Part shown: positions 1 through 64,000 of the stretch, piece by piece
Layout: every line of letters starts with the position of its first letter
Numbering within the stretch: the first letter of the stretch is position 1
NCBI RefSeq assembly: GCF_002177135.1
Contig: NZ_MWPH01000004.1
Location: 248,001 to 312,000 of the forward strand
From: Natronolimnobius baerhuensis
GTDB lineage: Archaea; Halobacteriota; Halobacteria; Halobacteriales; Natrialbaceae
Reading direction: 5' to 3'
Length of the DNA stretch: 64,000 bases
Program-made: the position numbers and the translations under genes
Notes under the pieces: generated by a model
Databases searched by the model: none
What the model saw: only the letters and a program-made list of their open reading frames with translations
What the model was told of the DNA's origin: nothing

Positions 1-506
1 ATCTCGGTGTCGTACCCCTGGGCGTCCTCGTGCTCTTTGAACAGTCGGACCGCTCGACGGAGTACCGACCGGTCGAACTCGAGGCCGGCCTCCTCGAGGC
101 GATCGGCGAGTGGCGTCGTCAGTCGGAGCGCCTGGACCTTCGACAGCGTCTCGTCGTCGGCCCAGCAGCCGATCCGCGAGCAGCTGCGGCAGGTCGTCCG
201 AGCGATGGACGTCCGCTGCTGGCCGGGGCGCGACTGGGCGTCGCCGGCGTCGCCGCGGCGGGTCGATCCCGAGCCACCGTCGACGTCGGTAAGGATTCGG
301 TCGTCCGGCTCGAGGGTCGCCGCTGGTGTGCGGTGGTGCTCCTGGACGTCGTGATCATCGACGCCGCCGCTGAACGTTGCCTCCTCGATCTCTTTGACGA
401 GTTCGAAGCAGCCGTTACAGCAGCGACTATTCTGCCAGACGATACGGTCGAACGCCCGTTGTGGGGAGACGTGGTCGTCTCCGCTCGGTGAATCCGTTGT
501 TGACAT
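1..506 (-). CDS. Cys-rich hypothetical protein of the integrated element (3' end outside window)
   Basis: The minus strand is open from an ATG at 506 to the left edge, so the C terminus is missing. The visible 168 residues hold two cysteine groups, one near residue 30 (CCNGC) and one near residue 120 (CRSCSRIGC), separated by an acidic, disordered-looking stretch. This pattern suggests a structural zinc site. The last visible part is charged and helical. An in-frame ATG lies 39 bases further upstream, so the start is not certain. I do not recognise the family. The gene points the same way as the other genes of the element and follows a TATA-like stretch near 595-612. Codon-like periodicity is clear on this strand; the plus-strand reading of the same bases looks like a shadow. 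Confidence 0.6.
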   Translation of the reverse strand, partial: MSTTDSPSGDDHVSPQRAFDRIVWQNSRCCNGCFELVKEIEEATFSGGVDDHDVQEHHRTPAATLEPDDRILTDVDGGSGSTRRGDAGDAQSRPGQQRTSIARTTCRSCSRIGCWADDETLSKVQALRLTTPLADRLEEAGLEFDRSVLRRAVRLFKEHEDAQGYDTE

Positions 507-692
507 GGCTGGAGAAAAGCATCGCTGCAGGGCGGACGTGATCATCGTCGACGACGTCGGCGGTCGTCGACTCGACGCCCTGTAGCGATCGTATTACCTT
601 TTGATAAGTCGTTGGGAGATAATAAGCCCGTGTGTAAGCGCCAGAATGGCGATTGTTACTCTGAAAGGGGTGGTTTTGCAGGTTGAAGCGTG

Positions 693-1187
693 TTAGGAAA
701 GGCTCAACCGTCCAAGTGCGTAACCAATAATCATCAATAAGGCACCTACAAGAAGCAGCCAGCGAAGGGAAAGATCAAGAGATTGTAATCCAGTCAGAGT
801 TTGACCAAGCGCTCCTACTGCTAGAACAACGGTCAATAAAGCAATAAGACTGTTATTTCGGAGTTCTCGTTCGTTCATCTCCCGTTCATGTGCGACGTCA
901 AATCCTTTTGGAGTAAGTTCAAAAAACCCAGCCCCATCATCTTCGATTAAATTTTGTTTTTCAAGGAATGACAGCGCTGACTTCACTTGCGAACGAGTGA
1001 GGTTTGTTCTTTCGACTAAGGGATGATCAGATCGAATAATAGCCGGGTCTCCACGACCGAATGTCTCCCACTTTTCTTCCCGGGAATATAAAAACAGTAG
1101 GAGCTCTACCCAATTCTGTTGCTCAATTCTCCTTCCTGGGAGTCGTTCTTTCCACATATCATTCATGAATTCAAGATATCCGAACAA
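693..1187 (-). CDS. Winged-helix protein with two C-terminal membrane helices
   Basis: A 164-residue protein. Residues about 20-110 read as a winged helix-turn-helix, with a recognition-helix-like segment (TRSQVKSALSFLEKQNLI) and a following turn ending in FELTPKGFDV. Residues about 113-163 contain two hydrophobic helices. Small regulators with this layout are frequent in haloarchaeal mobile regions, where they may sense or signal from the membrane; that role is inference. The DNA is clearly more AT-rich than the flanking genes, and codon choice differs (many AAT, ATA, TTA), which fits recent transfer. A second ATG at residue 8 is a possible start. No specific family is recognised. Confidence 0.75.
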   Translation of the reverse strand: MFGYLEFMNDMWKERLPGRRIEQQNWVELLLFLYSREEKWETFGRGDPAIIRSDHPLVERTNLTRSQVKSALSFLEKQNLIEDDGAGFFELTPKGFDVAHEREMNERELRNNSLIALLTVVLAVGALGQTLTGLQSLDLSLRWLLLVGALLMIIGYALGRLSLS

Positions 1188-1204
1188 TGTTTTGGTATTG
1201 ACCG

Positions 1205-1453
1205 TTAGGAGTTTCGGTCAAAAAGCCGAACACGAACACACCGAAGGTCCTTCGTGTCACGAACTCGCTCGGCGATTCTTTTGCTTTCAAGTTGATCGAG
1301 TGCCCTATCGACTGTTCGCTCAGATAGTCCTGTTCGGTTCTGGAGCTTTCTTCGAGAAAGCGATTCGTCGGCGTCTTCAAGCACGAATACAACGTACTTC
1401 GCACTCGGGGAAAGATCTTCGTCGACGTCGGTGGTATGTTCGGGGAGGCTCAT
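1205..1453 (-). CDS. Small winged-helix transcriptional regulator
   Basis: An 82-residue protein consisting almost only of a MarR/TrmB-like winged helix. Helix 2 and the recognition helix are visible at residues 33-60 (SRRKLQNRTGLSERTVDRAL), followed by a wing ending in RCVRVRLF. It lies 17 bases upstream of the AT-rich winged-helix/membrane gene and downstream of the large replication gene, all on the minus strand. Such one-domain regulators commonly control the copy or excision genes of archaeal plasmids and proviruses; here that is inference from context. The ligand and target are unknown. Confidence 0.8.
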   Translation of the reverse strand: MSLPEHTTDVDEDLSPSAKYVVFVLEDADESLSRRKLQNRTGLSERTVDRALDQLESKRIAERVRDTKDLRCVRVRLFDRNS

Positions 1454-1528
1454 GGGCTTCGTTTCGTGGAGAGTGCTGCGGCTGGTTGCAGACGGGCAAT
1501 CGTGGCCTCGAGACGCCGGTTGAAGGCG

Positions 1529-4500
1529 TCAGTCACTCCGATCAGGACCGGCTTTCCAGTCCCATTCACCAGCCGACTGATTACTCGAGTCGGTTGCGGG
1601 TCCTAGATCACCGTCGTCCGGGGTAGTTGGGTCGCGGATCGCCAACGTCCACCTACTAGTGTTCCAGTAGGGGTCAGTTGGCGATTCGTGAATGTCTACA
1701 ACGCCTGCATTCGGTAGTCCTGAGTCGCTATACAGCGTCGCTCCGTTCGGACCGCTCTCCGGGATGGCTTGCACCGCGGGTTCACCGTGACCGTCGTCGC
1801 CGAGGCGCTCGAGCGTCTGGCGAACGTGCTCCTTGCTGCAGTCGACGACGTCGGCGATCTCTCGTGTCGTCTTCGCACCAGTACTCGAGCGGAGTTCCTC
1901 GACGATCGCCTCCTGGTAGTCGGTGAAGACCCACTCGACGCCCGGTGTCTGGACGTCGGCGAACCCGGCGGGCATCGCATCCGTACGAACGAACACCGTC
2001 GCCGTGACGTCGGGATCGGTCGGGTCTCGAGCGTATCGGCCGGCGGCCTGGGCGATGTGGTTCTCGCGAACACTGGCGAGGATCTCCTGGGCGGTTTCAG
2101 CGTCGTTGCCCTCGAAGCCGCGACCGCGGGCTCGGTATTCCTCACCGGCATCGTCGACGGCGGTCTCCACCTCGGCCTCGAGGTCAAGTTCGGCCAGCAA
2201 GTCGAGGACGTAGTCGTCGCCGGGATCCATGCAGCCGTTGACGAGGCCGACACGCTCGTGCTCGAAGTCGTTCCGTGACTTCTCTTCGCCGAAGTGCATC
2301 AACTCGGGACGGTGGCAACCGGACTCTTCCATCAGCTCCTCGAGGCGGTCTTCGACTTGCCCCGTTGTGATCGCCGTGCGGAACTGGGTGCCGTACTCCT
2401 CGACGAGCTGTTCGAGCAGGACCTCGAGTTTGTCTTCGTTCAGCCACTCGAGCGCTTTGTCACCAGACAGTGGACGGGTTGCGTCGCCGACCTGGACGAC
2501 ACGGAGCCCACGCTCGTAGCGTCGCCACAGCTGGCGGGCTTCGGGCTCGAGAACGTTGGTCGTCTTGATCCACGGGGCGGTGTTGGCTTGCCACAGCGGC
2601 ACTGCGGGGTGGGCATCGAGTCCGACAACCGAGCGAGCAGCGCCGAAGTCGGGAACAGTTCGGACAGTCTGGATGTCGTTGTTCTCGTCGAGGACGACCG
2701 AAACCCATTCGCGGTTCCAGTCATCGTCATCGCTCACGCCGGCCTCGAGGCGAGGCGGTTCGTGTCCCGTCTTCCCGAATCGACGTCCGTTGGCTCGCTC
2801 TTCGGCTCGGAAGATAGCTCTCGCGAGCGCAGGTGCGAGCGTGTGTGCATCGGGATCCTCGAAGTACCAGTCTCGGTCGGGCTCTTCGTAGAGGACGTCC
2901 TCGAGGGCATCGCGCTCTTTCGCAGCGTCGCCCTGGTAGTCGTCGTGCAGCGAGAGTTGGATGAACGCCTCCCAGGTCGTAACCGGGGCGTCGATCTCGC
3001 GGAGGTAGGCACCGACGGCGTCGCGGATCCGTTCGGTGGTGAGGTCCTCCTGTGCGTAGCTGGGTTGTTCGTCGACGATGACGTTGTTGTGTGATCGGAG
3101 CCCGGGTGCGAACGCGAAGTTGTGCGTCGCGATGACGAGCGGCCAGTAGTCGAGCTCACCGTCGGGTCCCTCGCGGTAGGTCTCCCACTGTGTGATCGCC
3201 GAGCAGCGGTCACCGCCGCAGGGTAGTTCGACGCCCTGGTCGTTGTGTTCCTCGAGGTAGCGATGGGCCGCCGAGAAGGGCATTCCCTTGCCGTCAGTGT
3301 TACACTGGGTGTCGAGCCACTCACTGGCGGGCTCGCCGTTGATCGAGATTTCGTCGTCGTGGTCACCCGCACAGACGGGGCAGGCCTCGTGGCGTCCAAG
3401 AAGGACGTGGTACTGCCCGCCGTGCTCTTCGGCGACGTCGACGGCTTCGTCGCGGGCGTCGCGTGTCTCGAGTAGGTGAACGACCGGCCGGTCACCGGTG
3501 ATGTCTTCGCGAGCGCCCCATCGCGTCGACGCGGTCGTGTAGGACTTGCCTAGCGACGTCGGGGCATCGACGATCCGCTCGTCTTCGTTCCGGATCACGT
3601 CGGCAATCGTCTCGAAGAGCTCTTCGCGAGCGTCCTCGGTTGACGGCCACTCGAGCCCCCGCTTCTTGGCGTAGCGCCGGCGTTCATCCGGCTCGAGAGC
3701 ATCGAGAAGGCCAATTGGGAGTGCCGAGACGGCACGGCCGTCGCCTGATCCATCGCTTGGGGGTTCGTATTTCGGGATTGGTGCACCGGCGTTTCGTGCC
3801 CGCTCGACAGCATCCCGGAACTTGCTCTTTTTAAGGTCATCCCACGGGTTGGAGATGATGTTCTGTTCCGCAGCGAACAGTCGGAGCACACCAAAGGCGG
3901 TGTGCATCTTTTTCATGTCGATGAACTGGCCGTCTCCGACGTGTTTCAGCGACCGTCCGCTGCTCGAGTTGCGGTAACCTGGATCCCACGACTCAAAGTC
4001 GTTGTTCTCGTCTGCGACGTACGTCGACGACAGCGGGAGGTCGCTCGGCTTGAGCTGGTTGACCGCGTCGATAACGTCGTCATAGTCGTGCGTGATCTCG
4101 ATGCCCGCGAGTTCCTCTCGAGACTTCGCTGGTGTGTAGTCGGTATGGTGAACGCCATCACTCGAACTCTCTTCCTCGACGGCGTCGGGATGTTCGTCGA
4201 CGAGCGCGTCGATCACTACCTGGACGTCCTCGATGTCGTCGGCGGAACCGGGGATCTTGTCGCCGGTGACCGTCGTGTAGCGCCGTCCGGGGTAGACTTC
4301 GATCTCTGCGTCGAGCCACTCGTCATCGGAAACGTCGATGTGGAGTTCCTTCGCATCCTCTGGGAGCGTGAACGACCCGAGAGCGTGTGCACCAGTTCCA
4401 GAAGGCGACCACTCGCAGAACGTCACACCGAACCGCTCGAGCCATGGGACGGCTTTCGGGGCGATCTCGCCGGTCTCCGGATCGCGGATGTTATCGAAGT

Positions 4501-5170
4501 CGGCGAGTCCGACGTGGCGCGTGTCGGGGACGTCTTCGTCGACGTCAACCCAGTCGTACTTCTCATCATCATCCCAGTCGTCGCGATCGGGGGAAACGAG
4601 GTAGTACGCGAGTCCAAGCGACCCATCGTGGTCGGTCCAGCGTTCCGCACCACTGAATTCGAACCACGCTCGAGGGTCTTTCGCACCGGCGAGTGACCAT
4701 TCACCTGCCGTCGCCTCGTCGTCTTCGGAGTGTCCCCAGCGTGGGTTTCGCGGGATCTTCCGGTCGTCGCGGTACTGCCAGAGCAGCCAGCGCTGTCCGT
4801 CTTCGCGAAGGCTCGTCGGGTGCCCCTCGCTGCTCGAGGAGAGTTCAAGGTCAACACGCTCGAGGTCGTCACTCGAGGTGGACGAAGACGACCGGTCGTC
4901 GGTAGAATCGCCGCCGATATCGCTCGTAGAGGGAGCGTCGTCCGTCTCGACAGAGTCGTCAGTGTCGACGAACTGCAGGCCGCTGCCGACACCATTCGCG
5001 AATTCGACAGCATCAGTTGCACTCAGCGCTTTGCGGAATTCGCTTTCACTCCACCCGTTGGCCTTCGCCGTCTCGAGGAGTTCCGTTCGTGGAACAGGCT
5101 CGTCGTCCTCGAGGCCGAGGAAGCCCCGTGTCTCCCAGAAGATCGACTCCCAGTCGATGCCAGGACTCAC
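1529..5170 (-). CDS. Primase-polymerase/Fe-S helicase fusion (element replication protein)
   Basis: A 1213-residue multi-domain protein. Residues about 125-310 carry the three signatures of an archaeo-eukaryotic primase domain: an acidic pair in GLADFDN near 221-227, SGTGAH near 257-262, and EVYPGRRYTTVTG near 291-303. After a linker, an SF2 helicase follows, with a Walker A-like DAPTSLGKSYT near 535, a DEQP Walker B box, and HIAQAAGRYAR as motif VI. Between Walker A and B lie cysteines spaced as HEACPVC, TQC and LPCGGDRC, the place where XPD/Rad3 helicases hold a 4Fe-4S cluster. A winged helix (TTREIADVVDCSKEHV) sits near the C terminus. It probably primes and unwinds DNA for replication of the integrated element. 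Its start overlaps the stop of the 78-residue gene upstream by 4 bases. Function is inferred from motifs only. Confidence 0.85.
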   Translation of the reverse strand: MSPGIDWESIFWETRGFLGLEDDEPVPRTELLETAKANGWSESEFRKALSATDAVEFANGVGSGLQFVDTDDSVETDDAPSTSDIGGDSTDDRSSSSTSSDDLERVDLELSSSSEGHPTSLREDGQRWLLWQYRDDRKIPRNPRWGHSEDDEATAGEWSLAGAKDPRAWFEFSGAERWTDHDGSLGLAYYLVSPDRDDWDDDEKYDWVDVDEDVPDTRHVGLADFDNIRDPETGEIAPKAVPWLERFGVTFCEWSPSGTGAHALGSFTLPEDAKELHIDVSDDEWLDAEIEVYPGRRYTTVTGDKIPGSADDIEDVQVVIDALVDEHPDAVEEESSSDGVHHTDYTPAKSREELAGIEITHDYDDVIDAVNQLKPSDLPLSSTYVADENNDFESWDPGYRNSSSGRSLKHVGDGQFIDMKKMHTAFGVLRLFAAEQNIISNPWDDLKKSKFRDAVERARNAGAPIPKYEPPSDGSGDGRAVSALPIGLLDALEPDERRRYAKKRGLEWPSTEDAREELFETIADVIRNEDERIVDAPTSLGKSYTTASTRWGAREDITGDRPVVHLLETRDARDEAVDVAEEHGGQYHVLLGRHEACPVCAGDHDDEISINGEPASEWLDTQCNTDGKGMPFSAAHRYLEEHNDQGVELPCGGDRCSAITQWETYREGPDGELDYWPLVIATHNFAFAPGLRSHNNVIVDEQPSYAQEDLTTERIRDAVGAYLREIDAPVTTWEAFIQLSLHDDYQGDAAKERDALEDVLYEEPDRDWYFEDPDAHTLAPALARAIFRAEERANGRRFGKTGHEPPRLEAGVSDDDDWNREWVSVVLDENNDIQTVRTVPDFGAARSVVGLDAHPAVPLWQANTAPWIKTTNVLEPEARQLWRRYERGLRVVQVGDATRPLSGDKALEWLNEDKLEVLLEQLVEEYGTQFRTAITTGQVEDRLEELMEESGCHRPELMHFGEEKSRNDFEHERVGLVNGCMDPGDDYVLDLLAELDLEAEVETAVDDAGEEYRARGRGFEGNDAETAQEILASVRENHIAQAAGRYARDPTDPDVTATVFVRTDAMPAGFADVQTPGVEWVFTDYQEAIVEELRSSTGAKTTREIADVVDCSKEHVRQTLERLGDDGHGEPAVQAIPESGPNGATLYSDSGLPNAGVVDIHESPTDPYWNTSRWTLAIRDPTTPDDGDLGPATDSSNQSAGEWDWKAGPDRSD

Positions 5171-5403
5171 GCCGTCTCACCTCGCACAGCGCCGCGGACT
5201 TTGCGAGAGTCTGCTTTCGAGCAGTCAAAGCAGAGTGTGTTGTGTGGGTGTTCCTCGTCACGACCGATTGCATAGAGTTCGCGATCAACGGCCTCAGGAT
5301 CGAACGTCCGTCCGCAGTAGGTGAGTCCTACCAGGCTCTCGAAGCAGTAGCCGTTGTGGCCATTGTCGAGGTTGACCACGTAGCCGGTCGTCACGCTGAC
5401 CAC
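5167..5403 (-). CDS. Small Cys-containing hypothetical protein
   Basis: A 78-residue protein with cysteines at about residues 20, 30, 58 and 61 (YCFESLVGLTYC and LCFDC), a plausible zinc site. The length and Cys spacing resemble the small zinc-finger proteins found beside replication genes in haloarchaeal plasmids and proviruses, but I cannot assign a family. It overlaps the primase-helicase gene downstream (TGA/ATG type overlap) and the gene upstream by 13 bases, so the three form one transcript. Confidence 0.7.
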   Translation of the reverse strand: MVSVTTGYVVNLDNGHNGYCFESLVGLTYCGRTFDPEAVDRELYAIGRDEEHPHNTLCFDCSKADSRKVRGAVRGETA

Positions 5404-5627
5404 CCCCAGTCTTCAAGCGTCGTCTGGCCGTCGACGTCAGGACGTTCGACGTCGTCTCCCTCGGAGTCAATTTCCGGAACGCCCTCGGTTCGCTCTTCTC
5501 CTTGTGGTTCTGGGTCGCTAGCGTATTCGACCTTCTCGGCCTGCTTCTCGAGCTCGGGACGCTCGGTGATCGACTGGTAGGTGGCGTCGATTGAAACGCC
5601 ACGGGCCTCGCGACGGCCAGCTACCAT
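5391..5627 (-). CDS. Small acidic protein with PIP-box-like C terminus
   Basis: A 78-residue acidic protein, first gene of the element's operon, 133 bases from the tRNA-Met 3' end. The N-terminal third is charged and helical, the middle is disordered and rich in Glu and Asp, and the C terminus ends in QTTLEDWGW. That ending resembles the PCNA-interacting motif Q-x-x-[LIM]-x-x-aromatic. If real, the protein could tether the element's replication proteins to the host sliding clamp; this is inference. The downstream small Cys protein and the primase-helicase overlap in a chain, which supports a shared replication role. Confidence 0.65.
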   Translation of the reverse strand: MVAGRREARGVSIDATYQSITERPELEKQAEKVEYASDPEPQGEERTEGVPEIDSEGDDVERPDVDGQTTLEDWGWSA

Positions 5628-5654
5628 GCCGCCACACCTCCGTTAGCCGAAGAT

Positions 5655-5745
5655 ATCGCTGTATGTAGTTGATCGGTGTCACTACCGAGAGTGACGAAAC
5701 CCGCGCTTTCACCCCAATAGGGAGGGGTACTTACGCGGGCATGTA
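5655..5745. repeat. Nested inverted repeats at the element end
   Basis: Between the first element gene and the tRNA-Met there is a GTCAC/GTGAC inverted repeat (about 5676-5693), then CCCGCG matched by CGCGGG with an inner ACCCC/GGGGT pair around the sequence AATA (about 5700-5741). These could be binding sites for an excisionase, a replication initiator or a regulator, or a promoter structure. The role is unknown. Confidence 0.5.
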
Positions 5746-5759
5746 AAGAATTTGATGAG

Positions 5760-5914
5760 TGCCCGGGGAGGGCTCCGAACCCTCGATCTCCGCATGTCCC
5801 AGGTCCGAGGCTCGGCATGAGTCCTCGTGGGGACACGGAGGCTTCCAAGGCGAAACCGCACCGAATCTCTGAACCCTATGAGTGCGGCGCTATGTCCAGC
5901 TAAGCCACCCGGGC
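5760..5914 (-). tRNA. Elongator tRNA-Met (CAT) with intron
   Basis: The minus strand folds as a tRNA. The acceptor stem is GCCCGGG/CCCGGGC, the anticodon stem CCGCA/TGCGG, and the T arm GAGGG-TTCGGAG-CCCTC, with discriminator A and no encoded CCA. The anticodon loop reads CTCATA followed by an insert of about 81 bases and then the last loop base. This matches the known haloarchaeal elongator tRNA-Met, whose intron sits in the anticodon loop and is cut by the archaeal splicing endonuclease. The 3' end faces the foreign-looking genes at 1-5630, which makes it the likely attachment site for that element. Confidence 0.93.
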
Positions 5915-6021
5915 TCAGTTTTTGGTAGTGCCGACTCTCTCTTTAACCTTCTCATTCGAATTCCGCGTGTAACGCGGACCCACGGATTTATCACAGGGCC
6001 ATACGAACAACCGCGACATAC

Positions 6022-7311
6022 ATGAGCGTTCCCGGTATCGTCCACTCTACCCTCGAGGGCGAAGATATCGCCGCCCGCGTCTCACTCGGTGGCGAAGACG
6101 AACTCTTCATCACCGCTTCGAGCACCTTCGTCTATCGATCCGACGGTCTCCTGCGAGACGAATCAGTCGACGAATATCCCCACAACGCCGACCGACTCAC
6201 CCTCTCGGAAGGCCGGCGCAAAACCAAATTCAGCCTCGAGTACTCACTCGAGGGCGAAAACGAGTTTAGTGTTCCTTCGAGCAAGACGGACACCGTTCTC
6301 CATCCGGTTCTCGCAGGCGTCCTCAACGGCAATGGAATCACGAATCCCGGTGAAACCGTTGTCAAGACCTACCGCTTTAGCGAACTCACGATCATCATCA
6401 CGAGCGAGCGCCTGGTCAAACACATCGGCAGCGCCGTTTGGGATGAGGACTACGAGGAGTACCACTACGAAGACGTCACGAACCTCTCGTTCGAAGACGG
6501 TAGTGTCGCCACGCAAGTCGTCCTCGCGGTCGATGGTCGCCCACAGCGGATCAAAGCGCCAAACGATGAGGCCAACGACCTTCGCGAACGACTCCAACGC
6601 GCACTGTTTGACTACCACGGCGTCGGGGACCTCGAAGAACTCAACGACGCTATCGGCGATGATGAGGACGATGTGGACGAGGATTCGTCCGGGAGCACGA
6701 TGGAGTTCGGTAGCGGCGTCGACCCACTCGATGCGAACCCGCCGGAGCTAGACGACCACGAGTCAGTCGGCGACGTGGACACAGCACCAACGCCAGAACC
6801 GGAACTCGAGCGCGAGGCACCAGCCACAGACGAGCGCGACGACGCCTCAGCTGACACAGCAGCGGCGGATTCGGCCGTTCCAGCGTCCATTGACGCTCGA
6901 CGAGAGGACAGCGACGACTCGGCCAGCGCACAGACATCGGCCACTGGTGACACGCCAGAGACGAATTCTCAGCCTACAGCGCCCACAACTGACTCGGCTG
7001 ATGAGAGCGAGCCCACCGAAACCGGATCCTTCTTTGAGGACTCCGACAGCACAGCGTCCGCGTGGGATACCGACGACTCGAGCGCAGACCCAGACTCGGA
7101 GTCGAGTTCGACGACCGAGGAACCAGCAGTCGTTTCGACTGAGACCGCTGGAGAGTCCTCACCGACCGACTCCACGTCTTCAACAGCAGATCCGGCCGTT
7201 CTCGAGCGACTCGACGCACTCGAGACGACCGTCGAGCAACAGAACGAACTACTCGAGCAACAACAACAGACAATCGAGCAGTTGATCGAAGAACTCCGAC
7301 ACGGCCGATAG
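6022..7311 (+). CDS. DUF7115-type conserved haloarchaeal protein
   Basis: A 429-residue protein. Residues 1 to about 205 form a beta-rich globular region with the look of two tandem PH-like modules (TSERLVKHIGSAVW, YEDVTNLSFEDGS). Residues about 215-390 are a long acidic, Ser/Thr/Asp-rich disordered segment. Residues about 397-427 form a coiled coil rich in Gln and Glu. Architecture and N-terminal sequence match what I recall as DUF7115 proteins of Halobacteria; the function is unknown. A TATA-like box (TTTATC, 5987-5992) lies 34 bases before the ATG, giving a very short leader. Confidence 0.85.
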   Translation: MSVPGIVHSTLEGEDIAARVSLGGEDELFITASSTFVYRSDGLLRDESVDEYPHNADRLTLSEGRRKTKFSLEYSLEGENEFSVPSSKTDTVLHPVLAGVLNGNGITNPGETVVKTYRFSELTIIITSERLVKHIGSAVWDEDYEEYHYEDVTNLSFEDGSVATQVVLAVDGRPQRIKAPNDEANDLRERLQRALFDYHGVGDLEELNDAIGDDEDDVDEDSSGSTMEFGSGVDPLDANPPELDDHESVGDVDTAPTPEPELEREAPATDERDDASADTAAADSAVPASIDARREDSDDSASAQTSATGDTPETNSQPTAPTTDSADESEPTETGSFFEDSDSTASAWDTDDSSADPDSESSSTTEEPAVVSTETAGESSPTDSTSSTADPAVLERLDALETTVEQQNELLEQQQQTIEQLIEELRHGR

Positions 7312-7333
7312 CACGCTGAAACCCCGAGAGCCG

Positions 7334-7792
7334 CTATTCTCTGCCGGTGACCTTCCGAATACACGACGAGCCAAACGGCCCCAGTTCACCCGCCTCGAGG
7401 TTAATGAAGTGGCCTGTCGAGAGTCCCGAGCCACAGCGCTGACACGAGAAGTCTCCCTCTTTCGTGATGACGTCCTGTTCGAAACTGACGTACTGGCGGC
7501 TTTTCGGACGGACAATACCATCGTCGCGTTCGATAATCCCGCGCAGTTCGGCCTGATCGAGGATCGTCCGCGTCACTGTCGGATCGCTCGTCACCGTCTC
7601 GATTCGGTCGACGACGTCAGCAAGCGACAGCGACTCGTGCTCGAGGCGCTCGAGGAGTGCAAGGCCGAGTACAACGCGGTCGTCGTCGGCTGCAGTGGCT
7701 CCGCTCGCCTCGCTTGCTGTGCGTGTCTCATTGGGATCGGTGCGGTCATCCTCGCCCGTACCGTCGCCGTCGCGCCCGGGATCGCTCCCCAT
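7334..7792 (-). CDS. DUF5830 family protein (helical domain plus zinc knuckle)
   Basis: A 152-residue protein from the ATG at 7792; a longer upstream reading lacks conserved features. After an acidic tail of about 35 residues, a helical, winged-helix-like region covers residues 40-105 (LLERLEHESLSLADVVDRI). A C-terminal part has CQRCG and a later Cys (GSSCIRKV), probably a zinc site, and ends in a segment resembling domains that mark other DUF5830 proteins. The family is conserved in Halobacteria without a known role. It converges with the DUF7115 gene and is divergent from the VTT-domain gene 99 bases away. Confidence 0.8.
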   Translation of the reverse strand: MGSDPGRDGDGTGEDDRTDPNETRTASEASGATAADDDRVVLGLALLERLEHESLSLADVVDRIETVTSDPTVTRTILDQAELRGIIERDDGIVRPKSRQYVSFEQDVITKEGDFSCQRCGSGLSTGHFINLEAGELGPFGSSCIRKVTGRE

Positions 7793-7890
7793 CGATGAGT
7801 GCTGTCGTGGCGTGACGAATAAACGTTGCGCCGCACCGTCGCCAGCAACGAGGCACAAAAGATTCATTACTCGAGGCGAAACTGCGCTCG

Positions 7891-8676
7891 ATGTCCGTAC
7901 TGGGGTCAACAGTGTCGACGCGCGTCCTCGCCGGAGTCGTCGTCGCCGCTGCGCTCGTCACCGCCGGACTGATCGTCTCCCCCAGTGTCGTCATGGGCAC
8001 GCTCGAGTCCCTTGCGGCTGATCCAGTGGTGTTTGGATTCGTCGTTGCTGGACTGTATGCGATTCGGCCGCTGCTCGCCTGGCCGACAACCCCGCTCGCG
8101 GTCGTCGTCGGCTACGGCTTCGGTGTGACACTCGGCATTCCAATTGCACTCGTCGGGCTAACCGCGACCGTGTTGCCGGTCTTTCTTGTGGCACGGTGGG
8201 TAACCAGCAGCGACGAAGCCACCCCAACAGACGAAAATGAGACATCACCGACTGAATCGACGCCGACACAGCCATCCTGCTCGAGTAACGCGACCAACGG
8301 CTTCGCCGACCGAACACTCGAGCGGGCGGGCGTTGTTGTTGTCCGGTATTTCGAGACGGCTGGCCCAATTCGCGGGGTAACGGCCGCACGACTCGCGCCG
8401 ATTCCCTCCGATATCTCGACGTGTGCGGCAGCAGTGAGCGGCGTCCGACTCCGGCACTTTCTCGCCGGGACGATACTCGGCGAACTCCCATGGACGGTCG
8501 CAGCAGTCGTCGTGGGTGCCTCAGCCGCGACCGTCACGACGAACGGCCTCGGCGAACTCGGCGTCGCCCTGTCGGTCGCCTGTGGCCTCGCCGCGGCTGT
8601 CTTGCTCGCTGGGCCAGCCTATCGACTCCTCCAGAAACGAACTCACGCCGCCTCGAGTCGGTCGACCGACGGCTAA
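7891..8676 (+). CDS. TVP38/TMEM64 (VTT/DedA-like) membrane protein
   Basis: A 261-residue integral membrane protein with about five or six hydrophobic helices. The family signature lies at residues 58-85 (RPLLAWPTTPLAVVVGYGFG) and again at about 165-200, where a conserved Arg in RLAPIPSDI and a Gly/Pro-rich helix (AGTILGELPWTVA) occur. VTT-domain proteins are thought to act in lipid scrambling or membrane homeostasis. A polar loop of about 45 residues, rich in Thr and Ser, interrupts the core at residues 105-145 and looks like a haloarchaeal insertion. It is transcribed divergently from the DUF5830 gene and converges with 8712-9236. Confidence 0.85.
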   Translation: MSVLGSTVSTRVLAGVVVAAALVTAGLIVSPSVVMGTLESLAADPVVFGFVVAGLYAIRPLLAWPTTPLAVVVGYGFGVTLGIPIALVGLTATVLPVFLVARWVTSSDEATPTDENETSPTESTPTQPSCSSNATNGFADRTLERAGVVVVRYFETAGPIRGVTAARLAPIPSDISTCAAAVSGVRLRHFLAGTILGELPWTVAAVVVGASAATVTTNGLGELGVALSVACGLAAAVLLAGPAYRLLQKRTHAASSRSTDG

Positions 8677-8711
8677 TCGAACGTCAGTACGATATCAAAA
8701 CTGGTGTCGAG

Positions 8712-9236
8712 TTACTCTGACCCGTCGTCGCTCTCGTCACTGTCACTCGAGTCGCCAGACAGTGACCGCGAGACGGATTCACGGATCGCCCGGTGACGAC
8801 GTCGTTTTGGACTCTCGCGCTCGAGGAACGTCGGTCGTTGAACCCGTTCCGTACTATCGGCTGGCAACGTGTCCGCTCGAAACCCCTGTAACGAATCCGG
8901 CAGTCCTGTCTCGTCTTCGCCGTCAGTCGTCGGGTCGACTGTCGACTCCGGCTCAGCCCAGAGATCCAGTTCCGACTGCTCTTCGACTACCTCCTGCCAG
9001 ATCTGGGCCGACCCCTTACCCTCGAGTTGGCGAACACGCTGGCGTCCTTTTTGATAGGCCAGTTCGGTAAAACTCCGGTCGTAGGTCGTCTCTGTCTCAT
9101 CAGCAAGTCGCTCGAGTTCGTCGGGGTGGTCTGCACCCAGACACTCTGCAACTCCGAGCGCGAACGCCCGCCAGAGGATTTCATCGCGATTCTCGAGGTG
9201 CTCCCAGTCGGTTCCGAACGTCCGTTCGTACATCAT
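8712..9236 (-). CDS. Conserved haloarchaeal partner of the RAD55-like ATPase
   Basis: A 174-residue soluble protein. The first 90 residues are helical and fairly conserved-looking (RAFALGVAECLG, ELAYQKGRQRVRQLEGK). The rest is acidic and then basic (KRRRHRAIRESVSRSL) with a Ser/Asp tail. Its start overlaps the stop of the RAD55-like gene by one base, so the two are co-transcribed and probably act together. I do not recognise a named domain and give no function. Confidence 0.75.
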   Translation of the reverse strand: MMYERTFGTDWEHLENRDEILWRAFALGVAECLGADHPDELERLADETETTYDRSFTELAYQKGRQRVRQLEGKGSAQIWQEVVEEQSELDLWAEPESTVDPTTDGEDETGLPDSLQGFRADTLPADSTERVQRPTFLERESPKRRRHRAIRESVSRSLSGDSSDSDESDDGSE

Positions 9237-9943
9237 TAGGTCTGGACCGTTTCGTTCGGATGCACGTGCAGTCCGCGCTCGGAGAACTCGACCGGGCGAA
9301 TATTACAGTCGATTTTCGTCCCCCGCATCTTGATGATCTGGACGCCACGGGTCATGCCACCCGACTCGAGGTAGTTGTGCATGAAGATCACGCCGTGGGC
9401 GAGATAGTGGCCATCCGAGTAGGAGGTCGGATCGGTCATCTCCGAAATCAGGAGAATCGTCGCATTGGCGCGTTTCAGCCGCGTGAGAAACGTAATCAGT
9501 TGTTCGACCTCGCTCGAGAAGAAGTACTCGAGCAACATCGTCGAGTCGATGACGACGCGGTCGATGTTGTTCGACTCGATAAACGAGACGAGTTTGTTCG
9601 AGAGGTTCTCGACGCTATCGGGCGAGTCACCAGTGCCTCTCGAGGAGGCGAGGAATCGTTTGGTCTCGCTCTCGAAGACGTCCATGAACTTCAGTTTCCC
9701 CGAGTTCACCGCCTGATCGAAGCCGAACTCGAAGTTCGTCATGTCGCGGACGATTTCGCTTTCGGATTCGTGCATGCTGACGTACAGCGCCGTCTCGCCC
9801 TCGAAGATTCCCTTCGTGAGAAACTGCGAGCAAAACGTCGTCTTGCCGCTGCCGGGCGGCCCGCTGACGATGTAGAGACGGTCTCGTAAGAGCCCGCCGT
9901 CGACCAATTCGTCGAAGCCCGGAACGCCCGTAGACAGTCGCAT
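9236..9943 (-). CDS. RAD55/KaiC-like ATPase
   Basis: A 235-residue single-domain P-loop ATPase of the RecA/KaiC/RAD55 group. The N-terminal TGVPGFDELVDGGL motif is followed by Walker A (GPPGSGKTT, residues 28-36), and a Walker B-like strand (DRVVIDSTML) lies near residue 132. Haloarchaea encode many single-domain KaiC-like ATPases, often tied to signalling, gene regulation or motility rather than recombination; the partner here is the helical protein encoded just downstream. A TATA box (minus TATTTATCC, 9966-9974) lies about 27 bases upstream, so the transcript is probably leaderless. Confidence 0.88.
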   Translation of the reverse strand: MRLSTGVPGFDELVDGGLLRDRLYIVSGPPGSGKTTFCSQFLTKGIFEGETALYVSMHESESEIVRDMTNFEFGFDQAVNSGKLKFMDVFESETKRFLASSRGTGDSPDSVENLSNKLVSFIESNNIDRVVIDSTMLLEYFFSSEVEQLITFLTRLKRANATILLISEMTDPTSYSDGHYLAHGVIFMHNYLESGGMTRGVQIIKMRGTKIDCNIRPVEFSERGLHVHPNETVQT

Positions 9944-9965
9944 CGTTCAATGCAGGGGTACTGGC

Positions 9966-9974
9966 GGATAAATA
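9966..9974 (-). promoter_or_regulatory. TATA box of the RAD55-like gene
   Basis: TATTTATCC on the minus strand, centred about 27 bases before the ATG at 9943, typical of a leaderless haloarchaeal promoter. Confidence 0.6.
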
Positions 9975-9998
9975 GGTTCTGGCAGATCTGACGGCTCG

Positions 9999-10121
9999 CT
10001 ACCAGAACGTATCCGCACAGTCGTAAATTACGCCGTGTTGCGGGCAGACGTACTTGCAGTGGCGCTTGAACATCGGCTGCTCACACCGTGGACACGGCCG
10101 CCCGCCAACGTCGTCCGACAT
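9999..10121 (-). CDS. 40-residue zinc-finger micro-protein
   Basis: An ATG at 10121 opens a 40-residue reading frame ending at a TAG (9999-10001). It contains CPRC near residues 10-13, then HC at 21-22 and CPQH at 26-29, and a final Cys at 35, a compact pattern for one zinc ion. Many very small zinc-finger proteins of this kind are conserved in Halobacteria, some with roles in biofilm or motility; I cannot say which family this is with certainty. It lies downstream of the RNR gene and upstream of the RAD55-like gene, all on the minus strand. Confidence 0.8.
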   Translation of the reverse strand: MSDDVGGRPCPRCEQPMFKRHCKYVCPQHGVIYDCADTFW

Positions 10122-10244
10122 ACATCTCTCTCGAGCGGGACGGATGCTAAGTTCTTCGTTGACGCGTGCTGTTACGCTCGGAAATAAAACGCAGTTCGGA
10201 CGACAAACGCAGTCGCCGTCAGTGGTCGTTCTCAGTCGTCTTGC

Positions 10245-13200
10245 TCAGCACTCGCTCCAGCCACAGCTCTCGCACGTCTTGCAGCCTTCAGAGAAGTACA
10301 GCGAGAGCGATCCACAGTCGGGACACTCCGGCGACTCACCGGCGTCAATGAGGTCCTGTGTTGCGTCGTCGTCGGCGTTAGCGCCGCCCTGTGCGGCGGC
10401 CGCGCCACCATCAGTCTGTGGTCCGTCGAAGTCGGCTTCAGTGCTTGCGTCTGCCGCATCCTCGAGTGTCTGCTGAGTCGGGTACGGCTTGTCGATCTCG
10501 TTATCAAGGTACCGGCGCATTGCGGTGCCGATGGCGTCCGGAATCGACTGGATCTGTTCGCCCTTGTCCCAGGCGACTTTCGGACTGCGCGTCCCACAGA
10601 GTTCGTCGACGATCTCCTCGGGGTCGACACCGGAGCGCAGCGAGGTCGAGATAACCTTCGCGAGCGCCTCGGTAAAGGAGTTCGTAAAGCCACCGGAGTG
10701 GCCGATGTTCGCGAACAGCTCGAACGGCTGTCCCGTCTCTGGATCCTCGTTAATCGTCACGTAGACCTTGCCGTAGCCGGTGTCGATGCGCTGGCTGACA
10801 CCCTGCAGCGCGTCGGGTCGCTCGCGCTTCTCGGTGAAGTCGACCATAACCTGATCGTTGTCGAGCAGTCCGCCGACGTCCTCCTCGAGGACGTCTCGGA
10901 CTTCATCGCTCTCGAGGAACTGCTCGAGACCGCCGAAGATATCGTCGATCTGTTCGACGAGTGTTTCCGCGGCTTCGGTCTCGTCGGCGAAGTCGGCGTT
11001 GTCCGCACGCGTCGTCAGCACCTGCTTCGAGCGGGTGCCGTCGCGGTAGTAGGTGACGCCCTTGCCGCCGTTCTCGTAGACCCACTCGAAGACTTCCTTT
11101 GCATCCTCGAGCGTGGAGTCATTCGGTGCGTTGACCGTTTTCGAAATGGCGGAGTCGACGCCGGCCTGTGCGGCACACTGCACTGCAGCGTGTTGTTTGG
11201 CCGAGAGGTCGCTCGTGATGACGAACAGTTCACCGATGGCGTCCGGCACGGTCGAGAGGCCTTCGACGCCGTCGAACTGGTTGGTGGCCATCTGCTCTTG
11301 AGCCTCCTCTTTGACAGCGTCGACGTCGATGTCGTTGTCCTCTAAGGTACGCAGGAAGTAGTCGTCGAACTCGACGAGCATCTCGTCGCCCTGGACGTCG
11401 TCAGTGACGTTCTTGTAGTAGGCAACGTTGTAAATCGGCTCACAGCCGCCGGTCGTATTGCCGACCATCGAGGTCGTCCCGGTCGGGGCGATTGTGGTGA
11501 CGTTGTGGTTCCGAATTGGGAAGCCACCTTCCCAGTCATCGGCGTCCTCACCGGTCTGGTGTTCGAACCACTCGCGGTACTCGGTCGGGTTTGCGTACTT
11601 GGACTCGTCCCAGTCAGCAAAGGAGCCGCGCTCGGTCGCGAGTTCGTGGCTCTTGGCCTTCGCGCCGTGGTTAATATGAGTCATCAGCTGGCGGGCGACT
11701 TCGTTCCCTTCGTCGCTGCCGTACTTGATGCCCAGTTGGATGTACAGCTGGGCAAGACCCATGATACCCAGTCCGATCTTACGCATGTCACGGACCGTCT
11801 GCTCGATTTCCTCGACCGGGAAATCGGACATCGTGACGACGTTCTCGAGGAATCGAGTCCCGTACTCGATGCGCTCGTCGAACTCGGCGTAATCGATTGC
11901 CTCCTCGAGGAAGGCGTCGACGGCATCCTCGAAGGTGTCGTACTCGTCTGCGTGTTCCTCGGACCAGACACGCCAGTCAGGAGCGCCCTGATCCGCAAGC
12001 GTCGAGAGATTGATGTGGCCGAGGTTGCAGGCTTCGTTCTCCTCGAGTGGCTGCTCGCCACACGGGTTGGTCGCCAGAATGCGGTGGTCCGGCTCAGCCT
12101 CGACGTCAAAGGAGTGCTGTTTGTTCACTCGCTCGAGGTAGATGACGCCGGGTTCGCCGTTTTCGTGGGCGCCCTCGACGATACGCTCGAAGATGAGTTC
12201 GGCGGGAATCGACAGCGGCTCGCCGACCTCGACGTGTTCGCCGAGGTCGTAGCGGCTGTACATCTCTTTGGTCTCTTCGGTGGCGATATGTGGTTCCTCG
12301 GTGCGTGGGTTCGTGAAGGTGAACTCCTCGCCGTTCTGGACGGCTTCCATGAACGCGTCCGTGACGCCGACAGAGATATTGAAATTAGAGAGATGGCCTT
12401 CGACGGCGTTCCGGAGGTGCTTTGGAACACGTCCGTCCTCGTCGATGAGGCTGCGTGACTCCTCGAGTGCTTCGCTGAAGGAGGTGTAAGTGTAGTCGTC
12501 TGGGTCGTTCAGACGCAGCGTGTGGGCGAGCGAGACGTCCTTGTTCTTGGCGTGGATAAACTCGATGACGTCGGGGTGAGAGACACGCATGATGCCCATC
12601 TGGGCACCGCGTCGGGTGCCACCCTGGGCGATAGTCTCACAGAGCTGGTCGTAGGTCCGCATGAAGGTGATTGGTCCAGAGGCGATGCCGCCGGTCGAAC
12701 CGACTGCGTCGCCAAAGGGGCGGAGTTGCCAGAAGCCGTAGCCGACGCCGCCGCCGGACTGGAAGACCTCGGCGGCCTTCTTGGCGGTCTCGTGAATATC
12801 CGAGAGGTCGTCGTCGGGAGACATCACGAAACACGCCGAGAGCTGCTGAAGCTCGTCGCCAGCGTTCATCAGCGTCGGCGAGTTCGGCATAAAGGACAGC
12901 TCCGACATGCCCTCAGTAAACGTCTCGGCGACGTCTTCGACATGGTCGCGGACTGTGTCCGGAAGTTCGGGGACGACAGTCTCGTAGGCGAACTTGTTGA
13001 CGTTGTGTTCCGTCAGTACCGTCTCAACGTCGTCGTCTGCCGTTGTCCCCTCGCCGAAGACCTCCGCGGCGAGTTCGTCGCGGCGCGGGTGATCCGGCTT
13101 GAGCTGGTCCGGCGTGACCGTGACCTCGAGGTCCTGTTTCTCGGCCTCGTAGACGGCTTCGGCGAGTGCAATGTTCTTGCCGACGCGGTCGAAGAGATCT

Positions 13201-13361
13201 TCCTGTTCCTCGATCAGGTCGCCAGTGGCGTCCTTGCGCAGATAGCGCGCCGGGAGAATGTTGTGATAGGCATTATCGGTCATGCGCTCCTCGAGCGTGT
13301 CGCCATCGGTACGCTTGATGGGGAGGGTCAGGTCCTCCGCGGAAAGGTCGTGTTTGCTCAT
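10245..13361 (-). CDS. nrdJ: Adenosylcobalamin-dependent ribonucleotide reductase (class II)
   Basis: A 1038-residue enzyme reducing ribonucleotides to deoxyribonucleotides with coenzyme B12 as radical source. The start is taken at MSKHDLS; six codons further up there is another in-frame start without conserved sequence. The large-subunit barrel carries ATNPCGEQPL, ACFVMSPDD near the N-terminal half, and APTGTTSMVGNTTGG. The C-terminal tail has the zinc-like CPDCGSLSLYFSEGCKTC group and a CGWSEC end, which holds the re-reducing cysteine pair typical of class II enzymes. A loop near residue 815-900 is an acidic insertion. Oxygen-independent class II enzymes are usual in Halobacteria. Confidence 0.95.
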   Translation of the reverse strand: MSKHDLSAEDLTLPIKRTDGDTLEERMTDNAYHNILPARYLRKDATGDLIEEQEDLFDRVGKNIALAEAVYEAEKQDLEVTVTPDQLKPDHPRRDELAAEVFGEGTTADDDVETVLTEHNVNKFAYETVVPELPDTVRDHVEDVAETFTEGMSELSFMPNSPTLMNAGDELQQLSACFVMSPDDDLSDIHETAKKAAEVFQSGGGVGYGFWQLRPFGDAVGSTGGIASGPITFMRTYDQLCETIAQGGTRRGAQMGIMRVSHPDVIEFIHAKNKDVSLAHTLRLNDPDDYTYTSFSEALEESRSLIDEDGRVPKHLRNAVEGHLSNFNISVGVTDAFMEAVQNGEEFTFTNPRTEEPHIATEETKEMYSRYDLGEHVEVGEPLSIPAELIFERIVEGAHENGEPGVIYLERVNKQHSFDVEAEPDHRILATNPCGEQPLEENEACNLGHINLSTLADQGAPDWRVWSEEHADEYDTFEDAVDAFLEEAIDYAEFDERIEYGTRFLENVVTMSDFPVEEIEQTVRDMRKIGLGIMGLAQLYIQLGIKYGSDEGNEVARQLMTHINHGAKAKSHELATERGSFADWDESKYANPTEYREWFEHQTGEDADDWEGGFPIRNHNVTTIAPTGTTSMVGNTTGGCEPIYNVAYYKNVTDDVQGDEMLVEFDDYFLRTLEDNDIDVDAVKEEAQEQMATNQFDGVEGLSTVPDAIGELFVITSDLSAKQHAAVQCAAQAGVDSAISKTVNAPNDSTLEDAKEVFEWVYENGGKGVTYYRDGTRSKQVLTTRADNADFADETEAAETLVEQIDDIFGGLEQFLESDEVRDVLEEDVGGLLDNDQVMVDFTEKRERPDALQGVSQRIDTGYGKVYVTINEDPETGQPFELFANIGHSGGFTNSFTEALAKVISTSLRSGVDPEEIVDELCGTRSPKVAWDKGEQIQSIPDAIGTAMRRYLDNEIDKPYPTQQTLEDAADASTEADFDGPQTDGGAAAAQGGANADDDATQDLIDAGESPECPDCGSLSLYFSEGCKTCESCGWSEC

Positions 13362-13559
13362 GCGCGGCGCACCTCGCAATACTCAGGGCGTCGTCCGACG
13401 GTTTGGCGTCGATATGGAGTCGTGGCTCTCATCATTCGTGACGAAGGTTCGGTATTCAGGCATCACCCATAAAACGTGGTGTTGTAGTCCTCTTTTTCTT
13501 GGAATAACGCAACCAGAGTTGTATAGATGGGTCTGAACAGTTGGTCCGGGCGACGGCCT

Positions 13560-13575
13560 CGAGACGGCCGTCTCG
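13560..13575. repeat. 16-base perfect palindrome
   Basis: CGAGACGGCCGTCTCG reads the same on both strands. It lies about 200 bases upstream of nrdJ and about 90 bases upstream of the candidate TATA box. It could be an operator for a dimeric regulator; no direct evidence. Confidence 0.5.
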
Positions 13576-13683
13576 GCGTCTAACAATCACTACGAGCGCA
13601 CCCATCTTAACGATTATCAGAGCAGACTGAAAGTGACGCAAAACACAGGAGAATCGCCGTCTCCGCAGGGGATTTTCTCTTTC

Positions 13684-13728
13684 AGACGGCGTGCTGTACC
13701 GATGGTTCGGTACAGCTGCGAGCCGTCT
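13684..13728. repeat. 45-base composite hairpin
   Basis: The outer arms AGACGGC (13684-13690) and GCCGTCT (13722-13728) enclose an inner perfect stem CTGTACCGA/TCGGTACAG (13694-13702, 13707-13715) with a four-base loop. The stems together are 16 base pairs. It does not end in a T run. It may be a structured RNA, a transcript end or a dyad operator between nrdJ and the small membrane protein gene. Confidence 0.6.
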
Positions 13729-13854
13729 TGCGGTCGCGGTGCTATTGCGTACCGTACTCTGTCTCAGACGGGCCGAACACAGACCGAATGATAACTATCT
13801 GTGGTTGTCAGGATATCCAGAAAGATTACGTCCTTCCAGTACAGGGACTGGTAT

Positions 13855-14037
13855 ATGCTCGAACCATTCACGGGGTCGACGGTGTTGCTTGCCCTCGCTG
13901 CCCTCGCCGCATTTGCGGTCGCCGTTATCGCCATCCGCATCGCAATCAAACTCGCCGTCCGCGTCGGACTCGTCGCAGCAGTCGTCCTCGCCGCACTGTA
14001 TGCGACCGGGATGCTCGAGCTTATCCCCGGCGTCTAA
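13855..14037 (+). CDS. 60-residue membrane protein
   Basis: The reading frame starts at an ATG at 13855 (an upstream GTG-type start would add a stretch with no membrane logic). Residues 10-30 and 33-50 are two adjacent hydrophobic helices rich in Ala and Val, joined by a short basic turn (IRIAIKLAVR). There is no soluble domain. The gene is alone between the hairpin and the convergent trpG. The function is unknown; small Ala-rich membrane proteins of this kind are common in Halobacteria. Confidence 0.6.
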   Translation: MLEPFTGSTVLLALAALAAFAVAVIAIRIAIKLAVRVGLVAAVVLAALYATGMLELIPGV

Positions 14038-14123
14038 GCTGTTGGGCGAATCCAGTTGAACAGTACCCAAGCGCGATACACTTCTCGAGGAACGTCAGAC
14101 GAATACAGTCTGGGAGCGCCCGC

Positions 14124-14759
14124 TTACAGACTCGAGAGGAAGTTCTCAATAATGTCGTGGCCGGCCGCCGTGAGCACGCTCTCGGGATGGAACTGAACCG
14201 CTTCGATAGGGTGCTCGCGATGGCGTACGCCCATGACGAGCGTTTCAGTACCATGTTCGGCCGTCGCCGTCACTTCGAAGCAGTCGGGGACCTCAAGCGC
14301 GACCAACGAGTGATACCGCCCGGCGCGAAAGCCCTGCTCGAGGCCGGCGAACACACCTGAGTCGTCGTGCTCGACTGCCGAGGCCTTCCCATGGATCGGA
14401 TCGGGTGCCCGACCAATCGAGCCGCCGTACTCGTAGACTGCGGCCTCGAGGCCGAGACAGACACCGAGCGTCGGGACCTCGGGGCTAACCTCTCGCAGGA
14501 CGTCCATCGTCACGCCGACATCGCGGTCGTTTTTCGGATGCCCGGGGCCGGGGCTGATCACGATTGCGTCGGGGTCTGCAGCGCGAACGTCTGCGAGCGA
14601 AGCGGTGTTTTTCACTACGGCAGTCTCAGTGCCGGGAAGTTGGCTCACGTACTCGACGAGATTGTAGGTAAAGGAGTCGTAATTGTCGACGAACAGGACA
14701 TGCGTCATCTCTTGCTCGTCGGTCGTCTCGTCCGTCGTTTCAGCACTTGTCGCGCTCAT
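14124..14759 (-). CDS. trpG: Anthranilate synthase component II (glutamine amidotransferase)
   Basis: A 211-residue class I glutamine amidotransferase supplying ammonia to TrpE for anthranilate, the first step of tryptophan synthesis. After an acidic tail of 17 residues comes FVDNYDSFTYNLVEY, then VISPGPGHP, the nucleophile Cys101 in GVCLGLEAA, and the His191/Glu193 pair in FHPESV. The usual His-Gln after the nucleophile elbow is Leu-Glu here. The ATG overlaps the stop of trpE by 4 bases (ATGA), so it is the last gene of trpDFEG. An internal ATG at residue 18 is also possible as start. Confidence 0.95.
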   Translation of the reverse strand: MSATSAETTDETTDEQEMTHVLFVDNYDSFTYNLVEYVSQLPGTETAVVKNTASLADVRAADPDAIVISPGPGHPKNDRDVGVTMDVLREVSPEVPTLGVCLGLEAAVYEYGGSIGRAPDPIHGKASAVEHDDSGVFAGLEQGFRAGRYHSLVALEVPDCFEVTATAEHGTETLVMGVRHREHPIEAVQFHPESVLTAAGHDIIENFLSSL

Positions 14760-16471
14760 TGGCTCACCTCCGGTGTTTCAGTGTCACGGTCATCGTCTGT
14801 GCGCTCCCCGGATGGGACGTCAATCTCCTCAAGGGCTGCAAGGACGCCACCCATCTTCTTCTCGGTTTCCTCGTACTCGGATTCGGGGTCGCTGTCTGCG
14901 ACTAATCCTGCACCCGCCTGGACGGTGATTCGATCCAGGTCGGTCTCGAGGCCGGTGACATCCGCAGGCGGTGTCACGCCTGATTCGACGGTCGCCGTGC
15001 GAATCACAATCGCGAAATCGGCGTCGCCGGTCCAGGAGTAGTAGCCCACCCCGCCGCCGTAGAGACCGCGTGGCTGGGCCTCGAGGTCGTCGATGATCTC
15101 CATCGCGCGGATTTTCGGCGCGCCCGAAAGCGTGCCAGCCGGGAATGACGCGCGGGTTGCGTCGAACGCATCCGCGTCCGCAGCCAACTCGCCAGTCACC
15201 GTCGACTCGATGTGCTGGACGTGGCTGTACTTGAGGACGTTCATGAACTCATCGACGCGCACCGAACCGGCTTCGGAGACGCGTCGCACGTCGTTTCGAG
15301 CCAGATCCACGAGCATCGTATGCTCGGCGCGTTCTTTCTCGTCGGCCAGCATCTCGCCAGCCAATCGACGGTCCTCGACCGGACTCGAGCCACGGTCGCA
15401 GGTGCCGGCAATCGGGTTCGACATGACCTCGCGTCCGCGCACCGAAATGAGCGTCTCCGGGCTCGCGCCAACGACGGTCAGCTCGTCGTGCTCGAGGAGG
15501 TACATATACGGCGAGGGGTTGACCTCGCGCATCGCCTCGTAGAAGCCGATGGGGTCGATATCGCCGTACAGTTCGCGTTTCCGTGAGATGACTCCCTGGT
15601 AGATGTCGCCATTGAGGACGTGTTCTTTGGCCGTACGAACGCTCTCTTCGTAGTCGGCTTTCGAACCCGCGGTTTCGGCCGATTTGTTGAAGCCACCAGT
15701 TTCTGGGCGGTCGGCATCAGCGAGTCGGTTGGCTACCGCGGCGGCTTCCTCACGCAGGGCGTCGTAGACCGCCTCGGGATCGTCGCCAGCCTCGAGAATC
15801 GGCGTACAGACCAGCGAAACGGTGCCGTCGCGCTCGTCGAACGCGAGCGTCTTCGTCGTCAGGATAAACTGCGCGTCGGGGAACCGTGACTCAGGCCGCT
15901 CGAGGCCAACCTCCTCGAGCCAGAGGTCGTAGACGGCGTCGTAGGCCAGAAAGCCGACGAGTCCGCCCTCGAGATGCTGGCGGTCGTGGTCGGGGAAGTT
16001 CGCAAGTCGAACGTCGGGCATGGCGGCCCGAAGCGCGTCGACGGTGTCGCCGTCGGAGTCGGTCTCGACCGACGTCAGCGGTGTGTCCTCAACCAGCGTT
16101 TCGACGCTTGCGTCGCCGGATTCGACCGTGATGACGGCCTCGGGATCGTAGCCGACGTACGAAAAGCGTGCGTGACGATCCGGCTCCGCTGAACTCGGCC
16201 GGAACGCGCCGTCGGGATCGCTCGAGGCCGTCTTTTCGGCGCTCTCGAGCAAGAACGCGTACGACGAGCGCTCGTGATCACTGTCTGCGGAGCGGCCAGT
16301 CAGCGCCATATAGGCTGCAAGCGGCGTCGTCTCGACGTCGAGAGTCGCCACCGTTCGAACGACGGCGGGCGTCTCGCCGTCGCGTGCGTGTTCACAGAAC
16401 TCGTCTCGCTCGAGGTCGAACTCGACGGACGGTGCGTCAGATGTGTCGGATGGAATGTTAGAATTACTCAT
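14756..16471 (-). CDS. trpE: Anthranilate synthase component I
   Basis: A 571-residue chorismate-using enzyme that makes anthranilate with TrpG. The C-terminal half has the conserved family motifs: VISRKRELYGDIDP, LSGAPKIRAMEIIDDLE and GVGYYSWTGDADFAIVIRT. The N-terminal third carries the feedback region and acidic insertions. It is somewhat longer than bacterial TrpE (about 500 residues), mainly from acidic loops. It overlaps trpF upstream and trpG downstream by 4 bases each, which points to translational coupling. Confidence 0.95.
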   Translation of the reverse strand: MSNSNIPSDTSDAPSVEFDLERDEFCEHARDGETPAVVRTVATLDVETTPLAAYMALTGRSADSDHERSSYAFLLESAEKTASSDPDGAFRPSSAEPDRHARFSYVGYDPEAVITVESGDASVETLVEDTPLTSVETDSDGDTVDALRAAMPDVRLANFPDHDRQHLEGGLVGFLAYDAVYDLWLEEVGLERPESRFPDAQFILTTKTLAFDERDGTVSLVCTPILEAGDDPEAVYDALREEAAAVANRLADADRPETGGFNKSAETAGSKADYEESVRTAKEHVLNGDIYQGVISRKRELYGDIDPIGFYEAMREVNPSPYMYLLEHDELTVVGASPETLISVRGREVMSNPIAGTCDRGSSPVEDRRLAGEMLADEKERAEHTMLVDLARNDVRRVSEAGSVRVDEFMNVLKYSHVQHIESTVTGELAADADAFDATRASFPAGTLSGAPKIRAMEIIDDLEAQPRGLYGGGVGYYSWTGDADFAIVIRTATVESGVTPPADVTGLETDLDRITVQAGAGLVADSDPESEYEETEKKMGGVLAALEEIDVPSGERTDDDRDTETPEVSQ

Positions 16472-17136
16472 AGCGTCACAGTATCGGGTCCGTCGGTGTG
16501 TGCGGTCGTCGCTCGAGTCACGAACGCCTGAACCGCGTCGGCGTCTTTGCGTCCGCCCTCGGCTTCGACCCCGCTTGCCACGTCGACCGCGAACGGCTCG
16601 ACCGTCCGAACGGCGTCAGCGACGTTGTCCGGCGTAAGTCCGCCAGCGAGGATGAGCGGCGACTCGAGCGACTCGGCTGCGTCGCGTGTGCGTTCCCAGT
16701 CGTGGGTTTTTCCGGTGCCACCACCACCAGACTCGTCGACCGTATCGACGAGCAGTGCGTCAACGAGGTGATCGTAGTCCTCGGCGGCTGTCACCTCGTC
16801 GGAATCGAGTGCGACCAGGATATCCGCGTCGAGAGCCGATACGATGGACTCGAGTACGGCTGGCTCTATGCCGCCGTGAAGTTGGACGGCATCTGGGCCA
16901 ACGCGCTCAACCAACTCGACCACGCGCTCGGCATCGCTCGCCATCGTCACGAGAACACTCGTCACGAACGGCGGCACGCTCGAGACCAGCGCCGTTGCCT
17001 CCTGGCGTGAGACCTCTCGTGGCGTCTCGACTGGCACGTCACAGATGAATCCGACTGCGTCCGCACCGGCAGCGATGGTCGTCTCGAGGTCGGCCTCGTT
17101 CGTGAGTCCGCAGACTTTCACACGCGTCGCGTCCAT
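16468..17136 (-). CDS. trpF: Phosphoribosylanthranilate isomerase
   Basis: A 222-residue TIM-barrel enzyme that converts phosphoribosylanthranilate to CdRP. The N-terminal VKVCGLTNEAD holds the catalytic Cys, and LILAGGLTPDNV with AVDVASGVEAEGGRKD forms the phosphate-binding end, containing the catalytic Asp. The start at MDATRVK is four bases after the stop of trpD. A longer upstream reading would overlap trpD and is rejected. Confidence 0.94.
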   Translation of the reverse strand: MDATRVKVCGLTNEADLETTIAAGADAVGFICDVPVETPREVSRQEATALVSSVPPFVTSVLVTMASDAERVVELVERVGPDAVQLHGGIEPAVLESIVSALDADILVALDSDEVTAAEDYDHLVDALLVDTVDESGGGGTGKTHDWERTRDAAESLESPLILAGGLTPDNVADAVRTVEPFAVDVASGVEAEGGRKDADAVQAFVTRATTAHTDGPDTVTL

Positions 17137-17140
17137 CGTG

Positions 17141-18157
17141 TTAGACCTCCGGCTCTGGTTCGGGAACGGCACAGAGATCATCGAGTTTCGTCGCCGCATC
17201 GCCGGACTCGATTGCCTCGAGTGCGGCGTCGGCACCGTCCTCGAGCGAGTCCGCGTTGCCGGCAACATAGATCGCTGCGCCTGCGTTCGCGAGGATCACG
17301 TCCCGTTTTGCGCCCGTGACGTCTCCCTCGACAATGCCGCGCATGTCGGCGGCGTTGTCCGCAGGAGAACCGCCCGAGATGTCCGCGATTGCGTGTTGCT
17401 CGAGACCGAGATCGGCTGGCTCGAGGGTGTACTCCTCGACAGTCGTGTCGCTAACTTCAGCGACCTGCGTCTCGCCGTGGATGGCAATTTCGTCGGTTCC
17501 CGCGCCGTGGACAACCAGCGCGCGTTCGACGTCCATTCGGGCGAGTGCGTCCGCGAGGACGGGAACGAGGTCAGGATCGTAGACGCCGATAACCTGTGCG
17601 TCCGCGCCTGCAGGGTTCGTCAGCGGCCCAAGCACGTTGAACACCGTCCGCATGCCGAGTTCCTTTCGCGGGCCGATGACGGCCTTCATCGCGGGGTGGA
17701 ACACGGGTGCGAGCATGAAGCCGATCCCGTCGTCTTCGATTGCGCCCTCGACAGCCGGGGGTTCGGCCTCGACGTTCACGCCGACTTCCTCGAGGACGTC
17801 CGCGCTGCCCGAGGAGGACGACACGGAGTAGTTACCGTGCTTGGCGATGGGGACTCCAGCGCCGGCCGCGACGATTGCACTCGTCGTCGAGACGTTGATC
17901 GTATCGTAGTCGTCTCCGCCGGTTCCGCAGGTATCAACCAGTGGCTCGCGGTCAGGCGAAATCGTCCGTGCGGCCTCGCGCATTCCCTCTGCGAAGCCAG
18001 CGATTTCGGCTTCCGTCTCGCCTTTCGCACGCAGCGCCGCGAGTAACGCGCCGATCTGTGCCTCTGTTGCCTCCTCGAAAACGGCTGTCGACGCCGCTCG
18101 AGCCTCGTTCTGTGTGAGATCCTCGCCGTCTGTGACGCGTTCGACGTACTCCTTCAT
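17141..18157 (-). CDS. trpD: Anthranilate phosphoribosyltransferase
   Basis: A 338-residue enzyme that joins anthranilate to PRPP. The PRPP loop is visible as DTCGTGGDDYDTINVST near residue 75, then KHGNYSVSSSSGSADVLE, and RTVFNVLGPLTNPAGA. It is first in the operon trpDFEG. The start MKEYVERV is preferred, since the upstream alternative runs through the promoter. The upstream region has a TATA-like box between two halves of an inverted repeat, described separately. Confidence 0.95.
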   Translation of the reverse strand: MKEYVERVTDGEDLTQNEARAASTAVFEEATEAQIGALLAALRAKGETEAEIAGFAEGMREAARTISPDREPLVDTCGTGGDDYDTINVSTTSAIVAAGAGVPIAKHGNYSVSSSSGSADVLEEVGVNVEAEPPAVEGAIEDDGIGFMLAPVFHPAMKAVIGPRKELGMRTVFNVLGPLTNPAGADAQVIGVYDPDLVPVLADALARMDVERALVVHGAGTDEIAIHGETQVAEVSDTTVEEYTLEPADLGLEQHAIADISGGSPADNAADMRGIVEGDVTGAKRDVILANAGAAIYVAGNADSLEDGADAALEAIESGDAATKLDDLCAVPEPEPEV

Positions 18158-18168
18158 AGTGAACACCA

Positions 18169-18206
18169 ATGTACGTAGTTGTCTTACAATGTTCAAATAA
18201 GTACAT
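18169..18206 (-). promoter_or_regulatory. trp operon promoter with inverted ATGTAC/GTACAT repeat
   Basis: On the minus strand a TTATTTGAAC TATA-like box (about 18191-18200) lies between GTACAT copies in inverted order (18169-18174 and 18201-18206). A smaller TTGT-ctt-ACAA dyad (18179-18189) lies between TATA and the probable start of transcription. This arrangement would suit a repressor that covers the TATA box when tryptophan is present; no regulator gene is nearby. Confidence 0.45.
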
Positions 18207-18341
18207 CAACTTAAGCGTGTCGGAGGTCCGTGCGGCTAACTCTCGTACGGCGTCCGATTCGAAACCTTCAATTACACCCGTGGGCAACAAATGAGTGCAG
18301 ACAACGTGACGGCGGACGTCACAATGCACGCAACACAAGGC

Positions 18342-18416
18342 GGGTTGGTGGTCTAGTCTGGTTATGACACCTCCTTGACATGGAGGAGGCCGGCAGTTCA
18401 AATCTGCCCCAACCCA
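18342..18416 (+). tRNA. tRNA-Val (GAC)
   Basis: Acceptor stem GGGTTGG/CCAACCC, anticodon arm CCTCC-TTGACAT-GGAGG with anticodon GAC, and T arm GGCAG-TTCAAAT-CTGCC followed by the discriminator A. No intron and no encoded CCA. Downstream DNA contains two partial copies of its 3' half in opposite orientation. Confidence 0.95.
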
Positions 18417-18420
18417 CTAT

Positions 18421-18452
18421 TTCTGTCGCGAACAACTTCGTGAGCGACAGAA
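18421..18452 (+). terminator. Hairpin just after tRNA-Val
   Basis: TTCTGTCGC (18421-18429) pairs with GCGACAGAA (18444-18452). The perfect 9-base stem starts four bases after the tRNA and may shape its 3' processing or termination. There is no long T run after it. Confidence 0.4.
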
Positions 18453-18460
18453 TCGTTACG

Positions 18461-18541
18461 TTGGGCAGATTTGAACCAGACGAGTCGCGCACAGCGAACA
18501 CCGTGAGCGAGCACGTCTCGGCGGGGTTCAAATCTGCTCAA
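18461..18541. repeat. Inverted repeat of the tRNA-Val 3' half
   Basis: TTGGGCAGATTTGAACC (18461-18477) and GGTTCAAATCTGCTCAA (18525-18541) are inverted copies differing at one position, separated by 47 bases. Both match the T arm and acceptor strand of the tRNA-Val 45 bases upstream. They look like remnants of integration events at this tRNA or like a maintained long hairpin. Confidence 0.7.
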
Positions 18542-18544
18542 CCC

Positions 18545-18579
18545 CTCTCACACCTCGAGTATCGTGTGAGAGTTATTAC
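18545..18579 (+). promoter_or_regulatory. Hairpin overlapping the GYD-gene promoter
   Basis: CTCTCACAC (18545-18553) pairs with GTGTGAGAG (18564-18572), and the following TTATTA (18573-18578) is the TATA-like box about 28 bases before the ATG at 18604. The dyad sits where a BRE or operator would be. Confidence 0.45.
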
Positions 18580-18603
18580 CATCGCCGGTGGCCGTCACCC
18601 TGC

Positions 18604-18897
18604 ATGTCGACTTACATTACACTCTGGGAGTTCACCGAGCAAGGGGCAGCGACCATCAGAGACAGCCCCGACCGCATAGACGATATCACGGAGCACTTCG
18701 AGGAGATGGGTGGCGAACTGCGCGAGTTCTACATGCTGCTGGGCCAGTACGATACGATCACGATTAGTGAATTTCCCGACGACGAGACAGCAGCGCAAGC
18801 GGTACTATCGGTCACCGAGCAGGGAAACGTGACCGCTGAAACCAGCACGGCGTTCTCGAGAGAGGAGACACGGGCGATTATCGACGGCCTCGAGTAA
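18604..18897 (+). CDS. GYD domain protein
   Basis: A 97-residue protein with a ferredoxin-like alpha-beta fold typical of the GYD family. The key stretch FYMLLGQYDTITISEFPDDETA corresponds to the GYD signature, here as GQYD (residues 47-50). GYD proteins are small, mostly uncharacterised, and probably oligomeric. A TATA-like box about 28 bases before the ATG indicates a leaderless transcript. The gene stands alone between tRNA-Val and an AEC transporter. Confidence 0.9.
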   Translation: MSTYITLWEFTEQGAATIRDSPDRIDDITEHFEEMGGELREFYMLLGQYDTITISEFPDDETAAQAVLSVTEQGNVTAETSTAFSREETRAIIDGLE

Positions 18898-19001
18898 GCG
18901 TGACTCAGTGGCGGCAATAGCACGGCGATGGGCGGTGTGACGGCCTCGCAAACGCGTCGGGAACCGAACAGTAGAAACCCGCGAGTCGATTGGGCCGGGG
19001 T

Positions 19002-19910
19002 ATGGAGGTGCTTGGCCGGTTGCTGGCGCTGCTCGTACTCTTACTGCTCGGGACGGGGCTGCGCACGACCGGCGTGTTGAACACGCAGCGGACAGCGCGA
19101 CTGAACGCGGCGGCCTACTACGTCGCACTGCCGGCGCTGATTTTCGTCTCGACGTACGATCAGGCCATTGGCGATCTGCTCTCACTCGAGTTGCTCGGTG
19201 GACTCCTGTTCGTGCTCTTTTCGACGGCTGGAATCGCCTGGGTGGTTCACCGCGGTCGGTCCTCGACGCCGCGACGGAGCGTCGCGATTGTCCAGTCGTA
19301 TCATTCGAATCTCGGCTATCTCGGACTGCCACTGGTCGCGGCGACGTTCGGCGCGGACGTGACGGCAATCGCGAGCGTCGTCCTCGGCGTCGTGACGCTG
19401 ACGCAACTGCCGCTGACGATTATTATTCTCTCGACGCTCAACGGCGCGGACGCGGCGATGAGCGATGAACTTCACAGACTCGCGACGAATCCGGTGTTGC
19501 TGGCATTGCTTGCGGGCCTCACCATTGGCTCGATTGGCGTGACGATGCCACCGGTTGCCGCAACCGGGCTCGACGTCGTCGGCGCGCTCGCACTCCCGCT
19601 TGCGCTGTTGTGCGTCGGCGCGTCGTTACAGACGAGTGCTCGCTCACTCGAGTTGGGTGCAGCGGGGTCGGTGATCGCGCTCAAAATCGGCTGCATGCCC
19701 CTGCTCGCGTGGCTCGTGTTCTCGCTGCTCAGCGTCGATTCGGCGACGTTCACCGCAACGGTCGTCATGCTCGGAACGCCAACCGCCGTCTCGACGTTTG
19801 TCTTCGCGACCGAACTCGGCGGCGACGAGGAGTTCGCCTCGCTGAACGTCTTTCTCACGACGCTTGTCTCGATTGGGACGCTGTTCGTACTCATCACGCT
19901 CGTCAGTTGA
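19002..19910 (+). CDS. AEC (auxin efflux carrier) family transporter
   Basis: A 302-residue integral membrane protein with about ten hydrophobic helices, matching the AEC family. Indicators are the first helices ending in TARLNAAAYYVALPALIF, the middle VQSYHSNLGYLGLPLVAATFG (the conserved Asn-x-Gly-Tyr-x-Gly-Leu-Pro region), and the final MLGTPTAVSTFVFATELGGDEE. Family members export or import organic anions such as malate; the substrate here is unknown. The ATG four codons after another possible start begins the first helix directly. It is convergent with the Ser/Asp-rich gene. Confidence 0.9.
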   Translation: MEVLGRLLALLVLLLLGTGLRTTGVLNTQRTARLNAAAYYVALPALIFVSTYDQAIGDLLSLELLGGLLFVLFSTAGIAWVVHRGRSSTPRRSVAIVQSYHSNLGYLGLPLVAATFGADVTAIASVVLGVVTLTQLPLTIIILSTLNGADAAMSDELHRLATNPVLLALLAGLTIGSIGVTMPPVAATGLDVVGALALPLALLCVGASLQTSARSLELGAAGSVIALKIGCMPLLAWLVFSLLSVDSATFTATVVMLGTPTAVSTFVFATELGGDEEFASLNVFLTTLVSIGTLFVLITLVS

Positions 19911-19922
19911 ACCGGCTCGCAG

Positions 19923-20870
19923 TTAGGAAAAGAAGCGTTTGATTCGACCAAGCAGCCCCGGAGAGTCCTCGCCGCTCGAGTCGTCTTCGCCAGCCTCAGC
20001 ATCTGTTTCCACCGGTGCGTCGACCGTGTCAGCGAGTGGTCCTGCGTCTGCGTCCATGGCCGACGATTCGGTTGCAGCTCCAGTCGCCGATGTCGACGCT
20101 CCGCTTACCTCGAGGTCGTCCACCGAGAGGTCGATTTCGTCGATTTCGGGCGTCGATTCGCGGCCGTCGCCGGCTTCGGCGGCGCGGACGTCTGCGCCGG
20201 AGATGTCGCCGCGTTCGGCGCGCGCGGCGAGGTCGGCATCGATATCAGTGCCTATATCGGTCGCGTCGGGCGTGTTGTTGGTCGCCTCGGTTGTGTCGGA
20301 GTCTGCTGTCGCGTCCGAGGGCTGCTCCTCGGTCGTCACCTCGGAATCTGCCGATGCGTCCGGTGCCGTCGGCGTACTCGAGAGCGCAGCGGCCGCGTCA
20401 TCGACGGACGAGCCACCATCGCCGGCGTCAGACGCAGAGTCGGCTTCGGCTTCCTCGACAAGGGGCGACTCGAGTTCGGACGCAGACTTAGACTCGGACT
20501 CGGTCGCCAAATCGACGGACGGTTCGGACTCTGGCTCGGACTCAGTTGCTGCCTCCGAGTCAGGAATGTCAGCCTCGTCGAACTCGGTCGTGATGGCGTC
20601 GGTTTCAGTGTCCGTGGCTGGTTCGGGTGCAGCGGCGCTGGTGTCAGGTGTCGCGTCGTCGGTGTCTGCAGCCGATGTCGATGCTGGCTCCGTCTCAGCA
20701 GTATCGTCATCCGAATCGGAATCTGATTCCGAGTCCGGCCCGGTGTCATCGAGCGAGGCCAAAATATCGTCGACGCTGGTCTCGGAGACGACGCGTCGCG
20801 GGCCACCACCCGGCTCGAGATCATCCGATTCGGTCCCATCCCCAGTTCCCTGTGACGACTCGTCGCTCAT
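19923..20870 (-). CDS. Ser/Asp-rich low-complexity protein
   Basis: A 315-residue protein, extremely rich in Ser, Asp, Glu, Thr and Ala and almost certainly disordered. Only its ends look conserved: the N-terminal GPRRVVSETSVDDILASLDD and the C-terminal LLGRIKRFFS. The ends may bind a partner while the long acidic middle acts as a spacer. The start at MSDESSQ is backed by a minus-strand AAGATTATGG box about 29 bases upstream. The opposite strand is open as well, which is a product of the repeated acidic codons. Function unknown; it follows the CAP-domain gene. Confidence 0.8.
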   Translation of the reverse strand: MSDESSQGTGDGTESDDLEPGGGPRRVVSETSVDDILASLDDTGPDSESDSDSDDDTAETEPASTSAADTDDATPDTSAAAPEPATDTETDAITTEFDEADIPDSEAATESEPESEPSVDLATESESKSASELESPLVEEAEADSASDAGDGGSSVDDAAAALSSTPTAPDASADSEVTTEEQPSDATADSDTTEATNNTPDATDIGTDIDADLAARAERGDISGADVRAAEAGDGRESTPEIDEIDLSVDDLEVSGASTSATGAATESSAMDADAGPLADTVDAPVETDAEAGEDDSSGEDSPGLLGRIKRFFS

Positions 20871-20893
20871 AGAGGGGTCTGGCGCTCCCGAGA

Positions 20894-20903
20894 CCATAAT
20901 CTT
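20894..20903 (-). promoter_or_regulatory. TATA-like box of the Ser/Asp-rich gene
   Basis: AAGATTATGG on the minus strand, about 29 bases before the ATG at 20870. It decides this start over an in-frame GTG at 20969. Confidence 0.45.
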
Positions 20904-20965
20904 TCTCCCGTGGGATCGTGAAATTGAGTTAGTTGGGCATCGACCTCGAGCACTGAGAGGCTGTG

Positions 20966-21817
20966 TCACCAGGCACGACAGAAGTTATGCGAGGCGTAGA
21001 CCGATCCGTCATCGGCGATGTAGACGCCGACGCCGCCGCGGTCCCAGCCGGGGCCGCCATGTTCCTCGAGAATCGCCTCTCGATGCGACGTGGAGTTCAT
21101 CCACTGGTCGACGAGTCCGGTTGCAAGGCGTTCTGCGGTCTGGTACTGAATCGTCTCGTCGCCGCCAGGTTCTTCGATTGGTCTGTCGACCCACGTCAGC
21201 GCGATGTTCTCGCCGTAGGCGCGACAGTAGCTGTCGACGTCTTCGAACCGGTCGTAGGGTCCCTCGTCGTCCGGGTTGACGTGTGCGAAGTAGTCCCGTT
21301 GTGCCATATCGACGCTGTGGGCGCGCGAGACGGAGGCCACGGTCCCGTCCCACTCGAGGGCCTCGAGGCCGTGGTCGGCGCGCCGGTCGTTGACCTCGGC
21401 GTGGACAAAGTCCTCGACAGTCGCTGATGAGACGGTCTCGACCTCGGTTTCGTACGTCGAGTCACCGGGATCTCCCGGATCGGTGACGTCGGGGGTTCGC
21501 TCGCCAGCCGGTGGTGGCTCGGAACTCGGGTCCGGCAGCGGTCCGGTGTCGATGATGACGTCGTCGAGATCGTCGAGACTGTCGATGTCTTTGACCTCCT
21601 CGAGAGACATCGGCGAGAGCATCACTGCGCCGATGAGTATTCCAGCGAGCAGGAGCACGACGAGCAACAGATTGAGAAGACCGCGCAGGAGCCCGCGGTC
21701 ATCGCGCTGGCCCGATGAAGACGTGCGAGAAGCAGTTTTGCGGACCGGTCGCTGACTCGAGGAGGGCTGGTCGTCGGCTCCGTGTTCGTCCGTCTCGGAC
21801 GATGGCCCGCGTGCCAT
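20966..21817 (-). CDS. Membrane-anchored CAP (SCP/PR-1) domain protein
   Basis: A 283-residue protein. A polar N terminus of about 45 residues is followed by one hydrophobic helix (residues 47-69), which should anchor it in the membrane. After an acidic, Pro-rich linker comes a CAP domain from about residue 130. Its conserved points are HAEVNDRRADHGLEALEWD, the His in ARAHSVDMAQRDYFAH, GENIA and the SHREAIL segment with a late Cys pair (Cys at SYCRAYGEN and HNFCRAW) that may be disulphide bonded. CAP proteins act outside the cell; the exact role in archaea is unknown. Confidence 0.9.
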   Translation of the reverse strand: MARGPSSETDEHGADDQPSSSQRPVRKTASRTSSSGQRDDRGLLRGLLNLLLVVLLLAGILIGAVMLSPMSLEEVKDIDSLDDLDDVIIDTGPLPDPSSEPPPAGERTPDVTDPGDPGDSTYETEVETVSSATVEDFVHAEVNDRRADHGLEALEWDGTVASVSRAHSVDMAQRDYFAHVNPDDEGPYDRFEDVDSYCRAYGENIALTWVDRPIEEPGGDETIQYQTAERLATGLVDQWMNSTSHREAILEEHGGPGWDRGGVGVYIADDGSVYASHNFCRAW

Positions 21818-21892
21818 TTGTCGAAGTATCGGGCGGCTCAGATAAGGGCACGACGGTCGATTGCAGGAGCTGATACTCGAGTTCGAGGCAGA

Positions 21893-22132
21893 TCAATGAC
21901 GTTTCGAGCGAGTCTTCTCGTCCCACGACGGGAGCCAGTCGACGTTTGCGACGACGAGCGACCAGCAGTAGATGCAGACAGGAAGCAAGACGGCGACAGT
22001 GGCGAGGGACCACCAGTCGACGTTGCCGGGAGTGCCGACGAAGATGCCAGTGTAGTGAAAGACCGCAAGGAGCACAACGACCGTTACAGTTGTATTGAGA
22101 TACTCGAGCCCATCGGGTCGCGGAAACTCCAT
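21893..22132 (-). CDS. Small two-helix membrane protein beside the lycopene-cyclase-domain gene
   Basis: A 79-residue protein with two hydrophobic helices (about residues 14-35 and 40-62), a Trp-rich C-terminal part (NVDWLPSWDE) and a basic end. The ATG at 22132 is preferred to a GTG at 22156 that overlaps the upstream stop by 4 bases; either way the two genes form one unit. The pairing with a single lycopene-cyclase domain may mean that it supplies missing membrane helices, but this is inference. Confidence 0.6.
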   Translation of the reverse strand: MEFPRPDGLEYLNTTVTVVVLLAVFHYTGIFVGTPGNVDWWSLATVAVLLPVCIYCWSLVVANVDWLPSWDEKTRSKRH

Positions 22133-22152
22133 ACGAGTTGTTGGTCTAGACG

Positions 22153-22488
22153 TCACCTAACCGTTTCGACGGCCGGGTCGTCACCGCTTTCTGTGCTCCC
22201 GAAAATCGTCTCGTGGAAGCCGATCACTAATCCGGGGACGACGGCCATGAAGATGTGTTCCTCGAGTGGAATCCCAGCGATTTCGATGCCGGTCCGCAGT
22301 TTGATGTCGAAGACGCCGACGGCGAGGGTATAGCGGTCCCAGACGTATGCGATGGGATACAGCGCGATGATCGTCACAGCGGCTTTTCGGAGCGCGTTCG
22401 CGCGGTAGAGCAGTGCAGCGGCGATTGCGCCCCAGAACAGTTCGGTTGCCAAATAGGTGTATCGACCAAACACACTAATGTCGCGCAT
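22153..22488 (-). CDS. Single lycopene cyclase domain protein
   Basis: A 111-residue membrane protein with three hydrophobic segments. The family region is AYVWDRYTLAVGVFDIK followed by GIPLEEHIFM, matching the DxxxxxxxxW and PxEE motifs of the CrtYc/CrtYd-type lycopene cyclase domain. Haloarchaeal cyclases usually carry two such domains in one protein; here there is one, so it may be half of a heterodimer, a homodimer, or a carotenoid-ether enzyme. The start at MRDISVFG is preferred over an upstream GTG. It lies divergent from the CBS-domain gene. Confidence 0.8.
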   Translation of the reverse strand: MRDISVFGRYTYLATELFWGAIAAALLYRANALRKAAVTIIALYPIAYVWDRYTLAVGVFDIKLRTGIEIAGIPLEEHIFMAVVPGLVIGFHETIFGSTESGDDPAVETVR

Positions 22489-22593
22489 TGGTCGCGTTTC
22501 AACGCCATCCTCAAAAACCCCACTTGCAATGACCACTTGGATACAACGGGCAGTACGTTAAATACCTCCGACGCACAATACACACTCGGAACG

Positions 22594-23751
22594 ATGAATA
22601 TCGCTGATATCGCCACCCCGGAATATGTCGAAGTCGATGTTGGGACGCGAATGGGGAAGGTCCGTTCAATGTTTGAAGGCGGCACCCCCAAAGGAATTAT
22701 CGTCACCGATGACGGCGACTACGAGGGCGTCATCAGCGAACGGGAGGTCCTCCAGTCACACGTCGAAGACGATGCCAAAGTCGCAGCGCTGATCAAACCC
22801 AGCCGAAACGATCCAGCGCCTAAAATCGACCGCGAGGAGGACGTTCGCGAAACTGCACGCGTCTTAGTCGAGAGCAACGCCAAGGTCGCCCCCGTCTTCG
22901 AACACGGCGACCTCTGGGGCGTCATCTCCGACGATGCCATCCTCGAGGCCGTCCTCGAGAACCTCGATGCACTGAGCGTCGAGGACATTTACACGGCAGA
23001 GCCAGTGACGCTGCAAGAAGACGACGGCGTCGGCAAGGCGATCAACCACCTACGCGAGTACGGCATCTCGCGACTGCCAATCCTCAACGACAACGGCTAC
23101 CTCACGGGTGTCGTGACGACCCACGACATCGCCGACTTCGTCATCCGCGAGAACCACAAGACGACGACTGGCGACCGCGTCGGCGACTCAGATCGCCTCC
23201 TTGATGTCCCGATATACGACATTATGAACAGCCCGGTCCGGACGACCACGCTCGATACGACCGCCAAGGAGGCCGTCGAGACGATGGTCGAAGACGACTA
23301 CGCGGGCCTGATGGTTACGCCCGAGGACGACGACCGCGTCGTAATCGGCGTCATCACCAAGACCGACGTCCTACGTGCGCTCACGTTCACCGAAGAAGAG
23401 CGCATGGACGTCCAGATTTCGAACATCTCGATGCTGGATACGATCTCCCGCGACGGCGTCGTCGAGGGCATCGAAGACGTCGCGGATAAGTACGCCGACA
23501 TGCAGGTCCATCACGCCAACGTTCGGTTCAAAGAACACAAAGAGAAACTGCGTGGGACCCCACTTATCCACTGTCAGATCCGCCTGCGGACGAACAAAGA
23601 CCAGGTCGCTGGCACCGGCGAAGGCTACGGCGCAGAGAACGCCTTCCGCGTCGCACTCGACAAACTCGAGCGCAACGTCCTCGAGATGAAAGGCGTTGTC
23701 AGCGACGAGGAGTACCGCGGTCAACTCCTGCGAAAGCTGAACGAACTGTAA
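22594..23751 (+). CDS. CBS-domain protein with RaiA/HPF-like C-terminal domain
   Basis: A 385-residue protein with four CBS motifs (about residues 7-60, 70-125, 130-185, 205-265), expected to bind adenine nucleotides as an energy sensor. The last 90 residues (about 285-375), with TPLIHCQIRLRT and AENAFRVALDKLERNVLEMKG, resemble the ribosome-hibernation fold of the YfiA/RaiA/HPF family. The combination suggests a nucleotide-controlled ribosome hibernation factor in this archaeon. The start at MNIADIATPEYVEV is backed by a GTTAAATACC box about 32 bases upstream; the longer upstream reading overlaps the divergent gene. Confidence 0.88.
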   Translation: MNIADIATPEYVEVDVGTRMGKVRSMFEGGTPKGIIVTDDGDYEGVISEREVLQSHVEDDAKVAALIKPSRNDPAPKIDREEDVRETARVLVESNAKVAPVFEHGDLWGVISDDAILEAVLENLDALSVEDIYTAEPVTLQEDDGVGKAINHLREYGISRLPILNDNGYLTGVVTTHDIADFVIRENHKTTTGDRVGDSDRLLDVPIYDIMNSPVRTTTLDTTAKEAVETMVEDDYAGLMVTPEDDDRVVIGVITKTDVLRALTFTEEERMDVQISNISMLDTISRDGVVEGIEDVADKYADMQVHHANVRFKEHKEKLRGTPLIHCQIRLRTNKDQVAGTGEGYGAENAFRVALDKLERNVLEMKGVVSDEEYRGQLLRKLNEL

Positions 23752-23798
23752 CGAGTACAGTGGCTGTCCACCGGTGACAGCCAACACTCGCACTCGTT

Positions 23799-24506
23799 TT
23801 ACGTCTCAAAAACTACCGAGAGCAGCGTCTGTTCTGCAGAGCGACGGTGTTCGTGAAAAGTCGGTGGCGAAACGTCCATCTCTGCAGCGAGTTCTTCGCC
23901 GGTCGCTTTCCGCGGCCAGTCGTAAAATCCGCTCATATACGCCAGAAAGAGCGCCTCGTGTTGGCGAGGCGTGAGTGCACTGAGTAATGACTCATACAGT
24001 TCCTGTTGTCGAAAGAGTGAGACGGAGTAATCCTTTTGCCGGCGAGCGACGATTTCGACGGCGGGATAGGCCGCTTGAAACTCCTCAATGACAGTTGATG
24101 CGGAGTAAATCGCCGGGATTTCGGCAACGATCCGTGCAGTCCCATCGCGACTGCTCAGTTCCGTCGGAATCGCACCTGCATCAGTCAGACTAATCGTAAA
24201 GAAATTGCCGTCCTCGTCGATCCGTACCTCGAGCACCGCATCCGTGTCGGTTTCGCTGACCACGCACGCCTCGAGTTTGTCGTAGGACTCGAGAATCGAC
24301 AGGACCTGTTCGACTGGACAGCCAGTAACGCGCTGAAACACGGTATAGGAGCCGTTGCTTCGCGGGAGCAGTTGAATGAGTTCGACGACACACGACGTCT
24401 CAGCCGAGAGTGCAACCAGCGGATACTGCGGATCCGAGACCGTGAACTCGACTTCGACGACAGTATCGTCCCCCGATTGCTCCTGTGTCTTGTTCACAGA
24501 TGCCAT
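23799..24506 (-). CDS. Bat-type (bacterio-opsin activator) HTH regulator
   Basis: A 235-residue transcription factor. The C-terminal HTH-10 domain is clear: LTPRQHEALFLAYMSGFYDWPRKATGEELA followed by MDVSPPTFHEHRRSAEQ, the signature of bacterio-opsin activator-like proteins. Residues 1-160 form an alpha-beta sensor module without PAS or GAF motifs I can name. The start MASVNKTQ is preferred to an upstream one five codons earlier. Targets are unknown, although carotenoid and opsin genes are typical for the group and a lycopene-cyclase-domain gene lies 1.3 kb away. Confidence 0.9.
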   Translation of the reverse strand: MASVNKTQEQSGDDTVVEVEFTVSDPQYPLVALSAETSCVVELIQLLPRSNGSYTVFQRVTGCPVEQVLSILESYDKLEACVVSETDTDAVLEVRIDEDGNFFTISLTDAGAIPTELSSRDGTARIVAEIPAIYSASTVIEEFQAAYPAVEIVARRQKDYSVSLFRQQELYESLLSALTPRQHEALFLAYMSGFYDWPRKATGEELAAEMDVSPPTFHEHRRSAEQTLLSVVFET

Positions 24507-24630
24507 TCGTGGCCGGACCACTTCTGCATTGGCGTGGCTATGTACGAGTTAATAATTATAATTTGCCCGGAACCAGTGACGTGATCCTGGCCATCCACCG
24601 CAGGGACACGCAAACGGTCTGTCGTCCGTA

Positions 24631-25365
24631 TTAGTGTCGCTGCTGGTCGCCACTCTCGAGTCCAGTATCCGTAATCCGGAATTTTGCGGACTCGCCGACC
24701 GATTTCGAGCGGTGCTTTTCGAGCGTTGCCCGTCGATTGCCGCCGCGGAATCGCTCGAGGCGCACGACAACGCCGGTCCAGTGTTCCAAGGTATTCCCGC
24801 CAAGTGCACGCGTCCGGTCCGAGTCGGGGTCGGAAAACACCTGATTAGTCAGGACAACCGCGAGGTCGTGTTTGCGCGCGAGTGAGAGTAAATGCGTGAC
24901 CTGGCGTGCCACCGAGCGCAGGGCCTCGCCCTCGTCGCCGTCACCAGTTCGCTCGAGGCGGTAGAATCCGGTTGCGCTGTCGAGGACGATCAGGTCCGCG
25001 CGTTCTGCGAACTCTTCCGTATCTCGGACTGCTTCAGCCTGTTCGTCGAAATCGAGCGCGTCCTCGATAACGATCCGCGAGGCGACGGTTTCGATGTCCA
25101 GTGTCGATGACTCCTCATCAGCTGCCGGACTCGAGTCGACTCGAGCCGACAGCAGTTGCTCGAAGCGATCAACCGAGACGCCCTCCGTATCGATGTAGAC
25201 GGCAGTACCGCCTCGAGCAGCCGTTTCAACAGCAGCTGAGAGGGCAACGTTCGTTTTCCCTGCGGCCGGAGCGCCGTACACTTGTGTCACGGTCCCCCGT
25301 TCGAACCCCCCACCAAGCAGGTCGTCGACCGATCCACAGCCGGTCGGAATCGACTCGTCGTTCAC
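24631..25365 (-). CDS. radB: RadB, RecA-family recombination mediator
   Basis: A 244-residue RecA-fold ATPase of the archaeal RadB group, which lacks the N-terminal DNA-binding domain of RadA. Motifs are GCGSVDDLLGGGFERG, Walker A GAPAAGKTN (residues 31-39), Walker B-like ADLIVLDSATGFYR, and the L2/ATP cap end TNQVFSDPDSDRTRALGGN. RadB assists RadA loading and aids recombination. Length is the usual one. It is a single gene between the Bat-type regulator and aCPSF1, all minus strand. Confidence 0.93.
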   Translation of the reverse strand: MNDESIPTGCGSVDDLLGGGFERGTVTQVYGAPAAGKTNVALSAAVETAARGGTAVYIDTEGVSVDRFEQLLSARVDSSPAADEESSTLDIETVASRIVIEDALDFDEQAEAVRDTEEFAERADLIVLDSATGFYRLERTGDGDEGEALRSVARQVTHLLSLARKHDLAVVLTNQVFSDPDSDRTRALGGNTLEHWTGVVVRLERFRGGNRRATLEKHRSKSVGESAKFRITDTGLESGDQQRH

Positions 25366-25542
25366 GGATTAACTTGGACTGGTTCGCGCAAAAAGCCCCC
25401 GAAATGCGTTCGTTCGCTGGCAGTGCGGTGCAGTTCGCCTCGCACCGTCTCGAGGCTGTCGTCCGTGTCCGTCCTGGGTGATCCCACGGCTGGTGGTGCG
25501 GTCACAGTCATCGATCAAACCGTAAAAACGATCCTCGAGTCC

Positions 25543-27477
25543 CTAGAGGAAGCGGAACGTCTCCAAGTTCTTCGGTGCGAACGTCCGCATGTTGTAATCG
25601 TGATAGAGCGCCGAGGACAGATCCTGCGTCGAGCGCTCGTCGCCGTGGACACAGAGCACTTTCTCGGGGCGTGGATTCATCGTTTTGACGAAGTTCTCGA
25701 GGCCGGCACGGTCGGCGTGGCCGGAGAACCCGTCGACGGTTTTGACATCGACGTTCAGATCAAGGGTGCCGCGGCCGCCGCCGTTGCCCATTGCGCCGAC
25801 TTCGCTGGTCGGGATTTCGTCCCAGCCGTTCTGGATGCGCCGACCGAGCGTTCCCTGTGCCTGGTAGCCGACGAAGACCAGCGACGAATCTGGGTCGGGA
25901 CCGATGTGGCCGAGCCAGGACATAATCGGGCCGCCGGTAACCATCCCTGATGTCGAGAGGATGATACAGGGGCCGCCATCGGCGACATCCTGTCGTTCTT
26001 CCTCGCCGCCGTCGATGTGGTTGAACTCGTCGGCGAGGAACGGGTTCTCGTCGTCGTGGAAGATCCGGTCGCGCAGGTCATCACGCAGGTACTCTGGGTA
26101 GGTCGTATGGATCGCCGTGGCCTCCCAGATCATTCCGTCTAAGTGGACTGGCATCTCGGGGATATCGCCGCTTCGCATCGCCTCCTCGATGACGAGCATG
26201 ATCTCCTGTGACCGGCCGACTGCGAACGCCGGAATCAGGACCTTCCCACCCTTGTCGTAGGCCTCGTTGATGACTTCCTTGAGTTTCTCCTCGGAGTCCT
26301 GTTGATCCGTCTGGTAGTCGTTTCGACCACCGTAGGTCGACTCGAGGACGAGTGTCTCAACGCGCGGGAAGTCGTTGACTGCGCCGTTAAACAGGCGGGT
26401 ATCGTCGTAGTGGATGTCACCGGAGAAGGCAACGTTGTAGAGGCCATCGCCGATGTGGAAGTGCGAGACGGCCGAGCCCAGAATGTGGCCCGCGTTGTGG
26501 AACGTGAGCTTGATATCGGGTGCGATGTCAGTGACGTCGCCGTACTCGAGTGGGATGCAGTGTTTGATCGCCTCACGGACCTGTTCGGAGTCGTATGGAG
26601 GCGTGCGGCCTTCCTTGGCTGCGACGTCGAGGTAGTCGAGCGTGAGCAGCCCCATCAGGTCACGCGTCGGTTCGGTACAGTAAATCGGACCGTCGTAGCC
26701 GTATTTGAACAGCAGCGGAATCAGCGCGGAGTGGTCGAGGTGAGCGTGCGTGAGGACGACGGCGTCAATCGTCTGTGGCCCGGCACCGAACGCTTCGGGT
26801 GCGTGAAGGTATGGAACTTCACCTTCGGCACCCGGCTTGTCGCCACAGTCGACGAGAATCCGCGTCTCGGACGTCGAGAGGATAAAGGAGGCGCGACCGA
26901 CTTCTCGACAGCAGCCAAGCGTTGTGATCCGAACGTACTCGTCGTCGGACATCTCCTCGCGGTGGATCTGCCGGCCAACGCGCTCTAAAATGTCCCGGCG
27001 CTCGTCGCGTTCCTGTTTCAGAAAGCTTCGGACGTTCGAGACAGTCGAGGACTCGATTGGCGGCGTGCGGACGACTTCGGGCGTCCAGCCGACGTTTTTC
27101 GTAATATCGCGCAGCGTCGAGCCGTGGCGGCCGATGACCATCCCGGGCTTTTCGGCTTCGATGACGACCTCGCCAGTATCGGCGTGGAAATCGAGATCGG
27201 TGACGCCGGCTTCCTCCGGAATGACGCCCATCACTTCCTCGCGTGCCTCCTCCGGCCGCGAGAGGACGCTCGGGTCCGGACGGACGGTGATCCGCTTTCG
27301 AAGCTTACTCGCGAGTTTCCGAATCAAATCGCCCTGATTGGCGAATTTCTTCGGATCGCGCGTATAGACCACCAGTTCGGGGCCTTCGTACTTCACCGAG
27401 GAGACCGAGATATCGCTCGGTAACTCGCTCGTGATCTCTGCTTGCAAATCGTCGAGTTGCTGCTCTACAGTGCTCAT
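25543..27477 (-). CDS. aCPSF1 (FttA) beta-CASP ribonuclease, transcription termination factor
   Basis: A 644-residue zinc metallo-beta-lactamase nuclease. Residues 1 to about 150 contain two KH modules (KPGMVIGRHGSTLRDI). The core begins near residue 185, with THAHLDHS near 244-251, HNAGHILGSAVSH, SGDIH and a beta-CASP part ending in GFSGHADR and CVHGDE. Orthologues cleave transcripts at U-rich sites and end transcription archaea-wide. All metal-binding residues are present. The gene is monocistronic or leads radB. Confidence 0.95.
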   Translation of the reverse strand: MSTVEQQLDDLQAEITSELPSDISVSSVKYEGPELVVYTRDPKKFANQGDLIRKLASKLRKRITVRPDPSVLSRPEEAREEVMGVIPEEAGVTDLDFHADTGEVVIEAEKPGMVIGRHGSTLRDITKNVGWTPEVVRTPPIESSTVSNVRSFLKQERDERRDILERVGRQIHREEMSDDEYVRITTLGCCREVGRASFILSTSETRILVDCGDKPGAEGEVPYLHAPEAFGAGPQTIDAVVLTHAHLDHSALIPLLFKYGYDGPIYCTEPTRDLMGLLTLDYLDVAAKEGRTPPYDSEQVREAIKHCIPLEYGDVTDIAPDIKLTFHNAGHILGSAVSHFHIGDGLYNVAFSGDIHYDDTRLFNGAVNDFPRVETLVLESTYGGRNDYQTDQQDSEEKLKEVINEAYDKGGKVLIPAFAVGRSQEIMLVIEEAMRSGDIPEMPVHLDGMIWEATAIHTTYPEYLRDDLRDRIFHDDENPFLADEFNHIDGGEEERQDVADGGPCIILSTSGMVTGGPIMSWLGHIGPDPDSSLVFVGYQAQGTLGRRIQNGWDEIPTSEVGAMGNGGGRGTLDLNVDVKTVDGFSGHADRAGLENFVKTMNPRPEKVLCVHGDERSTQDLSSALYHDYNMRTFAPKNLETFRFL

Positions 27478-27820
27478 ATGTCGCCAGATGTGGCTTGCGT
27501 GAACTCGTCGCCTGGGAACACGTCCGACCGATCAACGTCTCGGTTACAGACGGAACGAACTGACACCGCTCGAGACGAAACGGCCACCGACAGTCGAGTA
27601 CGTCGGTAGAATCGACAGGTGATGTCGTCGTCAGACGACAATCGCTGTCTCCAGTCTTGTCTCATGCTGTGTACTCTCGTACCGTGACGAACACGCTCCC
27701 AGATCGGTTATCCTGGTCCGTGCGGGAAGATTCCAGGGAGAACCCGCTTACCCGAGCCTATTCTTTGCGTGGTATAAAAGCCTTCGCAAAAGACAGGGAT
27801 CTGGGCGAAAAACGGGGTGT
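27478..27820. other. Divergent promoter region of aCPSF1 and 27821-28303
   Basis: No gene is seen in these 343 bases. A plain TATA element, GGTATAAAAG (27771-27780), serves the plus-strand gene and predicts a leader of about 20 bases. No equally clear TATA box is seen for aCPSF1. Confidence 0.5.
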
Positions 27821-28303
27821 ATGCACCTGACTCCGGCCCGTGTCGCCGCCGAACGTGACTGGATTGTCGACCACGACGAGACCATCGTCCCGATTATCAA
27901 CGACGTGCGCGATGATCTGAGCGCGACGTTCGACACGACTGTTGATCACGTCACCACCGAGCAGTATCGGGATGAAGTCGCCGTTGTCTTCGCCGACGGC
28001 GATCTGGCAGTCAACGTCGCCGCGATGACTGCCATCCTGCGCGATCTCGACGTCGAAGGCGACTATCCCGGCTTCATCGTCGACGAACTGCTCGGGCGCG
28101 AACTCGCCGCGACCATCGCTGGCACCCAACCACTGCGGACCCTCGGCGAAGCGACCTTCCACTACGCCGATCTGCAAGTCCACGGCGGTCCCGAGGAAAA
28201 CGCCGGCGTTGACGACCTCGAGGCCGCACTCGCGGCTGGCTTTCAGGAGCGCCTCCCCGGATGGGACTGGACAGCGAGAGAAAGTCCGTTCAGCCTCGAG
28301 TAG
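27821..28303 (+). CDS. Conserved haloarchaeal protein of unknown function
   Basis: A 160-residue acidic, soluble alpha-beta protein. Conserved-looking segments are the N-terminal helix RVAAERDWIVDHDETI, the strand EVAVVFADGDLAVNVAAM, and DYPGFIVDELLGRELAATI. No catalytic motif or metal site is apparent. It ends two bases before the stop of the convergent Tat-lipoprotein gene, and has its own TATA element. I do not recognise the family. Confidence 0.75.
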   Translation: MHLTPARVAAERDWIVDHDETIVPIINDVRDDLSATFDTTVDHVTTEQYRDEVAVVFADGDLAVNVAAMTAILRDLDVEGDYPGFIVDELLGRELAATIAGTQPLRTLGEATFHYADLQVHGGPEENAGVDDLEAALAAGFQERLPGWDWTARESPFSLE

Positions 28304-28305
28304 CG

Positions 28306-28938
28306 TTACTCGTCGGCGTCTTCGTCGCCATCGTCCGCTTCGTCGCCAGCATCCGCGTCGCCATCAGCATCGTCCTCGACAGGCTCTTCACCGCCGTTGT
28401 CTGGCTCGACCGGTGGCTGTTGTTGCTGTTGCTGCTCGAGCATGCGGCCGTACTCCTCGCCGGGCATCAGTCCCGAGACCTCGCTGTTTCGAAGGAGTTC
28501 CATGAATCGCTCGTCAGGCCCATCGAGCAGCAGTGCACCCTCCTGGGCAACGCCTGCTTCGACCGAAATATCGTCGTCAGCGGCCATCTCCGACTCGAAC
28601 TCGACAGCGTGGGAACTGATCAGTTCGACCTGGCGCTGCTGGAACTCCATCTGGGCTTCCTGTTGGTCGAGTTCACCCTCCTCGAGTTCCGCCATGACCT
28701 CCTGTTGGAGCTGCTGGAGGGCTTCAGGATCTGGCTGGACGATTGCGGTAATACCGTCTTCAGGATCGCTGTCGGGTTCGGTGTCGGCCTCGAGTTCGGC
28801 CTCGCTCTCGGTTTGGGGGTCGGCCCCGTTATCGTCTTGGCTGCCAGGGATGTCGAACTGGCTACAGCCGGCAAGCGACGCTGTCGCACCGACGCCGCTC
28901 AACTGGAGGAGACGACGACGAGTTGGATTGGATTCCAT
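28306..28938 (-). CDS. Tat-exported lipoprotein with acidic tail
   Basis: A 210-residue secreted lipoprotein. The N terminus has the twin-arginine signal (RRRLLQLSG) and a lipobox ASLAGC, so the mature protein would be lipid-anchored at Cys24. Residues about 60-165 form a Gln/Glu-rich helical, probably coiled-coil region, followed by six Gln in a row and a tail of Asp, Glu, Gly and Ala. Helical parts could bind another cell-surface protein. The ATG at 28938 is 120 bases from the divergent nucS start. Function unknown. Confidence 0.85.
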   Translation of the reverse strand: MESNPTRRRLLQLSGVGATASLAGCSQFDIPGSQDDNGADPQTESEAELEADTEPDSDPEDGITAIVQPDPEALQQLQQEVMAELEEGELDQQEAQMEFQQRQVELISSHAVEFESEMAADDDISVEAGVAQEGALLLDGPDERFMELLRNSEVSGLMPGEEYGRMLEQQQQQQPPVEPDNGGEEPVEDDADGDADAGDEADDGDEDADE

Positions 28939-29026
28939 TCGCTCCGGATTCAGGGCTGAATAGAAATAAAAGCATCTCACTCTACTGCCCGCACGTACCG
29001 GATTCGACCGCAGTCGGGACGGGGCG

Positions 29027-29034
29027 TTTTTATC
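29027..29034 (+). promoter_or_regulatory. TATA box of nucS
   Basis: TTTTTATC on the plus strand, centred 28 bases before the GTG at 29058. It supports the GTG as the true start of a leaderless transcript. Confidence 0.6.
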
Positions 29035-29057
29035 CACAGGCTCGCTACCAGCAGGCA

Positions 29058-29822
29058 GTGACCCGTTCCGAGGATGAGACCCGCGTCGACACACTCGAGC
29101 GCCCCTCACTCGAGGCCGCTCGCGAGACAATCGCCAGCGGAATCGCCCGCGAGGCGCTCGTGACGGCGTTCGGACGCTGTCGCGTCGAGTACGACGGCCG
29201 CGCCGCGAGTTCACTCGCGGCCGGCGACCGACACGTCATGTGCAAACCCGACGGCACAATACTGGTCCACACCGACGAGGGCCAAAAGCCGGTCAACTGG
29301 CAGCCGCCGGGCTGTGAGCACACCGTCGAGTTAGTTGAGGGCGAGGCCGACACGACCGAAAGCGCACTCATCCTCGAGAGCACTCGTTCGACACCCGAGG
29401 AACGCCTTCGCGTGACCTTCGAAACCGTCCTGTGCGTCTCGGTGTTCGCGGGTACCGACGACACCGACCTCTCGCTCGTCGGCACCGAAGAAGACCTCCG
29501 AGAGCGGATCCTCGAGACGCCCGACCTGCTCGAGTCCGGTTTCACCCCGCTTGCAACCGAGCGCGCGACACCCGCGGGAGCCGTTGACATCTACGGCGAG
29601 GATTCGGCGGGCCGCGCGGTTGTCATCGAACTCAAACGTCGCCGCGTCGGCCCCGACGCCGTGAGCCAACTCCGCCGATACGTCGACGCCCTCGAGCGCG
29701 ATCTCCACGCCGACGCCGCAGTTCGGGGCATTCTCGTGGCTCCGTCCGTCACCGACCGCGCCAGCCGCCTGCTCAGCGATCACGGCCTCGAATTTGTCTC
29801 GCTCGAGCCGCCTGCAGAGTGA
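29058..29822 (+). CDS. nucS: NucS/EndoMS mismatch endonuclease
   Basis: A 254-residue endonuclease acting on mismatched or branched DNA, working with PCNA. The C-terminal nuclease domain (about residues 150-250) has DIYGEDSAGRAVVIELKRR, with the catalytic Asp, Glu and Lys, and QLRRYVDALERDL. The N-terminal domain dimerises and binds DNA. An ATG at 28923 lies inside the divergent gene's control region and upstream of the TATA box, so the GTG at 29058 is taken as the start. NucS often replaces MutS-MutL in archaea, yet mutS is also in this window. Confidence 0.93.
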   Translation: MTRSEDETRVDTLERPSLEAARETIASGIAREALVTAFGRCRVEYDGRAASSLAAGDRHVMCKPDGTILVHTDEGQKPVNWQPPGCEHTVELVEGEADTTESALILESTRSTPEERLRVTFETVLCVSVFAGTDDTDLSLVGTEEDLRERILETPDLLESGFTPLATERATPAGAVDIYGEDSAGRAVVIELKRRRVGPDAVSQLRRYVDALERDLHADAAVRGILVAPSVTDRASRLLSDHGLEFVSLEPPAE

Positions 29823-29960
29823 ACTGGGTGGTGTATGGGTGCGGTTCGCTCGAGATCGTGTTGGCTCGGAGTGTGCCCACGTGTACTCGTTTCCAGTAAA
29901 GCACACTCAAAAATTGTCAGTATAACCCTAAATTTGTAACTGAGGAAATACTTTCAGCAT

Positions 29961-30476
29961 ATGGGTGAAAATCTGTCCGTTCGGCGCTTTCGACCAGCCA
30001 ATGCGTCTCGAGTTCGTACCCTTCACGAAGCGGCGATGCGCGATATCGGCGCGTACATCGAAGACGTGCCGGACGACGACCTCGAGAACGTTACAGAAAC
30101 GTTCCTCGAGCGCGACGGCGAGTTCCTCGTGGGTGAAGTCGACGGTCGAATCGTCGCAATGGGTGGGTTTCAACTCCTCAAGGGAGATCATTACATTACA
30201 AACTTCCTGCCCGAATTGCCTGAGACGACAGTCGTGTTGACTCGTATGCGCGTCGACCCAGCCCACCAGCGCCAGGGGTACGGCCAGCGAATCTACGAAG
30301 CACTCGAGAAGCGTGCTCGAAATCGCGGATACACAACTATCGTTCTCGACACGATGGCGTCGCAGGCTGCAGCGCGAGGGTTGTACGAAACGAACGGCTT
30401 CGAGAAGGTCGGTCGCGAGCGACTCGAGGTGTTCGACGACGACTTCGAGATGTACGTCTACCGAAAGTCGCTGTGA
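29961..30476 (+). CDS. GNAT family N-acetyltransferase
   Basis: A 171-residue enzyme with the GNAT fold. Motif A reads TRMRVDPAHQRQGYGQRIYEAL (acetyl-CoA pyrophosphate loop Q-x-x-G-x-G near residue 101-106), and motif B is LYETNGFEKVGRERL. The acceptor is unknown. It has its own upstream region with an AT-rich TATA-like stretch, and converges with the GntP permease gene. Confidence 0.9.
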   Translation: MGENLSVRRFRPANASRVRTLHEAAMRDIGAYIEDVPDDDLENVTETFLERDGEFLVGEVDGRIVAMGGFQLLKGDHYITNFLPELPETTVVLTRMRVDPAHQRQGYGQRIYEALEKRARNRGYTTIVLDTMASQAAARGLYETNGFEKVGRERLEVFDDDFEMYVYRKSL

Positions 30477-30509
30477 GACGGTAACCGCGTATCGAGAAAT
30501 CGTTCCGGA

Positions 30510-31886
30510 CTACGCCATCGGAAACAGCTGCGACATGATGAACGTCACGGCAAAGCCTGCGATCGAAACGATCGTCGTCAGTGCGGTCCAGATTTTGAAC
30601 GTCTCCTCCTGGGTCAGTCCGCCAATCTCCTTGACGATCCAGAAGCCGCTGTCGTTGTACCACGAGAAGATCGTCCCGCCGGCACCGATTGCCATGACCA
30701 TGTACACTGGGTGGACGGTGAGATCGCCGACGAGCGGTGCCACGATCCCCGCCGCCGTAAGCAACGCGACCGTTGCCGACCCCTGTGCAATGCGGATCGT
30801 CGCAGCGATCACGAAGCCAGCGGCCAGCAGCGGAATGCCGAGCCCCTCGAGCGTCGTCGCGATGAAGTCGCCGATACCCGAAGCGGCGAGCATGCCACCG
30901 AACGCGCCGCCGGCCGCGGTGATCGCTGCGATGTGACCGCCACTTTGTAGCGAGTCGACGAGTTCGTCCGACCACACCTCGCGCTCCAGCGATTCCCAGC
31001 GAAGGTAGGTGATCGCGGCTGCGAGAGCGGCGGCAGTCAGCGCGATGTTTGCGTCACCAACAAAGCTCGAGACGGTGTCGGCGACACCGCCTTCTACGAG
31101 GAAGCCAACGTCAATGAGCGAGTCGACCGTTGTGTTCGACGCGATTAGCATCACAGCCAGGATGATGGGAAGCGCTGCCTCGAAGACACCCGGCAGTTTT
31201 GATGTCGGTCGATCAGCCAGTTCTTCGACGCGTTCGACGGACGATCCCATTGTCTCGCGCAGGGGAACGTCCAGTCGACTGTTAATCCATTTTCCGTAGA
31301 GAACGCCGGAGACGAACACTGTCGGAAGCGCGACCGCGATCCCGACCAGGATGGTCGCTCCAAGATCGACACCAAGCTCGAGCGCGACCGCAAGCGGACC
31401 GGGTGTCGGCGGAACGAAACCGTGGGCCGTCACCCCAGCCGCGCCGACGATGGTGATAAACAAGGCGTAGTCGCGCCCTGTTCTGGCCCGCATCGACCGG
31501 GCCAGCGGTGCCAGCAAGAAGAAAACGTTATCGAAGAACACAGGGATCGCGAGGACGCCGCTCGCGCCGCCGAGTGCGAGGTACGACTTGTCGTCGGGCG
31601 TAAACGACTGGAACCAGCGGACGATGCGTTCGGCGGCCCCGCTTTCCATCATCGTTTTCCCGATTACCGCGGCCATCAGGATCGGGATCCCGACGCTGGT
31701 CATGGTTTCACCGAATCCGCCTGCAGTCTCCGCTGGAACGTCGGCCAACGGGACTTCGGCCGTCGCAGCGCCAACGACGACCGTTGCGATGATGAGTCCG
31801 ATGAACGCGGGCACACGCAACCAGACCAGTAACGCAACGACGACGACCAATCCGATACCAAAGACTATTACCGGATTCTCAAACGC
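30510..31886 (-). CDS. GntP family (gluconate/organic acid) permease
   Basis: A 458-residue integral membrane carrier with about twelve helices. Family features are the N-terminal MAFENPVIVFGIGLVVVVALL, GIPILMAAVIGKTMMESGAAERI, the conserved HGFVPPTPGPLA near residue 155, and the Gly-rich ending where TVALLTAAGIVAPL occurs. GntP carriers take up gluconate or related hydroxy acids with protons; the substrate here is not known. The ATG at 31886 is preferred over a TTG at 31958. Confidence 0.9.
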   Translation of the reverse strand, partial: AFENPVIVFGIGLVVVVALLVWLRVPAFIGLIIATVVVGAATAEVPLADVPAETAGGFGETMTSVGIPILMAAVIGKTMMESGAAERIVRWFQSFTPDDKSYLALGGASGVLAIPVFFDNVFFLLAPLARSMRARTGRDYALFITIVGAAGVTAHGFVPPTPGPLAVALELGVDLGATILVGIAVALPTVFVSGVLYGKWINSRLDVPLRETMGSSVERVEELADRPTSKLPGVFEAALPIILAVMLIASNTTVDSLIDVGFLVEGGVADTVSSFVGDANIALTAAALAAAITYLRWESLEREVWSDELVDSLQSGGHIAAITAAGGAFGGMLAASGIGDFIATTLEGLGIPLLAAGFVIAATIRIAQGSATVALLTAAGIVAPLVGDLTVHPVYMVMAIGAGGTIFSWYNDSGFWIVKEIGGLTQEETFKIWTALTTIVSIAGFAVTFIMSQLFPMA

Positions 31887-32117
31887 CATGCCTCCGATAA
31901 CCCCACCCTGCTCAAAGTAGCCTTTTGATGAATCCGTGAGATTCGTCAGTAAGTTCAATCCAGCGGATTTTTTGTTTCATGAACAGTTCTGCGTAGAGTC
32001 CTCGAACGCAAGCGAGAAACGAGTAGAGGCGTGGCTCAGTTGGGGCCAACTTCTAGTGTGATCGGTAACACCCGTATGAATGCGCGCGTGGTACCTGGCA
32101 CAACCCTCCTCGAGCGA

Positions 32118-32540
32118 TTACTGCAAAATCGTCAGAACGGGGCAATCCGAATCAAGCAACACTGACTGGGTGACGCTGCCGAATAGTGCCTTACCGACGG
32201 GCGATCGTGATCGCCCGCCGATGACGATATACCTGGCATCCACGCCACCGGCGTGTTTCAGTATCTCTTCAGCCGGATCGCCGACTTTTCCGATTGCCTC
32301 GTACTCATCAATGGCGTCCGAGACAACGTCGTCGATGCGCTTTTCGGCTAGTGTAACTGCCTCCTCGTCAGACGGATCGCTCGTGATCTCCATGTACTGA
32401 TTGGTGAGGTAAGCGTGACTGGCCGGTTCGTAGACGAAGATGATCTGCAGGGATTCGTCGAACTGGCGAGCTAGCTTCTCACCCTCTTCGAGAACGCGGT
32501 TTGACCCCTCTTCGCCGTCTATTGCGGTAACGACGACCAT
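32118..32540 (-). CDS. Universal stress protein (UspA domain)
   Basis: A 140-residue UspA domain. The N-terminal strand VVVTAIDGEEGSNRVLEEG and the C-terminal nucleotide loop IVIGGRSRSPVGKALFGSVTQSVLLDSDCPVL match the ATP-binding G-2x-G-9x-G-[ST] pattern. It stands alone between a permease and mutS. The specific role is unknown; the haloarchaeal paralogues are numerous. Confidence 0.92.
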   Translation of the reverse strand: MVVVTAIDGEEGSNRVLEEGEKLARQFDESLQIIFVYEPASHAYLTNQYMEITSDPSDEEAVTLAEKRIDDVVSDAIDEYEAIGKVGDPAEEILKHAGGVDARYIVIGGRSRSPVGKALFGSVTQSVLLDSDCPVLTILQ

Positions 32541-32631
32541 AGACCGTTCCTACGACAGAGAGATGAATATCGTTTGGGGGTCATCAGATTGCGCTCGACC
32601 CGGCGCACTCGAGTACCCGTCCGAAGAGCTC

Positions 32632-35418
32632 TCATTTCTCGAGCAACTGTTTCAACCGATCCAATTCCGTCAGCGCCTCGACGGGCGTCAGGTGTGCTAG
32701 ATCGAGCGCGCGGAGTTCCGCTGCAACGTCAGTCGGAATATCGCCCCCATCAGCAGTCGCCGACGGCGAGAGTGTGGGGTCGCTCACAGCGGCCGAACGG
32801 GAACCGATTGAGTCGTCCTCGAGCGCACCCGACTCCAACGGTTCAGCGGCGGCAACCAATTCTCGCGAGCGTTCGACGACGTCTTCGGGCACACCCGCCG
32901 CGGTCGCGACCTCGACACCGTACGACCCCGACGCCGCACCCGGGACGATTTCGTGGTGGAACACGACCTCGCCGTCGACTTGCTCGACCTCGAAATGGAG
33001 CGTGAACGCACCCTCGAGCGCGTCCGTGAGTTCGGTCAGCGGGTGGTGGTGAGTCGCAAAGAGCGTCGTCGCACCGACCGCGTCGTGGAGGTGTTCGGTG
33101 ATCGCCTGCGCGATGGCCATGCCATCTGCGGTCGAGGTTCCCCGACCCACTTCATCAAGGAGGACCAGCGAGCGCTCGTCGGCCTCGCCCAAAATCGTCG
33201 CGAGTTCGTCCATCTCGACCATAAAGGTCGAGCGCCCGCCCGCGATGTCGTCGCTCGCGCCCACGCGCGTGAAGATTCGGTTGACCGGCGTCAGTCGCGC
33301 CGACTGTGCCGGGACGAAACTCCCGACCTGTGCGAGCAGGACGATCTGGGCGACCTGTCGCATGTACGTCGACTTTCCGGACATATTCGGCCCCGTGATG
33401 ACCGCCAACCGCCGGTCGTCAGTGAATCGGGCGTTGTTCGGCACGAACGACTCCTGTGTCCGCTCGACAACCGGGTGTCGACCGCCCTCGATCTCGAGGA
33501 TGCGGTCGCCGTCGCCTCCGCTGGCCTGTCCGCTCCCATCGCGGGCAACAATTGCCGGTCGGCAGTAATCGTACTGCGCCGCGGCCGTGGCGAGCGAGAC
33601 GAGCCCATCGAGCGTCGCGAGCGCGTCGGCCAGGGCCTGGACGCGTTCGACTTCGGCCGCGATATCGCGGCGAACGTTACAGAAGAGTTCGTACTCGAGG
33701 TCATCCGCGCGTTCCTGCGCGCCGACGATTTCGTCCTCGCGATCCTTGAGTTCCGGCGTGACGAAGCGCTCGGAGTTTTTCAGCGTCTGGCGGCGCTGGT
33801 AGTTCTCAGGGACGGCCTCGAGATTTGCGTTCGTCACCTCGATGTAGTAGCCGTGGACCGAGTTGTGGCCGACCTTCAGCGAGTCGATGCCAGTGCGTTC
33901 GCGTTCGCGCGCCTCGAGGTCGTCGATCCACTGCTTGCCGTCCCGCGCCGTGGCGCGCAGCCTGTCTAAATCCTCGTCGTAGCCCTCGGCGATGATTCCG
34001 CCTTCCGTGATCTCGATTGGTGGCTCGTCGACGATTGCGTCCGCGAGTAATTCGCGGACGTCGGCCAGTGGGTCGAGACTCTCGTGTAAACTCGCGAGTC
34101 GCTCGCAGTCAGCGTCGGCGACCTGCTCGCGAATCTCGGGCACCACTGCGAGCGTCTCGTGTAGCGAGCGCAGGTCTCGTGCGTTCGCTCGCTCGCGAGA
34201 GATGCGGCCGATCAGTCGCTCGAGGTCGTAGACGTTCCGAAGCAGGTCGTGCAGTCGCTCGCGAGTCCGGACCGCGTTCGTCAGTTCCTCGACCGCGTCC
34301 AGTCGCGCCTCGATCCGTGCGGGCTCGAGCAGCGGTCGCCGGAGCCAATCGCGGAGTTTGCGCCCGCCGAGCGCGCTCGCGGTCTCGTCGAGGACGCCCA
34401 CGAGTGTTGCATCGTCCCGGCCGTAGACCCCGCGCGGGTCGAACAACTCGAGGCTGCGCAGGGCGACGGCATCGAGCAGGAGGTACTCCCGCGGGTCGTA
34501 GCGCGTGAGGTGAGTGAGATACTCGAGGTGGGTGCCATCTGCGGGGGCCTCGAGCGAGTCGTCGCTGGGTTCGGTCGCGTCGGTGCTGTCGGCATCGTCG
34601 CTCCCGCTCTCGCCGCGTTCGCCCTCGTGTGCGCCGCCGCGAACGTACTCTGCGTAGGCGAGGACGGCTCCGCAGGCGCGGATTTCGGCGTCGCTCGCGA
34701 GCAGGGCGTCTGGGTTTCGGAAGTACGTCGCGAGTTTCTCGCCTGCCAGTTCGCGGTCGAACGCGCGCTCGTCGTAGGGCGTGACCATGCAGCCGTCGGG
34801 ACAGAGGTCCGTCGGGGCGTCGGGTCCAACGACGGCCTCGGCGGGCGCGAACCGACTGATTTCGTCCGCGATTGCCTCCCTCGAGTCCGAACTCGTCGCG
34901 AGGAAATCACCCGTCGACACGTCGAGCAAGGCGAGTGCGAGTTCCGCATCGGCTGTGGTCGCGGGGTCGGCGTCTCCGGAGCCGCGAGCGACCGCCGCGA
35001 CGAAGTTGTTGTCGTCGCTCGCGAGCAGTTCGTCCTCCGTGAGCGTCCCCGGCGTAATCACGCGGGTAACGGCTCGTTCGACCACGCCGGAGGTCTCGCC
35101 CGGCTCCTCAACCTGATCCGCGACCGCGACGCGGTAACCGGCCTCGAGCAAGTCCTCGATGTACGACTCGGCGCTGTCGATTGGAATGCCGGCCATCGGG
35201 TACTCGCCGGTGGAGTCCTCGCGGCTGGTGAGGGCAATCTCGAGGATGCGTGCGGATCGTTCAGCTGCACCGCAGAAGGTTTCGTAGAAGTCTCCGACCT
35301 GAAAGAGGACGATAGCGTCGTCGTAGCGGGCACAGAGGTCGTGATACTGTGCCATCATCGGCGTCAACTCGTCGCGTTTCTCGGCCATCGCGTCGGGCGG
35401 GCCAAGCGCCGGATCCAT
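32632..35418 (-). CDS. mutS: DNA mismatch repair protein MutS
   Basis: A 928-residue MutS1-type protein. The mismatch-recognition domain near the N terminus contains [14 protein letters not shown] (the conserved Phe-x-Glu is FYE). The core and clamp domains follow, and the ATPase has [15 protein letters not shown], the signature [16 protein letters not shown] and ATHHHPL. The C-terminal helix-loop-helix is present. A Ser/Asp-rich insertion of about 30 residues lies in the core. The start MDPALGPP is preferred over one 17 codons upstream. No mutL gene is in the window. Confidence 0.94.
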
Positions 35419-35484
35419 ACCCAAATCGGGGCACTGAACGCGGAAATACCTTGCTGGATTCGCGCTCACGATGTCGAGACAGCT

Positions 35485-36147
35485 CTAGACGAATCGAAAC
35501 AGCACTGCAAGCATGACCACGAGCAAGAGAACCGGAACCACCCGGAGCGCCACGTTTCGAACCGGGAGCAGTCGCGCCTTGTTCGACCAGTTGACGAACG
35601 AACTGCCGACCTGTACGGGACCGAACAGGTCGCGACGCCGCAGCGGCACAGAGTCATCGACGAGCGTTTCTACCCAGTCGAAAAACGGCCGCAAATCCGG
35701 ATGATCCGTCCTCTCTCGAGTCATCTCGAGGCCGAGTTCGACGTTGTACTCGAACGCGACTTGGGTGATGTTTGCGGAGCCGATAATACAGTTCGGCCGG
35801 GGTCCGTCGCGGATGTAAAGCTTCGCGTGCAGCCCTCGTGACTGCTTGTAGAGTTTGATCTGGTCGTGTTCGTCGAGTGCCCAGAGATCGTAGGCGATAC
35901 GCGCCGAGAACTGATCGGAGGCAGGACCGACGACAAGAATCAACTCGTTGTCTCGGGCGCGCTCGAGAAAGGAGACGATGTCGTCGCGGATTGAGCGATA
36001 GCCCTGGTAGGTAAAGTAGCCGCTGACGATGTAGATTGTTCCGTCGCCGGAAAACAGGTCGGAGAGGGCTGCTTGCACGCGTCGGTCGTCATCGTTCGTT
36101 CCCAACAGTCCGATGGAGGGGTCTCGCTCGAGGACGCTCATTACCAT
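35485..36147 (-). CDS. PLD-like protein with one HKD motif and C-terminal membrane helix
   Basis: A 220-residue protein of the phospholipase D superfamily. One HKD motif is visible near residue 100: HAKLYIRD followed by CIIGSANIT. The nuclease-like PLD proteins work as dimers sharing two motifs. Residues about 195-218 form a single membrane helix that would tether the domain to the membrane. The role may be DNA or lipid cleavage; sequence alone does not decide. An alternative ATG two codons later exists. It lies just upstream of mutS on the same strand. Confidence 0.8.
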   Translation of the reverse strand: MVMSVLERDPSIGLLGTNDDDRRVQAALSDLFSGDGTIYIVSGYFTYQGYRSIRDDIVSFLERARDNELILVVGPASDQFSARIAYDLWALDEHDQIKLYKQSRGLHAKLYIRDGPRPNCIIGSANITQVAFEYNVELGLEMTRERTDHPDLRPFFDWVETLVDDSVPLRRRDLFGPVQVGSSFVNWSNKARLLPVRNVALRVVPVLLLVVMLAVLFRFV

Positions 36148-36197
36148 ACGTATACTGTCATGTGTAATGAAAGCGGCGTGTTCGCGCCGAGGGTTGA

Positions 36198-36977
36198 TCA
36201 GTGGCCCATCTCTAAGACGACGGGTCGGTGATCGGAGAGTTGGACGTCGAGCACGTCACAGCGTTCGACCGTCAGCGAGGGCGAGCACAGAAACAGATCG
36301 AGGCTACGCGAGTCGACGAAGAGGTCGTCAAACGGCCGGGCGGGAACGGTCTCGCCGGGAACGCGTGTCTCGAGGCCGGTCCGCTCGGTGAACGTCGACA
36401 GTTCCGTGGGGCCCTCGAACGTGTTGAAGTCGCCGGTGACGACGACGTCGCGGCCGTTCGCGCGCTCTGCGATTAGCTCTGCGAGTTCGCTGAGTTGCCG
36501 TTTTCGACTGCTGGCGCGAAGCGAGAGGTGGACCGCAAAGAGCACTACGTCGGCGGCCAGCTCGAGTTCCATAACGAGTCGCTTGCGACCGGCCGAGAGG
36601 TAGTGTGTGAGCGGTTTTCGGTCGGCCCGCGAGAGGACGGCATTTCCGAGATGGCCCCAGAACGGCATCGACTCGAGGAGGCCGCCATCGGTGTACTTGT
36701 TTGCCACGTCGCCGCCGTAGGATAGGCCGCGGTCGCGAAGCGACTCGAGGAGCGTGCGGAACTGGCCGTCGGTGACGGTGCGATGGGAGCCGCGGTCGAC
36801 CTCGAGCAGCGAGACCACGTCCGGGCGTTCGCGTTCGATGACCGAGACCAGTTGCTCGAGTGTTTCGCGTTCGACGGCGGCGTCGCCAACCACCGAGCCG
36901 AGTGGCGGCGGGACGTATCCCCAGAGGATGTTCTGATAGCCAAGCAGGTAGCCAGCGTTACAGGTAAGAATCTTCAT
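36198..36977 (-). CDS. Endonuclease/exonuclease/phosphatase (EEP) family protein
   Basis: A 259-residue metal-dependent hydrolase. Characteristic segments are KILTCNAG at the N terminus, VVSLLEVDRGS with the catalytic Glu, VVVTGDFNTFEGP (Asp, Asn), and LSDHRPVVLEM at the C terminus with the catalytic Asp-His pair. The active site is complete. Substrates of EEP proteins range from DNA to phosphoinositides, so the target is unknown. The start MKILTCN is chosen at the first conserved strand. Confidence 0.88.
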   Translation of the reverse strand: MKILTCNAGYLLGYQNILWGYVPPPLGSVVGDAAVERETLEQLVSVIERERPDVVSLLEVDRGSHRTVTDGQFRTLLESLRDRGLSYGGDVANKYTDGGLLESMPFWGHLGNAVLSRADRKPLTHYLSAGRKRLVMELELAADVVLFAVHLSLRASSRKRQLSELAELIAERANGRDVVVTGDFNTFEGPTELSTFTERTGLETRVPGETVPARPFDDLFVDSRSLDLFLCSPSLTVERCDVLDVQLSDHRPVVLEMGH

Positions 36978-37027
36978 GCAGCTTCGAGTGGTCACCACAA
37001 CTCAGTAGGTATCGCGTATAACTATTG

Positions 37028-37043
37028 CCCCGACTTGTCGGGG
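37028..37043. repeat. Short perfect hairpin
   Basis: CCCCGAC (37028-37034) and GTCGGGG (37037-37043) with a two-base loop, between the DUF418 stop and the EEP gene start. It may end the DUF418 transcript, but no T run follows on the minus strand. Confidence 0.4.
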
Positions 37044-37063
37044 AAGAAGGATTTCTATCGCGC

Positions 37064-38374
37064 TCACTCGCGGCGCATCGGCTGGCGCTCGCCGTAGGTC
37101 AGCGTGCGCCAGCACCACTCGACGGGGCCGAATCGGTATCGCTGCAGCCAGGCGACCGACAGCGGCACCTGAATCGCCCAGATGAGGACGACAACGCCGA
37201 GTAACTCGAGTCGGGAAAGCGTCGCGAACAGGCCGAGTCCGTAGCCGTAGAAGATCGACGTGGCGAGGACCGTCTGTAACAGGTAGTTCGAAAACGCCGT
37301 TCGGCCGACGGCTGCAAGCGCGGTTTCGATGCGCCCGCCGGCTGCGGCCCGACAGAGGAGCATGATGCCGGCGACGTACGCAAGCGCCAGCAAGAGCGAT
37401 CCCCAGTAGTTGAACAGGTACGCGAGCAACAACACTTGCGCCGTGTCCCACGCGACCAGTTCGCGATACCAGACGCCGGTGAGGATCAGGGCCAAGCCGG
37501 TCGTCCCACCGGCGACGAGCAAGCGCCGGTAAAACGCCCTCGAGCGCCCGTTCGAGAGCACGTCCCACTTGAACAGCGCCATGCCGATGAGCATCAGCCC
37601 ACCGAGTTGCCAGAACGTCTCCGAGATGAACCCGACCGTCTGTTGCGTGAACACCGTCGAAGCACGGAACTCGACCTGCTCGAGCCAGCCACCCTGATAG
37701 GCGGCGATCTCCTGATCGATTTCGTCGGGCCCAGCGCCGAAACTCCCCAGAATCTGACTCTCTATTTCGGCCTGCGTGCCCGCATCCGACACGACGTAGC
37801 CAACGCCGCTGAGCAGGTAGATGAGCGCCGGGAACGCAAACATGATGAGACCGAGTGCGAGCAGGCGCTTTGGCCCCCACTTGCGGACGAAAACGACGAG
37901 GAAGCCACAGCAGGCGTAGGCGACGAGAATGTCGCCGTACCAGAGCAGATAGGCGTGTGCCAACCCGATCACGAGCAGCCAGAACGTCCGTGTGAAATGA
38001 AGGCGGCGAGCAGGCTGGTCGCTCCGTTCTTTTGACTGCATAAACAGGACGATGCCGGCCCCGAACAGGAACGTAAACAGTGTCACGAACTTCTGCTCGA
38101 AGAAGACGTGACTGACGAACCAGGCGGCGTAATTGCCACCGGAAAGATCACCGTAGAGGGTCGGATCGAGCCAGCCGACCATCGGCAGGGCAAACAGCCA
38201 GATGTTGATGACGAGAATGCCAAGCAGTGCAAATCCCCTGAGCACGTCGAGACTGACGATTCGGTCATCGGGATCGGTCGGTCCCCGCGTCGCGGTGGCG
38301 GCGGCGGGAGCCGTTTCGGTGACACCATCGTCGATCTCGCTCGAGGACTCGGACTTCATATTTTCTATCCGCAT
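37064..38374 (-). CDS. DUF418 family membrane protein
   Basis: A 436-residue membrane protein. The N-terminal cytoplasmic tail is acidic, then the characteristic SLDVLRGFALLGILVINI begins the first helix, and FEQKFVTLFTFLFGAG follows. About ten further helices are visible, and the DUF418 module at the C terminus has GRTAFSNYLLQTVLATSIFYGYG and GPVEWCWRTLTYG. The first half corresponds to the acyltransferase-like heparan-alpha-glucosaminide family fold; substrates are unknown. A second ATG five codons later is a possible start. Confidence 0.9.
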   Translation of the reverse strand: MRIENMKSESSSEIDDGVTETAPAAATATRGPTDPDDRIVSLDVLRGFALLGILVINIWLFALPMVGWLDPTLYGDLSGGNYAAWFVSHVFFEQKFVTLFTFLFGAGIVLFMQSKERSDQPARRLHFTRTFWLLVIGLAHAYLLWYGDILVAYACCGFLVVFVRKWGPKRLLALGLIMFAFPALIYLLSGVGYVVSDAGTQAEIESQILGSFGAGPDEIDQEIAAYQGGWLEQVEFRASTVFTQQTVGFISETFWQLGGLMLIGMALFKWDVLSNGRSRAFYRRLLVAGGTTGLALILTGVWYRELVAWDTAQVLLLAYLFNYWGSLLLALAYVAGIMLLCRAAAGGRIETALAAVGRTAFSNYLLQTVLATSIFYGYGLGLFATLSRLELLGVVVLIWAIQVPLSVAWLQRYRFGPVEWCWRTLTYGERQPMRRE

Positions 38375-38441
38375 TTCAGCTGTTCAACACATATACGTTG
38401 ATGAAACAGATCGAGTCGCGGTGGCGGTCGATGGTGGGCAG

Positions 38442-38798
38442 TCACTCCGAGTCCGTCTCGAAGTACAGCGCCGCGTGGTTTCCACAGCCGGGATTGAACG
38501 GTGCGTTACACGACGGACAGCGATAGTCGGCCTCGAGATACGCCGGAACGGGCAGTTCTGCCTCGCAGACGCCACACAGCACCGAGGACTCGTCGAACCG
38601 CTCGCGGGGCCACGGGACTGCCTCGTGGTCAGTCAGTTCCTCATGGCAGCGAAAACACGGAAAATACGCGTCACAGCAGGCGAACCGAAAGGCGACGACA
38701 TCGCGGTCGTTGTGGTAGTGTGCACAGCGAGTATCGGGGTCGACCTCGAGGCCGCGAACCGGGAGCGACACGGCATCGAACGCGGGCGTCTCGGTCAC
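38442..38798 (-). CDS. CHY-type zinc finger protein
   Basis: A 118-residue protein. It contains GLEVDPDTRCAHYHNDRD, the CHY signature (Cys-x-His-Tyr), then FACCDAYFPCFRCHEE, CGVCEAE, CPSCNAPFNPGC and a final His, which together bind several zinc ions. CHY proteins are small, and some partner with ubiquitin-like systems or act as Hot13-like redox carriers; in archaea the function is unknown. The start is a GTG at 38798 with no alternative in frame. Confidence 0.87.
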   Translation of the reverse strand: MTETPAFDAVSLPVRGLEVDPDTRCAHYHNDRDVVAFRFACCDAYFPCFRCHEELTDHEAVPWPRERFDESSVLCGVCEAELPVPAYLEADYRCPSCNAPFNPGCGNHAALYFETDSE

Positions 38799-38955
38799 AG
38801 GTACTCGAGACGTGGCGTGGCTGGCCCTTCGCTGTTGTGGTCGTCAGGGCCGCCCGCTCGAGCGCGGCAGCCGGGTTGGGGCGAAAATATGTTGCCCACG
38901 GAACAACAAAATAGGGTCGACGAGAGAGTGGGTGACAGCCAGCGGCCGGCGACGA

Positions 38956-39507
38956 TTACTCGAAGTCGCCAGTGTCGCCGCGTCGGTAGCGGTCGAGTCG
39001 TCGGTAGCCGTGAACGGTCGCGTTCTCGTCGAGTTCGATCTCGTAGCGGCCGATGATATCCTGCGTGTCGGGGACGGATCGACGTTCGACGACTTCGACG
39101 ACCGCACGCCAGCCGTCGTCGGTCGGGGAGATTTCACTGACGGCGTCGAACTCGCGGCCGATAAGTTCGCCGGCTGTCGATTGGACAGTTTGCCGAACGG
39201 CAAGCACGCCCTGGATCTCTTCGGTGTCGGTCTCGACGTCCGCATCGACCGACTCGGGGTCGGTCTTTTCCTCAGCCGTCATATCGGTGCTGAGATCGCG
39301 ACTTCGGCTCTCGTCGCTCGAGTCGTCCTGTTGGTCGGCCTGTTCGTCCTGTTCGGTGTCTGCTGTTTGACTGTCACTCACGGTTGGATCACTCTCGTCG
39401 TGTTGGTAGCAAAACCCGCCCTCTTTGGCTGGCCGTGAACAGCGCTCACCGTCCGCAGTTTTCGCTTTGCACTGGTCGTTTGCTCTCTGGCTGTCGGCTT
39501 CGGCCAT
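38956..39507 (-). CDS. gvpO: Gas vesicle protein GvpO
   Basis: A 183-residue protein. The N terminus carries a zinc-knuckle-like stretch CKAKTADGERCSRPAKEGGFCYQH. A long acidic region follows, and the GvpO domain covers about residues 95-175 (TGELIGREFDAVSEI, WRAVVEVVERRSVPDTQDIIGRYEIELDE). GvpO is essential for gas vesicle formation in Halobacterium. Here it is the last gene of gvpANO. The Cys-rich N terminus is extended in comparison with the short classic GvpO and may be an added module. Confidence 0.9.
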   Translation of the reverse strand: MAEADSQRANDQCKAKTADGERCSRPAKEGGFCYQHDESDPTVSDSQTADTEQDEQADQQDDSSDESRSRDLSTDMTAEEKTDPESVDADVETDTEEIQGVLAVRQTVQSTAGELIGREFDAVSEISPTDDGWRAVVEVVERRSVPDTQDIIGRYEIELDENATVHGYRRLDRYRRGDTGDFE

Positions 39508-39573
39508 AGTGTAGACGGAACGGGTTGTGCCTTCGTTTTGCAGTGCTTATCAATCGATGCGAGTCAGGCGGTC

Positions 39574-40650
39574 TTAGACCGCCTTGCGAATCTGTGTCTG
39601 TAACTCGTCGATGGTTTCGATTCCCTCACCGACGACCTTCGGCGCGAGCACGTCAGTGAACACCTCGGTCAGCAAGTCTTCATCGAACTGCCCCTCGTCG
39701 GCCTCCTCGTCATCGCCATTGCGTTCGCCGTTGAAGACTGTCAGCCCCTTCGCGGCCGTAATCGCCGCTCGCGTCCCGACGACGACCTCGAGGTCGTCGC
39801 GGAGTTGCCGGGTCGCATCGACGACGGTCGCGATGTCTTCGTCGGCGAGGTCGACGTGTTCGCGAACGATTTCGCGTTCGGTTTCGTCGTCGTAGTAGTC
39901 GAGGTGAACGCCGACGAAGCGGTCGAGCAAGGCATCCTGTTGCTGGTGGACGCCCGCATACTCGACGTCGTTCGAGGTGAGGATTGCCCGGAACTCGGGA
40001 TGGACCTCGATGGATCGATCCTCGCCGCGTTTGCCCGGCCGCTCGAGGACGCCTTCCTCGAGCACCGAGAGCAAGACGTTGTGTGCGGCGGGGTCGCTGC
40101 GCGAGAACTCGTTGTAGACGAGCGTCGCGCCCTCGCGGACGGCCACCGAAAGCGGGTTATCGACCCAGCGTTCGCGAACGATTTCGGTTTTCTTGCTCAC
40201 GCCGCCGACGAAGTTGTCGGTCTCTTTGTATCGCTCACCACCCGAGTGCGTCCCAACGAGCGCTGCGGTGTCGACCGCGTCATCGCCGTTGAGCCACACG
40301 ACTGGGCGTCCTCGCTGTGCCGCTGCCGACAGCGCAAGGGCCGTCTTCCCACAGCCTGTCGGCCCGATCAGGTGAACCGGCTGATCGGCCTCGAGCCAGC
40401 CGGTGACGCGATCCCGAACCGACCGGACGGCGTCGGTTTCGACGAACGGCTCCGGTTCGACGTCGGCCGGGTCGGCCATCGGACTGTCGCCGTTGCCGGT
40501 GGGTGCAGGCGAACTGCCGTTCGTGTTCGACTGGCCGTTTGACGACTGGCGTGCAAGTTTCTTCTTCGCGTTCCGAGCTTCCTTCTGTGATCGGTCGCTT
40601 CTGATCTTCCGACCGCGAACCTTGCGCTTTCGCGAGGAATCGTCCGCCAT
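39574..40650 (-). CDS. gvpN: Gas vesicle AAA-type ATPase GvpN
   Basis: A 358-residue AAA/MoxR-type ATPase. Walker A is GPTGCGKTAL near residues 95-104. The Walker B region reads ATLVYNEFSRSDPAAH, with Asn where Asp is usual. GIETIDELQTQIRKAV closes the domain. The first 65 residues are a strongly basic tail (KRKVRGRKIRSDRSQKEARNAK would be an RNA- or partner-binding patch) followed by a low-complexity linker. GvpN enhances vesicle growth in other haloarchaea. It begins five bases after the gvpA stop, so no gvpC lies between them. Confidence 0.93.
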   Translation of the reverse strand: MADDSSRKRKVRGRKIRSDRSQKEARNAKKKLARQSSNGQSNTNGSSPAPTGNGDSPMADPADVEPEPFVETDAVRSVRDRVTGWLEADQPVHLIGPTGCGKTALALSAAAQRGRPVVWLNGDDAVDTAALVGTHSGGERYKETDNFVGGVSKKTEIVRERWVDNPLSVAVREGATLVYNEFSRSDPAAHNVLLSVLEEGVLERPGKRGEDRSIEVHPEFRAILTSNDVEYAGVHQQQDALLDRFVGVHLDYYDDETEREIVREHVDLADEDIATVVDATRQLRDDLEVVVGTRAAITAAKGLTVFNGERNGDDEEADEGQFDEDLLTEVFTDVLAPKVVGEGIETIDELQTQIRKAV

Positions 40651-40655
40651 GTGGA

Positions 40656-40946
40656 TTATTCGGTGGCAGACTGTGGCGATGATTCCGGACGCTGTTCGAC
40701 CTCGAGTTCCTCTAGGTCCTCGAGATCGCCCTCTGCGGTGGCTTGCTCAATTTTTGCAATCTCCTCCGCGTAGTGCAGGAAGGTGTCGACGGAGGCGACG
40801 ACGACACGCGCCTCAATCGTGAGCAGTTCGATCCCAACGACTGAGACACGCGCCCAAACGTCGATGACGACACCCTTATCGAGGATGCGGTCAAGGACTT
40901 CCGCGAGACTCGAGGCATCGGGTCGCCGGCTTGCTGTTGGTGCCAT
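40656..40946 (-). CDS. gvpA: Major gas vesicle structural protein GvpA
   Basis: A 96-residue protein forming the ribs of the gas vesicle wall. The hydrophobic core from [26 protein letters not shown] to [22 protein letters not shown] matches the highly conserved GvpA sequence, and the acidic tail is longer than usual. It starts the gvpANO operon on the minus strand. The upstream region is shared with gvpFGH-M and carries repeated motifs. Confidence 0.96.
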
Positions 40947-41290
40947 AATACATCTTGTCGTTCACGCCGGTGTCGTAACACGGCTGGCGCTGCGACTGCA
41001 AGCCACGTGCGACGCCGTCTCGACTTCGTCTGATTGGCCTGTTCGGTCACTGTTTCTTCTCTCACTCTCGCCCATGGGATGTGCACACACTGCGACTGCA
41101 AGCATCACGATAACCGGCTGGCGGGCCGAATCCTCCCCTGACGAGTTCCTCGAGTACCTGTGAACCGACTATCGTGGTTCACAGCCCTGTGACAGCTAAC
41201 AGCGACCATGTCGAGTTCCATGATGACCGTTCCCACTGCCGAGCGCCCGCGCGACTCGCGTGCCGGCTCGAAACCGAGCGTGATCGACCA
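40947..41290. promoter_or_regulatory. Divergent gas vesicle promoter region with paired repeats
   Basis: CTGCGACTGCAAGC occurs twice exactly 100 bases apart (40990-41003, 41090-41103), and CGGCTGGCG occurs beside each copy (40981-40989, 41115-41123). An 8-base dyad TGTGAACC/GGTTCACA lies at 41159-41183, nearer to gvpF. The region separates gvpA from gvpF. No classical gvpE activator site has been matched, and the regulator genes gvpD and gvpE are not in the cluster. Confidence 0.55.
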
Positions 41291-41929
41291 ATGAGCAAGA
41301 CGAGTACGAACCGCTACGTCTACGGCATTATCGACGGCGACGAACCCGTCGAGTTCGAGACGGATGCCGTCGCCGGAGCCGACGAGATCTACACCGTCTC
41401 GCATCGTCGGATCGGTGCTGTCGTCTCGGATATCGATACGACCGATCCCGAGGAGACTGACGAGGACGCCCAGCGCCACGACGACGTGTTGCGCGAGATT
41501 ATGGAGACAGACGGCGGGCGCTCAATCGTCCCGATGCAGTTCGGGATGGCATTCGAGAGCGACCGCACGCTGAAGAACGTCCTGCGAGGCGCACGCCCGG
41601 CCTTTCGGCGCGCGATAAACGATATCGACGGCCGCGTCGAACTCGGCCTAAAAGTCGTCCGCGACGAAGACGCCGAGGTCGACGATGCGGCAATCGACGA
41701 CGCCGTCGCCGACGCACTCGAGCCGATTGCTGCTCAGTCGGTACCGAACGATCTGTTCAGTGACCGGCTCGTGCTCAATCGCTCGTATCTCGTCGACCGT
41801 GACGAACGCGAGACGTTCGACGACGCGGTTGCCGACCTCGAGGAGGAGTACGACGACCTCACGTTCCGGTACACGGGGCCGTTCGCACCGTACAGTTTCG
41901 TCGACGTGAAAATCGGAGCCAACCAGTAA
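41291..41929 (+). CDS. gvpF: Gas vesicle protein GvpF
   Basis: A 212-residue GvpF/L-family protein. The N-terminal NRYVYGIIDGDEPV begins the first ferredoxin-like domain; SIVPMQFGMAFESDRTLKNVL is the conserved junction and FRYTGPFAPYSFVDVKIG the end. GvpF binds GvpA and is thought to stop its premature aggregation. The start MSKTSTNRYVYG is the usual one; a longer upstream reading is not supported. It opens the plus-strand gvpFGH-M series, with start-stop overlaps between neighbours. Confidence 0.94.
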   Translation: MSKTSTNRYVYGIIDGDEPVEFETDAVAGADEIYTVSHRRIGAVVSDIDTTDPEETDEDAQRHDDVLREIMETDGGRSIVPMQFGMAFESDRTLKNVLRGARPAFRRAINDIDGRVELGLKVVRDEDAEVDDAAIDDAVADALEPIAAQSVPNDLFSDRLVLNRSYLVDRDERETFDDAVADLEEEYDDLTFRYTGPFAPYSFVDVKIGANQ

Positions 41930-41931
41930 CC

Positions 41932-42186
41932 ATGTTCGTTCTCGATGACCTCCTGTTCCGGCCGTTCGTCGGTATCGTCGACACACTGCATACGATGGCG
42001 CTCAGCGAGATGTACGACATCGAGGCGCTCGAGGCCGATCTCAAGGAGAATCAGTTGCTGTACGAACTGGGCGAACTGTCGGAGACGGAGTATCAAGACC
42101 GCAAAGAAGAACTCGAGGAAGAGATCGAAATCGCACAAGAGGTCCACGAGCGGCTCACGAGCGGCCGTGTCGAGGTAAAATCGTAA
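41932..42186 (+). CDS. gvpG: Gas vesicle protein GvpG
   Basis: An 84-residue protein, largely a coiled coil after a hydrophobic start (FVLDDLLFRPFVGIVDTLHTMAL). The conserved GvpG middle ELGELSETEYQDRKEELEEEI is clear. It is an accessory protein of the assembly complex. It starts two bases after gvpF stops and ends overlapping the start of gvpH. Confidence 0.94.
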   Translation: MFVLDDLLFRPFVGIVDTLHTMALSEMYDIEALEADLKENQLLYELGELSETEYQDRKEELEEEIEIAQEVHERLTSGRVEVKS

Positions 42187-42794
42187 TGACTGGAAATTTC
42201 CACCCAAGCGAACCGGATGACCGTGATGACTCGAGTGACGACCATTGGCTTTCGACGCTGCTGTCAGCCCTCGCCGCGCTCGATAGCGACGACAAGACGG
42301 GGCGGCGAACGACCGGACGTCGGCAGAACAACCGCTCGGTCATCGATTACGACATCTCGATGCGGTCGATTGATGATCTCGAGGAGGGAGGTCGCGACAC
42401 GGGTGCATCACCCGGAAAGCGGGGGCCGCACAGCGGGCGGTCACCAGCACACAGTGGAGTCGATTCCAGCGACTCGAGTCGGTCTCGAACCCGACGAACA
42501 ACCACGAGTGACCATCGCGTCACGAAGCGGGAGTACGACGACGAACTGCTCGTCACCGCCGATATCAACGGTATCGAGCCCGATGACGTGACGGTCGGCT
42601 TCGACGAGTCCATGCTGGTGATCGGCGTCTCCGGCCAGGAACTCGAGCGGATCGAGATTCCCTGGGCGGACGGGCAGCGGACATCCAACGCGACGATCAA
42701 AAACGGCGTGCTCACGGTGCAGATCGAACCGATATCCGGGGACGATGGCGCGACGGGAGGCGGAGACCCGCCGACGGAGGACAACGATGAGTGA
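42186..42794 (+). CDS. gvpH: Gas vesicle protein GvpH (Hsp20-like)
   Basis: A 202-residue protein. The N-terminal half is disordered and rich in Ser, Asp and Arg; the C-terminal half (about 110-185) is an alpha-crystallin-like domain (YDDELLVTADINGIEPDDVTV, IKNGVLTVQIEP). GvpH acts as a chaperone that helps the hydrophobic GvpA. It overlaps the downstream gene's start by 8 bases. Confidence 0.92.
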   Translation: MTGNFHPSEPDDRDDSSDDHWLSTLLSALAALDSDDKTGRRTTGRRQNNRSVIDYDISMRSIDDLEEGGRDTGASPGKRGPHSGRSPAHSGVDSSDSSRSRTRRTTTSDHRVTKREYDDELLVTADINGIEPDDVTVGFDESMLVIGVSGQELERIEIPWADGQRTSNATIKNGVLTVQIEPISGDDGATGGGDPPTEDNDE

Positions 42795-43683
42795 CCTCGA
42801 GATCGACGACCTCGATAGCGTTCTCGAGGACGGCGAGGAGGCACTGACCACGCTCGAAACCGCCCTCGGCGACGTTGACAGCCTCGACGAACTCGAGGAC
42901 AGCGCACTCGAGGACGTCGTCGGCGATGTCGAGACGCTCGCAACGCTCGCCTCGAGCATGGAGACGGTCCTCGAGACGATTGACCTGACGGAGGTGCCCG
43001 ATGCCATCGAGGCTGACGAGTTGCTCGAGGCGCTCGAGGTTGGCGAGATTCCGGCCGCGCTGGCGGACGAAGATACCGGCGCGACCGACGTCGTGGATTT
43101 TACGCAGGTGTTTCGGGCGATTGACCTGCTCAACGCCTGGGATGCGACGGATCTGGGCGACCTCTGGGAGGAGAAACGCGATCTCGAGGATGCAGTCGAC
43201 GACCTCGGCGATGGCGAGGACGGATTGGTCGGTGAGGCCGTCTCGTCGGTCACGGACGACGACGGTGACGGCGAGTTGCTCGATGACGTGGGGGACGGAG
43301 ACCTCCTCGACGATGCGGACATGACTGAGACGCTTGGCGACATCGACGTGATGGACGACCCCGAAGCCTACCAGGTCGCCATCCAGCAGGGCGCAATGGA
43401 GGGTATCGACGCCTTTCGGTCTGCCCTGCTCGAGACGCATGCGAAGTTTGACCGCCTCTATGAGTTCAACCGCGAGAAGATGCGCCGGCAGGATACGAGT
43501 ACGAACTCGCGGAATCCAACGGCGGTGTCGACGCTCCCGACCGAACGGGCAGCCGTCGGCAGCGGCGTCAAACACTCGACCGTGCCACAGGAGGTGCGCT
43601 ACTCGACTGCACCCACTCGAAAACGAATCTACGGGAGGCGATTCGAACAGGAGCGCAAGAAGCGGAGGGATGACAATGACTGA
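42787..43683 (+). CDS. Long acidic/coiled-coil protein in the gvpI position
   Basis: A 298-residue protein placed between gvpH and gvpJ, where haloarchaea have the short, basic GvpI. Residues about 1-175 are acidic helices rich in Leu, Glu and Asp (many LETAL-, VETLA-, LLEALE-type heptads). Residues about 205-250 are a more regular helical stretch. The last 60 residues are basic (PTRKRIYGRRFEQERKKRR) and resemble a GvpI-like tail. It may be a GvpI with a large added acidic domain, which could bind the basic tail of GvpN or structural subunits. The family is not recognised. It overlaps gvpH by 8 bases. Confidence 0.75.
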   Translation: MSDLEIDDLDSVLEDGEEALTTLETALGDVDSLDELEDSALEDVVGDVETLATLASSMETVLETIDLTEVPDAIEADELLEALEVGEIPAALADEDTGATDVVDFTQVFRAIDLLNAWDATDLGDLWEEKRDLEDAVDDLGDGEDGLVGEAVSSVTDDDGDGELLDDVGDGDLLDDADMTETLGDIDVMDDPEAYQVAIQQGAMEGIDAFRSALLETHAKFDRLYEFNREKMRRQDTSTNSRNPTAVSTLPTERAAVGSGVKHSTVPQEVRYSTAPTRKRIYGRRFEQERKKRRDDND

Positions 43684-43780
43684 GACAACGCGACACCAGA
43701 CAGCCAAACAGGTATTGCCCGCAGTGATCGACTCGGCACCGGATGCCGGTGCCTCCGGAGGTGAGGCCAATGGTCGATGA
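43676..43780 (+). CDS. 34-residue overlapping reading frame
   Basis: An ATG at 43676 overlaps the stop of the gvpI-like gene by 8 bases, and the frame ends at a TGA overlapping the start of gvpJ by 11 bases. The 34-residue peptide is polar with no recognisable motif. It could be a translational coupling device, a tiny gene, or chance. Low confidence. Confidence 0.3.
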   Translation: MTETTRHQTAKQVLPAVIDSAPDAGASGGEANGR

Positions 43781-44357
43781 GTTCCAGCCGAGCCGCCAGA
43801 AGGCGGATCTCGCAGAAGTCGTCGAAATGCTGCTCGACAAAGGGATCGTCATCAACGCGGATATCGCGGTCTCAATCGGCGACACGCAACTGCTTGGCGT
43901 CCAGTTGCGCGCCGCCATCGCCTCCTTCGAAACCGCAGCGAAGTACGGCCTCGAGTTCCCCGAAGGAACCGATATGCGCCGCGTCGCTGAAGCCGCGGGC
44001 GAGCCGGAACTGGCCGAAATGAGAGACGCGAGGCCGGTGGTTGATCCGACTCGAGGCGTCAACGTAACGCCCGAACCCGAAGCGGATGGTGACGAACAGC
44101 ACTCCGAAGGCGAAGACACCGGCGACGCCGAGAGCGAAAGCGACGCTGGCGACGACGAAGACGGGGGACTGCTCTCGGACGAATCCGGCGAGCGCGGAAC
44201 CGAGCACGTGAGCGCGCGCCCAGACCCGGACGAACCGACGAGTGGCGGGTTCGATCTGGTCAGCGGCGACGGCGGAATTGGCGAGTCCCTGACCGAGATC
44301 GGTGATGAATCGGACGACGACACCGACGGCGACGAGTCGGAGGGTGAGTCACAGTGA
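43770..44357 (+). CDS. gvpJ: Gas vesicle protein GvpJ with long acidic tail
   Basis: A 195-residue protein. Residues about 8-75 form the GvpA/J/M domain ([48 protein letters not shown]). The remaining 120 residues are acidic and disordered (Glu, Asp, Gly, Ser). GvpJ proteins in related species are about 110 residues, so the tail is unusually long. GvpJ is a minor wall or tip-seeding protein. Its stop overlaps the GTG start of gvpK by four bases. Confidence 0.92.
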
Positions 44358-44704
44358 CGCAGATCGACGTCGGCGACGGAGAGGACGCCCGCCAGGGACT
44401 CGTGACGCTCGTCGTCACCGTCGTCGAGATCCTGATCGAGGCCTTAGAGCGCGAGGCCGTCCGCCGCATGGAATCGGGCGATCTGGCGGACGAGGAAATC
44501 GAACGCCTCGGGGCCCAACTCGAGACCATCGAAGCCGAGATCGAACAGCTCAAAGACGACGAGGAAATCGACGAGAGCGTCGATGATCTCCGTGGCGACC
44601 TTGACGGACTCGTCGGTGACGCAATCGAACAACTGCAGGGCGATCCGACCACCATGCAACCCAGCCAGCCCGGCTACTCCGTCTTCGGAGGTGACGACCA
44701 GTGA
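44354..44704 (+). CDS. gvpK: Gas vesicle protein GvpK
   Basis: A 116-residue protein from a GTG start. The conserved helix [44 protein letters not shown] is the GvpK signature. The end is acidic and has no known motif. It is required for vesicle formation and probably acts in the early assembly complex. GTGA overlaps at both ends with gvpJ and gvpL point to tight coupling. Confidence 0.94.
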
Positions 44705-45651
44705 GCTTCGACGAACAGACCGGCGAGGCTGCCGACGCCCTCGAGAACGCCGATCCGACGATTTCCGAAACCGACGGAGAGGTCCCCGAAATCGACGACG
44801 GGCGCTATCTGTACTGTCTCGTGCAGGTTCCGGACGAGGAGCCATCGCTCGAGGCAACCGGCGTCGACGGCGAATCCGTCTCCGTCGTCGTCGAGGACGG
44901 CATCGGCGCGGTCTGTCACGCCTGCGACGGCATCTACGATTCGGCGGATCTGGCCCAGGTTCGGCGCTGGCTCGTCCGCCATCAGACCGTCGTCGACGAC
45001 GCTGGCGAGGCGTTCGGCACGCCGATCCCCTTCCAGTTCGATACGATCTTGCGCGGCGACGACGAGCGCGTCCGCGAGTGGCTCCGACAGGAACGGGAGT
45101 TGCTCGAGCACGTCCTCTCGGAACTGGCCGGCCACTGGGAGTACCGCGTCGAAGTCGTCGAAACCGACCCCATCAGCGACGATGCCCTAATCGAGCGCGA
45201 CGAGCGACTGCGCGAACTCGAGGCGAAGATCGGCGACTCCGAGTCTGGAACCGCCTTCCTCCTCGAGAAGAAACGCAACCAGCGACTTGCCGAACTCCGG
45301 GCACACCGCCGGGAGTCATTGACTGCCGACCTCGAGACACGACTCGACGAGGTCGCACGCGAAGTTCACAGCCTCGAGCGGTCGCCGACGGCGACACTCG
45401 ATGACGATGCGGTTGCCAAAGATGCGAGCGACGGTGAGACGCTGTGTCGACTTACCCTGCTCGCTCACGAAGATGATCAGGGCGAGATTGGGGCTATTCT
45501 CGACGATGTCGCCTCAGCGGACGGTCTCGAGGTTCGCTTTACTGGCCCGTGGCCACCGTATACGTTTGCGCCGGAACTCGGCGGTGGGGACGAGAGCGAG
45601 ACGAACGAAGCGGGAGGGACCACTCACCAGCGAACGCAGCGAGAACCATGA
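44701..45651 (+). CDS. gvpL: Gas vesicle protein GvpL
   Basis: A 316-residue GvpF/L-family protein from a GTG start. The N-terminal acidic tail is followed by [12 protein letters not shown], then the conserved [14 protein letters not shown], a coiled coil ([21 protein letters not shown]), and the end [15 protein letters not shown]. GvpL is the larger GvpF paralogue, and it contacts many Gvp proteins in Halobacterium. It is followed by gvpM with a 4-base overlap. Confidence 0.94.
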
Positions 45652-45959
45652 AACCGCGCAAAGACGACGAGGCACTCGTCGATCTGCTCGACGTGGTGTT
45701 ACGCGATGGCGCGATTCTCCGGGCAGACGTGATCGTCTCGGTCGCAGATATCCCACTCGTTGGCGTCAAGCTCACCGCCGCGATTGCGGGAATGGAGACG
45801 ATGACGGAGTACGGCCTCTTCGAGCAGTGGGACCTCGAGCATAGACGCTCGGCGATTACCCGGCGTGGCAAACGAAATCCGAATCGCGAGGAAGCACTGG
45901 GAAGTATCAACTCGAGCAATCCAGGAACCAGACCAATTCCGCGTCGGAACCGAGAGTAG
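45648..45959 (+). CDS. gvpM: Gas vesicle protein GvpM
   Basis: A 103-residue GvpA/J/M protein. The core DEALVDLLDVVLRDGAILRADVIVSVADIPLVGVKLTAAIAGMETM is clear, with the C-terminal tail basic and Arg/Asn-rich. The start [10 protein letters not shown] overlaps gvpL by 4 bases. GvpM is a minor, aggregation-prone subunit kept soluble by GvpF/L/H. It ends the cluster. Confidence 0.93.
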   Translation: MKPRKDDEALVDLLDVVLRDGAILRADVIVSVADIPLVGVKLTAAIAGMETMTEYGLFEQWDLEHRRSAITRRGKRNPNREEALGSINSSNPGTRPIPRRNRE

Positions 45960-46071
45960 GCAAGACTCGAGGCGGTGTGGAACGAAATTCGGAACGAAAA
46001 CGAGCACAGGCTGATAAATTACGGCAGCAGACACAACCGGGTAGAGCCGAGCGACGGACTCTGGGGGCCGG

Positions 46072-46287
46072 TCACGCGAACTTCGGCCGTTCAGTCGTGC
46101 GCTCGACGTCGCCGGTGACGGTCTCTTCGTCGTGGTCCTCATCGTAGATGTACTGCCCAGTTGAGCCACAGAGGGTGCACTCGTAGGACTCAGAGATCTC
46201 GTTGATGTCTTCGCCATCTTCGAAGTAGACACGGCTCTGCGTGATCTGCAGGAACTGGGGCGTCTCGCAGTTAGTGCAGGTGATCAT
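46072..46287 (-). CDS. Small zinc-ribbon protein
   Basis: A 71-residue protein with two Cys pairs, CTNC near residue 4-7 and CTLCG near residue 37-41, the layout of a zinc ribbon. The rest is acidic and ends basic. Similar small zinc ribbons are conserved in Halobacteria without a known role. It sits after the gas vesicle cluster on the opposite strand. Confidence 0.8.
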   Translation of the reverse strand: MITCTNCETPQFLQITQSRVYFEDGEDINEISESYECTLCGSTGQYIYDEDHDEETVTGDVERTTERPKFA

Positions 46288-47077
46288 ATCTCAGCGGTCG
46301 GCTGCACCAGTTGTAGTTATCCGGCTTGTAACCGAAAGCCAGCCGCTCCTACGGCCAAATTACCGCATTCTCAGTCGGTCTCTCAGTCTGCGAATGGTAT
46401 GGTAACAAGACGCATACAGTAGTGTCTGCCAGCGGTCAGTAACACGTGCGTACTCGGCCGTCAACAGCGATTGCAGCGTTCATCACGCGGGTAGTAGGCA
46501 TCGAAAACTGTTCGATAACCACCACCAGAAAGCCGTTAGCACCTGCTTACTCGCAGTCTCTGAGCGGGCTGTCGCGAGGGATACTCTACCAACAAGTTGG
46601 TCGGCGAGAGCAACAACGCAGTCACCGCTCGCACTCGAGGACGGTCGCTCGAGTGCGCCCTCGAGTCCGTTCCGGGTGCAACGCAGTCGACGTCTGTCAG
46701 ATGTGGTTCTCGAGGCCAGCAGCGGACGGGGTTGTCGTATATTCGGGCTATACAGCCGATATTCGGTTCCTGTGTGCAGTTTGGACTCGCTACGGTTGCT
46801 CAACTCGATCCATAACAAAGATGCACCCGGTCCTGAGACTACATGCGGGGTTTTCCCCGTCGGGTACGCGCTTTGCCAGCGACTGTGCTGACCAGCCGAT
46901 TGCGTGGTTCGTGCCCGGTTGCTCGACTGTGGACTCGCCCCCGCGTCGAGTCACTACGGACTGCTGTACCGGATCCCCGGTGATCGCCGAACCTGGCGTT
47001 GACCGGAGATTGACGACAGGAGGCCGTAACGCTCATGTCTCTCATCGGGCGGCACTCCCCCGCCCCGCCCGGTTCCG
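46288..47077. other. 790-base region without a clear gene
   Basis: Several open frames cross this region on both strands, but none shows a clear codon pattern, acidic haloarchaeal composition or a recognisable motif. Predicted products are Arg/Ser-rich, which is typical of wrong frames. It may be the promoter space of the two flanking minus-strand genes, a decayed gene, or an RNA gene. I tried the RNase P and SRP RNA cores without success. Confidence 0.5.
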
Positions 47078-47641
47078 TTATGCTCCACGCAGTCGCCAGA
47101 GTGCGCGGTACAGCGTCCACATCTCACACTCGAGGCGCTGACAGAGATCTCGACAGCACGCGAGATAGCGCTCGTAGTCGGCCGGTGTCGGTGGATTGGG
47201 ATAGTCACCGGCCAACTCGCCAGCCGCGACGAGTGCCTGCCACTCGCGCTCGCCCACCACGATGTATCGCTCCGGCTCGAGGACAAACAGAAACGCCGAG
47301 GCAACCGGCACGTCGACACCCTTGAGAGCCGTCAGTCGCTCGAGTCGCGCGCCAACGTTTGCTGGTTCGGTGGCGATGACTGCCTCGAGTGCTGCCTGAA
47401 CGCTCTCGAAGTCGTTCCGCCTGAATGCTGCCTCGGCCGCTCTGCGTTCGGTGTGCGCCACGTCGCCGAGCGACCGGCGATAGTACCACCTGACGATCCA
47501 CTCGAGGTCGCGCCAGCCGTACGTGCCTGACTCGAGTGCGGCTGGGAGCGTCTCGAGTTGTTCCTGTTCGACCGGATACAGTGGCTCGTGCTCGCGGTAG
47601 TCGGCTGCCGTTGCCCTGACAGTCGAGGCCGTCAACGCCAT
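47078..47641 (-). CDS. Conserved hypothetical protein
   Basis: A 187-residue helical, soluble protein. Notable segments are YGWRDLEWIVRWYYRRSLG, AAFRRNDFESVQAALEAVIA, and GVDVPVASAFLFVLEPERYIVVGEREWQAL. The last resembles small-molecule or nucleotide-dependent helix-hairpin proteins but matches no family I know. The start MALTASTV is preferred over one 17 codons upstream. It is divergent from the 39-residue membrane peptide gene. Confidence 0.7.
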   Translation of the reverse strand: MALTASTVRATAADYREHEPLYPVEQEQLETLPAALESGTYGWRDLEWIVRWYYRRSLGDVAHTERRAAEAAFRRNDFESVQAALEAVIATEPANVGARLERLTALKGVDVPVASAFLFVLEPERYIVVGEREWQALVAAGELAGDYPNPPTPADYERYLACCRDLCQRLECEMWTLYRALWRLRGA

Positions 47642-47763
47642 GGGCGAACGCACGACGGCCCCAGTCGTAGTCGTTACGCAGACCAGAATCAATCGCCAGC
47701 CGATTCTCGCCCATCGGGAATCGGCTTGACCGTTAGTAGCATCGCACCCCTGCTCACACAGTG

Positions 47764-47883
47764 ATGGAACTGAGCGAATTCCTCGACGGGGAGGAACTGA
47801 CTGGACAGCACGCTGCGATCATCTTTAGCGTCTGGATTTGCCTCGTGCTAACCGGCGCGTTCGTGTTGACGTTCGTCGTCTGA
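47764..47883 (+). CDS. 39-residue single-pass membrane peptide
   Basis: A short frame starting MELSEFLDGEEL, followed by a hydrophobic helix (residues 17-38) that ends the protein. It has proper acidic-then-hydrophobic composition and a stop right after the helix. It lies about 180 bases before the formate dehydrogenase gene and could be a small membrane anchor or subunit; this is inference. Confidence 0.5.
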   Translation: MELSEFLDGEELTGQHAAIIFSVWICLVLTGAFVLTFVV

Positions 47884-48065
47884 TTTTCGCCGTCTGAGTT
47901 GCGCCGGCAATGGGAGCACAGTAGAGTGTCACTCGAGGGCGCCGACGAGCGCCGACAGACTGCCAATAGCTGGTTATCGAAACTCACAGTGTGTGGGAGA
48001 AACACTCATGCACGTTGGCGTCGACATCCGTCCTGACACGAGAGCGGTCGATCTCGGAGGTACCC

Positions 48066-50213
48066 ATGTCAGGAGATACGCACGAGCCGGTCAAGACGAT
48101 CTGTCCGTACTGTGGCGTCGGCTGCGGGATTCAGGTCCAACAGGGCGACGGACCCGGTGACGTCCAGTTCATGCCGTGGGGTGGTGCCCCGGTCAACCAA
48201 GGTCGAATCTGCATCAAAGGCGGGGCCGCGACGGAGGTCGTCGACCACGAAGACCGACTCACCGACCCACTCATTAGAGACGACAGCGGCGAGTTCCGCG
48301 AGGCCACTTGGGAGGAGTGTTACGAGTTCGTTGTCGACGAACTCGAGCGTATTCACGAGTCCTACGGCCCGGACTCGATGGGCTTTTTCGGCTCCTCGAA
48401 GACCATGAACGAGGAGAACTACCTCCTCCAGAAACTCGCCCGACGCTACGGCACGAACAACGTCGATAACTGCACGCGGATGTGCCATGCCTCGACAGTC
48501 TGGGCGCTGCGGACGAGCCTCGGCGCGGGGGCGATGACCAACAGCATGACAGACCTCCGCGAGGAGTGCGACCTGTTCTGGATTCAAGGGGCAAATCCCG
48601 GCGAACAACACCCCATCGCGAACAGCCAGTACTTCCGGCAAGCAGTGCTCGAGGGTGCGACAGTCATCCAAATCGACCCCCACGCGAACAAGACCACGCG
48701 ATCCTTCCAGATCGACGACACGGAGCGCCACCAGCATCTCCAGTTGAATCCAGGCACTGACATCCCACTGCTCACTATCGTCCTGCAGACCATCCTCGAG
48801 CACCACGAGGCCAATCCCGAAGACGGCTGGATCGACGAGGCGTTCGTCGAAGCCCGCACTGAGGGGTTCGAAGACCTCAAAGAGACGCTCGCAGACGTCG
48901 ACAAGGAAGCCGCTGCCGAGGAGTGTGGCCTTCCGCTCGAGAAGATCGAACTCGCCGCCGAAAAGTACGCAAGCGCGGACAACGCGGCCATCTTCACCGG
49001 CATGGGAATGAGCCAGCACGCCTGCGGCGTCGACAACGTCCAAAACGAGATTAATCTGGCGCTGATCACAGGGAACCTCGGCCGTCCTGGCACGGGGGTC
49101 AACCCGCTTCGCGGCCAGAACAACGTCCAGGGAACCTGCGACGTCGGCGCAATGCCGAACGTCCTGCCGGGCTACCAACTCGTCGATGACGACGAGGCCC
49201 GCACTCGAGTCGAAAACGTCTGGGGATTCGAGATTCCGGACGAACCGGGCCTGACGAACGTCGAAATCTCACATCAGTTCGGTAATGCGGTCCGCGGGCT
49301 GTACGTCATGGGAGAAAATCCCGTGATGAGCGAACCGGACGCCACCAGCGTCATCGAGCGGATTCAGGACCTCGAGTTCATGGTCGTCCAGGATATCTTC
49401 ATGACTGAAACCGCCGAATACGCCGACGTCGTGTTGCCCGCAACCACCTGGGCCGAGCGCGACGGCACCGTCACCAACACCGACCGGCGTGTCCAGCGTA
49501 TGCGCGGTGTCGACAAGGTTCACGAGAACACGAAACACGACCTCGAGATTCTCTCGACAGTAGGAATGCGACTGTTCGACGACGGCGCGAAGCACTTCGA
49601 CTTCGACGACCCCGAAGCCGTCTTCGAGGAACTCCGGCAGGTCTGTCCGAGCTATCACGGCATGAGCTACGACCGCCTCGGCGAAGACGGTATCCAGTGG
49701 CCCTGCTATGAACCCGGCGACGAAGGCGATCCGTTCCTCTACGAACACGAGTTCGACACCGAGAGCGGGAAGGGCCACATCGAGGGCATCAGCCACACCC
49801 CACCCGCAGAAACGCCCGACGACGAGTACCCACTGATTCTGACGACGGCGCGACTCGAGGAACACTACAATACGGGGACGATGAGTCGGCGCTCGCCGAC
49901 GCTTAATCGCCAGACACCCGAGAACTTTGTTGACGTCCACCCGAACGACGCCGAGCGATACGGGATCGAAGACGGCGACGAGGTCGTCCTCACATCGCGT
50001 CGTGGCGAAATTACTGTCGAGGCACAGGTCACCGACGACATCAAAGAGGGCGTCGTCTGGACGACTCCTCACTTCGCGGCGGCCTCAGCGAACGTCCTGA
50101 CAAATGACGTGCTCGACGAACGGGCGAAAATCCCCGAATACAAAGCTGCAGCGGCGGATATCGAGGTCGGAATTACGCGGGCAGACTCACCGATGGAGTC
50201 TGCCGGAGAGTAG
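48066..50213 (+). CDS. fdhA: Formate dehydrogenase-like molybdopterin oxidoreductase, alpha subunit
   Basis: A 715-residue molybdoenzyme. The N terminus has the 4Fe-4S motif CPYCGVGC followed by GRICIKGG. The active-site region reads NNVDNCTRMCHAST, in which the Cys in RMCHA sits where the Mo ligand (Cys or Sec) is expected. Molybdopterin-binding segments follow: QGANPGEQHPI, GMGMSQHACG, NLGRPGTGVNPLRGQNNVQG, and the C-terminal domain starting near EYPLILTTARLEEHYNTGTM. It oxidises formate or reduces CO2 with an unknown partner. The start MSGDTHEPVKTICPYC is clear. No beta or gamma subunit gene is adjacent. Confidence 0.9.
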   Translation: MSGDTHEPVKTICPYCGVGCGIQVQQGDGPGDVQFMPWGGAPVNQGRICIKGGAATEVVDHEDRLTDPLIRDDSGEFREATWEECYEFVVDELERIHESYGPDSMGFFGSSKTMNEENYLLQKLARRYGTNNVDNCTRMCHASTVWALRTSLGAGAMTNSMTDLREECDLFWIQGANPGEQHPIANSQYFRQAVLEGATVIQIDPHANKTTRSFQIDDTERHQHLQLNPGTDIPLLTIVLQTILEHHEANPEDGWIDEAFVEARTEGFEDLKETLADVDKEAAAEECGLPLEKIELAAEKYASADNAAIFTGMGMSQHACGVDNVQNEINLALITGNLGRPGTGVNPLRGQNNVQGTCDVGAMPNVLPGYQLVDDDEARTRVENVWGFEIPDEPGLTNVEISHQFGNAVRGLYVMGENPVMSEPDATSVIERIQDLEFMVVQDIFMTETAEYADVVLPATTWAERDGTVTNTDRRVQRMRGVDKVHENTKHDLEILSTVGMRLFDDGAKHFDFDDPEAVFEELRQVCPSYHGMSYDRLGEDGIQWPCYEPGDEGDPFLYEHEFDTESGKGHIEGISHTPPAETPDDEYPLILTTARLEEHYNTGTMSRRSPTLNRQTPENFVDVHPNDAERYGIEDGDEVVLTSRRGEITVEAQVTDDIKEGVVWTTPHFAAASANVLTNDVLDERAKIPEYKAAAADIEVGITRADSPMESAGE

Positions 50214-50312
50214 CAGCGTCGCTACTCGAGTGCTGATTAAATGAAGAAGTGGTTGCGTAAGTCGCCTTACGGCGATCCTACGAAACCGTAGTTGTACGCG
50301 TTGAAACCGGAG

Positions 50313-50507
50313 TTATACGCGTTCGACGTTGGTCGCGCGGGGACCCTTGGGGGCCTGCTCGATGTCGAATTCGATCTCGGTACCTTCCGTGAGGTCCTCA
50401 CCGCCAACGTCTTCCATGTGGAAGAAGACGTCCTCGTCTGCGTCGTCAGTATCGATGAAACCGTAGCCGCCTGTGTCGTTGAAGAAATCAACCTTACCGT
50501 TTGCCAT
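50313..50507 (-). CDS. cspA: Cold-shock domain protein CspA
   Basis: A 64-residue cold-shock protein that binds single-stranded nucleic acid. RNP1 is GGYGFID and RNP2 is DVFFHM; the end TEIEFDIEQAPKGPRATNVERV is normal. The ATG at 50507 gives the family's usual length. A long AT-rich leader lies upstream, with a TATA-like box at 50551-50562. In other organisms the leader mRNA of cold-shock genes folds to regulate translation; here this is possible. Confidence 0.95.
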   Translation of the reverse strand: MANGKVDFFNDTGGYGFIDTDDADEDVFFHMEDVGGEDLTEGTEIEFDIEQAPKGPRATNVERV

Positions 50508-50894
50508 TGCAATTACACCGAATCGCGCCTGACGGATAAGGGTTCCCATTTGTATTTTAATCTCGTCCGTTTGAAAACGATTGTTTTCCAAACAGACTCT
50601 CTTATAGAGATTTGGCCACAATATTTGGTGTTTTTGATGAAACAGTGCCCAAACTAGCACATGGACAAGCTACTTCTGGTGAACCCACAGTTCCGCCTCG
50701 AGTCGATGAGAGGCTCCTCGAGTGCGATGTCAGACTGAAACCGAGGTCGCATGCGCCAGCCCACCACGGGGGGTACGTCGCGTTTGTAAGTCGCGGCCGG
50801 AGCACAGCACTCGGTGGTTGAACCGACCTGCGCAGAGACAGACCAGACGCTCATCGGTCAGTATCGCTAAAAAAGACGGCGTGAGCGGACGGTG
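50508..50894. other. 387-base region between cspA and tfb
   Basis: A minus-strand ATTAAAATACA box at 50551-50562 is a likely TATA element for cspA, giving a leader of about 20 bases. The AT-rich part near 50570-50640 is unlike the rest of the window. No gene is supported, although short open frames exist. Confidence 0.5.
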
Positions 50895-51857
50895 TTAGCC
50901 GTGAATGCCCATCGCTTCGATCTGTTCTTGGTACCGGTTCCGGATCGTCACTTCAGTCACCTGTGCGACGTCAGCGACTTCGCGCTGGGTTTTCTTCTCG
51001 TTACAGAGCAACGAGGCGGCGTAGATCGCCGCTGCAGCGTACCCGGTCGGGGACTTGCCCGAGAGCAATCCTTCCTCAGCCGTTTTCTCGATGATTTCGT
51101 TGGCTTTGGTCTGGACTTCTTCGGACAGTTCGAGTTCAGAACAGAAGCGCGGGACGTACTTTTTCGGGTCGACGGGTCGCATCTCGAGGCCGAGTTCCTG
51201 CGAGATGTACCGATACGTTCGACCGATTTCTTTGCGTTCAACACGTGAGACTTCCGAAATTTCCTCGAGACTGCGCGGAATGCCCTCTTTCCGGCAGGCG
51301 GCATAGAGCGCCGACGTTGCGACACCCTCGATAGAGCGCCCGCGGATGAGGTCTTCTTTGAGCGCGCGTCGATAGATGACCGACGCGACTTCCCGTACCG
51401 ACCGCGGAACGCCGAGTGCAGATGCCATCCGGTCGATTTCGGAGAGGGCAAACTGCAGGTTTCGCTCGCCGGCGTCTTTCGTTCGGATGCGTTCTTGCCA
51501 CTTGCGCAGTCGGTGCATCTGACTGCGCTTTTTCGAGGAAATAGAGCGCCCGTAGGCGTCTTTGTCCTTCCAGTCAATCGTCGTCGTCAGTCCCTTGTCG
51601 TGCATCGTCTGTGTCGTCGGTGCACCGACACGGGACTTCTCCTGACGTTCCTGGTGGTTAAACGCCCGCCACTCAGGGCCTGGATCGATCTTTTCTTCCT
51701 CCACGACGAGCCCACAGTCTTCACAGATGAGCTCACCCCGGTCAGAGTCCTTAACGAGATTATCCGATTCACACTCGGGGCAGGCACGTACCCCTTCCTG
51801 ATCCTCGGTCTCGTCCGTCTCACGCGTTCGCTCCCGCTGGCGGGTGGACCGTGTCAT
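50895..51857 (-). CDS. tfb: Transcription initiation factor TFB
   Basis: A 320-residue archaeal TFB (TFIIB homologue). The zinc ribbon has CPECESDN and CEDCG near residues 25-50. The B-reader and linker follow ([21 protein letters not shown]). Two cyclin-like repeats span about 120-215 and 220-315 ([27 protein letters not shown], and [43 protein letters not shown] with its HTH). All parts of a working TFB are present. Haloarchaea carry many tfb copies with different promoter sets. Two TATA-like boxes lie just upstream. Confidence 0.95.
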
Positions 51858-51882
51858 CGCACTTTTATAGTAGTATCACCAC

Positions 51883-51893
51883 AATATATAAAC
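51883..51893 (-). promoter_or_regulatory. TATA box of tfb
   Basis: GTTTATATATT on the minus strand, centred about 31 bases before the ATG, with a second ACTATAAAAG box at about 51862-51871. The double arrangement may mean overlapping or alternative start sites. Confidence 0.55.
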
Positions 51894-51988
51894 CCTTCGC
51901 CGGTGTTTTGAGTAGGTGAAGCGAACCTGCCGAAATCAACCGCAAGGCGGACTCAAACGGTGTATTTACTATCTGGAACCGGAAAGCA

Positions 51989-51995
51989 TTTATCC
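51989..51995 (+). promoter_or_regulatory. TATA box of rnhA
   Basis: TTTATCC centred 28 bases before the ATG at 52020, which decides that start over an upstream one. Confidence 0.55.
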
Positions 51996-52019
51996 GGAAC
52001 TGGCCGACCACAGGAACGA

Positions 52020-52613
52020 ATGCCGGTTATCGAATGTGACGTTGGGACAGCCCGAAATCGCCTCGAGGACGCCGGAGTCGCCGTTGAAAGCGGAAATACG
52101 GACCACGAGCGCTGGCGAGCGAGTCACGCTGGCGCGACAGCGGTCGCCTACGACGACAAAGTCGTCATCCAAGGCGGGACCCCGCAGCGACTCGAGGCGC
52201 TGCTCCGAGAGAGCAGTGGCCGCGCATACGCCTATTTCGACGGCGGCTCGCGCGGGAATCCGGGGCCAGCCGGCATCGGCTGGCTACTCGTCTCGAGTAA
52301 TGGCATCGTCGCCGAGGGCAGCGACACTATCGGTCGCGCGACGAACAACCAGGCCGAGTACGAGGCACTCATTGCCGCCCTCAAGGCCGCCCGGGACTAC
52401 GGCTACGACGAACTCCACATCCGTGGGGACTCTGAGCTCATCGTCAAGCAGGTTCGGGGCGAGTACAACACTAACAACCCGGAACTGCGCGAAAAGCGCG
52501 TGACGGTCCACGAACTCCTTTCTGCGTTCGACGAGTGGACACTCGAGCACGTTCCCCGCGAGGTCAACGACCGCGCGGACGAGTTGGCCAACGAAGCGAT
52601 GGATCAGGCCTGA
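52020..52613 (+). CDS. rnhA: Ribonuclease HI
   Basis: A 197-residue enzyme cleaving RNA in RNA-DNA hybrids. The first 65 residues are a small helical domain that some archaeal RNase HI proteins carry. The catalytic core has AYFDGGSRGNPGPAGIGW (Asp), ATNNQAEYEALIAALKAA (Glu), and HIRGDSELIVKQV (Asp), with the last Asp in EVNDRADELANEA. All four acidic residues are present. The start is backed by a TATA box 28 bases upstream. The next gene is its usual haloarchaeal neighbour. Confidence 0.95.
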   Translation: MPVIECDVGTARNRLEDAGVAVESGNTDHERWRASHAGATAVAYDDKVVIQGGTPQRLEALLRESSGRAYAYFDGGSRGNPGPAGIGWLLVSSNGIVAEGSDTIGRATNNQAEYEALIAALKAARDYGYDELHIRGDSELIVKQVRGEYNTNNPELREKRVTVHELLSAFDEWTLEHVPREVNDRADELANEAMDQA

Positions 52614-52685
52614 GAGTGGCGACTCCAGACAGAGCCTCGAGGTCGGATCAGCAAGGGCAAAACCGTTCGACACGTACCGACTGCC

Positions 52686-53324
52686 ATGAGCGACCAGAGT
52701 CACAGGACCGACGAGTCCGGTGATGGGCACGCACCAGCCAGCGAGTCGGACGACGACGAACTGCCGGACGATATCGTCGAGGACGCTGAGCGTCTCACGC
52801 ACCTCGAGCGCGAGGCCCACGACCCGGACGAGGCCACAGCCTACGCCGACCACCGCGAGGACCTCCTCGAGGAGCACGACTTTACATCGCGAATCCGCGA
52901 CGACGACGGCGATGATGTGCTCGTGTTACACCCCGAGGAGTGGCACGACGCTGCCGAGGGTGTTATCCGAACCGACCGGATTGACGACATTTCACGCGCC
53001 GTCGAGATCCAACTCGAGGGGGCGGAAGATCCCGATGACTGGGATGCAGTCGAGACACACAATCGCGACCTTGCCGAACGCGTCCGAGAGTCCGACGGCG
53101 ATGTCCACGGGGACAACGCTGAGACGTTCGTGGATTTCGTCAGTAATCACTACGCAAAACAGATCGAGTCAGTGACTGGCGAGGAACTCACGGAGTTTCG
53201 CACGGAGTACTTCGTTCGAAACGCATGGCCGTCAGAGAGACAGCGAGCGGTGATCGACGACTCGATCAGGCTCGTCTACGAGACGGCCAACAAATCAGTG
53301 CCCGAATACGACCGGCCGCGTTAG
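52686..53324 (+). CDS. RnhA operon protein (conserved haloarchaeal)
   Basis: A 212-residue acidic protein located 72 bases after rnhA, the arrangement for which it is named in Halobacteria. An acidic N terminus is followed by helical segments (AERLTHLEREAHDPDEATAYADHREDLLEEHDFTS) and a conserved end (FVSNHYAKQIESVTGEELTEFRTEYFVRNAWPSERQ). Function unknown. No catalytic motif is seen. It overlaps the stop of the PadR gene on the opposite strand by 4 bases. Confidence 0.85.
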   Translation: MSDQSHRTDESGDGHAPASESDDDELPDDIVEDAERLTHLEREAHDPDEATAYADHREDLLEEHDFTSRIRDDDGDDVLVLHPEEWHDAAEGVIRTDRIDDISRAVEIQLEGAEDPDDWDAVETHNRDLAERVRESDGDVHGDNAETFVDFVSNHYAKQIESVTGEELTEFRTEYFVRNAWPSERQRAVIDDSIRLVYETANKSVPEYDRPR

Positions 53325-53686
53325 TTGTCGTAGCTGTCGTCGATGATCTCGCTGATCTCGTCAGCGCGGTCGTCGCCCGTGACGACCTTCGAGAGCGACC
53401 AGCGGAGGCCGTCGAGGACGGCCTCGTAGCCGTCGTCGGTCAGCGAGTACTGGTTGGTTCGCTTGTCGAGTTCGCTTTTCTCGACCAGACCCAGTTCGAC
53501 GAGCTCGTCGAGGTTGGGGTAGAGTCGGCCGTGATTGACTTCGGTTCCGTAGTACTCCTCGAGTTCTCGCTTGATAGCCAGTCCGTACATTGGCTCCTTT
53601 GCGAGGATGGTGAGGATGTTTGTCTGGAACGCGGTTAGTTCGCGTGCGATGCCCTGTTCGCCGGTGATTGATTGTGCCTCTGACAT
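53321..53686 (-). CDS. PadR family (RosR-like) transcriptional regulator
   Basis: A 121-residue winged-helix repressor. ELTAFQTNILTILAKEPMYGLAIKRELEEYY starts the wHTH, and NHGRLYPNLDELVELGLVEKSELDKRTNQYSLTDDGYEAVL is the wing. The sequence resembles RosR of Halobacterium, a PadR-type regulator of oxidative-stress genes, but Halobacteria have several such paralogues, so the target is not certain. C-terminal helices dimerise it. It is divergent from the pyrophosphatase gene. Confidence 0.9.
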   Translation of the reverse strand: MSEAQSITGEQGIARELTAFQTNILTILAKEPMYGLAIKRELEEYYGTEVNHGRLYPNLDELVELGLVEKSELDKRTNQYSLTDDGYEAVLDGLRWSLSKVVTGDDRADEISEIIDDSYDN

Positions 53687-53885
53687 ACTTGTGTAAATGT
53701 CACCAGACTATTTAAGACTTGCCAACTATTCGGTGTCGGTGGTGGTGGCGTATCGCTATCCGACGGTGTCGGATCGACTGAATCGCGAGTTGCGATTCGT
53801 GTCCATCGGCTGTCTGGTAGCCGTCGATTACACATGACACTCGATTACGAAAGTACTTTTTGATCGACCGTGGACTCTCAGGTAC

Positions 53886-54419
53886 ATGGTCAATCTCTGG
53901 GAAGACCTCGAGACTGGACCGAATCCGCCTGAAGAGATCTACGCCGTCGTCGAGTGTCTCAAAGGCGAGCGAAACAAGTACGAGTACGACAAGGACGTCC
54001 CCGGCGTCGTCCTTGATCGCGTACTCCACAGCAACGTCCACTACCCTTCCGACTACGGGTTCATCCCGCAGTCGTACTACGACGACGAGGACCCATTCGA
54101 CGTCCTCGTCCTCGTTGAGGATCAGACGTTCCCCGGCTGTGTCATCGAAGCCCGCCCCGTCGCCCTGATGAAGATGGACGACGACGGCGAGCAAGACGAC
54201 AAAGTCATCGCTGTCCCAAGCGAGGACCCTCGCTTCGATCACATCGAAGACCTCGAGGATATTACCCAACAGCAGCGAGACGAAATTGACGAGTTCTTCT
54301 CGACGTACAAGAACTTAGAGGAAGGCAAAGAAGTGGAAACCCTCGGTTGGGAAGACAAACAGGCCGCATACGACGCGATTGAACACGCACAGGATCTCTA
54401 CGAAGAGAACTTCCAGTAA
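53886..54419 (+). CDS. ppa: Inorganic pyrophosphatase
   Basis: A 177-residue family I pyrophosphatase. Active-site segments are KYEYDKDVPGVVLDRVLHSN, HYPSDYGFIPQSYYDDEDPFDVLVLVED, and EDPRFDHIED. The usual acidic metal ligands are present. It hydrolyses pyrophosphate and drives biosynthesis. A TACTTTTTGA box about 28 bases before the ATG suggests a leaderless transcript. Confidence 0.95.
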   Translation: MVNLWEDLETGPNPPEEIYAVVECLKGERNKYEYDKDVPGVVLDRVLHSNVHYPSDYGFIPQSYYDDEDPFDVLVLVEDQTFPGCVIEARPVALMKMDDDGEQDDKVIAVPSEDPRFDHIEDLEDITQQQRDEIDEFFSTYKNLEEGKEVETLGWEDKQAAYDAIEHAQDLYEENFQ

Positions 54420-54505
54420 TCCGTCATACGGTCCGTTGTAGTTCGTTACCGGTGATCGCCGACCCCATCCGAGCGATCACCGGTAAAACGCTCCAACGAT
54501 CCGTA

Positions 54506-55384
54506 TCACTCGACAGGTCGTTTCGACCGGAAGTCACCTTTCATCGTCTCGGTTTCGACCGCTGTCTCTGCCAGTGCTGCCAGCGAGTCAAATCGCTCGA
54601 GCATGTCAACAGTGCTGTCGTGAGCCGCCAGTGAGACGCCGTCTCGGTACGCGCGACGGAATGCAATCCGCTCGCGAATCCCCGGCCCCGGCGAGTCCTC
54701 GCGGTCGTACTGACTCGAGCGAGCAAAGTCCGGGAGATACTGCGCGAACTGGCTGTCCTCGAGGGCCTCGAGGACGCGCTGTTCTTCGGTGTCGCCTTTG
54801 ACGCGATTTGGCACGATTGCGAGGATCTCGACTGGGTCGGGAAGTCGCCCGTTCAGTGGGAACAACTGGTTCGTGACGGTTCGAACGAGCGCGTCGGCGC
54901 TCGGTTTCGACAACTGGACGGGGAAGACGACACGGCGTGTCGCAACAAGCGCCGCGTTGGCGAGCGGGCCAATCGTCGGCGGAGAGTCAAAAATGATCCA
55001 GTCGTACTGGTCCGAGAGCGGCCGGACGAGTTCGTTGTGAATCAGTGCCTCGCCGTTGTCGGTCGTCTGAATCGTGGCGCTGACCTGGTGTAACGCCGCA
55101 TTCGACGGCACGAGATCGATTCCCCACGATCCCGTCTCTGAGCGAACCAGGTCGGAGGCCGTCGTCGGATCATCTGGCTCGAGGAGGTGCTTGAGATGCG
55201 TCTGTGCTGCGTAGGCGTCTCCACAGCCGAGTGCTTCGGTTGCACTGCCCTGTGGATCGAGGTCGACGAGCAACACATCGTGTCCGCGCGCGGCGAGTCG
55301 CTCGGCTAGGTTCGTCGCAATCGTCGTCTTGCCAACGCCTCCTTTCTGGAGTGTGACGGTTAGTCCGTTCATCTCGAGTGACAT
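54506..55384 (-). CDS. ParA-family ATPase (orphan)
   Basis: A 292-residue ATPase of the ParA/Soj type. The deviant Walker A is QKGGVGKTTIATNLA near residue 12-26, DLDPQGSATEALG follows, and IIFDSPPTIGPLANAAL is the Walker B strand. ParA proteins position DNA or protein complexes. No ParB-like gene is seen, so the partner is unknown. The start at MSLEMNG is chosen over a GTG two codons earlier. Confidence 0.92.
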   Translation of the reverse strand: MSLEMNGLTVTLQKGGVGKTTIATNLAERLAARGHDVLLVDLDPQGSATEALGCGDAYAAQTHLKHLLEPDDPTTASDLVRSETGSWGIDLVPSNAALHQVSATIQTTDNGEALIHNELVRPLSDQYDWIIFDSPPTIGPLANAALVATRRVVFPVQLSKPSADALVRTVTNQLFPLNGRLPDPVEILAIVPNRVKGDTEEQRVLEALEDSQFAQYLPDFARSSQYDREDSPGPGIRERIAFRRAYRDGVSLAAHDSTVDMLERFDSLAALAETAVETETMKGDFRSKRPVE

Positions 55385-55526
55385 CCCCACTATACCGGCG
55401 TCGCCCGACGGCGATCTTCGGTATGAATGACACTCCCGTATCGAGTAATAAAGGTGACCGCCAATCCGACTGGATACCTCCCAGTTATCCAGCGACCCAT
55501 CGGCGATGCATTATGAGCATGGGTAA

Positions 55527-55533
55527 TTTTATT
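55527..55533 (+). promoter_or_regulatory. TATA box of the 40-residue gene
   Basis: TTTTATT centred about 31 bases before the ATG at 55561, in line with a nearly leaderless transcript. Confidence 0.5.
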
Positions 55534-55560
55534 GGGCGTGGTGTCGTCTAGTGAACTGTT

Positions 55561-55683
55561 ATGGCAGCATCCACTCCCCCCGCCGACGAACCCCGTGAGC
55601 CGTCCGACGCCGGCGTTGGACTTGCCCACCTGACGGTCGTTCCAACCAACTTCGACCCGGATGCGGACGACAGCGAGGAGTGA
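55561..55683 (+). CDS. 40-residue acidic peptide
   Basis: A 40-residue frame from an ATG with a TATA box upstream to a TGA at 55681-55683. The peptide is acidic and disordered at the ends, with a conserved-looking middle (GVGLAHLTVVPTNFDPD). The base pattern and acidic composition are those of real haloarchaeal genes. Function unknown; divergent from parA. Confidence 0.6.
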   Translation: MAASTPPADEPREPSDAGVGLAHLTVVPTNFDPDADDSEE

Positions 55684-55836
55684 CTGCACTCAAGGCCCAG
55701 ACGCAACCGGGGTCCTCCGAGACCTCGCCTCGAGACGGACCCGAGAAGACGAGTGTGCCCCACGGACGCGTTCATCCCTTCTCAAAAGTATGTCTCGAAA
55801 CGAACCTTCTTGTATACGGTCGAACTACCACCGGCC

Positions 55837-57180
55837 ATGGGTCTGTTCGACCGATTGCGGGGCGATGGCGCACCCCGCGTCGCATTTATCGGAGTCGATG
55901 GCGTGCCGTATAGTCTCCTCGCGGAGAACGAAGAATTGTTCCCGAACTTCGCGGCGATTGCCGAGGAGGGAACCGCCGGAGAAATCTCGAGTATCGTCCC
56001 GCCGGAGTCGAGTGCCTGCTGGCCGTCGCTGACGACCGGCGTCAACCCAGGCGAAACAGGCGTCTACGGCTTCCAAGACCGCGAAGTCGGTACCTACGAC
56101 ACCTACGTCCCGATGGGGCGAGAAGTCCAAGCCGACCGCGTCTGGGATCGCGTCCAAGAAGAAGGACGGAACGCGACCGTACTGAACGTCCCCGTCACCT
56201 TCCCTCCACAGCGCAACGTCCAACGAATGGTCTCTGGCTTTCTCTCACCCGACCTCGAGAAGGCAACTCACCCCGAATCGGTCCGTGAGTACCTCGAGGA
56301 GTTGGATTACCGGATCGACGTGAATCCGAAACTCGGTCACGAAGAGGACAAAGCCGACTTCATCGAGGATGCTCACGAAACCGTCGACGCTCGCTTTGAG
56401 GCGTTCAAACACTACATCGAGGAAGACGATTGGGACCTCTTTTTCGGCGTCTTCATGACGACCGACCGGGTCAATCACTTCCTCTTTAAAGACTACGAAC
56501 GCGACGGCGAGTACAAAGACGAGTTCCTCGAGTTCTACCAGAAAATCGATGACTACATCGGCCGCCTGCGCGAGGGTCTGCCCGAAGACGTCACGCTGAT
56601 CGTTGCCTCGGATCATGGCTTTACGAGCCTGGACTACGAGGTCCACTTCAACGAGTGGCTCCGCCAGGAAGGCTGGCTCTCCTTTGGCACCGATACCCCC
56701 GAAGAACTGGGCGACATTTCCGACGACACGAAAGCCTACTCGTTCATCCCCGGCCGCTTCTACATCAACCTCGAGGGCCGCGAACCCCGCGGTTCGGTTC
56801 CCGAGGAGGAGTACGACGACGTCCGCGACAAACTCAAAGCCGATCTGCTCGAACTCGAGGGACCGGACGGGAACCAGGTCGTCGAGCGCGTCGTCGAGAA
56901 AGAAGAGGCGTTCCGCGGCGACCACGACGACATCGCGCCGGATCTGGTCGCGATTCCGAACAAGGGCTTCGACCTCAAATCCGGCTTCAAGGCCAACTCG
57001 GACATCTTCACGACGGGGCCACGAAACGGCATGCACAGTTTCGATAACACATCGCTGTACATCGACCACCCCGACGCGACGATTGGCGACGCCGATCTGT
57101 TCGACATCACACCAACGGTCCTCGACTTGCTCGACGTCGAGTACAGTCGCGGGGACTTCGACGGCGCGAGCTTAGTGTAG
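55837..57180 (+). CDS. Alkaline phosphatase/phosphodiesterase superfamily protein
   Basis: A 447-residue enzyme of the nucleotide pyrophosphatase/phosphoglycerate-mutase-like fold. VAFIGVDGVPYSLL carries the first metal Asp; ESSACWPSLTTGVNPGETGVYGF holds the Thr/Ser nucleophile region; FMTTDRVNHFLF and ASDHGFTSLDYEVHFNEWL hold the Asp-His metal pairs; and GMHSFDNTSLYI closes the site. It probably hydrolyses phosphoesters of nucleotides or lipids. The ATG at 55837 starts the first strand, and a longer reading has no sense. Confidence 0.9.
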   Translation: MGLFDRLRGDGAPRVAFIGVDGVPYSLLAENEELFPNFAAIAEEGTAGEISSIVPPESSACWPSLTTGVNPGETGVYGFQDREVGTYDTYVPMGREVQADRVWDRVQEEGRNATVLNVPVTFPPQRNVQRMVSGFLSPDLEKATHPESVREYLEELDYRIDVNPKLGHEEDKADFIEDAHETVDARFEAFKHYIEEDDWDLFFGVFMTTDRVNHFLFKDYERDGEYKDEFLEFYQKIDDYIGRLREGLPEDVTLIVASDHGFTSLDYEVHFNEWLRQEGWLSFGTDTPEELGDISDDTKAYSFIPGRFYINLEGREPRGSVPEEEYDDVRDKLKADLLELEGPDGNQVVERVVEKEEAFRGDHDDIAPDLVAIPNKGFDLKSGFKANSDIFTTGPRNGMHSFDNTSLYIDHPDATIGDADLFDITPTVLDLLDVEYSRGDFDGASLV

Positions 57181-57251
57181 GCTCCCAGAGTCGCTCCGTC
57201 TTGTGCGTCCGAATTCGAGTGCGTTTTCTGCCCGGCCGCGAACCGCCAGAC

Positions 57252-57665
57252 GTGCACGAAGTCATCCACGCCCGCGGCCATGAGCACGTCAGCGCCGAGC
57301 ACGCGAGCACGTTCGAAGTGACGACCGACGACTATCTCACCCCCGCTGGAGACTGTATTCTCGCAATCGACGCTGATCGCGCACCCACAGACTTCGATCC
57401 CGATTTCGTCGACGCCTGTCAGGACGAAACCGCAACGATCACCGTCGAACTCGAGGCCAACGGCTACACGGATTCGGTGACGGGACGCGGCGACCCCGAA
57501 CTCGAGTTTACCAACGAGCGAAGCGCGGTTGGCCGAACCAGCGAGTACGTCGACGACCGGACGATCATGCTCGAGGCCGAGTTCGCTGCCGAGGGGTTCG
57601 ACCGCGACCTCGTCGCGGCGCTGGCCGACGGTGCAGATGTGACGGTGACGATCACCGTCGAGTAG
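57252..57665 (+). CDS. DUF371 family protein
   Basis: A 137-residue protein. The family start VHEVIHARGHEHVSAEHASTFEVTTDDYLTPAGDCILAID is the DUF371 signature, which forms a beta-barrel-like fold found widely in archaea. It ends in beta strands with acidic loops. The start is taken as the GTG at 57252, just before the conserved part; a TTG at 57201 is possible. It begins 71 bases after the phosphodiesterase stop. Function unknown. Confidence 0.85.
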   Translation: MHEVIHARGHEHVSAEHASTFEVTTDDYLTPAGDCILAIDADRAPTDFDPDFVDACQDETATITVELEANGYTDSVTGRGDPELEFTNERSAVGRTSEYVDDRTIMLEAEFAAEGFDRDLVAALADGADVTVTITVE

Positions 57666-57686
57666 ATCAAAAACGATTTTGCAGGA

Positions 57687-58619
57687 CTACCGACGAAGCC
57701 GCGCGACCGGCTCACTTTCCGTCTCCATCTCGAGGTCGACTAACCCGTCATCCTCGAGATCCGAGAGCAAGCCGGTGAGCCACTCGCGGCCGTACTCACC
57801 ATCGGGTGTGTAATCGACGCGGATGCGATGACCCAGTGTATCGATCTCGAGTTCGTCGTACTCGCGAAGGGTGCCGATAACGCGCCCGCGGAACTGGCGG
57901 CGACTCCCCTCGAAACTCGGCTGGGTCGGCACGTCGGGGGCCGTAAAGTCCCCGCTCGCGTAGGCGTCACACCACTCGCGCCAGGGACAACCGACTTCGT
58001 CGCAGTTGGGGGTTTGCTCGCAGGCGACGCCGCCCAGTTCCATGATGGCGTTATTCCAGACGCGTGACTCGCCCTCCGGCATGAGGTCGGCAGCAGCGTC
58101 TTCGAAGGCCGCGTCGTCGTCGGGAATCGAGAACGCGCGGTAGGCGACGCGTTTGACGTTCGTATCGACGACCGCGTCGCCGTTGTTGAACGCAAAACTC
58201 GCGACCGCGTTGGCGGTGTAGGGACCGACGCCCATCAGTTCCTGTAGCTCATCGGGCGTCGTCGGGAACTCGCCGTCGTACTCCTGTTCGACTTGCTGTG
58301 CAGACTCGTGGAGATACTTCGCCCGATTGTTGTAGCCGAGGCTGTGATCGATCCAGAAGCCGACCACGTCCGCTCGGTCAGCCTCCGCGAGCGCCGCCGT
58401 CGTCGGCCAGCGCTCCGTAAACTCCTCCCAGGCCTCGACGACGCGCCCGAGTTGGGTCTGCTGGCTCATCACCTCACTCACGAGAATCTCGTAGGGGTCC
58501 TCGGTCCGTCGCCACGGAAAGTCGCGATGGTCGCCCTCGTACCACTCGATCAGCGCCGTCTGGACGGCCTCGAGGTCATCGGGCAACGCCCAGTCGGCTC
58601 CCGACTCCGTGTCAGTCAT
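57687..58619 (-). CDS. mutY: A/G-specific adenine glycosylase MutY
   Basis: A 310-residue base-excision glycosylase that removes A opposite 8-oxoG. The HhH-GPD core has SEVMSQQTQLGRVVEAW (catalytic Glu), LMGVGPYTANAVASFAF and VVDTNVKRVAYR (catalytic Asp). A 4Fe-4S-type cysteine cluster follows (CEQTPNCDEVGCPWREWC), spaced C-x5-C-x4-C-x5-C rather than the usual C-x6-C-x2-C-x5-C. The C-terminal part contains a NUDIX-like strand pair but is much reduced. It is convergent with DUF371. Confidence 0.92.
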   Translation of the reverse strand: MTDTESGADWALPDDLEAVQTALIEWYEGDHRDFPWRRTEDPYEILVSEVMSQQTQLGRVVEAWEEFTERWPTTAALAEADRADVVGFWIDHSLGYNNRAKYLHESAQQVEQEYDGEFPTTPDELQELMGVGPYTANAVASFAFNNGDAVVDTNVKRVAYRAFSIPDDDAAFEDAAADLMPEGESRVWNNAIMELGGVACEQTPNCDEVGCPWREWCDAYASGDFTAPDVPTQPSFEGSRRQFRGRVIGTLREYDELEIDTLGHRIRVDYTPDGEYGREWLTGLLSDLEDDGLVDLEMETESEPVARLRR

Positions 58620-58739
58620 CGACGGCAGTTAGGGAACGGGCGGTTTAGGGGTGGTGATCCACGCTGAAACCACAACCCAGTGTTCGTCGACTGGAACCGT
58701 ACGCCTAAGCCCACCCAGCCACAGAGTACCAGTATACGC

Positions 58740-59597
58740 ATGCCACCGCGCACGCCTGCCCAGAACGCACGATTGGCGCTCTTACTCGAGGTCGCGGGGA
58801 CACCTAAACCGGGCAACGTCGACCGCCATCGAGACCTTCCAGACCTCCGATTCGATCACTTTCTCGCAGGTACCGTCGGCACCGAACGTGGCCTCGAGAT
58901 GGCAGCCGAGGGTGCAGCCGTCGGCACGGCGTTCGAACGCGCCGTCAAGGGAATGGCCGCCCAGGGCGGCGGCAACACACAGTTCGGCGCACTGTTGTTG
59001 CTCACCCCCCTCGTGCGCGCTGCGCGTGAGGAGCTCGCTCAGCCGGTCGTTGAATCCGTCGTCGAGGAGACGACCGTCGCCGACGCCGCGAACTTCTATC
59101 GCGCGTTCGAACACGTTGACGTCTTCGTCGCCGACCCGCCCGAAGACATGGCTCCCCTCGACGTGCGCCGCGGCGGCGACGCCGTCCCGACGCTCGAGGA
59201 GCGCGGACTCACCCTGTTGGACGTAATGGATCGTAGCGTCCCCGGCGACGACGTGGCCCGGGAGTGGGTCACCGGCTTCGAGCGGTCGTTTGCCGCCGCA
59301 CAGCGATTGACCGACGTCGACGGCACCCCACTCGAGCGCGCCGCAGCAGTCTTTCTCTCCTTGCTCGCCGAGCGACCCGATACACTCGTCGCGAAGCGCC
59401 ACGGTGAAGACGTCGCTCGAGACGTCACTGAGCACGCCGCCGAATTGCACGACGCCAATGCACTCGAGGCCGACCCCGACGCCGTCGAAACCTTTGCAGA
59501 TGAACTCGTCGAGCGCGGCGTCAACCCCGGAACGACCGCGGACGTGACTGCCGCCGGCCTGTTCATTGCCCTCGAGCACGGGGACCTCGAAGTATGA
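58740..59597 (+). CDS. CitG-like triphosphoribosyl-dephospho-CoA synthase family protein
   Basis: A 285-residue protein of the CitG/MdcB family. Family hallmarks are the N-terminal LLLEVAGTPKPGNVDRHRD, the central GGGNTQFGALLLLTPL, and ERGVNPGTTADVTAAGLFIAL. Haloarchaea have no citrate lyase in this neighbourhood, and the gene overlaps a DUF447 gene. In methylotrophs and methanogens CitG-like and DUF447 genes accompany tetrahydromethanopterin synthesis (known family context), so it may serve a pterin- or folate-type cofactor here; this is inference. The ATG at 58740 starts the conserved region. Confidence 0.88.
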   Translation: MPPRTPAQNARLALLLEVAGTPKPGNVDRHRDLPDLRFDHFLAGTVGTERGLEMAAEGAAVGTAFERAVKGMAAQGGGNTQFGALLLLTPLVRAAREELAQPVVESVVEETTVADAANFYRAFEHVDVFVADPPEDMAPLDVRRGGDAVPTLEERGLTLLDVMDRSVPGDDVAREWVTGFERSFAAAQRLTDVDGTPLERAAAVFLSLLAERPDTLVAKRHGEDVARDVTEHAAELHDANALEADPDAVETFADELVERGVNPGTTADVTAAGLFIALEHGDLEV

Positions 59598-60205
59598 CCG
59601 ACGCTGGCGACGAGCCTCCAGCGGAGACGGACGCCGAGTGGCCCGTCGACCTCGCCGGCGTCACCGAAACCGTCGTCACGACGCGCGGCCCCAACGAGTT
59701 GTGGAACGCCGCTGCACTCGGCGTCTTCGCCGGCGCTGACGAGGCCAACGCTGCAACCGCAACAACGTGGGGGAACACCCGCACCCGACGCAACTTCCAC
59801 CGCGAGGGCGAAGGCTACGTCCAGTTCGTCGACGACCCCATTACGTTCGTCAACGCCGCGCTCACAATCGATGAACACGACGACCCCGTCCTCGAGCACG
59901 CAGCCGCCTGGACCCGCGTCGCCGTCGAGCGAATCGACAGCGGCACCGAGAACGGAACCGAATGGGAACAGTGGCGACTCGAGCCACTCGAGACCACCAT
60001 CAAGCGCGAAACCGTGCCGACGATTTCCCGCGGATTCGGGGCCGTCATCGAGGCTACCGTCGCTACCTCGAGACTCGGCGTTGCCGGCTACGACGACGCC
60101 GAACTGCGGGACCGACTCGCCTTTTTTGAATCGGTCGTCGAGCGGGCTGGCAGCCCCCGCGAGCAGGCCGCACTCGAGCGGGTGCGCGAACACGCTGAGT
60201 GGTGA
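59594..60205 (+). CDS. DUF447 family protein (flavin-reductase-like)
   Basis: A 203-residue protein. The body reads GVTETVVTTRGPNELWNAAALGVF, TTWGNTRTRRNFHREGEGYVQFVDDPITFVNAAL and LEPLETTIKRETVPTISRGFGAVIEATV, matching DUF447, whose fold resembles flavin-binding split barrels. It starts within the last 4 bases of the CitG-like gene, so the two are coupled. The pair is known from H4MPT gene sets; the cofactor here is unknown. Confidence 0.88.
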   Translation: MTDAGDEPPAETDAEWPVDLAGVTETVVTTRGPNELWNAAALGVFAGADEANAATATTWGNTRTRRNFHREGEGYVQFVDDPITFVNAALTIDEHDDPVLEHAAAWTRVAVERIDSGTENGTEWEQWRLEPLETTIKRETVPTISRGFGAVIEATVATSRLGVAGYDDAELRDRLAFFESVVERAGSPREQAALERVREHAEW

Positions 60206-60301
60206 CCGCCACACAAACGGTGACAGTCGACTGGACACTCGAGTGCATCGGCTCGAACCGGTTCATGGCGGCGAAAAATCGGCTCGAAGCGTCTCGTCGA
60301 C

Positions 60302-61300
60302 TCAGTCGGCTGGATCAAGCGCTTCGGCTGGCTTCCGGTCTTCTACGTGATCCTCGTCGAGTGGCTCGTCGTTCTCGGCTTTTTCCATCAGTTCGGAGAA
60401 TCTATCGGATTTCTCCTCGAGCCACTCCATCGTCTCGCTGTCTGGCGTCTTATCCCGCTGTTCGATGAGGAAGGTCGTAATGACGACTGTCTTCACCCAC
60501 GGCTTGACGATACCAGTGTGGAAAACGGCGACCATCCCGCCGACGAACACCCACGAAATGATTTGGAGCGATCCAGGAAGAATGTCAATCGCAACGGCGA
60601 CTGGTGCGAGCATCGAAAGGAGGACGAACGAGAGGACGTACATCCCCAGTACGATCAACAGCGTCGAGCCGAGCACCATCTTCCAGGTCTTGCCATACAG
60701 CACGAGACCGTCACGAGCGGACTTCCAGCGGTTCTCGTTCCGGTCGACGAACATGTAGGCAATAATCGCATTGTCGAGATAGCGTGCAGCGAGTACAATC
60801 GACTTCTGGACGACTGCAATCAGCGTCCGGAGTTGTGAGGGAATCGGGAGCGGGATCATGTCTTCGACCCGTGCGACCGCTTTGTTGAACTGCTTGATCA
60901 CCGCATCAACAACCTCACTGACCACCCATAGCCCGCTGGCCGACATGAAGTAGTCCCCGACCTGTGTCATGCCGTACTGGATCTGGTTTTCCGGAACCTC
61001 TCCCTTGTCTATGATGTGTGCAATGACGGCAACGTGACCAGTTTTCACCATATACAGGAAATATCGCTGTATCAGCCGCCAGACGTACGCAAAGGAGGCA
61101 AACCCAGCCACCATTATCGCCCCGACAATGAGCAGGCTCAGCCCCCCATCGCCAACAAAGAATCTGAATGCCAACCACGTAACGAGGCTGAGGTAAATAA
61201 CACCAATCAGTGCGAATACGACCCCAATACCGAACTGCAAGAGTACGTACGGCAGCGTCTGCCGATACACGCTCGTTGCTTTCTTGAAGTGTAAGACCAT
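60302..61300 (-). CDS. Membrane protein of unknown function
   Basis: A 332-residue membrane protein with about five hydrophobic segments in two groups (residues 15-75 and 190-260), broken by a helical, partly amphipathic middle (NQIQYGMTQVGDYFMSASGLW, KSIVLAARYLDNAIIAYMF). The C terminus is an acidic coiled tail. The ATG at 61300 is supported by a TATATAAA-type box about 28 bases upstream; a GTG 15 codons earlier lies on the promoter side. The layout recalls predicted archaeal ABC-type or choline-like transport scaffolds, but I do not recognise a family. Confidence 0.75.
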   Translation of the reverse strand: MVLHFKKATSVYRQTLPYVLLQFGIGVVFALIGVIYLSLVTWLAFRFFVGDGGLSLLIVGAIMVAGFASFAYVWRLIQRYFLYMVKTGHVAVIAHIIDKGEVPENQIQYGMTQVGDYFMSASGLWVVSEVVDAVIKQFNKAVARVEDMIPLPIPSQLRTLIAVVQKSIVLAARYLDNAIIAYMFVDRNENRWKSARDGLVLYGKTWKMVLGSTLLIVLGMYVLSFVLLSMLAPVAVAIDILPGSLQIISWVFVGGMVAVFHTGIVKPWVKTVVITTFLIEQRDKTPDSETMEWLEEKSDRFSELMEKAENDEPLDEDHVEDRKPAEALDPAD

Positions 61301-61323
61301 CACTTTTGCTTGCCAATCCCTCC

Positions 61324-61331
61324 TATATAAA
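61324..61331 (-). promoter_or_regulatory. TATA box of the 60302-61300 gene
   Basis: TTTATATA on the minus strand, centred 28 bases before the ATG at 61300. It decides the start. Confidence 0.6.
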
Positions 61332-61480
61332 TTGTAGTAATTCACTCTCTTATTTTACCATAACTGTCGAAACCGAATGGGTGGTGTAGAGAATAAGAAG
61401 TATGACTATGGGATAAGATACACCCTGAGTGCCAAGCGACACCCAACTGATGGCAGACGGATGCAGGCGGAAGAGAAAGG

Positions 61481-61489
61481 GATTAAGAG
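61481..61489 (+). promoter_or_regulatory. Candidate TATA box of rps17e
   Basis: GATTAAGAG centred about 27 bases before the ATG of rps17e, close to the haloarchaeal TATA consensus. Confidence 0.45.
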
Positions 61490-61511
61490 CCTCTGGACGG
61501 AACCTCCCTGT

Positions 61512-61706
61512 ATGGCAATCAAACCGGCCTATGTCAAGAAGACCGGGAAGCTCCTCCTAGAGCGGTACCCGGATGCGTTTACGACCGATTTCGAGCAGAA
61601 CAAAGACAGCGTCGAAAAGTTCACGAACGTCGAATCCAAGGGCGTCCGTAACCGTATCGCCGGCTACGTCACCCGGAAGAAAGGATCGCAGGCCGCGACG
61701 GCATAA
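61512..61706 (+). CDS. rps17e: Ribosomal protein S17e
   Basis: A 64-residue archaeal S17e, part of the small ribosomal subunit. MAIKPAYVKKTGKLLLERYP and DFEQNKDSVEKFTNVESKGVRNRIAGYVTRK match the family across its length. The upstream 45 codons in frame belong to the leader region and are not coding. The basic composition is normal for a ribosomal protein. Confidence 0.96.
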   Translation: MAIKPAYVKKTGKLLLERYPDAFTTDFEQNKDSVEKFTNVESKGVRNRIAGYVTRKKGSQAATA

Positions 61707-61844
61707 TCAACAGAGTACTCCGTACTTATCGCTACGTCTCTCGAGTGACAACGCTCGTTGTCGAGCGCACCAGCGAGTGAGTGTCCCATCGCCAGAAAAT
61801 CAGTATCGCTCGAGACGACGGCAAGTCAAAACCCAAAACGTCGC

Positions 61845-62102
61845 TTACTGATCGAAGCCGGGTTCCATGTAGACCGCAATAACGAAAGCGACGAGACCGG
61901 CAAACCAGGTGACCATCAGGCCGGCCATCCCAGAGATGATGCTCATTTCGGTGCCAACAAGCAAGAGTTCATCGTCCTGATAGCCGGTCCATGCCATCAA
62001 CAGGCCGATCAAAACGAACACGACCGCAACGGCGACCGCGCCGATGCTGAACGTCGAATCGAACAGGCCACCCTCGTTCGAGTCTGCGGTTGCGTTCGTC
62101 AT
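61845..62102 (-). CDS. 85-residue two-helix membrane protein
   Basis: An 85-residue protein. After a polar start (MTNATADSNEGGLF) come two hydrophobic helices, about residues 20-42 and 52-78, with a short acidic loop (TGYQDDELLLVG) between them and a short tail. The ATG at 62102 is used, since the longer reading starts in GC-rich noncoding DNA. Small haloarchaeal membrane proteins of this layout have no assigned role. Confidence 0.7.
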   Translation of the reverse strand: MTNATADSNEGGLFDSTFSIGAVAVAVVFVLIGLLMAWTGYQDDELLLVGTEMSIISGMAGLMVTWFAGLVAFVIAVYMEPGFDQ

Positions 62103-62381
62103 CGAACTTCCTCCGTTGCACTCTCGGCTGATTGGCTGACCAATGTGGATGCCGACCGGTGGCGACCGGTCAGGACCGTCGCTCCGGAACCGGTCTCGGA
62201 TCGGATCTGACGTGACTGCATAAGTCGATGTGTGCAACTCTGTTTTCTTAATCTCTTCTATCTTGGCAGTGGAAACGGCTCACTCCCACCATCGCTGAGA
62301 CTGCTTACTCGTGCATGGTTGATCATGCGAATGAGACTGAAACCCAAACCGTTTTGCGGGCACAACTCCCACTGACGGAAA

Positions 62382-63416
62382 ATGGCAGTACGAGTAGGCG
62401 TACTCGGTGCAACTGGCGCTGTCGGACAGCGATTAATTCAGCTCCTCGAGCCTCATCCAGAGTTCGAAATCGCTGCCCTGACCGCCAGTGAATCGAGTGC
62501 CGGACACACGTATCAAGAGGCAGCAAAGTGGCGCGTCGACAGCCCAATCCCCGATGAGATCGGCGAGATGACGGTGACCGCAACCGATCCCGACGACGTG
62601 CCGGACGACGTCGACCTCATCTTCTCGTCGCTCCCCTCGAGCGTCGGTGCCGAGGTCGAACCTGGCTTCTGTGAAGCCGGCTACATCGTCTCATCGAACT
62701 CCTCGAATAGCCGGATGGCAGCAGACGTCCCGCTCGTCATCCCCGAAGTCAACGCCGACCACCTCGACTTGCTCGAGGTCCAGCGCGACGAGCGGGGCTG
62801 GGACGGCGCACTGGTGAAAAACCCGAACTGCTCGACGATCACGTTCGTGCCAACACTCGCCGCGCTCACCGAGTTCGGCCTCGAGAAGGTCCACGTCTCG
62901 ACCTTGCAGGCCGTCTCGGGTGCGGGCTACGACGGCGTCACCTCGATGGAGATCATCGACAACGCCATCCCCTACATCGGCAGCGAAGAGGACAAACTCG
63001 AGACCGAGTCCCGAAAACTCCTCGGCGAGTTCGACGGTGCGGAACTGAACCAGAACAGCATGGCCGTCTCCGCGTCGTGTAACCGCATTCCGACCATCGA
63101 TGGCCACCTCGAGAACGTCTGGGTCGAGACCGAAGACGACCTGACGCCCGAGGCGGCCGCGGAGGCAATGGAGTCATACCCCTCCCTGGATCTTCGATCC
63201 TCGCCGGACCCGCTCATCCACGTCTTCGATGAACCGGACCGGCCACAGCCACGGATGGACCGCACGCTCGGTAACGGCATGGCCATCGCCGCGGGCGGCC
63301 TCCAAGAAACACCGTTCGGGCTACAGTACAACTGCCTCGCACACAACACGATTCGCGGCGCAGCCGGTGCAAGCGTCCTGAACGGGGAACTGTTGCTCGA
63401 GAACGGCTACCTCTAG
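62382..63416 (+). CDS. asd: Aspartate-semialdehyde dehydrogenase
   Basis: A 344-residue NADP-dependent enzyme reducing aspartyl phosphate to aspartate semialdehyde for Lys, Met and Thr synthesis. The N-terminal GVLGATGAVGQRLIQLL binds NADP; KNPNCSTI holds the nucleophilic Cys, and TLQAVSGAGYDGV and ASCNRIPTIDGHLE (with the His) complete the site. The DNA start is normal, and an ACCGTTTTGCGG stretch about 30 bases upstream may be its promoter. Confidence 0.95.
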   Translation: MAVRVGVLGATGAVGQRLIQLLEPHPEFEIAALTASESSAGHTYQEAAKWRVDSPIPDEIGEMTVTATDPDDVPDDVDLIFSSLPSSVGAEVEPGFCEAGYIVSSNSSNSRMAADVPLVIPEVNADHLDLLEVQRDERGWDGALVKNPNCSTITFVPTLAALTEFGLEKVHVSTLQAVSGAGYDGVTSMEIIDNAIPYIGSEEDKLETESRKLLGEFDGAELNQNSMAVSASCNRIPTIDGHLENVWVETEDDLTPEAAAEAMESYPSLDLRSSPDPLIHVFDEPDRPQPRMDRTLGNGMAIAAGGLQETPFGLQYNCLAHNTIRGAAGASVLNGELLLENGYL

Positions 63417-63562
63417 GTCGCGCTCGAGACCTGTTGTAAGCAGTCCGCGCTCCGGATAGTCAGTCGAATCGGCCCTGCATGATTTGGCAGGGAACACATA
63501 CCGAGTCACACCCAACAGCAGGTATGCTTCCCGTAGTGAGCGATCCTGAATCGCTGACGCCC

Positions 63563-63925
63563 ATGTCTGGGACAGCTAGCGACGCTCAAGACGAATCTTC
63601 GGACGAGTCGACGGCGAATACGCACGCAGCCGACGCCGCCACCGATCCGCGCCGGCGAGCCATCCTCGAGTATCTCTCGGCACAAGCAGAGACGGAGTCA
63701 GTGCCAATTGCAGACCTCGCAGACCACCTGCTGTCGACGGACCACGCAGACGAGCGCGGGACGCTTGCGGCCTGTGGTGACGCACTGATCGGTACCAAAC
63801 GCCGCATCCGCATCTCACTGCGCCATCACCACGTCCCGAAACTGGTCGAAGCCGGTCTCCTCGAGTTCGACCTCGAGCGGAATACGGTCTCGTTGCAGGC
63901 TGCAGGGAGCGACCACGTCGCATAG
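63563..63925 (+). CDS. Winged-helix protein of the DUF7344 type
   Basis: A 120-residue protein. The acidic N-terminal 30 residues are followed by a wHTH: DPRRRAILEYLSAQAETESVPIADLADHLL, and RIRISLRHHHVPKLVEAGLLEFDLERNTVSL. This is the common haloarchaeal domain of wHTH proteins that I recall as DUF7344, which may act in regulation; targets are unknown. An ATG 13 codons upstream (63524) is another possible start. Confidence 0.8.
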   Translation: MSGTASDAQDESSDESTANTHAADAATDPRRRAILEYLSAQAETESVPIADLADHLLSTDHADERGTLAACGDALIGTKRRIRISLRHHHVPKLVEAGLLEFDLERNTVSLQAAGSDHVA

Positions 63926-63983
63926 AGCCGGGGGTAATCCAAGGTCCGGTACTTGCAAGCCGAACGCCCAGCACTTACTGTCT

Positions 63984-63991
63984 CTATATAG
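63984..63991. promoter_or_regulatory. TATA-like box at the right edge
   Basis: CTATATAG, 13 bases from the window end, could be the promoter of the next gene outside the window on either strand. Confidence 0.35.
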
Positions 63992-64000
63992 GGGTATGCC

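What the first reader, a model, noticed from the sequence alone, without database searches (positions are those of the whole stretch)
1529..5170. PrimPol domain fused to an XPD-like Fe-S helicase
One protein carries all three archaeo-eukaryotic primase motifs (DFD, SGTGAH, RYTTVTG), a helicase with QAAGR motif VI, and Cys groups between Walker A and B at the place of the XPD Fe-S cluster. PrimPol-helicase pairs are known in mobile elements, usually with an SF3 or DnaB-like helicase; an XPD-like partner would be unusual.
Basis: partly seen in the sequence, partly recalled or inferred. Interest (0 to 1): 0.75.

Follow-up and report, generated by a model that had tools for sequence, protein, structure and literature searches.

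The report
Viral primase fused to XPD-like helicase
A dormant virus in a salt-loving archaeon carries one large protein that joins a DNA-copying starter enzyme (primase) to a DNA-unwinding engine of the XPD/DinG repair-helicase type; related viruses and tiny plasmids keep the engine but repeatedly swap the starter for a different or unrelated one, so this is probably a little-known DNA replication machine.

Summary
The 1213-aa ORF (window 1529-5170, minus) joins an archaeo-eukaryotic primase (residues ~118-345; DxD, SxH and hE motifs; nearest solved relative NrS-1 PrimPol), an SF2 helicase whose nearest solved relatives are DinG and XPD, and a C-terminal winged helix. It is the only primase and the only helicase recognised in a ~42-kb head-tailed provirus. 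The provirus sits in an intron-containing tRNA-Met gene (att at window 5760-5772).

The Fe-S reading is only partly supported. Cys sit at the XPD cluster position, but C600 is not conserved and C623 is absent from 23 of 65 relatives. The covarying set is C597/H636/C651/C656, which could bind Fe-S or zinc.

Relatives occur in 104 of 392 haloarchaeal genomes and on circular plasmids as small as 8.9 kb. No helicase match was found outside Halobacteria. The primase module is exchanged ahead of a conserved helicase: AEP subtypes (this protein itself, junction ~residue 477), PF09250 Prim-Pol, or DnaG/Toprim (84% helicase identity with unrelated N-termini).

Most likely it is the element's replication primase-helicase (inferred, untested). 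Novelty: new variant of a known kind; no report of an AEP-XPD/DinG fusion or this primase swap was found in the papers searched.

The parts
1529..5170 (-). PrimPol / XPD-DinG-like helicase / wHTH fusion gene, 1213 aa, GTG start overlapping the stop codon of the upstream ORF
   Evidence: dN/dS 0.10 against L001
4136..4819 (-). AEP (PrimPol) domain, residues ~118-345; catalytic motifs DFD 224-226, SPSGTGAH 255-262, E291 and RRYTTVTG 296-303
   Evidence: PHROG primases, PDB 7ola and NrS-1; motif alignment; fold match 6a9w Z 13.1
3728..3745 (-). module junction (residues ~476-481, DGRAVS): identity to L013 rises from ~20% upstream to ~95% downstream
   Evidence: sliding identity; dN 0.81 (AEP) vs 0.056 (helicase)
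1916..3730 (-). SF2 helicase of XPD/DinG type, residues ~481-1085
   Evidence: hmmsearch PDB best helicase hit XPD 2vl7 1.2e-4; hhalign to haloarchaeal XPD; Foldseek DinG 6fws 6e-11
3542..3568 (-). Walker A / motif I, DAPTSLGKS (535-543)
   Evidence: K542 invariant in 50 relatives
3203..3382 (-). Cys/His insert between motifs I and II (C597, C623, H636, C651, C656), at the place of the XPD Fe-S cluster
   Evidence: C597 aligns with the corresponding Cys of XPD 2vl7 and of haloarchaeal XPD
3068..3073 (-). Walker B / motif II, D700-E701
   Evidence: invariant
2027..2050 (-). motif VI QAAGRYAR (1041-1048)
   Evidence: Q1041, R1045, R1048 invariant
1781..1915 (-). C-terminal winged-helix domain, residues ~1086-1130
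   Evidence: profile matches MarR-type winged helices
5167..5403 (-). 78-aa ORF just upstream, overlapping the start of the fusion gene
   Evidence: 5669-1419 conserved in L001
5391..5627 (-). 78-aa ORF, first ORF after the attachment site
   Evidence: conserved in L001 and L002
1205..1453 (-). 82-aa winged-helix ORF downstream, same strand
   Evidence: MarR-like; PHROG replication initiation 2.4e-5
5760..5914 (-). intron-containing tRNA-Met (CAT), integration target of the provirus
   Evidence: ARAGORN with introns; Rfam RF00005 8.9e-8
5760..5772 (.). att core TGCCCGGGGAGGG; second copy at G000:C4:211646, ~0.5 kb from the integrase domain match
1..5772 (.). right end of a ~42.1-kb head-tailed provirus (G000:C4:211646-253772)
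   Evidence: terminase large and small, portal, head protein, tape measure; integrase

Best explanation
This is the replication primase-helicase of a haloarchaeal head-tailed provirus, and of related small plasmids. SHOWN by sequence and model: an AEP primase-polymerase module, a helicase whose nearest solved relatives are DinG and XPD, with a Cys/His site in place of the XPD Fe-S cluster, and a C-terminal winged helix, all in one chain. SHOWN by comparison: the helicase-wHTH part is a stable platform in front of which primase modules are exchanged (two AEP subtypes, PF09250 Prim-Pol, DnaG/Toprim). INFERRED: the winged helix recruits the protein to the element's origin; the helicase moves 5'-3' (the known polarity of XPD and DinG), which would place it on the lagging-strand template; the attached primase lays primers behind it; and host polymerase and clamp extend them, because no family-B polymerase was found in the provirus. 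It would therefore work like the DnaB-DnaG, T7 gp4 or herpes UL5-UL52 primase-helicases, but with an XPD/DinG-type motor.
For: AEP: (NrS-1 PrimPol Z 13.1). Helicase: XPD 2vl7 is the best hit; the other leading hits are winged helices; XPD and fuselloviral Rad3-like helicase alignments; first 17 Foldseek rows of the helicase model are DinG/XPD/CasDinG; DinG Z 14.5, 428 residues aligned; XPD up to ~470, against ~230-290 for most RecQ, NS3 and SecA rows at similar Z. Replication role: near full-length homologue on an 8896-bp circular plasmid where Pfam finds no other replication protein among the six other proteins scanned; DnaG version on a 10.8-kb plasmid; only primase and only helicase recognised in the provirus, whose region holds no MCM or PolB match. 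Exchange with an unrelated primase keeps the primase + helicase pairing (at least 5 label changes forced by well-supported branches). Direct swap at this locus.
Against: No activity data. 27 of 65 relatives were called as helicase without a recognised primase in the same chain, although two of four others labelled as having an unknown N-terminus (L037, L177) proved to have weak or clear Prim-Pol hits. The provirus also encodes a Cdc6-like ATPase, so the fusion need not be the initiator. CasDinG shows that a DinG relative can serve roles other than replication. Polarity, processivity and replicative role are inferred from family knowledge, not tested.
Confidence: 0.72

Rival explanations
1. Initiator rather than fork helicase: the wHTH binds the origin and the XPD/DinG-like motor melts it, the primase makes the first primers, and host MCM then unwinds the fork.
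For: Winged helix at the C-terminus, as in pRN1 ORF904 (PMC4158269, PMC4234260). XPD and DinG are non-hexameric helicases known from DNA opening and repair, not as sole fork helicases (own knowledge). Host MCM is present on another contig.
Against: A fused primase, kept through replacement by an unrelated one, suggests continued priming at the fork. No origin or iterons were found near the gene.
Confidence: 0.2
2. The Cys/His insert binds zinc (C597, H636, C651, C656) and is a structural or DNA-binding finger, not an XPD-type [4Fe-4S] cluster.
For: C623 is absent in 23 of 65 relatives that keep the other four. Where C597, C651 and C656 are lost, C623 stays. The XPD Fe-S cluster normally uses four Cys (own knowledge).
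Against: Position between motifs I and II and alignment of C597 with the corresponding XPD Cys. 38 of 65, including the window protein, carry all four Cys plus the His. Cys3-His can also hold Fe-S.
Confidence: 0.45
3. Repair, replication-restart or anti-host role (as for DinG, XPD or CasDinG), with the primase used for repriming, not needed for replication of the element.
For: Nearest solved relatives of the helicase are repair and CRISPR helicases.
Against: It is the candidate Rep on plasmids of 9-11 kb, in viruses and plasmids alike, beside a tRNA 3' end in 11 further loci, and no repair or CRISPR genes were seen next to it in the provirus.
Confidence: 0.08

Closest known systems
pRN1 ORF904 (PrimPol - SF3 helicase - wHTH; PMC4158269, PMC4234260)
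   Same: Same order of parts in one replication protein of a small archaeal element: N-terminal prim-pol, helicase, C-terminal winged helix
   Different: The helicase there is SF3; here it is SF2 of XPD/DinG type with a Cys/His insert
Mpal_2033 / arCOG07809 (primase + SF1 helicase + HTH + Zn finger; PMC4158269)
   Same: AEP-helicase-HTH fusion in small archaeal integrative elements, with versions lacking the primase
   Different: Helicase class reported as SF1; no sequence match to our helicase outside Halobacteria in 295 genomes of the phylum; Mpal_2033 itself was not compared
PrimPol-PV1 supergroup, All3500 family with C-terminal domains remotely like SF2 (PMC5862659)
   Same: AEP of a mobile element fused to an SF2-like ATPase
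   Different: Closest homologues there are phage proteins, some UL9-like; XPD and DinG are not mentioned
XPD/Rad3 and DinG (SF2, Fe-S; PDB 8rev, 2vl7, 6fws)
   Same: Helicase fold, motif order, insert between motifs I and II
   Different: DE[QERF]P-type Walker B in place of DEAH, Cys3-His rather than Cys4 conserved, fused primase and wHTH, viral/plasmid setting
Fuselloviral Rad3-like helicase (ASV1_C559, FJ870917)
   Same: Archaeal virus with an XPD-type helicase; best SF2 match by hhalign over motif I and the insert
   Different: Stand-alone; no primase attached
Herpesvirus helicase-primase UL5/UL52 and T7 gp4 (own knowledge)
   Same: Primase coupled to a helicase at the fork; UL52 is an AEP
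   Different: SF1 (UL5) or hexameric RecA-type (gp4) helicase; separate subunits in herpes

Membership tests
Archaeo-eukaryotic primase (AEP/PrimPol) superfamily | three catalytic motifs DxD, SxH, hD/E in order | tested here: met
   DFD, SPSGTGAH and IEVY; conserved across 26 relatives
Archaeo-eukaryotic primase (AEP/PrimPol) superfamily | profile and fold similarity to known AEPs | tested here: met
   (NrS-1 PrimPol Z 13.1, 27% identity over 160 residues)
PrimPol-PV1 supergroup (Kazlauskas 2018) | motif IV Rh downstream of motif III | tested here: inconclusive
   R297-Y follows motif III here, but several relatives have KH at this place; alignment to PV1 families not made
XPD/DinG family of SF2 helicases | SF2 motifs I, II and VI (QxxGRxxR) | tested here: met
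   invariant K, DE, Q/R/R in 50 relatives
XPD/DinG family of SF2 helicases | closest solved structures are XPD or DinG | tested here: met
   XPD/DinG/CasDinG are the first 17 rows for the helicase model; XPD 2vl7 best helicase by profile
XPD/DinG family of SF2 helicases | DEAH at Walker B | tested here: not met
   DE conserved, followed by other residues than AH, mostly QP, EP or RP
XPD/DinG family of SF2 helicases | four Cys ligating [4Fe-4S] between motifs I and II | tested here: inconclusive
   Cys at the right place, but the covarying set is C597/H636/C651/C656; C623 missing in 23 of 65; cluster not observable here
XPD/DinG family of SF2 helicases | 5'-3' translocation | not testable with these tools
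   needs purified protein
pRN1 ORF904-type PrimPol-SF3 replication proteins | SF3 helicase domain | tested here: not met
   helicase is SF2 by motif VI and by best fold and profile matches
pRN1 ORF904-type PrimPol-SF3 replication proteins | C-terminal winged helix | tested here: met
   profile positions ~591-668 match winged helices
Head-tailed (Caudoviricetes-like) provirus, as setting | terminase, portal, head protein, tape measure, integrase and att pair in a tRNA gene | tested here: met

The most novel reading that the evidence does not exclude
A non-hexameric XPD/DinG-type helicase is the sole fork helicase of a widespread family of haloarchaeal viruses and plasmids, and its primase partner has been replaced several times by unrelated enzymes (AEP or DnaG-type). 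That would be a replisome core built on a repair-type motor with interchangeable primases.
Probability: 0.4. Interest if true: 0.82.

Novelty: new variant of a known kind. Interest (0 to 1): 0.66.

Why it matters
Most primase-helicases of mobile elements described so far use SF3, DnaB/RepA-like or SF1 motors. A widespread AEP-XPD/DinG fusion adds an unexpected motor type. The same helicase platform accepts AEP or DnaG-type primases (84% helicase identity with unrelated N-termini), so one can ask directly, in one laboratory system, whether the two non-homologous primase families are functionally interchangeable at a fork. It also gives testable functions to 'hypothetical protein' and 'MarR family' annotations found in about a quarter of sampled haloarchaeal genomes.

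Tried and rejected
Pfam and NCBIfam on the protein itself: no significant hit, which is absence of a model, not of the domains. Four-Cys Fe-S reading tested by covariation and weakened. Spatial convergence of the Cys could not be measured, as no coordinates were available. Fuselloviral ASV1_C674 considered as a primase partner of the Rad3-like C559: Pfam gives only weak MCM-like hits, no AEP. Default tRNA search found no tRNA at the provirus end; searching with introns found tRNA-Met. A 13-bp repeat alone would be expected about 0.7 times by chance in that search (my estimate); it is accepted because it falls on the tRNA 3' end and ~0.5 kb from the integrase match. Origin-like repeats near the gene: no direct repeats. 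hhalign score for XPD alone is modest (Prob 44%); the XPD/DinG assignment rests on profile, fold and motif order together. In VIA-align the Z of DinG/XPD (12.3-14.5) is close to or tied with RecQ, NS3 and SecA (up to 13.4); the aligned length (up to ~470 vs mostly ~230-290) and the Foldseek order separate them. Two unnamed viral proteins in BFVD (A0A1P8DJ66, A0A1B1IQ42; 902 and 763 aligned columns) may have a similar architecture; their sequences could not be fetched, so restriction to haloarchaea is not proven. Literature searches found no report of the fusion or of the primase swap, but the library lacks most subscription journals.
Full report
What is there. The ORF at 1529-5170 (minus, GTG start, 1213 aa) has no significant Pfam or NCBIfam match. 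PHROGs finds DNA primases over residues ~118-370 (6.6e-11, 3.4e-10), and PDB sequences give the SaPI5 primase (7e-7) and NrS-1 primases. The AEP motifs DFD (224-226), SPSGTGAH (255-262) and IEVY...RRYTTVTG are kept in 26 AEP-bearing relatives.

Helicase. A profile of 50 relatives of residues 475-1190 (A2) has as invariant positions the Walker A Lys, the Walker B Asp-Glu and the Q, R and R of motif VI. Against PDB sequences its best hit is Sulfolobus tokodaii XPD (2vl7, 1.2e-4); the other leading hits are winged helices matching the C-terminal domain. hhalign aligns it with 25 haloarchaeal XPD proteins, placing C597 on the corresponding XPD Cys and VIATHNFA on the XPD sequence before DEAH. The best single SF2 match over motif I and the insert is the fuselloviral Rad3-like helicase ASV1_C559.

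Fold. A model of residues 111-1213 (mean pLDDT 79, helicase mostly above 85-90) gives DinG (2e-10), XPD (6e-9) and NrS-1 PrimPol (5.8e-8) in Foldseek. VIA-align gives NrS-1 PrimPol Z 13.1, 160 residues, 27% identity, and DinG Z 13.1. A helicase-only model (pLDDT 87, pTM 0.85) has DinG, CasDinG and XPD in the first 17 Foldseek rows (6e-11 to 5.5e-7), with other families from 6e-6. In VIA-align DinG leads (Z 14.5) but RecQ, NS3 and SecA follow at Z up to 13.4, mostly with ~230-290 aligned residues against up to ~470 for XPD.

The metal site. In 34 relatives C597, C651 and C656 are kept in 33 and C623 in 30. In 65 helicases the pattern at 597/623/636/651/656 is CCHCC in 38; C-other-H-C-C in 23; C597, C651 and C656 lost together with C623 retained in 3 (L054, L077, L081, from two lineages of the tree); CCKCC in 1. 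The set that stays and goes together is C597-H636-C651-C656. The position is that of the XPD Fe-S cluster, but a four-Cys cluster is not shown and zinc is a real alternative.

Setting. Upstream of the window (L040, L061) lie genes for tape measure, head protein, portal, and terminase large and small subunits, and a Cdc6-like ATPase. A tyrosine integrase match lies at G000:C4:212152-212613. A 13-bp repeat occurs at C4:211646 and C4:253760. The second copy is the 3' end of an intron-containing tRNA-Met at window 5760-5914, which the default tRNA search missed. The window therefore begins inside a ~42-kb provirus ending at 5772, and the primase-helicase is the first large gene inside its right end. 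The provirus region has no MCM or family-B polymerase match. In 11 relatives (L041-L049, L051, L057) the gene also lies 31-971 bp from a tRNA 3' end; virion genes lie near the gene in L001, L002/L045, L041, L042, L053 and L177.

Plasmids and distribution. A near full-length homologue (27.6% identity over 83%) is on an 8896-bp circular plasmid of Halorientalis litorea, where Pfam finds only a Mrr-type nuclease and an integrase among the six other proteins scanned. Others are on a 10.8-kb Halomarina plasmid and 23.7-kb phalar02. 104 of 392 Halobacteria genomes have a match at 1e-10. In 295 genomes of the phylum, only winged-helix matches fall outside Halobacteria.

Exchange of primases. (a) The window protein and L013 share ~95% of the helicase (dN 0.056) but only ~20-35% of the primase (dN 0.81), with a sharp change near residue 477; the window primase is closer to that of L017 (dN 0.33), whose helicase is more distant. 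So the window gene and L013 differ by replacement of the primase module. (b) In L006, L009, L029/L055, L031, L033, L032/L054 and L176 a DnaG-type primase precedes the helicase (DNAG_N over its cut-off in L054 and L176, Toprim_2 in L176, PriCT_2 in L029). (c) L100 (PF09250 Prim-Pol, 3.4e-10) and L176 (DnaG/Toprim) are 84% identical over 626 residues of helicase and unrelated N-terminally; L058 (AEP) and L006 (DnaG) are 75.5% identical over 694 residues. In a maximum-likelihood tree of 65 helicases the DnaG label needs at least five changes on well-supported branches. In that tree 27 rows were called helicase-alone; L037 and L177, labelled as having an unknown N-terminus, later showed Prim-Pol hits, so the AEP count is a lower bound.

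Mechanism. Shown: the three-part architecture, exchange of primase modules, and presence in viruses and small plasmids as the only recognised primase and helicase. Inferred: a replication primase-helicase, probably 5'-3' on the lagging-strand template with the primase behind it, using host polymerase. A pure initiator role (0.2) and a repair role (0.08) are less likely but not excluded.

Novelty. AEP-helicase-wHTH fusions are known (pRN1 ORF904, SF3; Mpal_2033, SF1; PMC4158269, PMC4234260), as are AEPs with SF2-like partners related to UL9 (PMC5862659). I found no report of an XPD/DinG-type partner or of AEP/DnaG replacement in front of one helicase, within a library that lacks most subscription journals. 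I rate it a new variant of a known kind.

Noticed in passing
window 5760-5914 (-): Intron-containing tRNA-Met gene that a default ARAGORN run misses; it is the integration site of the provirus.
   Followed up: yes
L061 4735-5796 (-), G000:C4:218735-219796: Cdc6-lid AAA+ ATPase (Orc1/Cdc6-like) encoded in the provirus, a possible origin-binding partner.
   Followed up: partly
L025 residues 16-59: A relative of the helicase without AEP has an N-terminal stretch matching the Gins51 C-terminal domain (8e-6, just under the cut-off); a GINS-helicase fusion would be striking.
   Followed up: no
L067 9771-11117, L068 8897-10198, L069 11647-12942: Second, stand-alone AEP gene in the same genomic regions as L017, L018 and L019; the L067 protein carries the NrS-1 polymerase HBD domain (4.4e-30).
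   Followed up: no
L104, L106, L109: Larger AEP-helicase proteins (1485-1658 aa) matching both helicase halves with long insertions.
   Followed up: no
L054, L077, L081: Helicases of the family that have lost C597, C651 and C656 together, natural cluster-less variants.
   Followed up: partly
L105, L107, L108: Proteins of 1231-1285 aa with a related AEP but no match to this helicase and no Pfam helicase; partner unknown.
   Followed up: no
window 521-534 and 576-589: 14-nt inverted repeat (93% complementary) beside the start of the ORF at 3-545; region conserved in L001 and L002.
   Followed up: no
window 5737-5748 and G000:C4 ~211672-211683: 12-bp perfect inverted repeat GGGCATGTAAAG beside both att copies, possibly integrase arm sites.
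   Followed up: no
L139 5276-6955 (ASV1_C559): Fuselloviral Rad3-like helicase with Cys-rich insert, the best sequence match by hhalign to this helicase family.
   Followed up: partly
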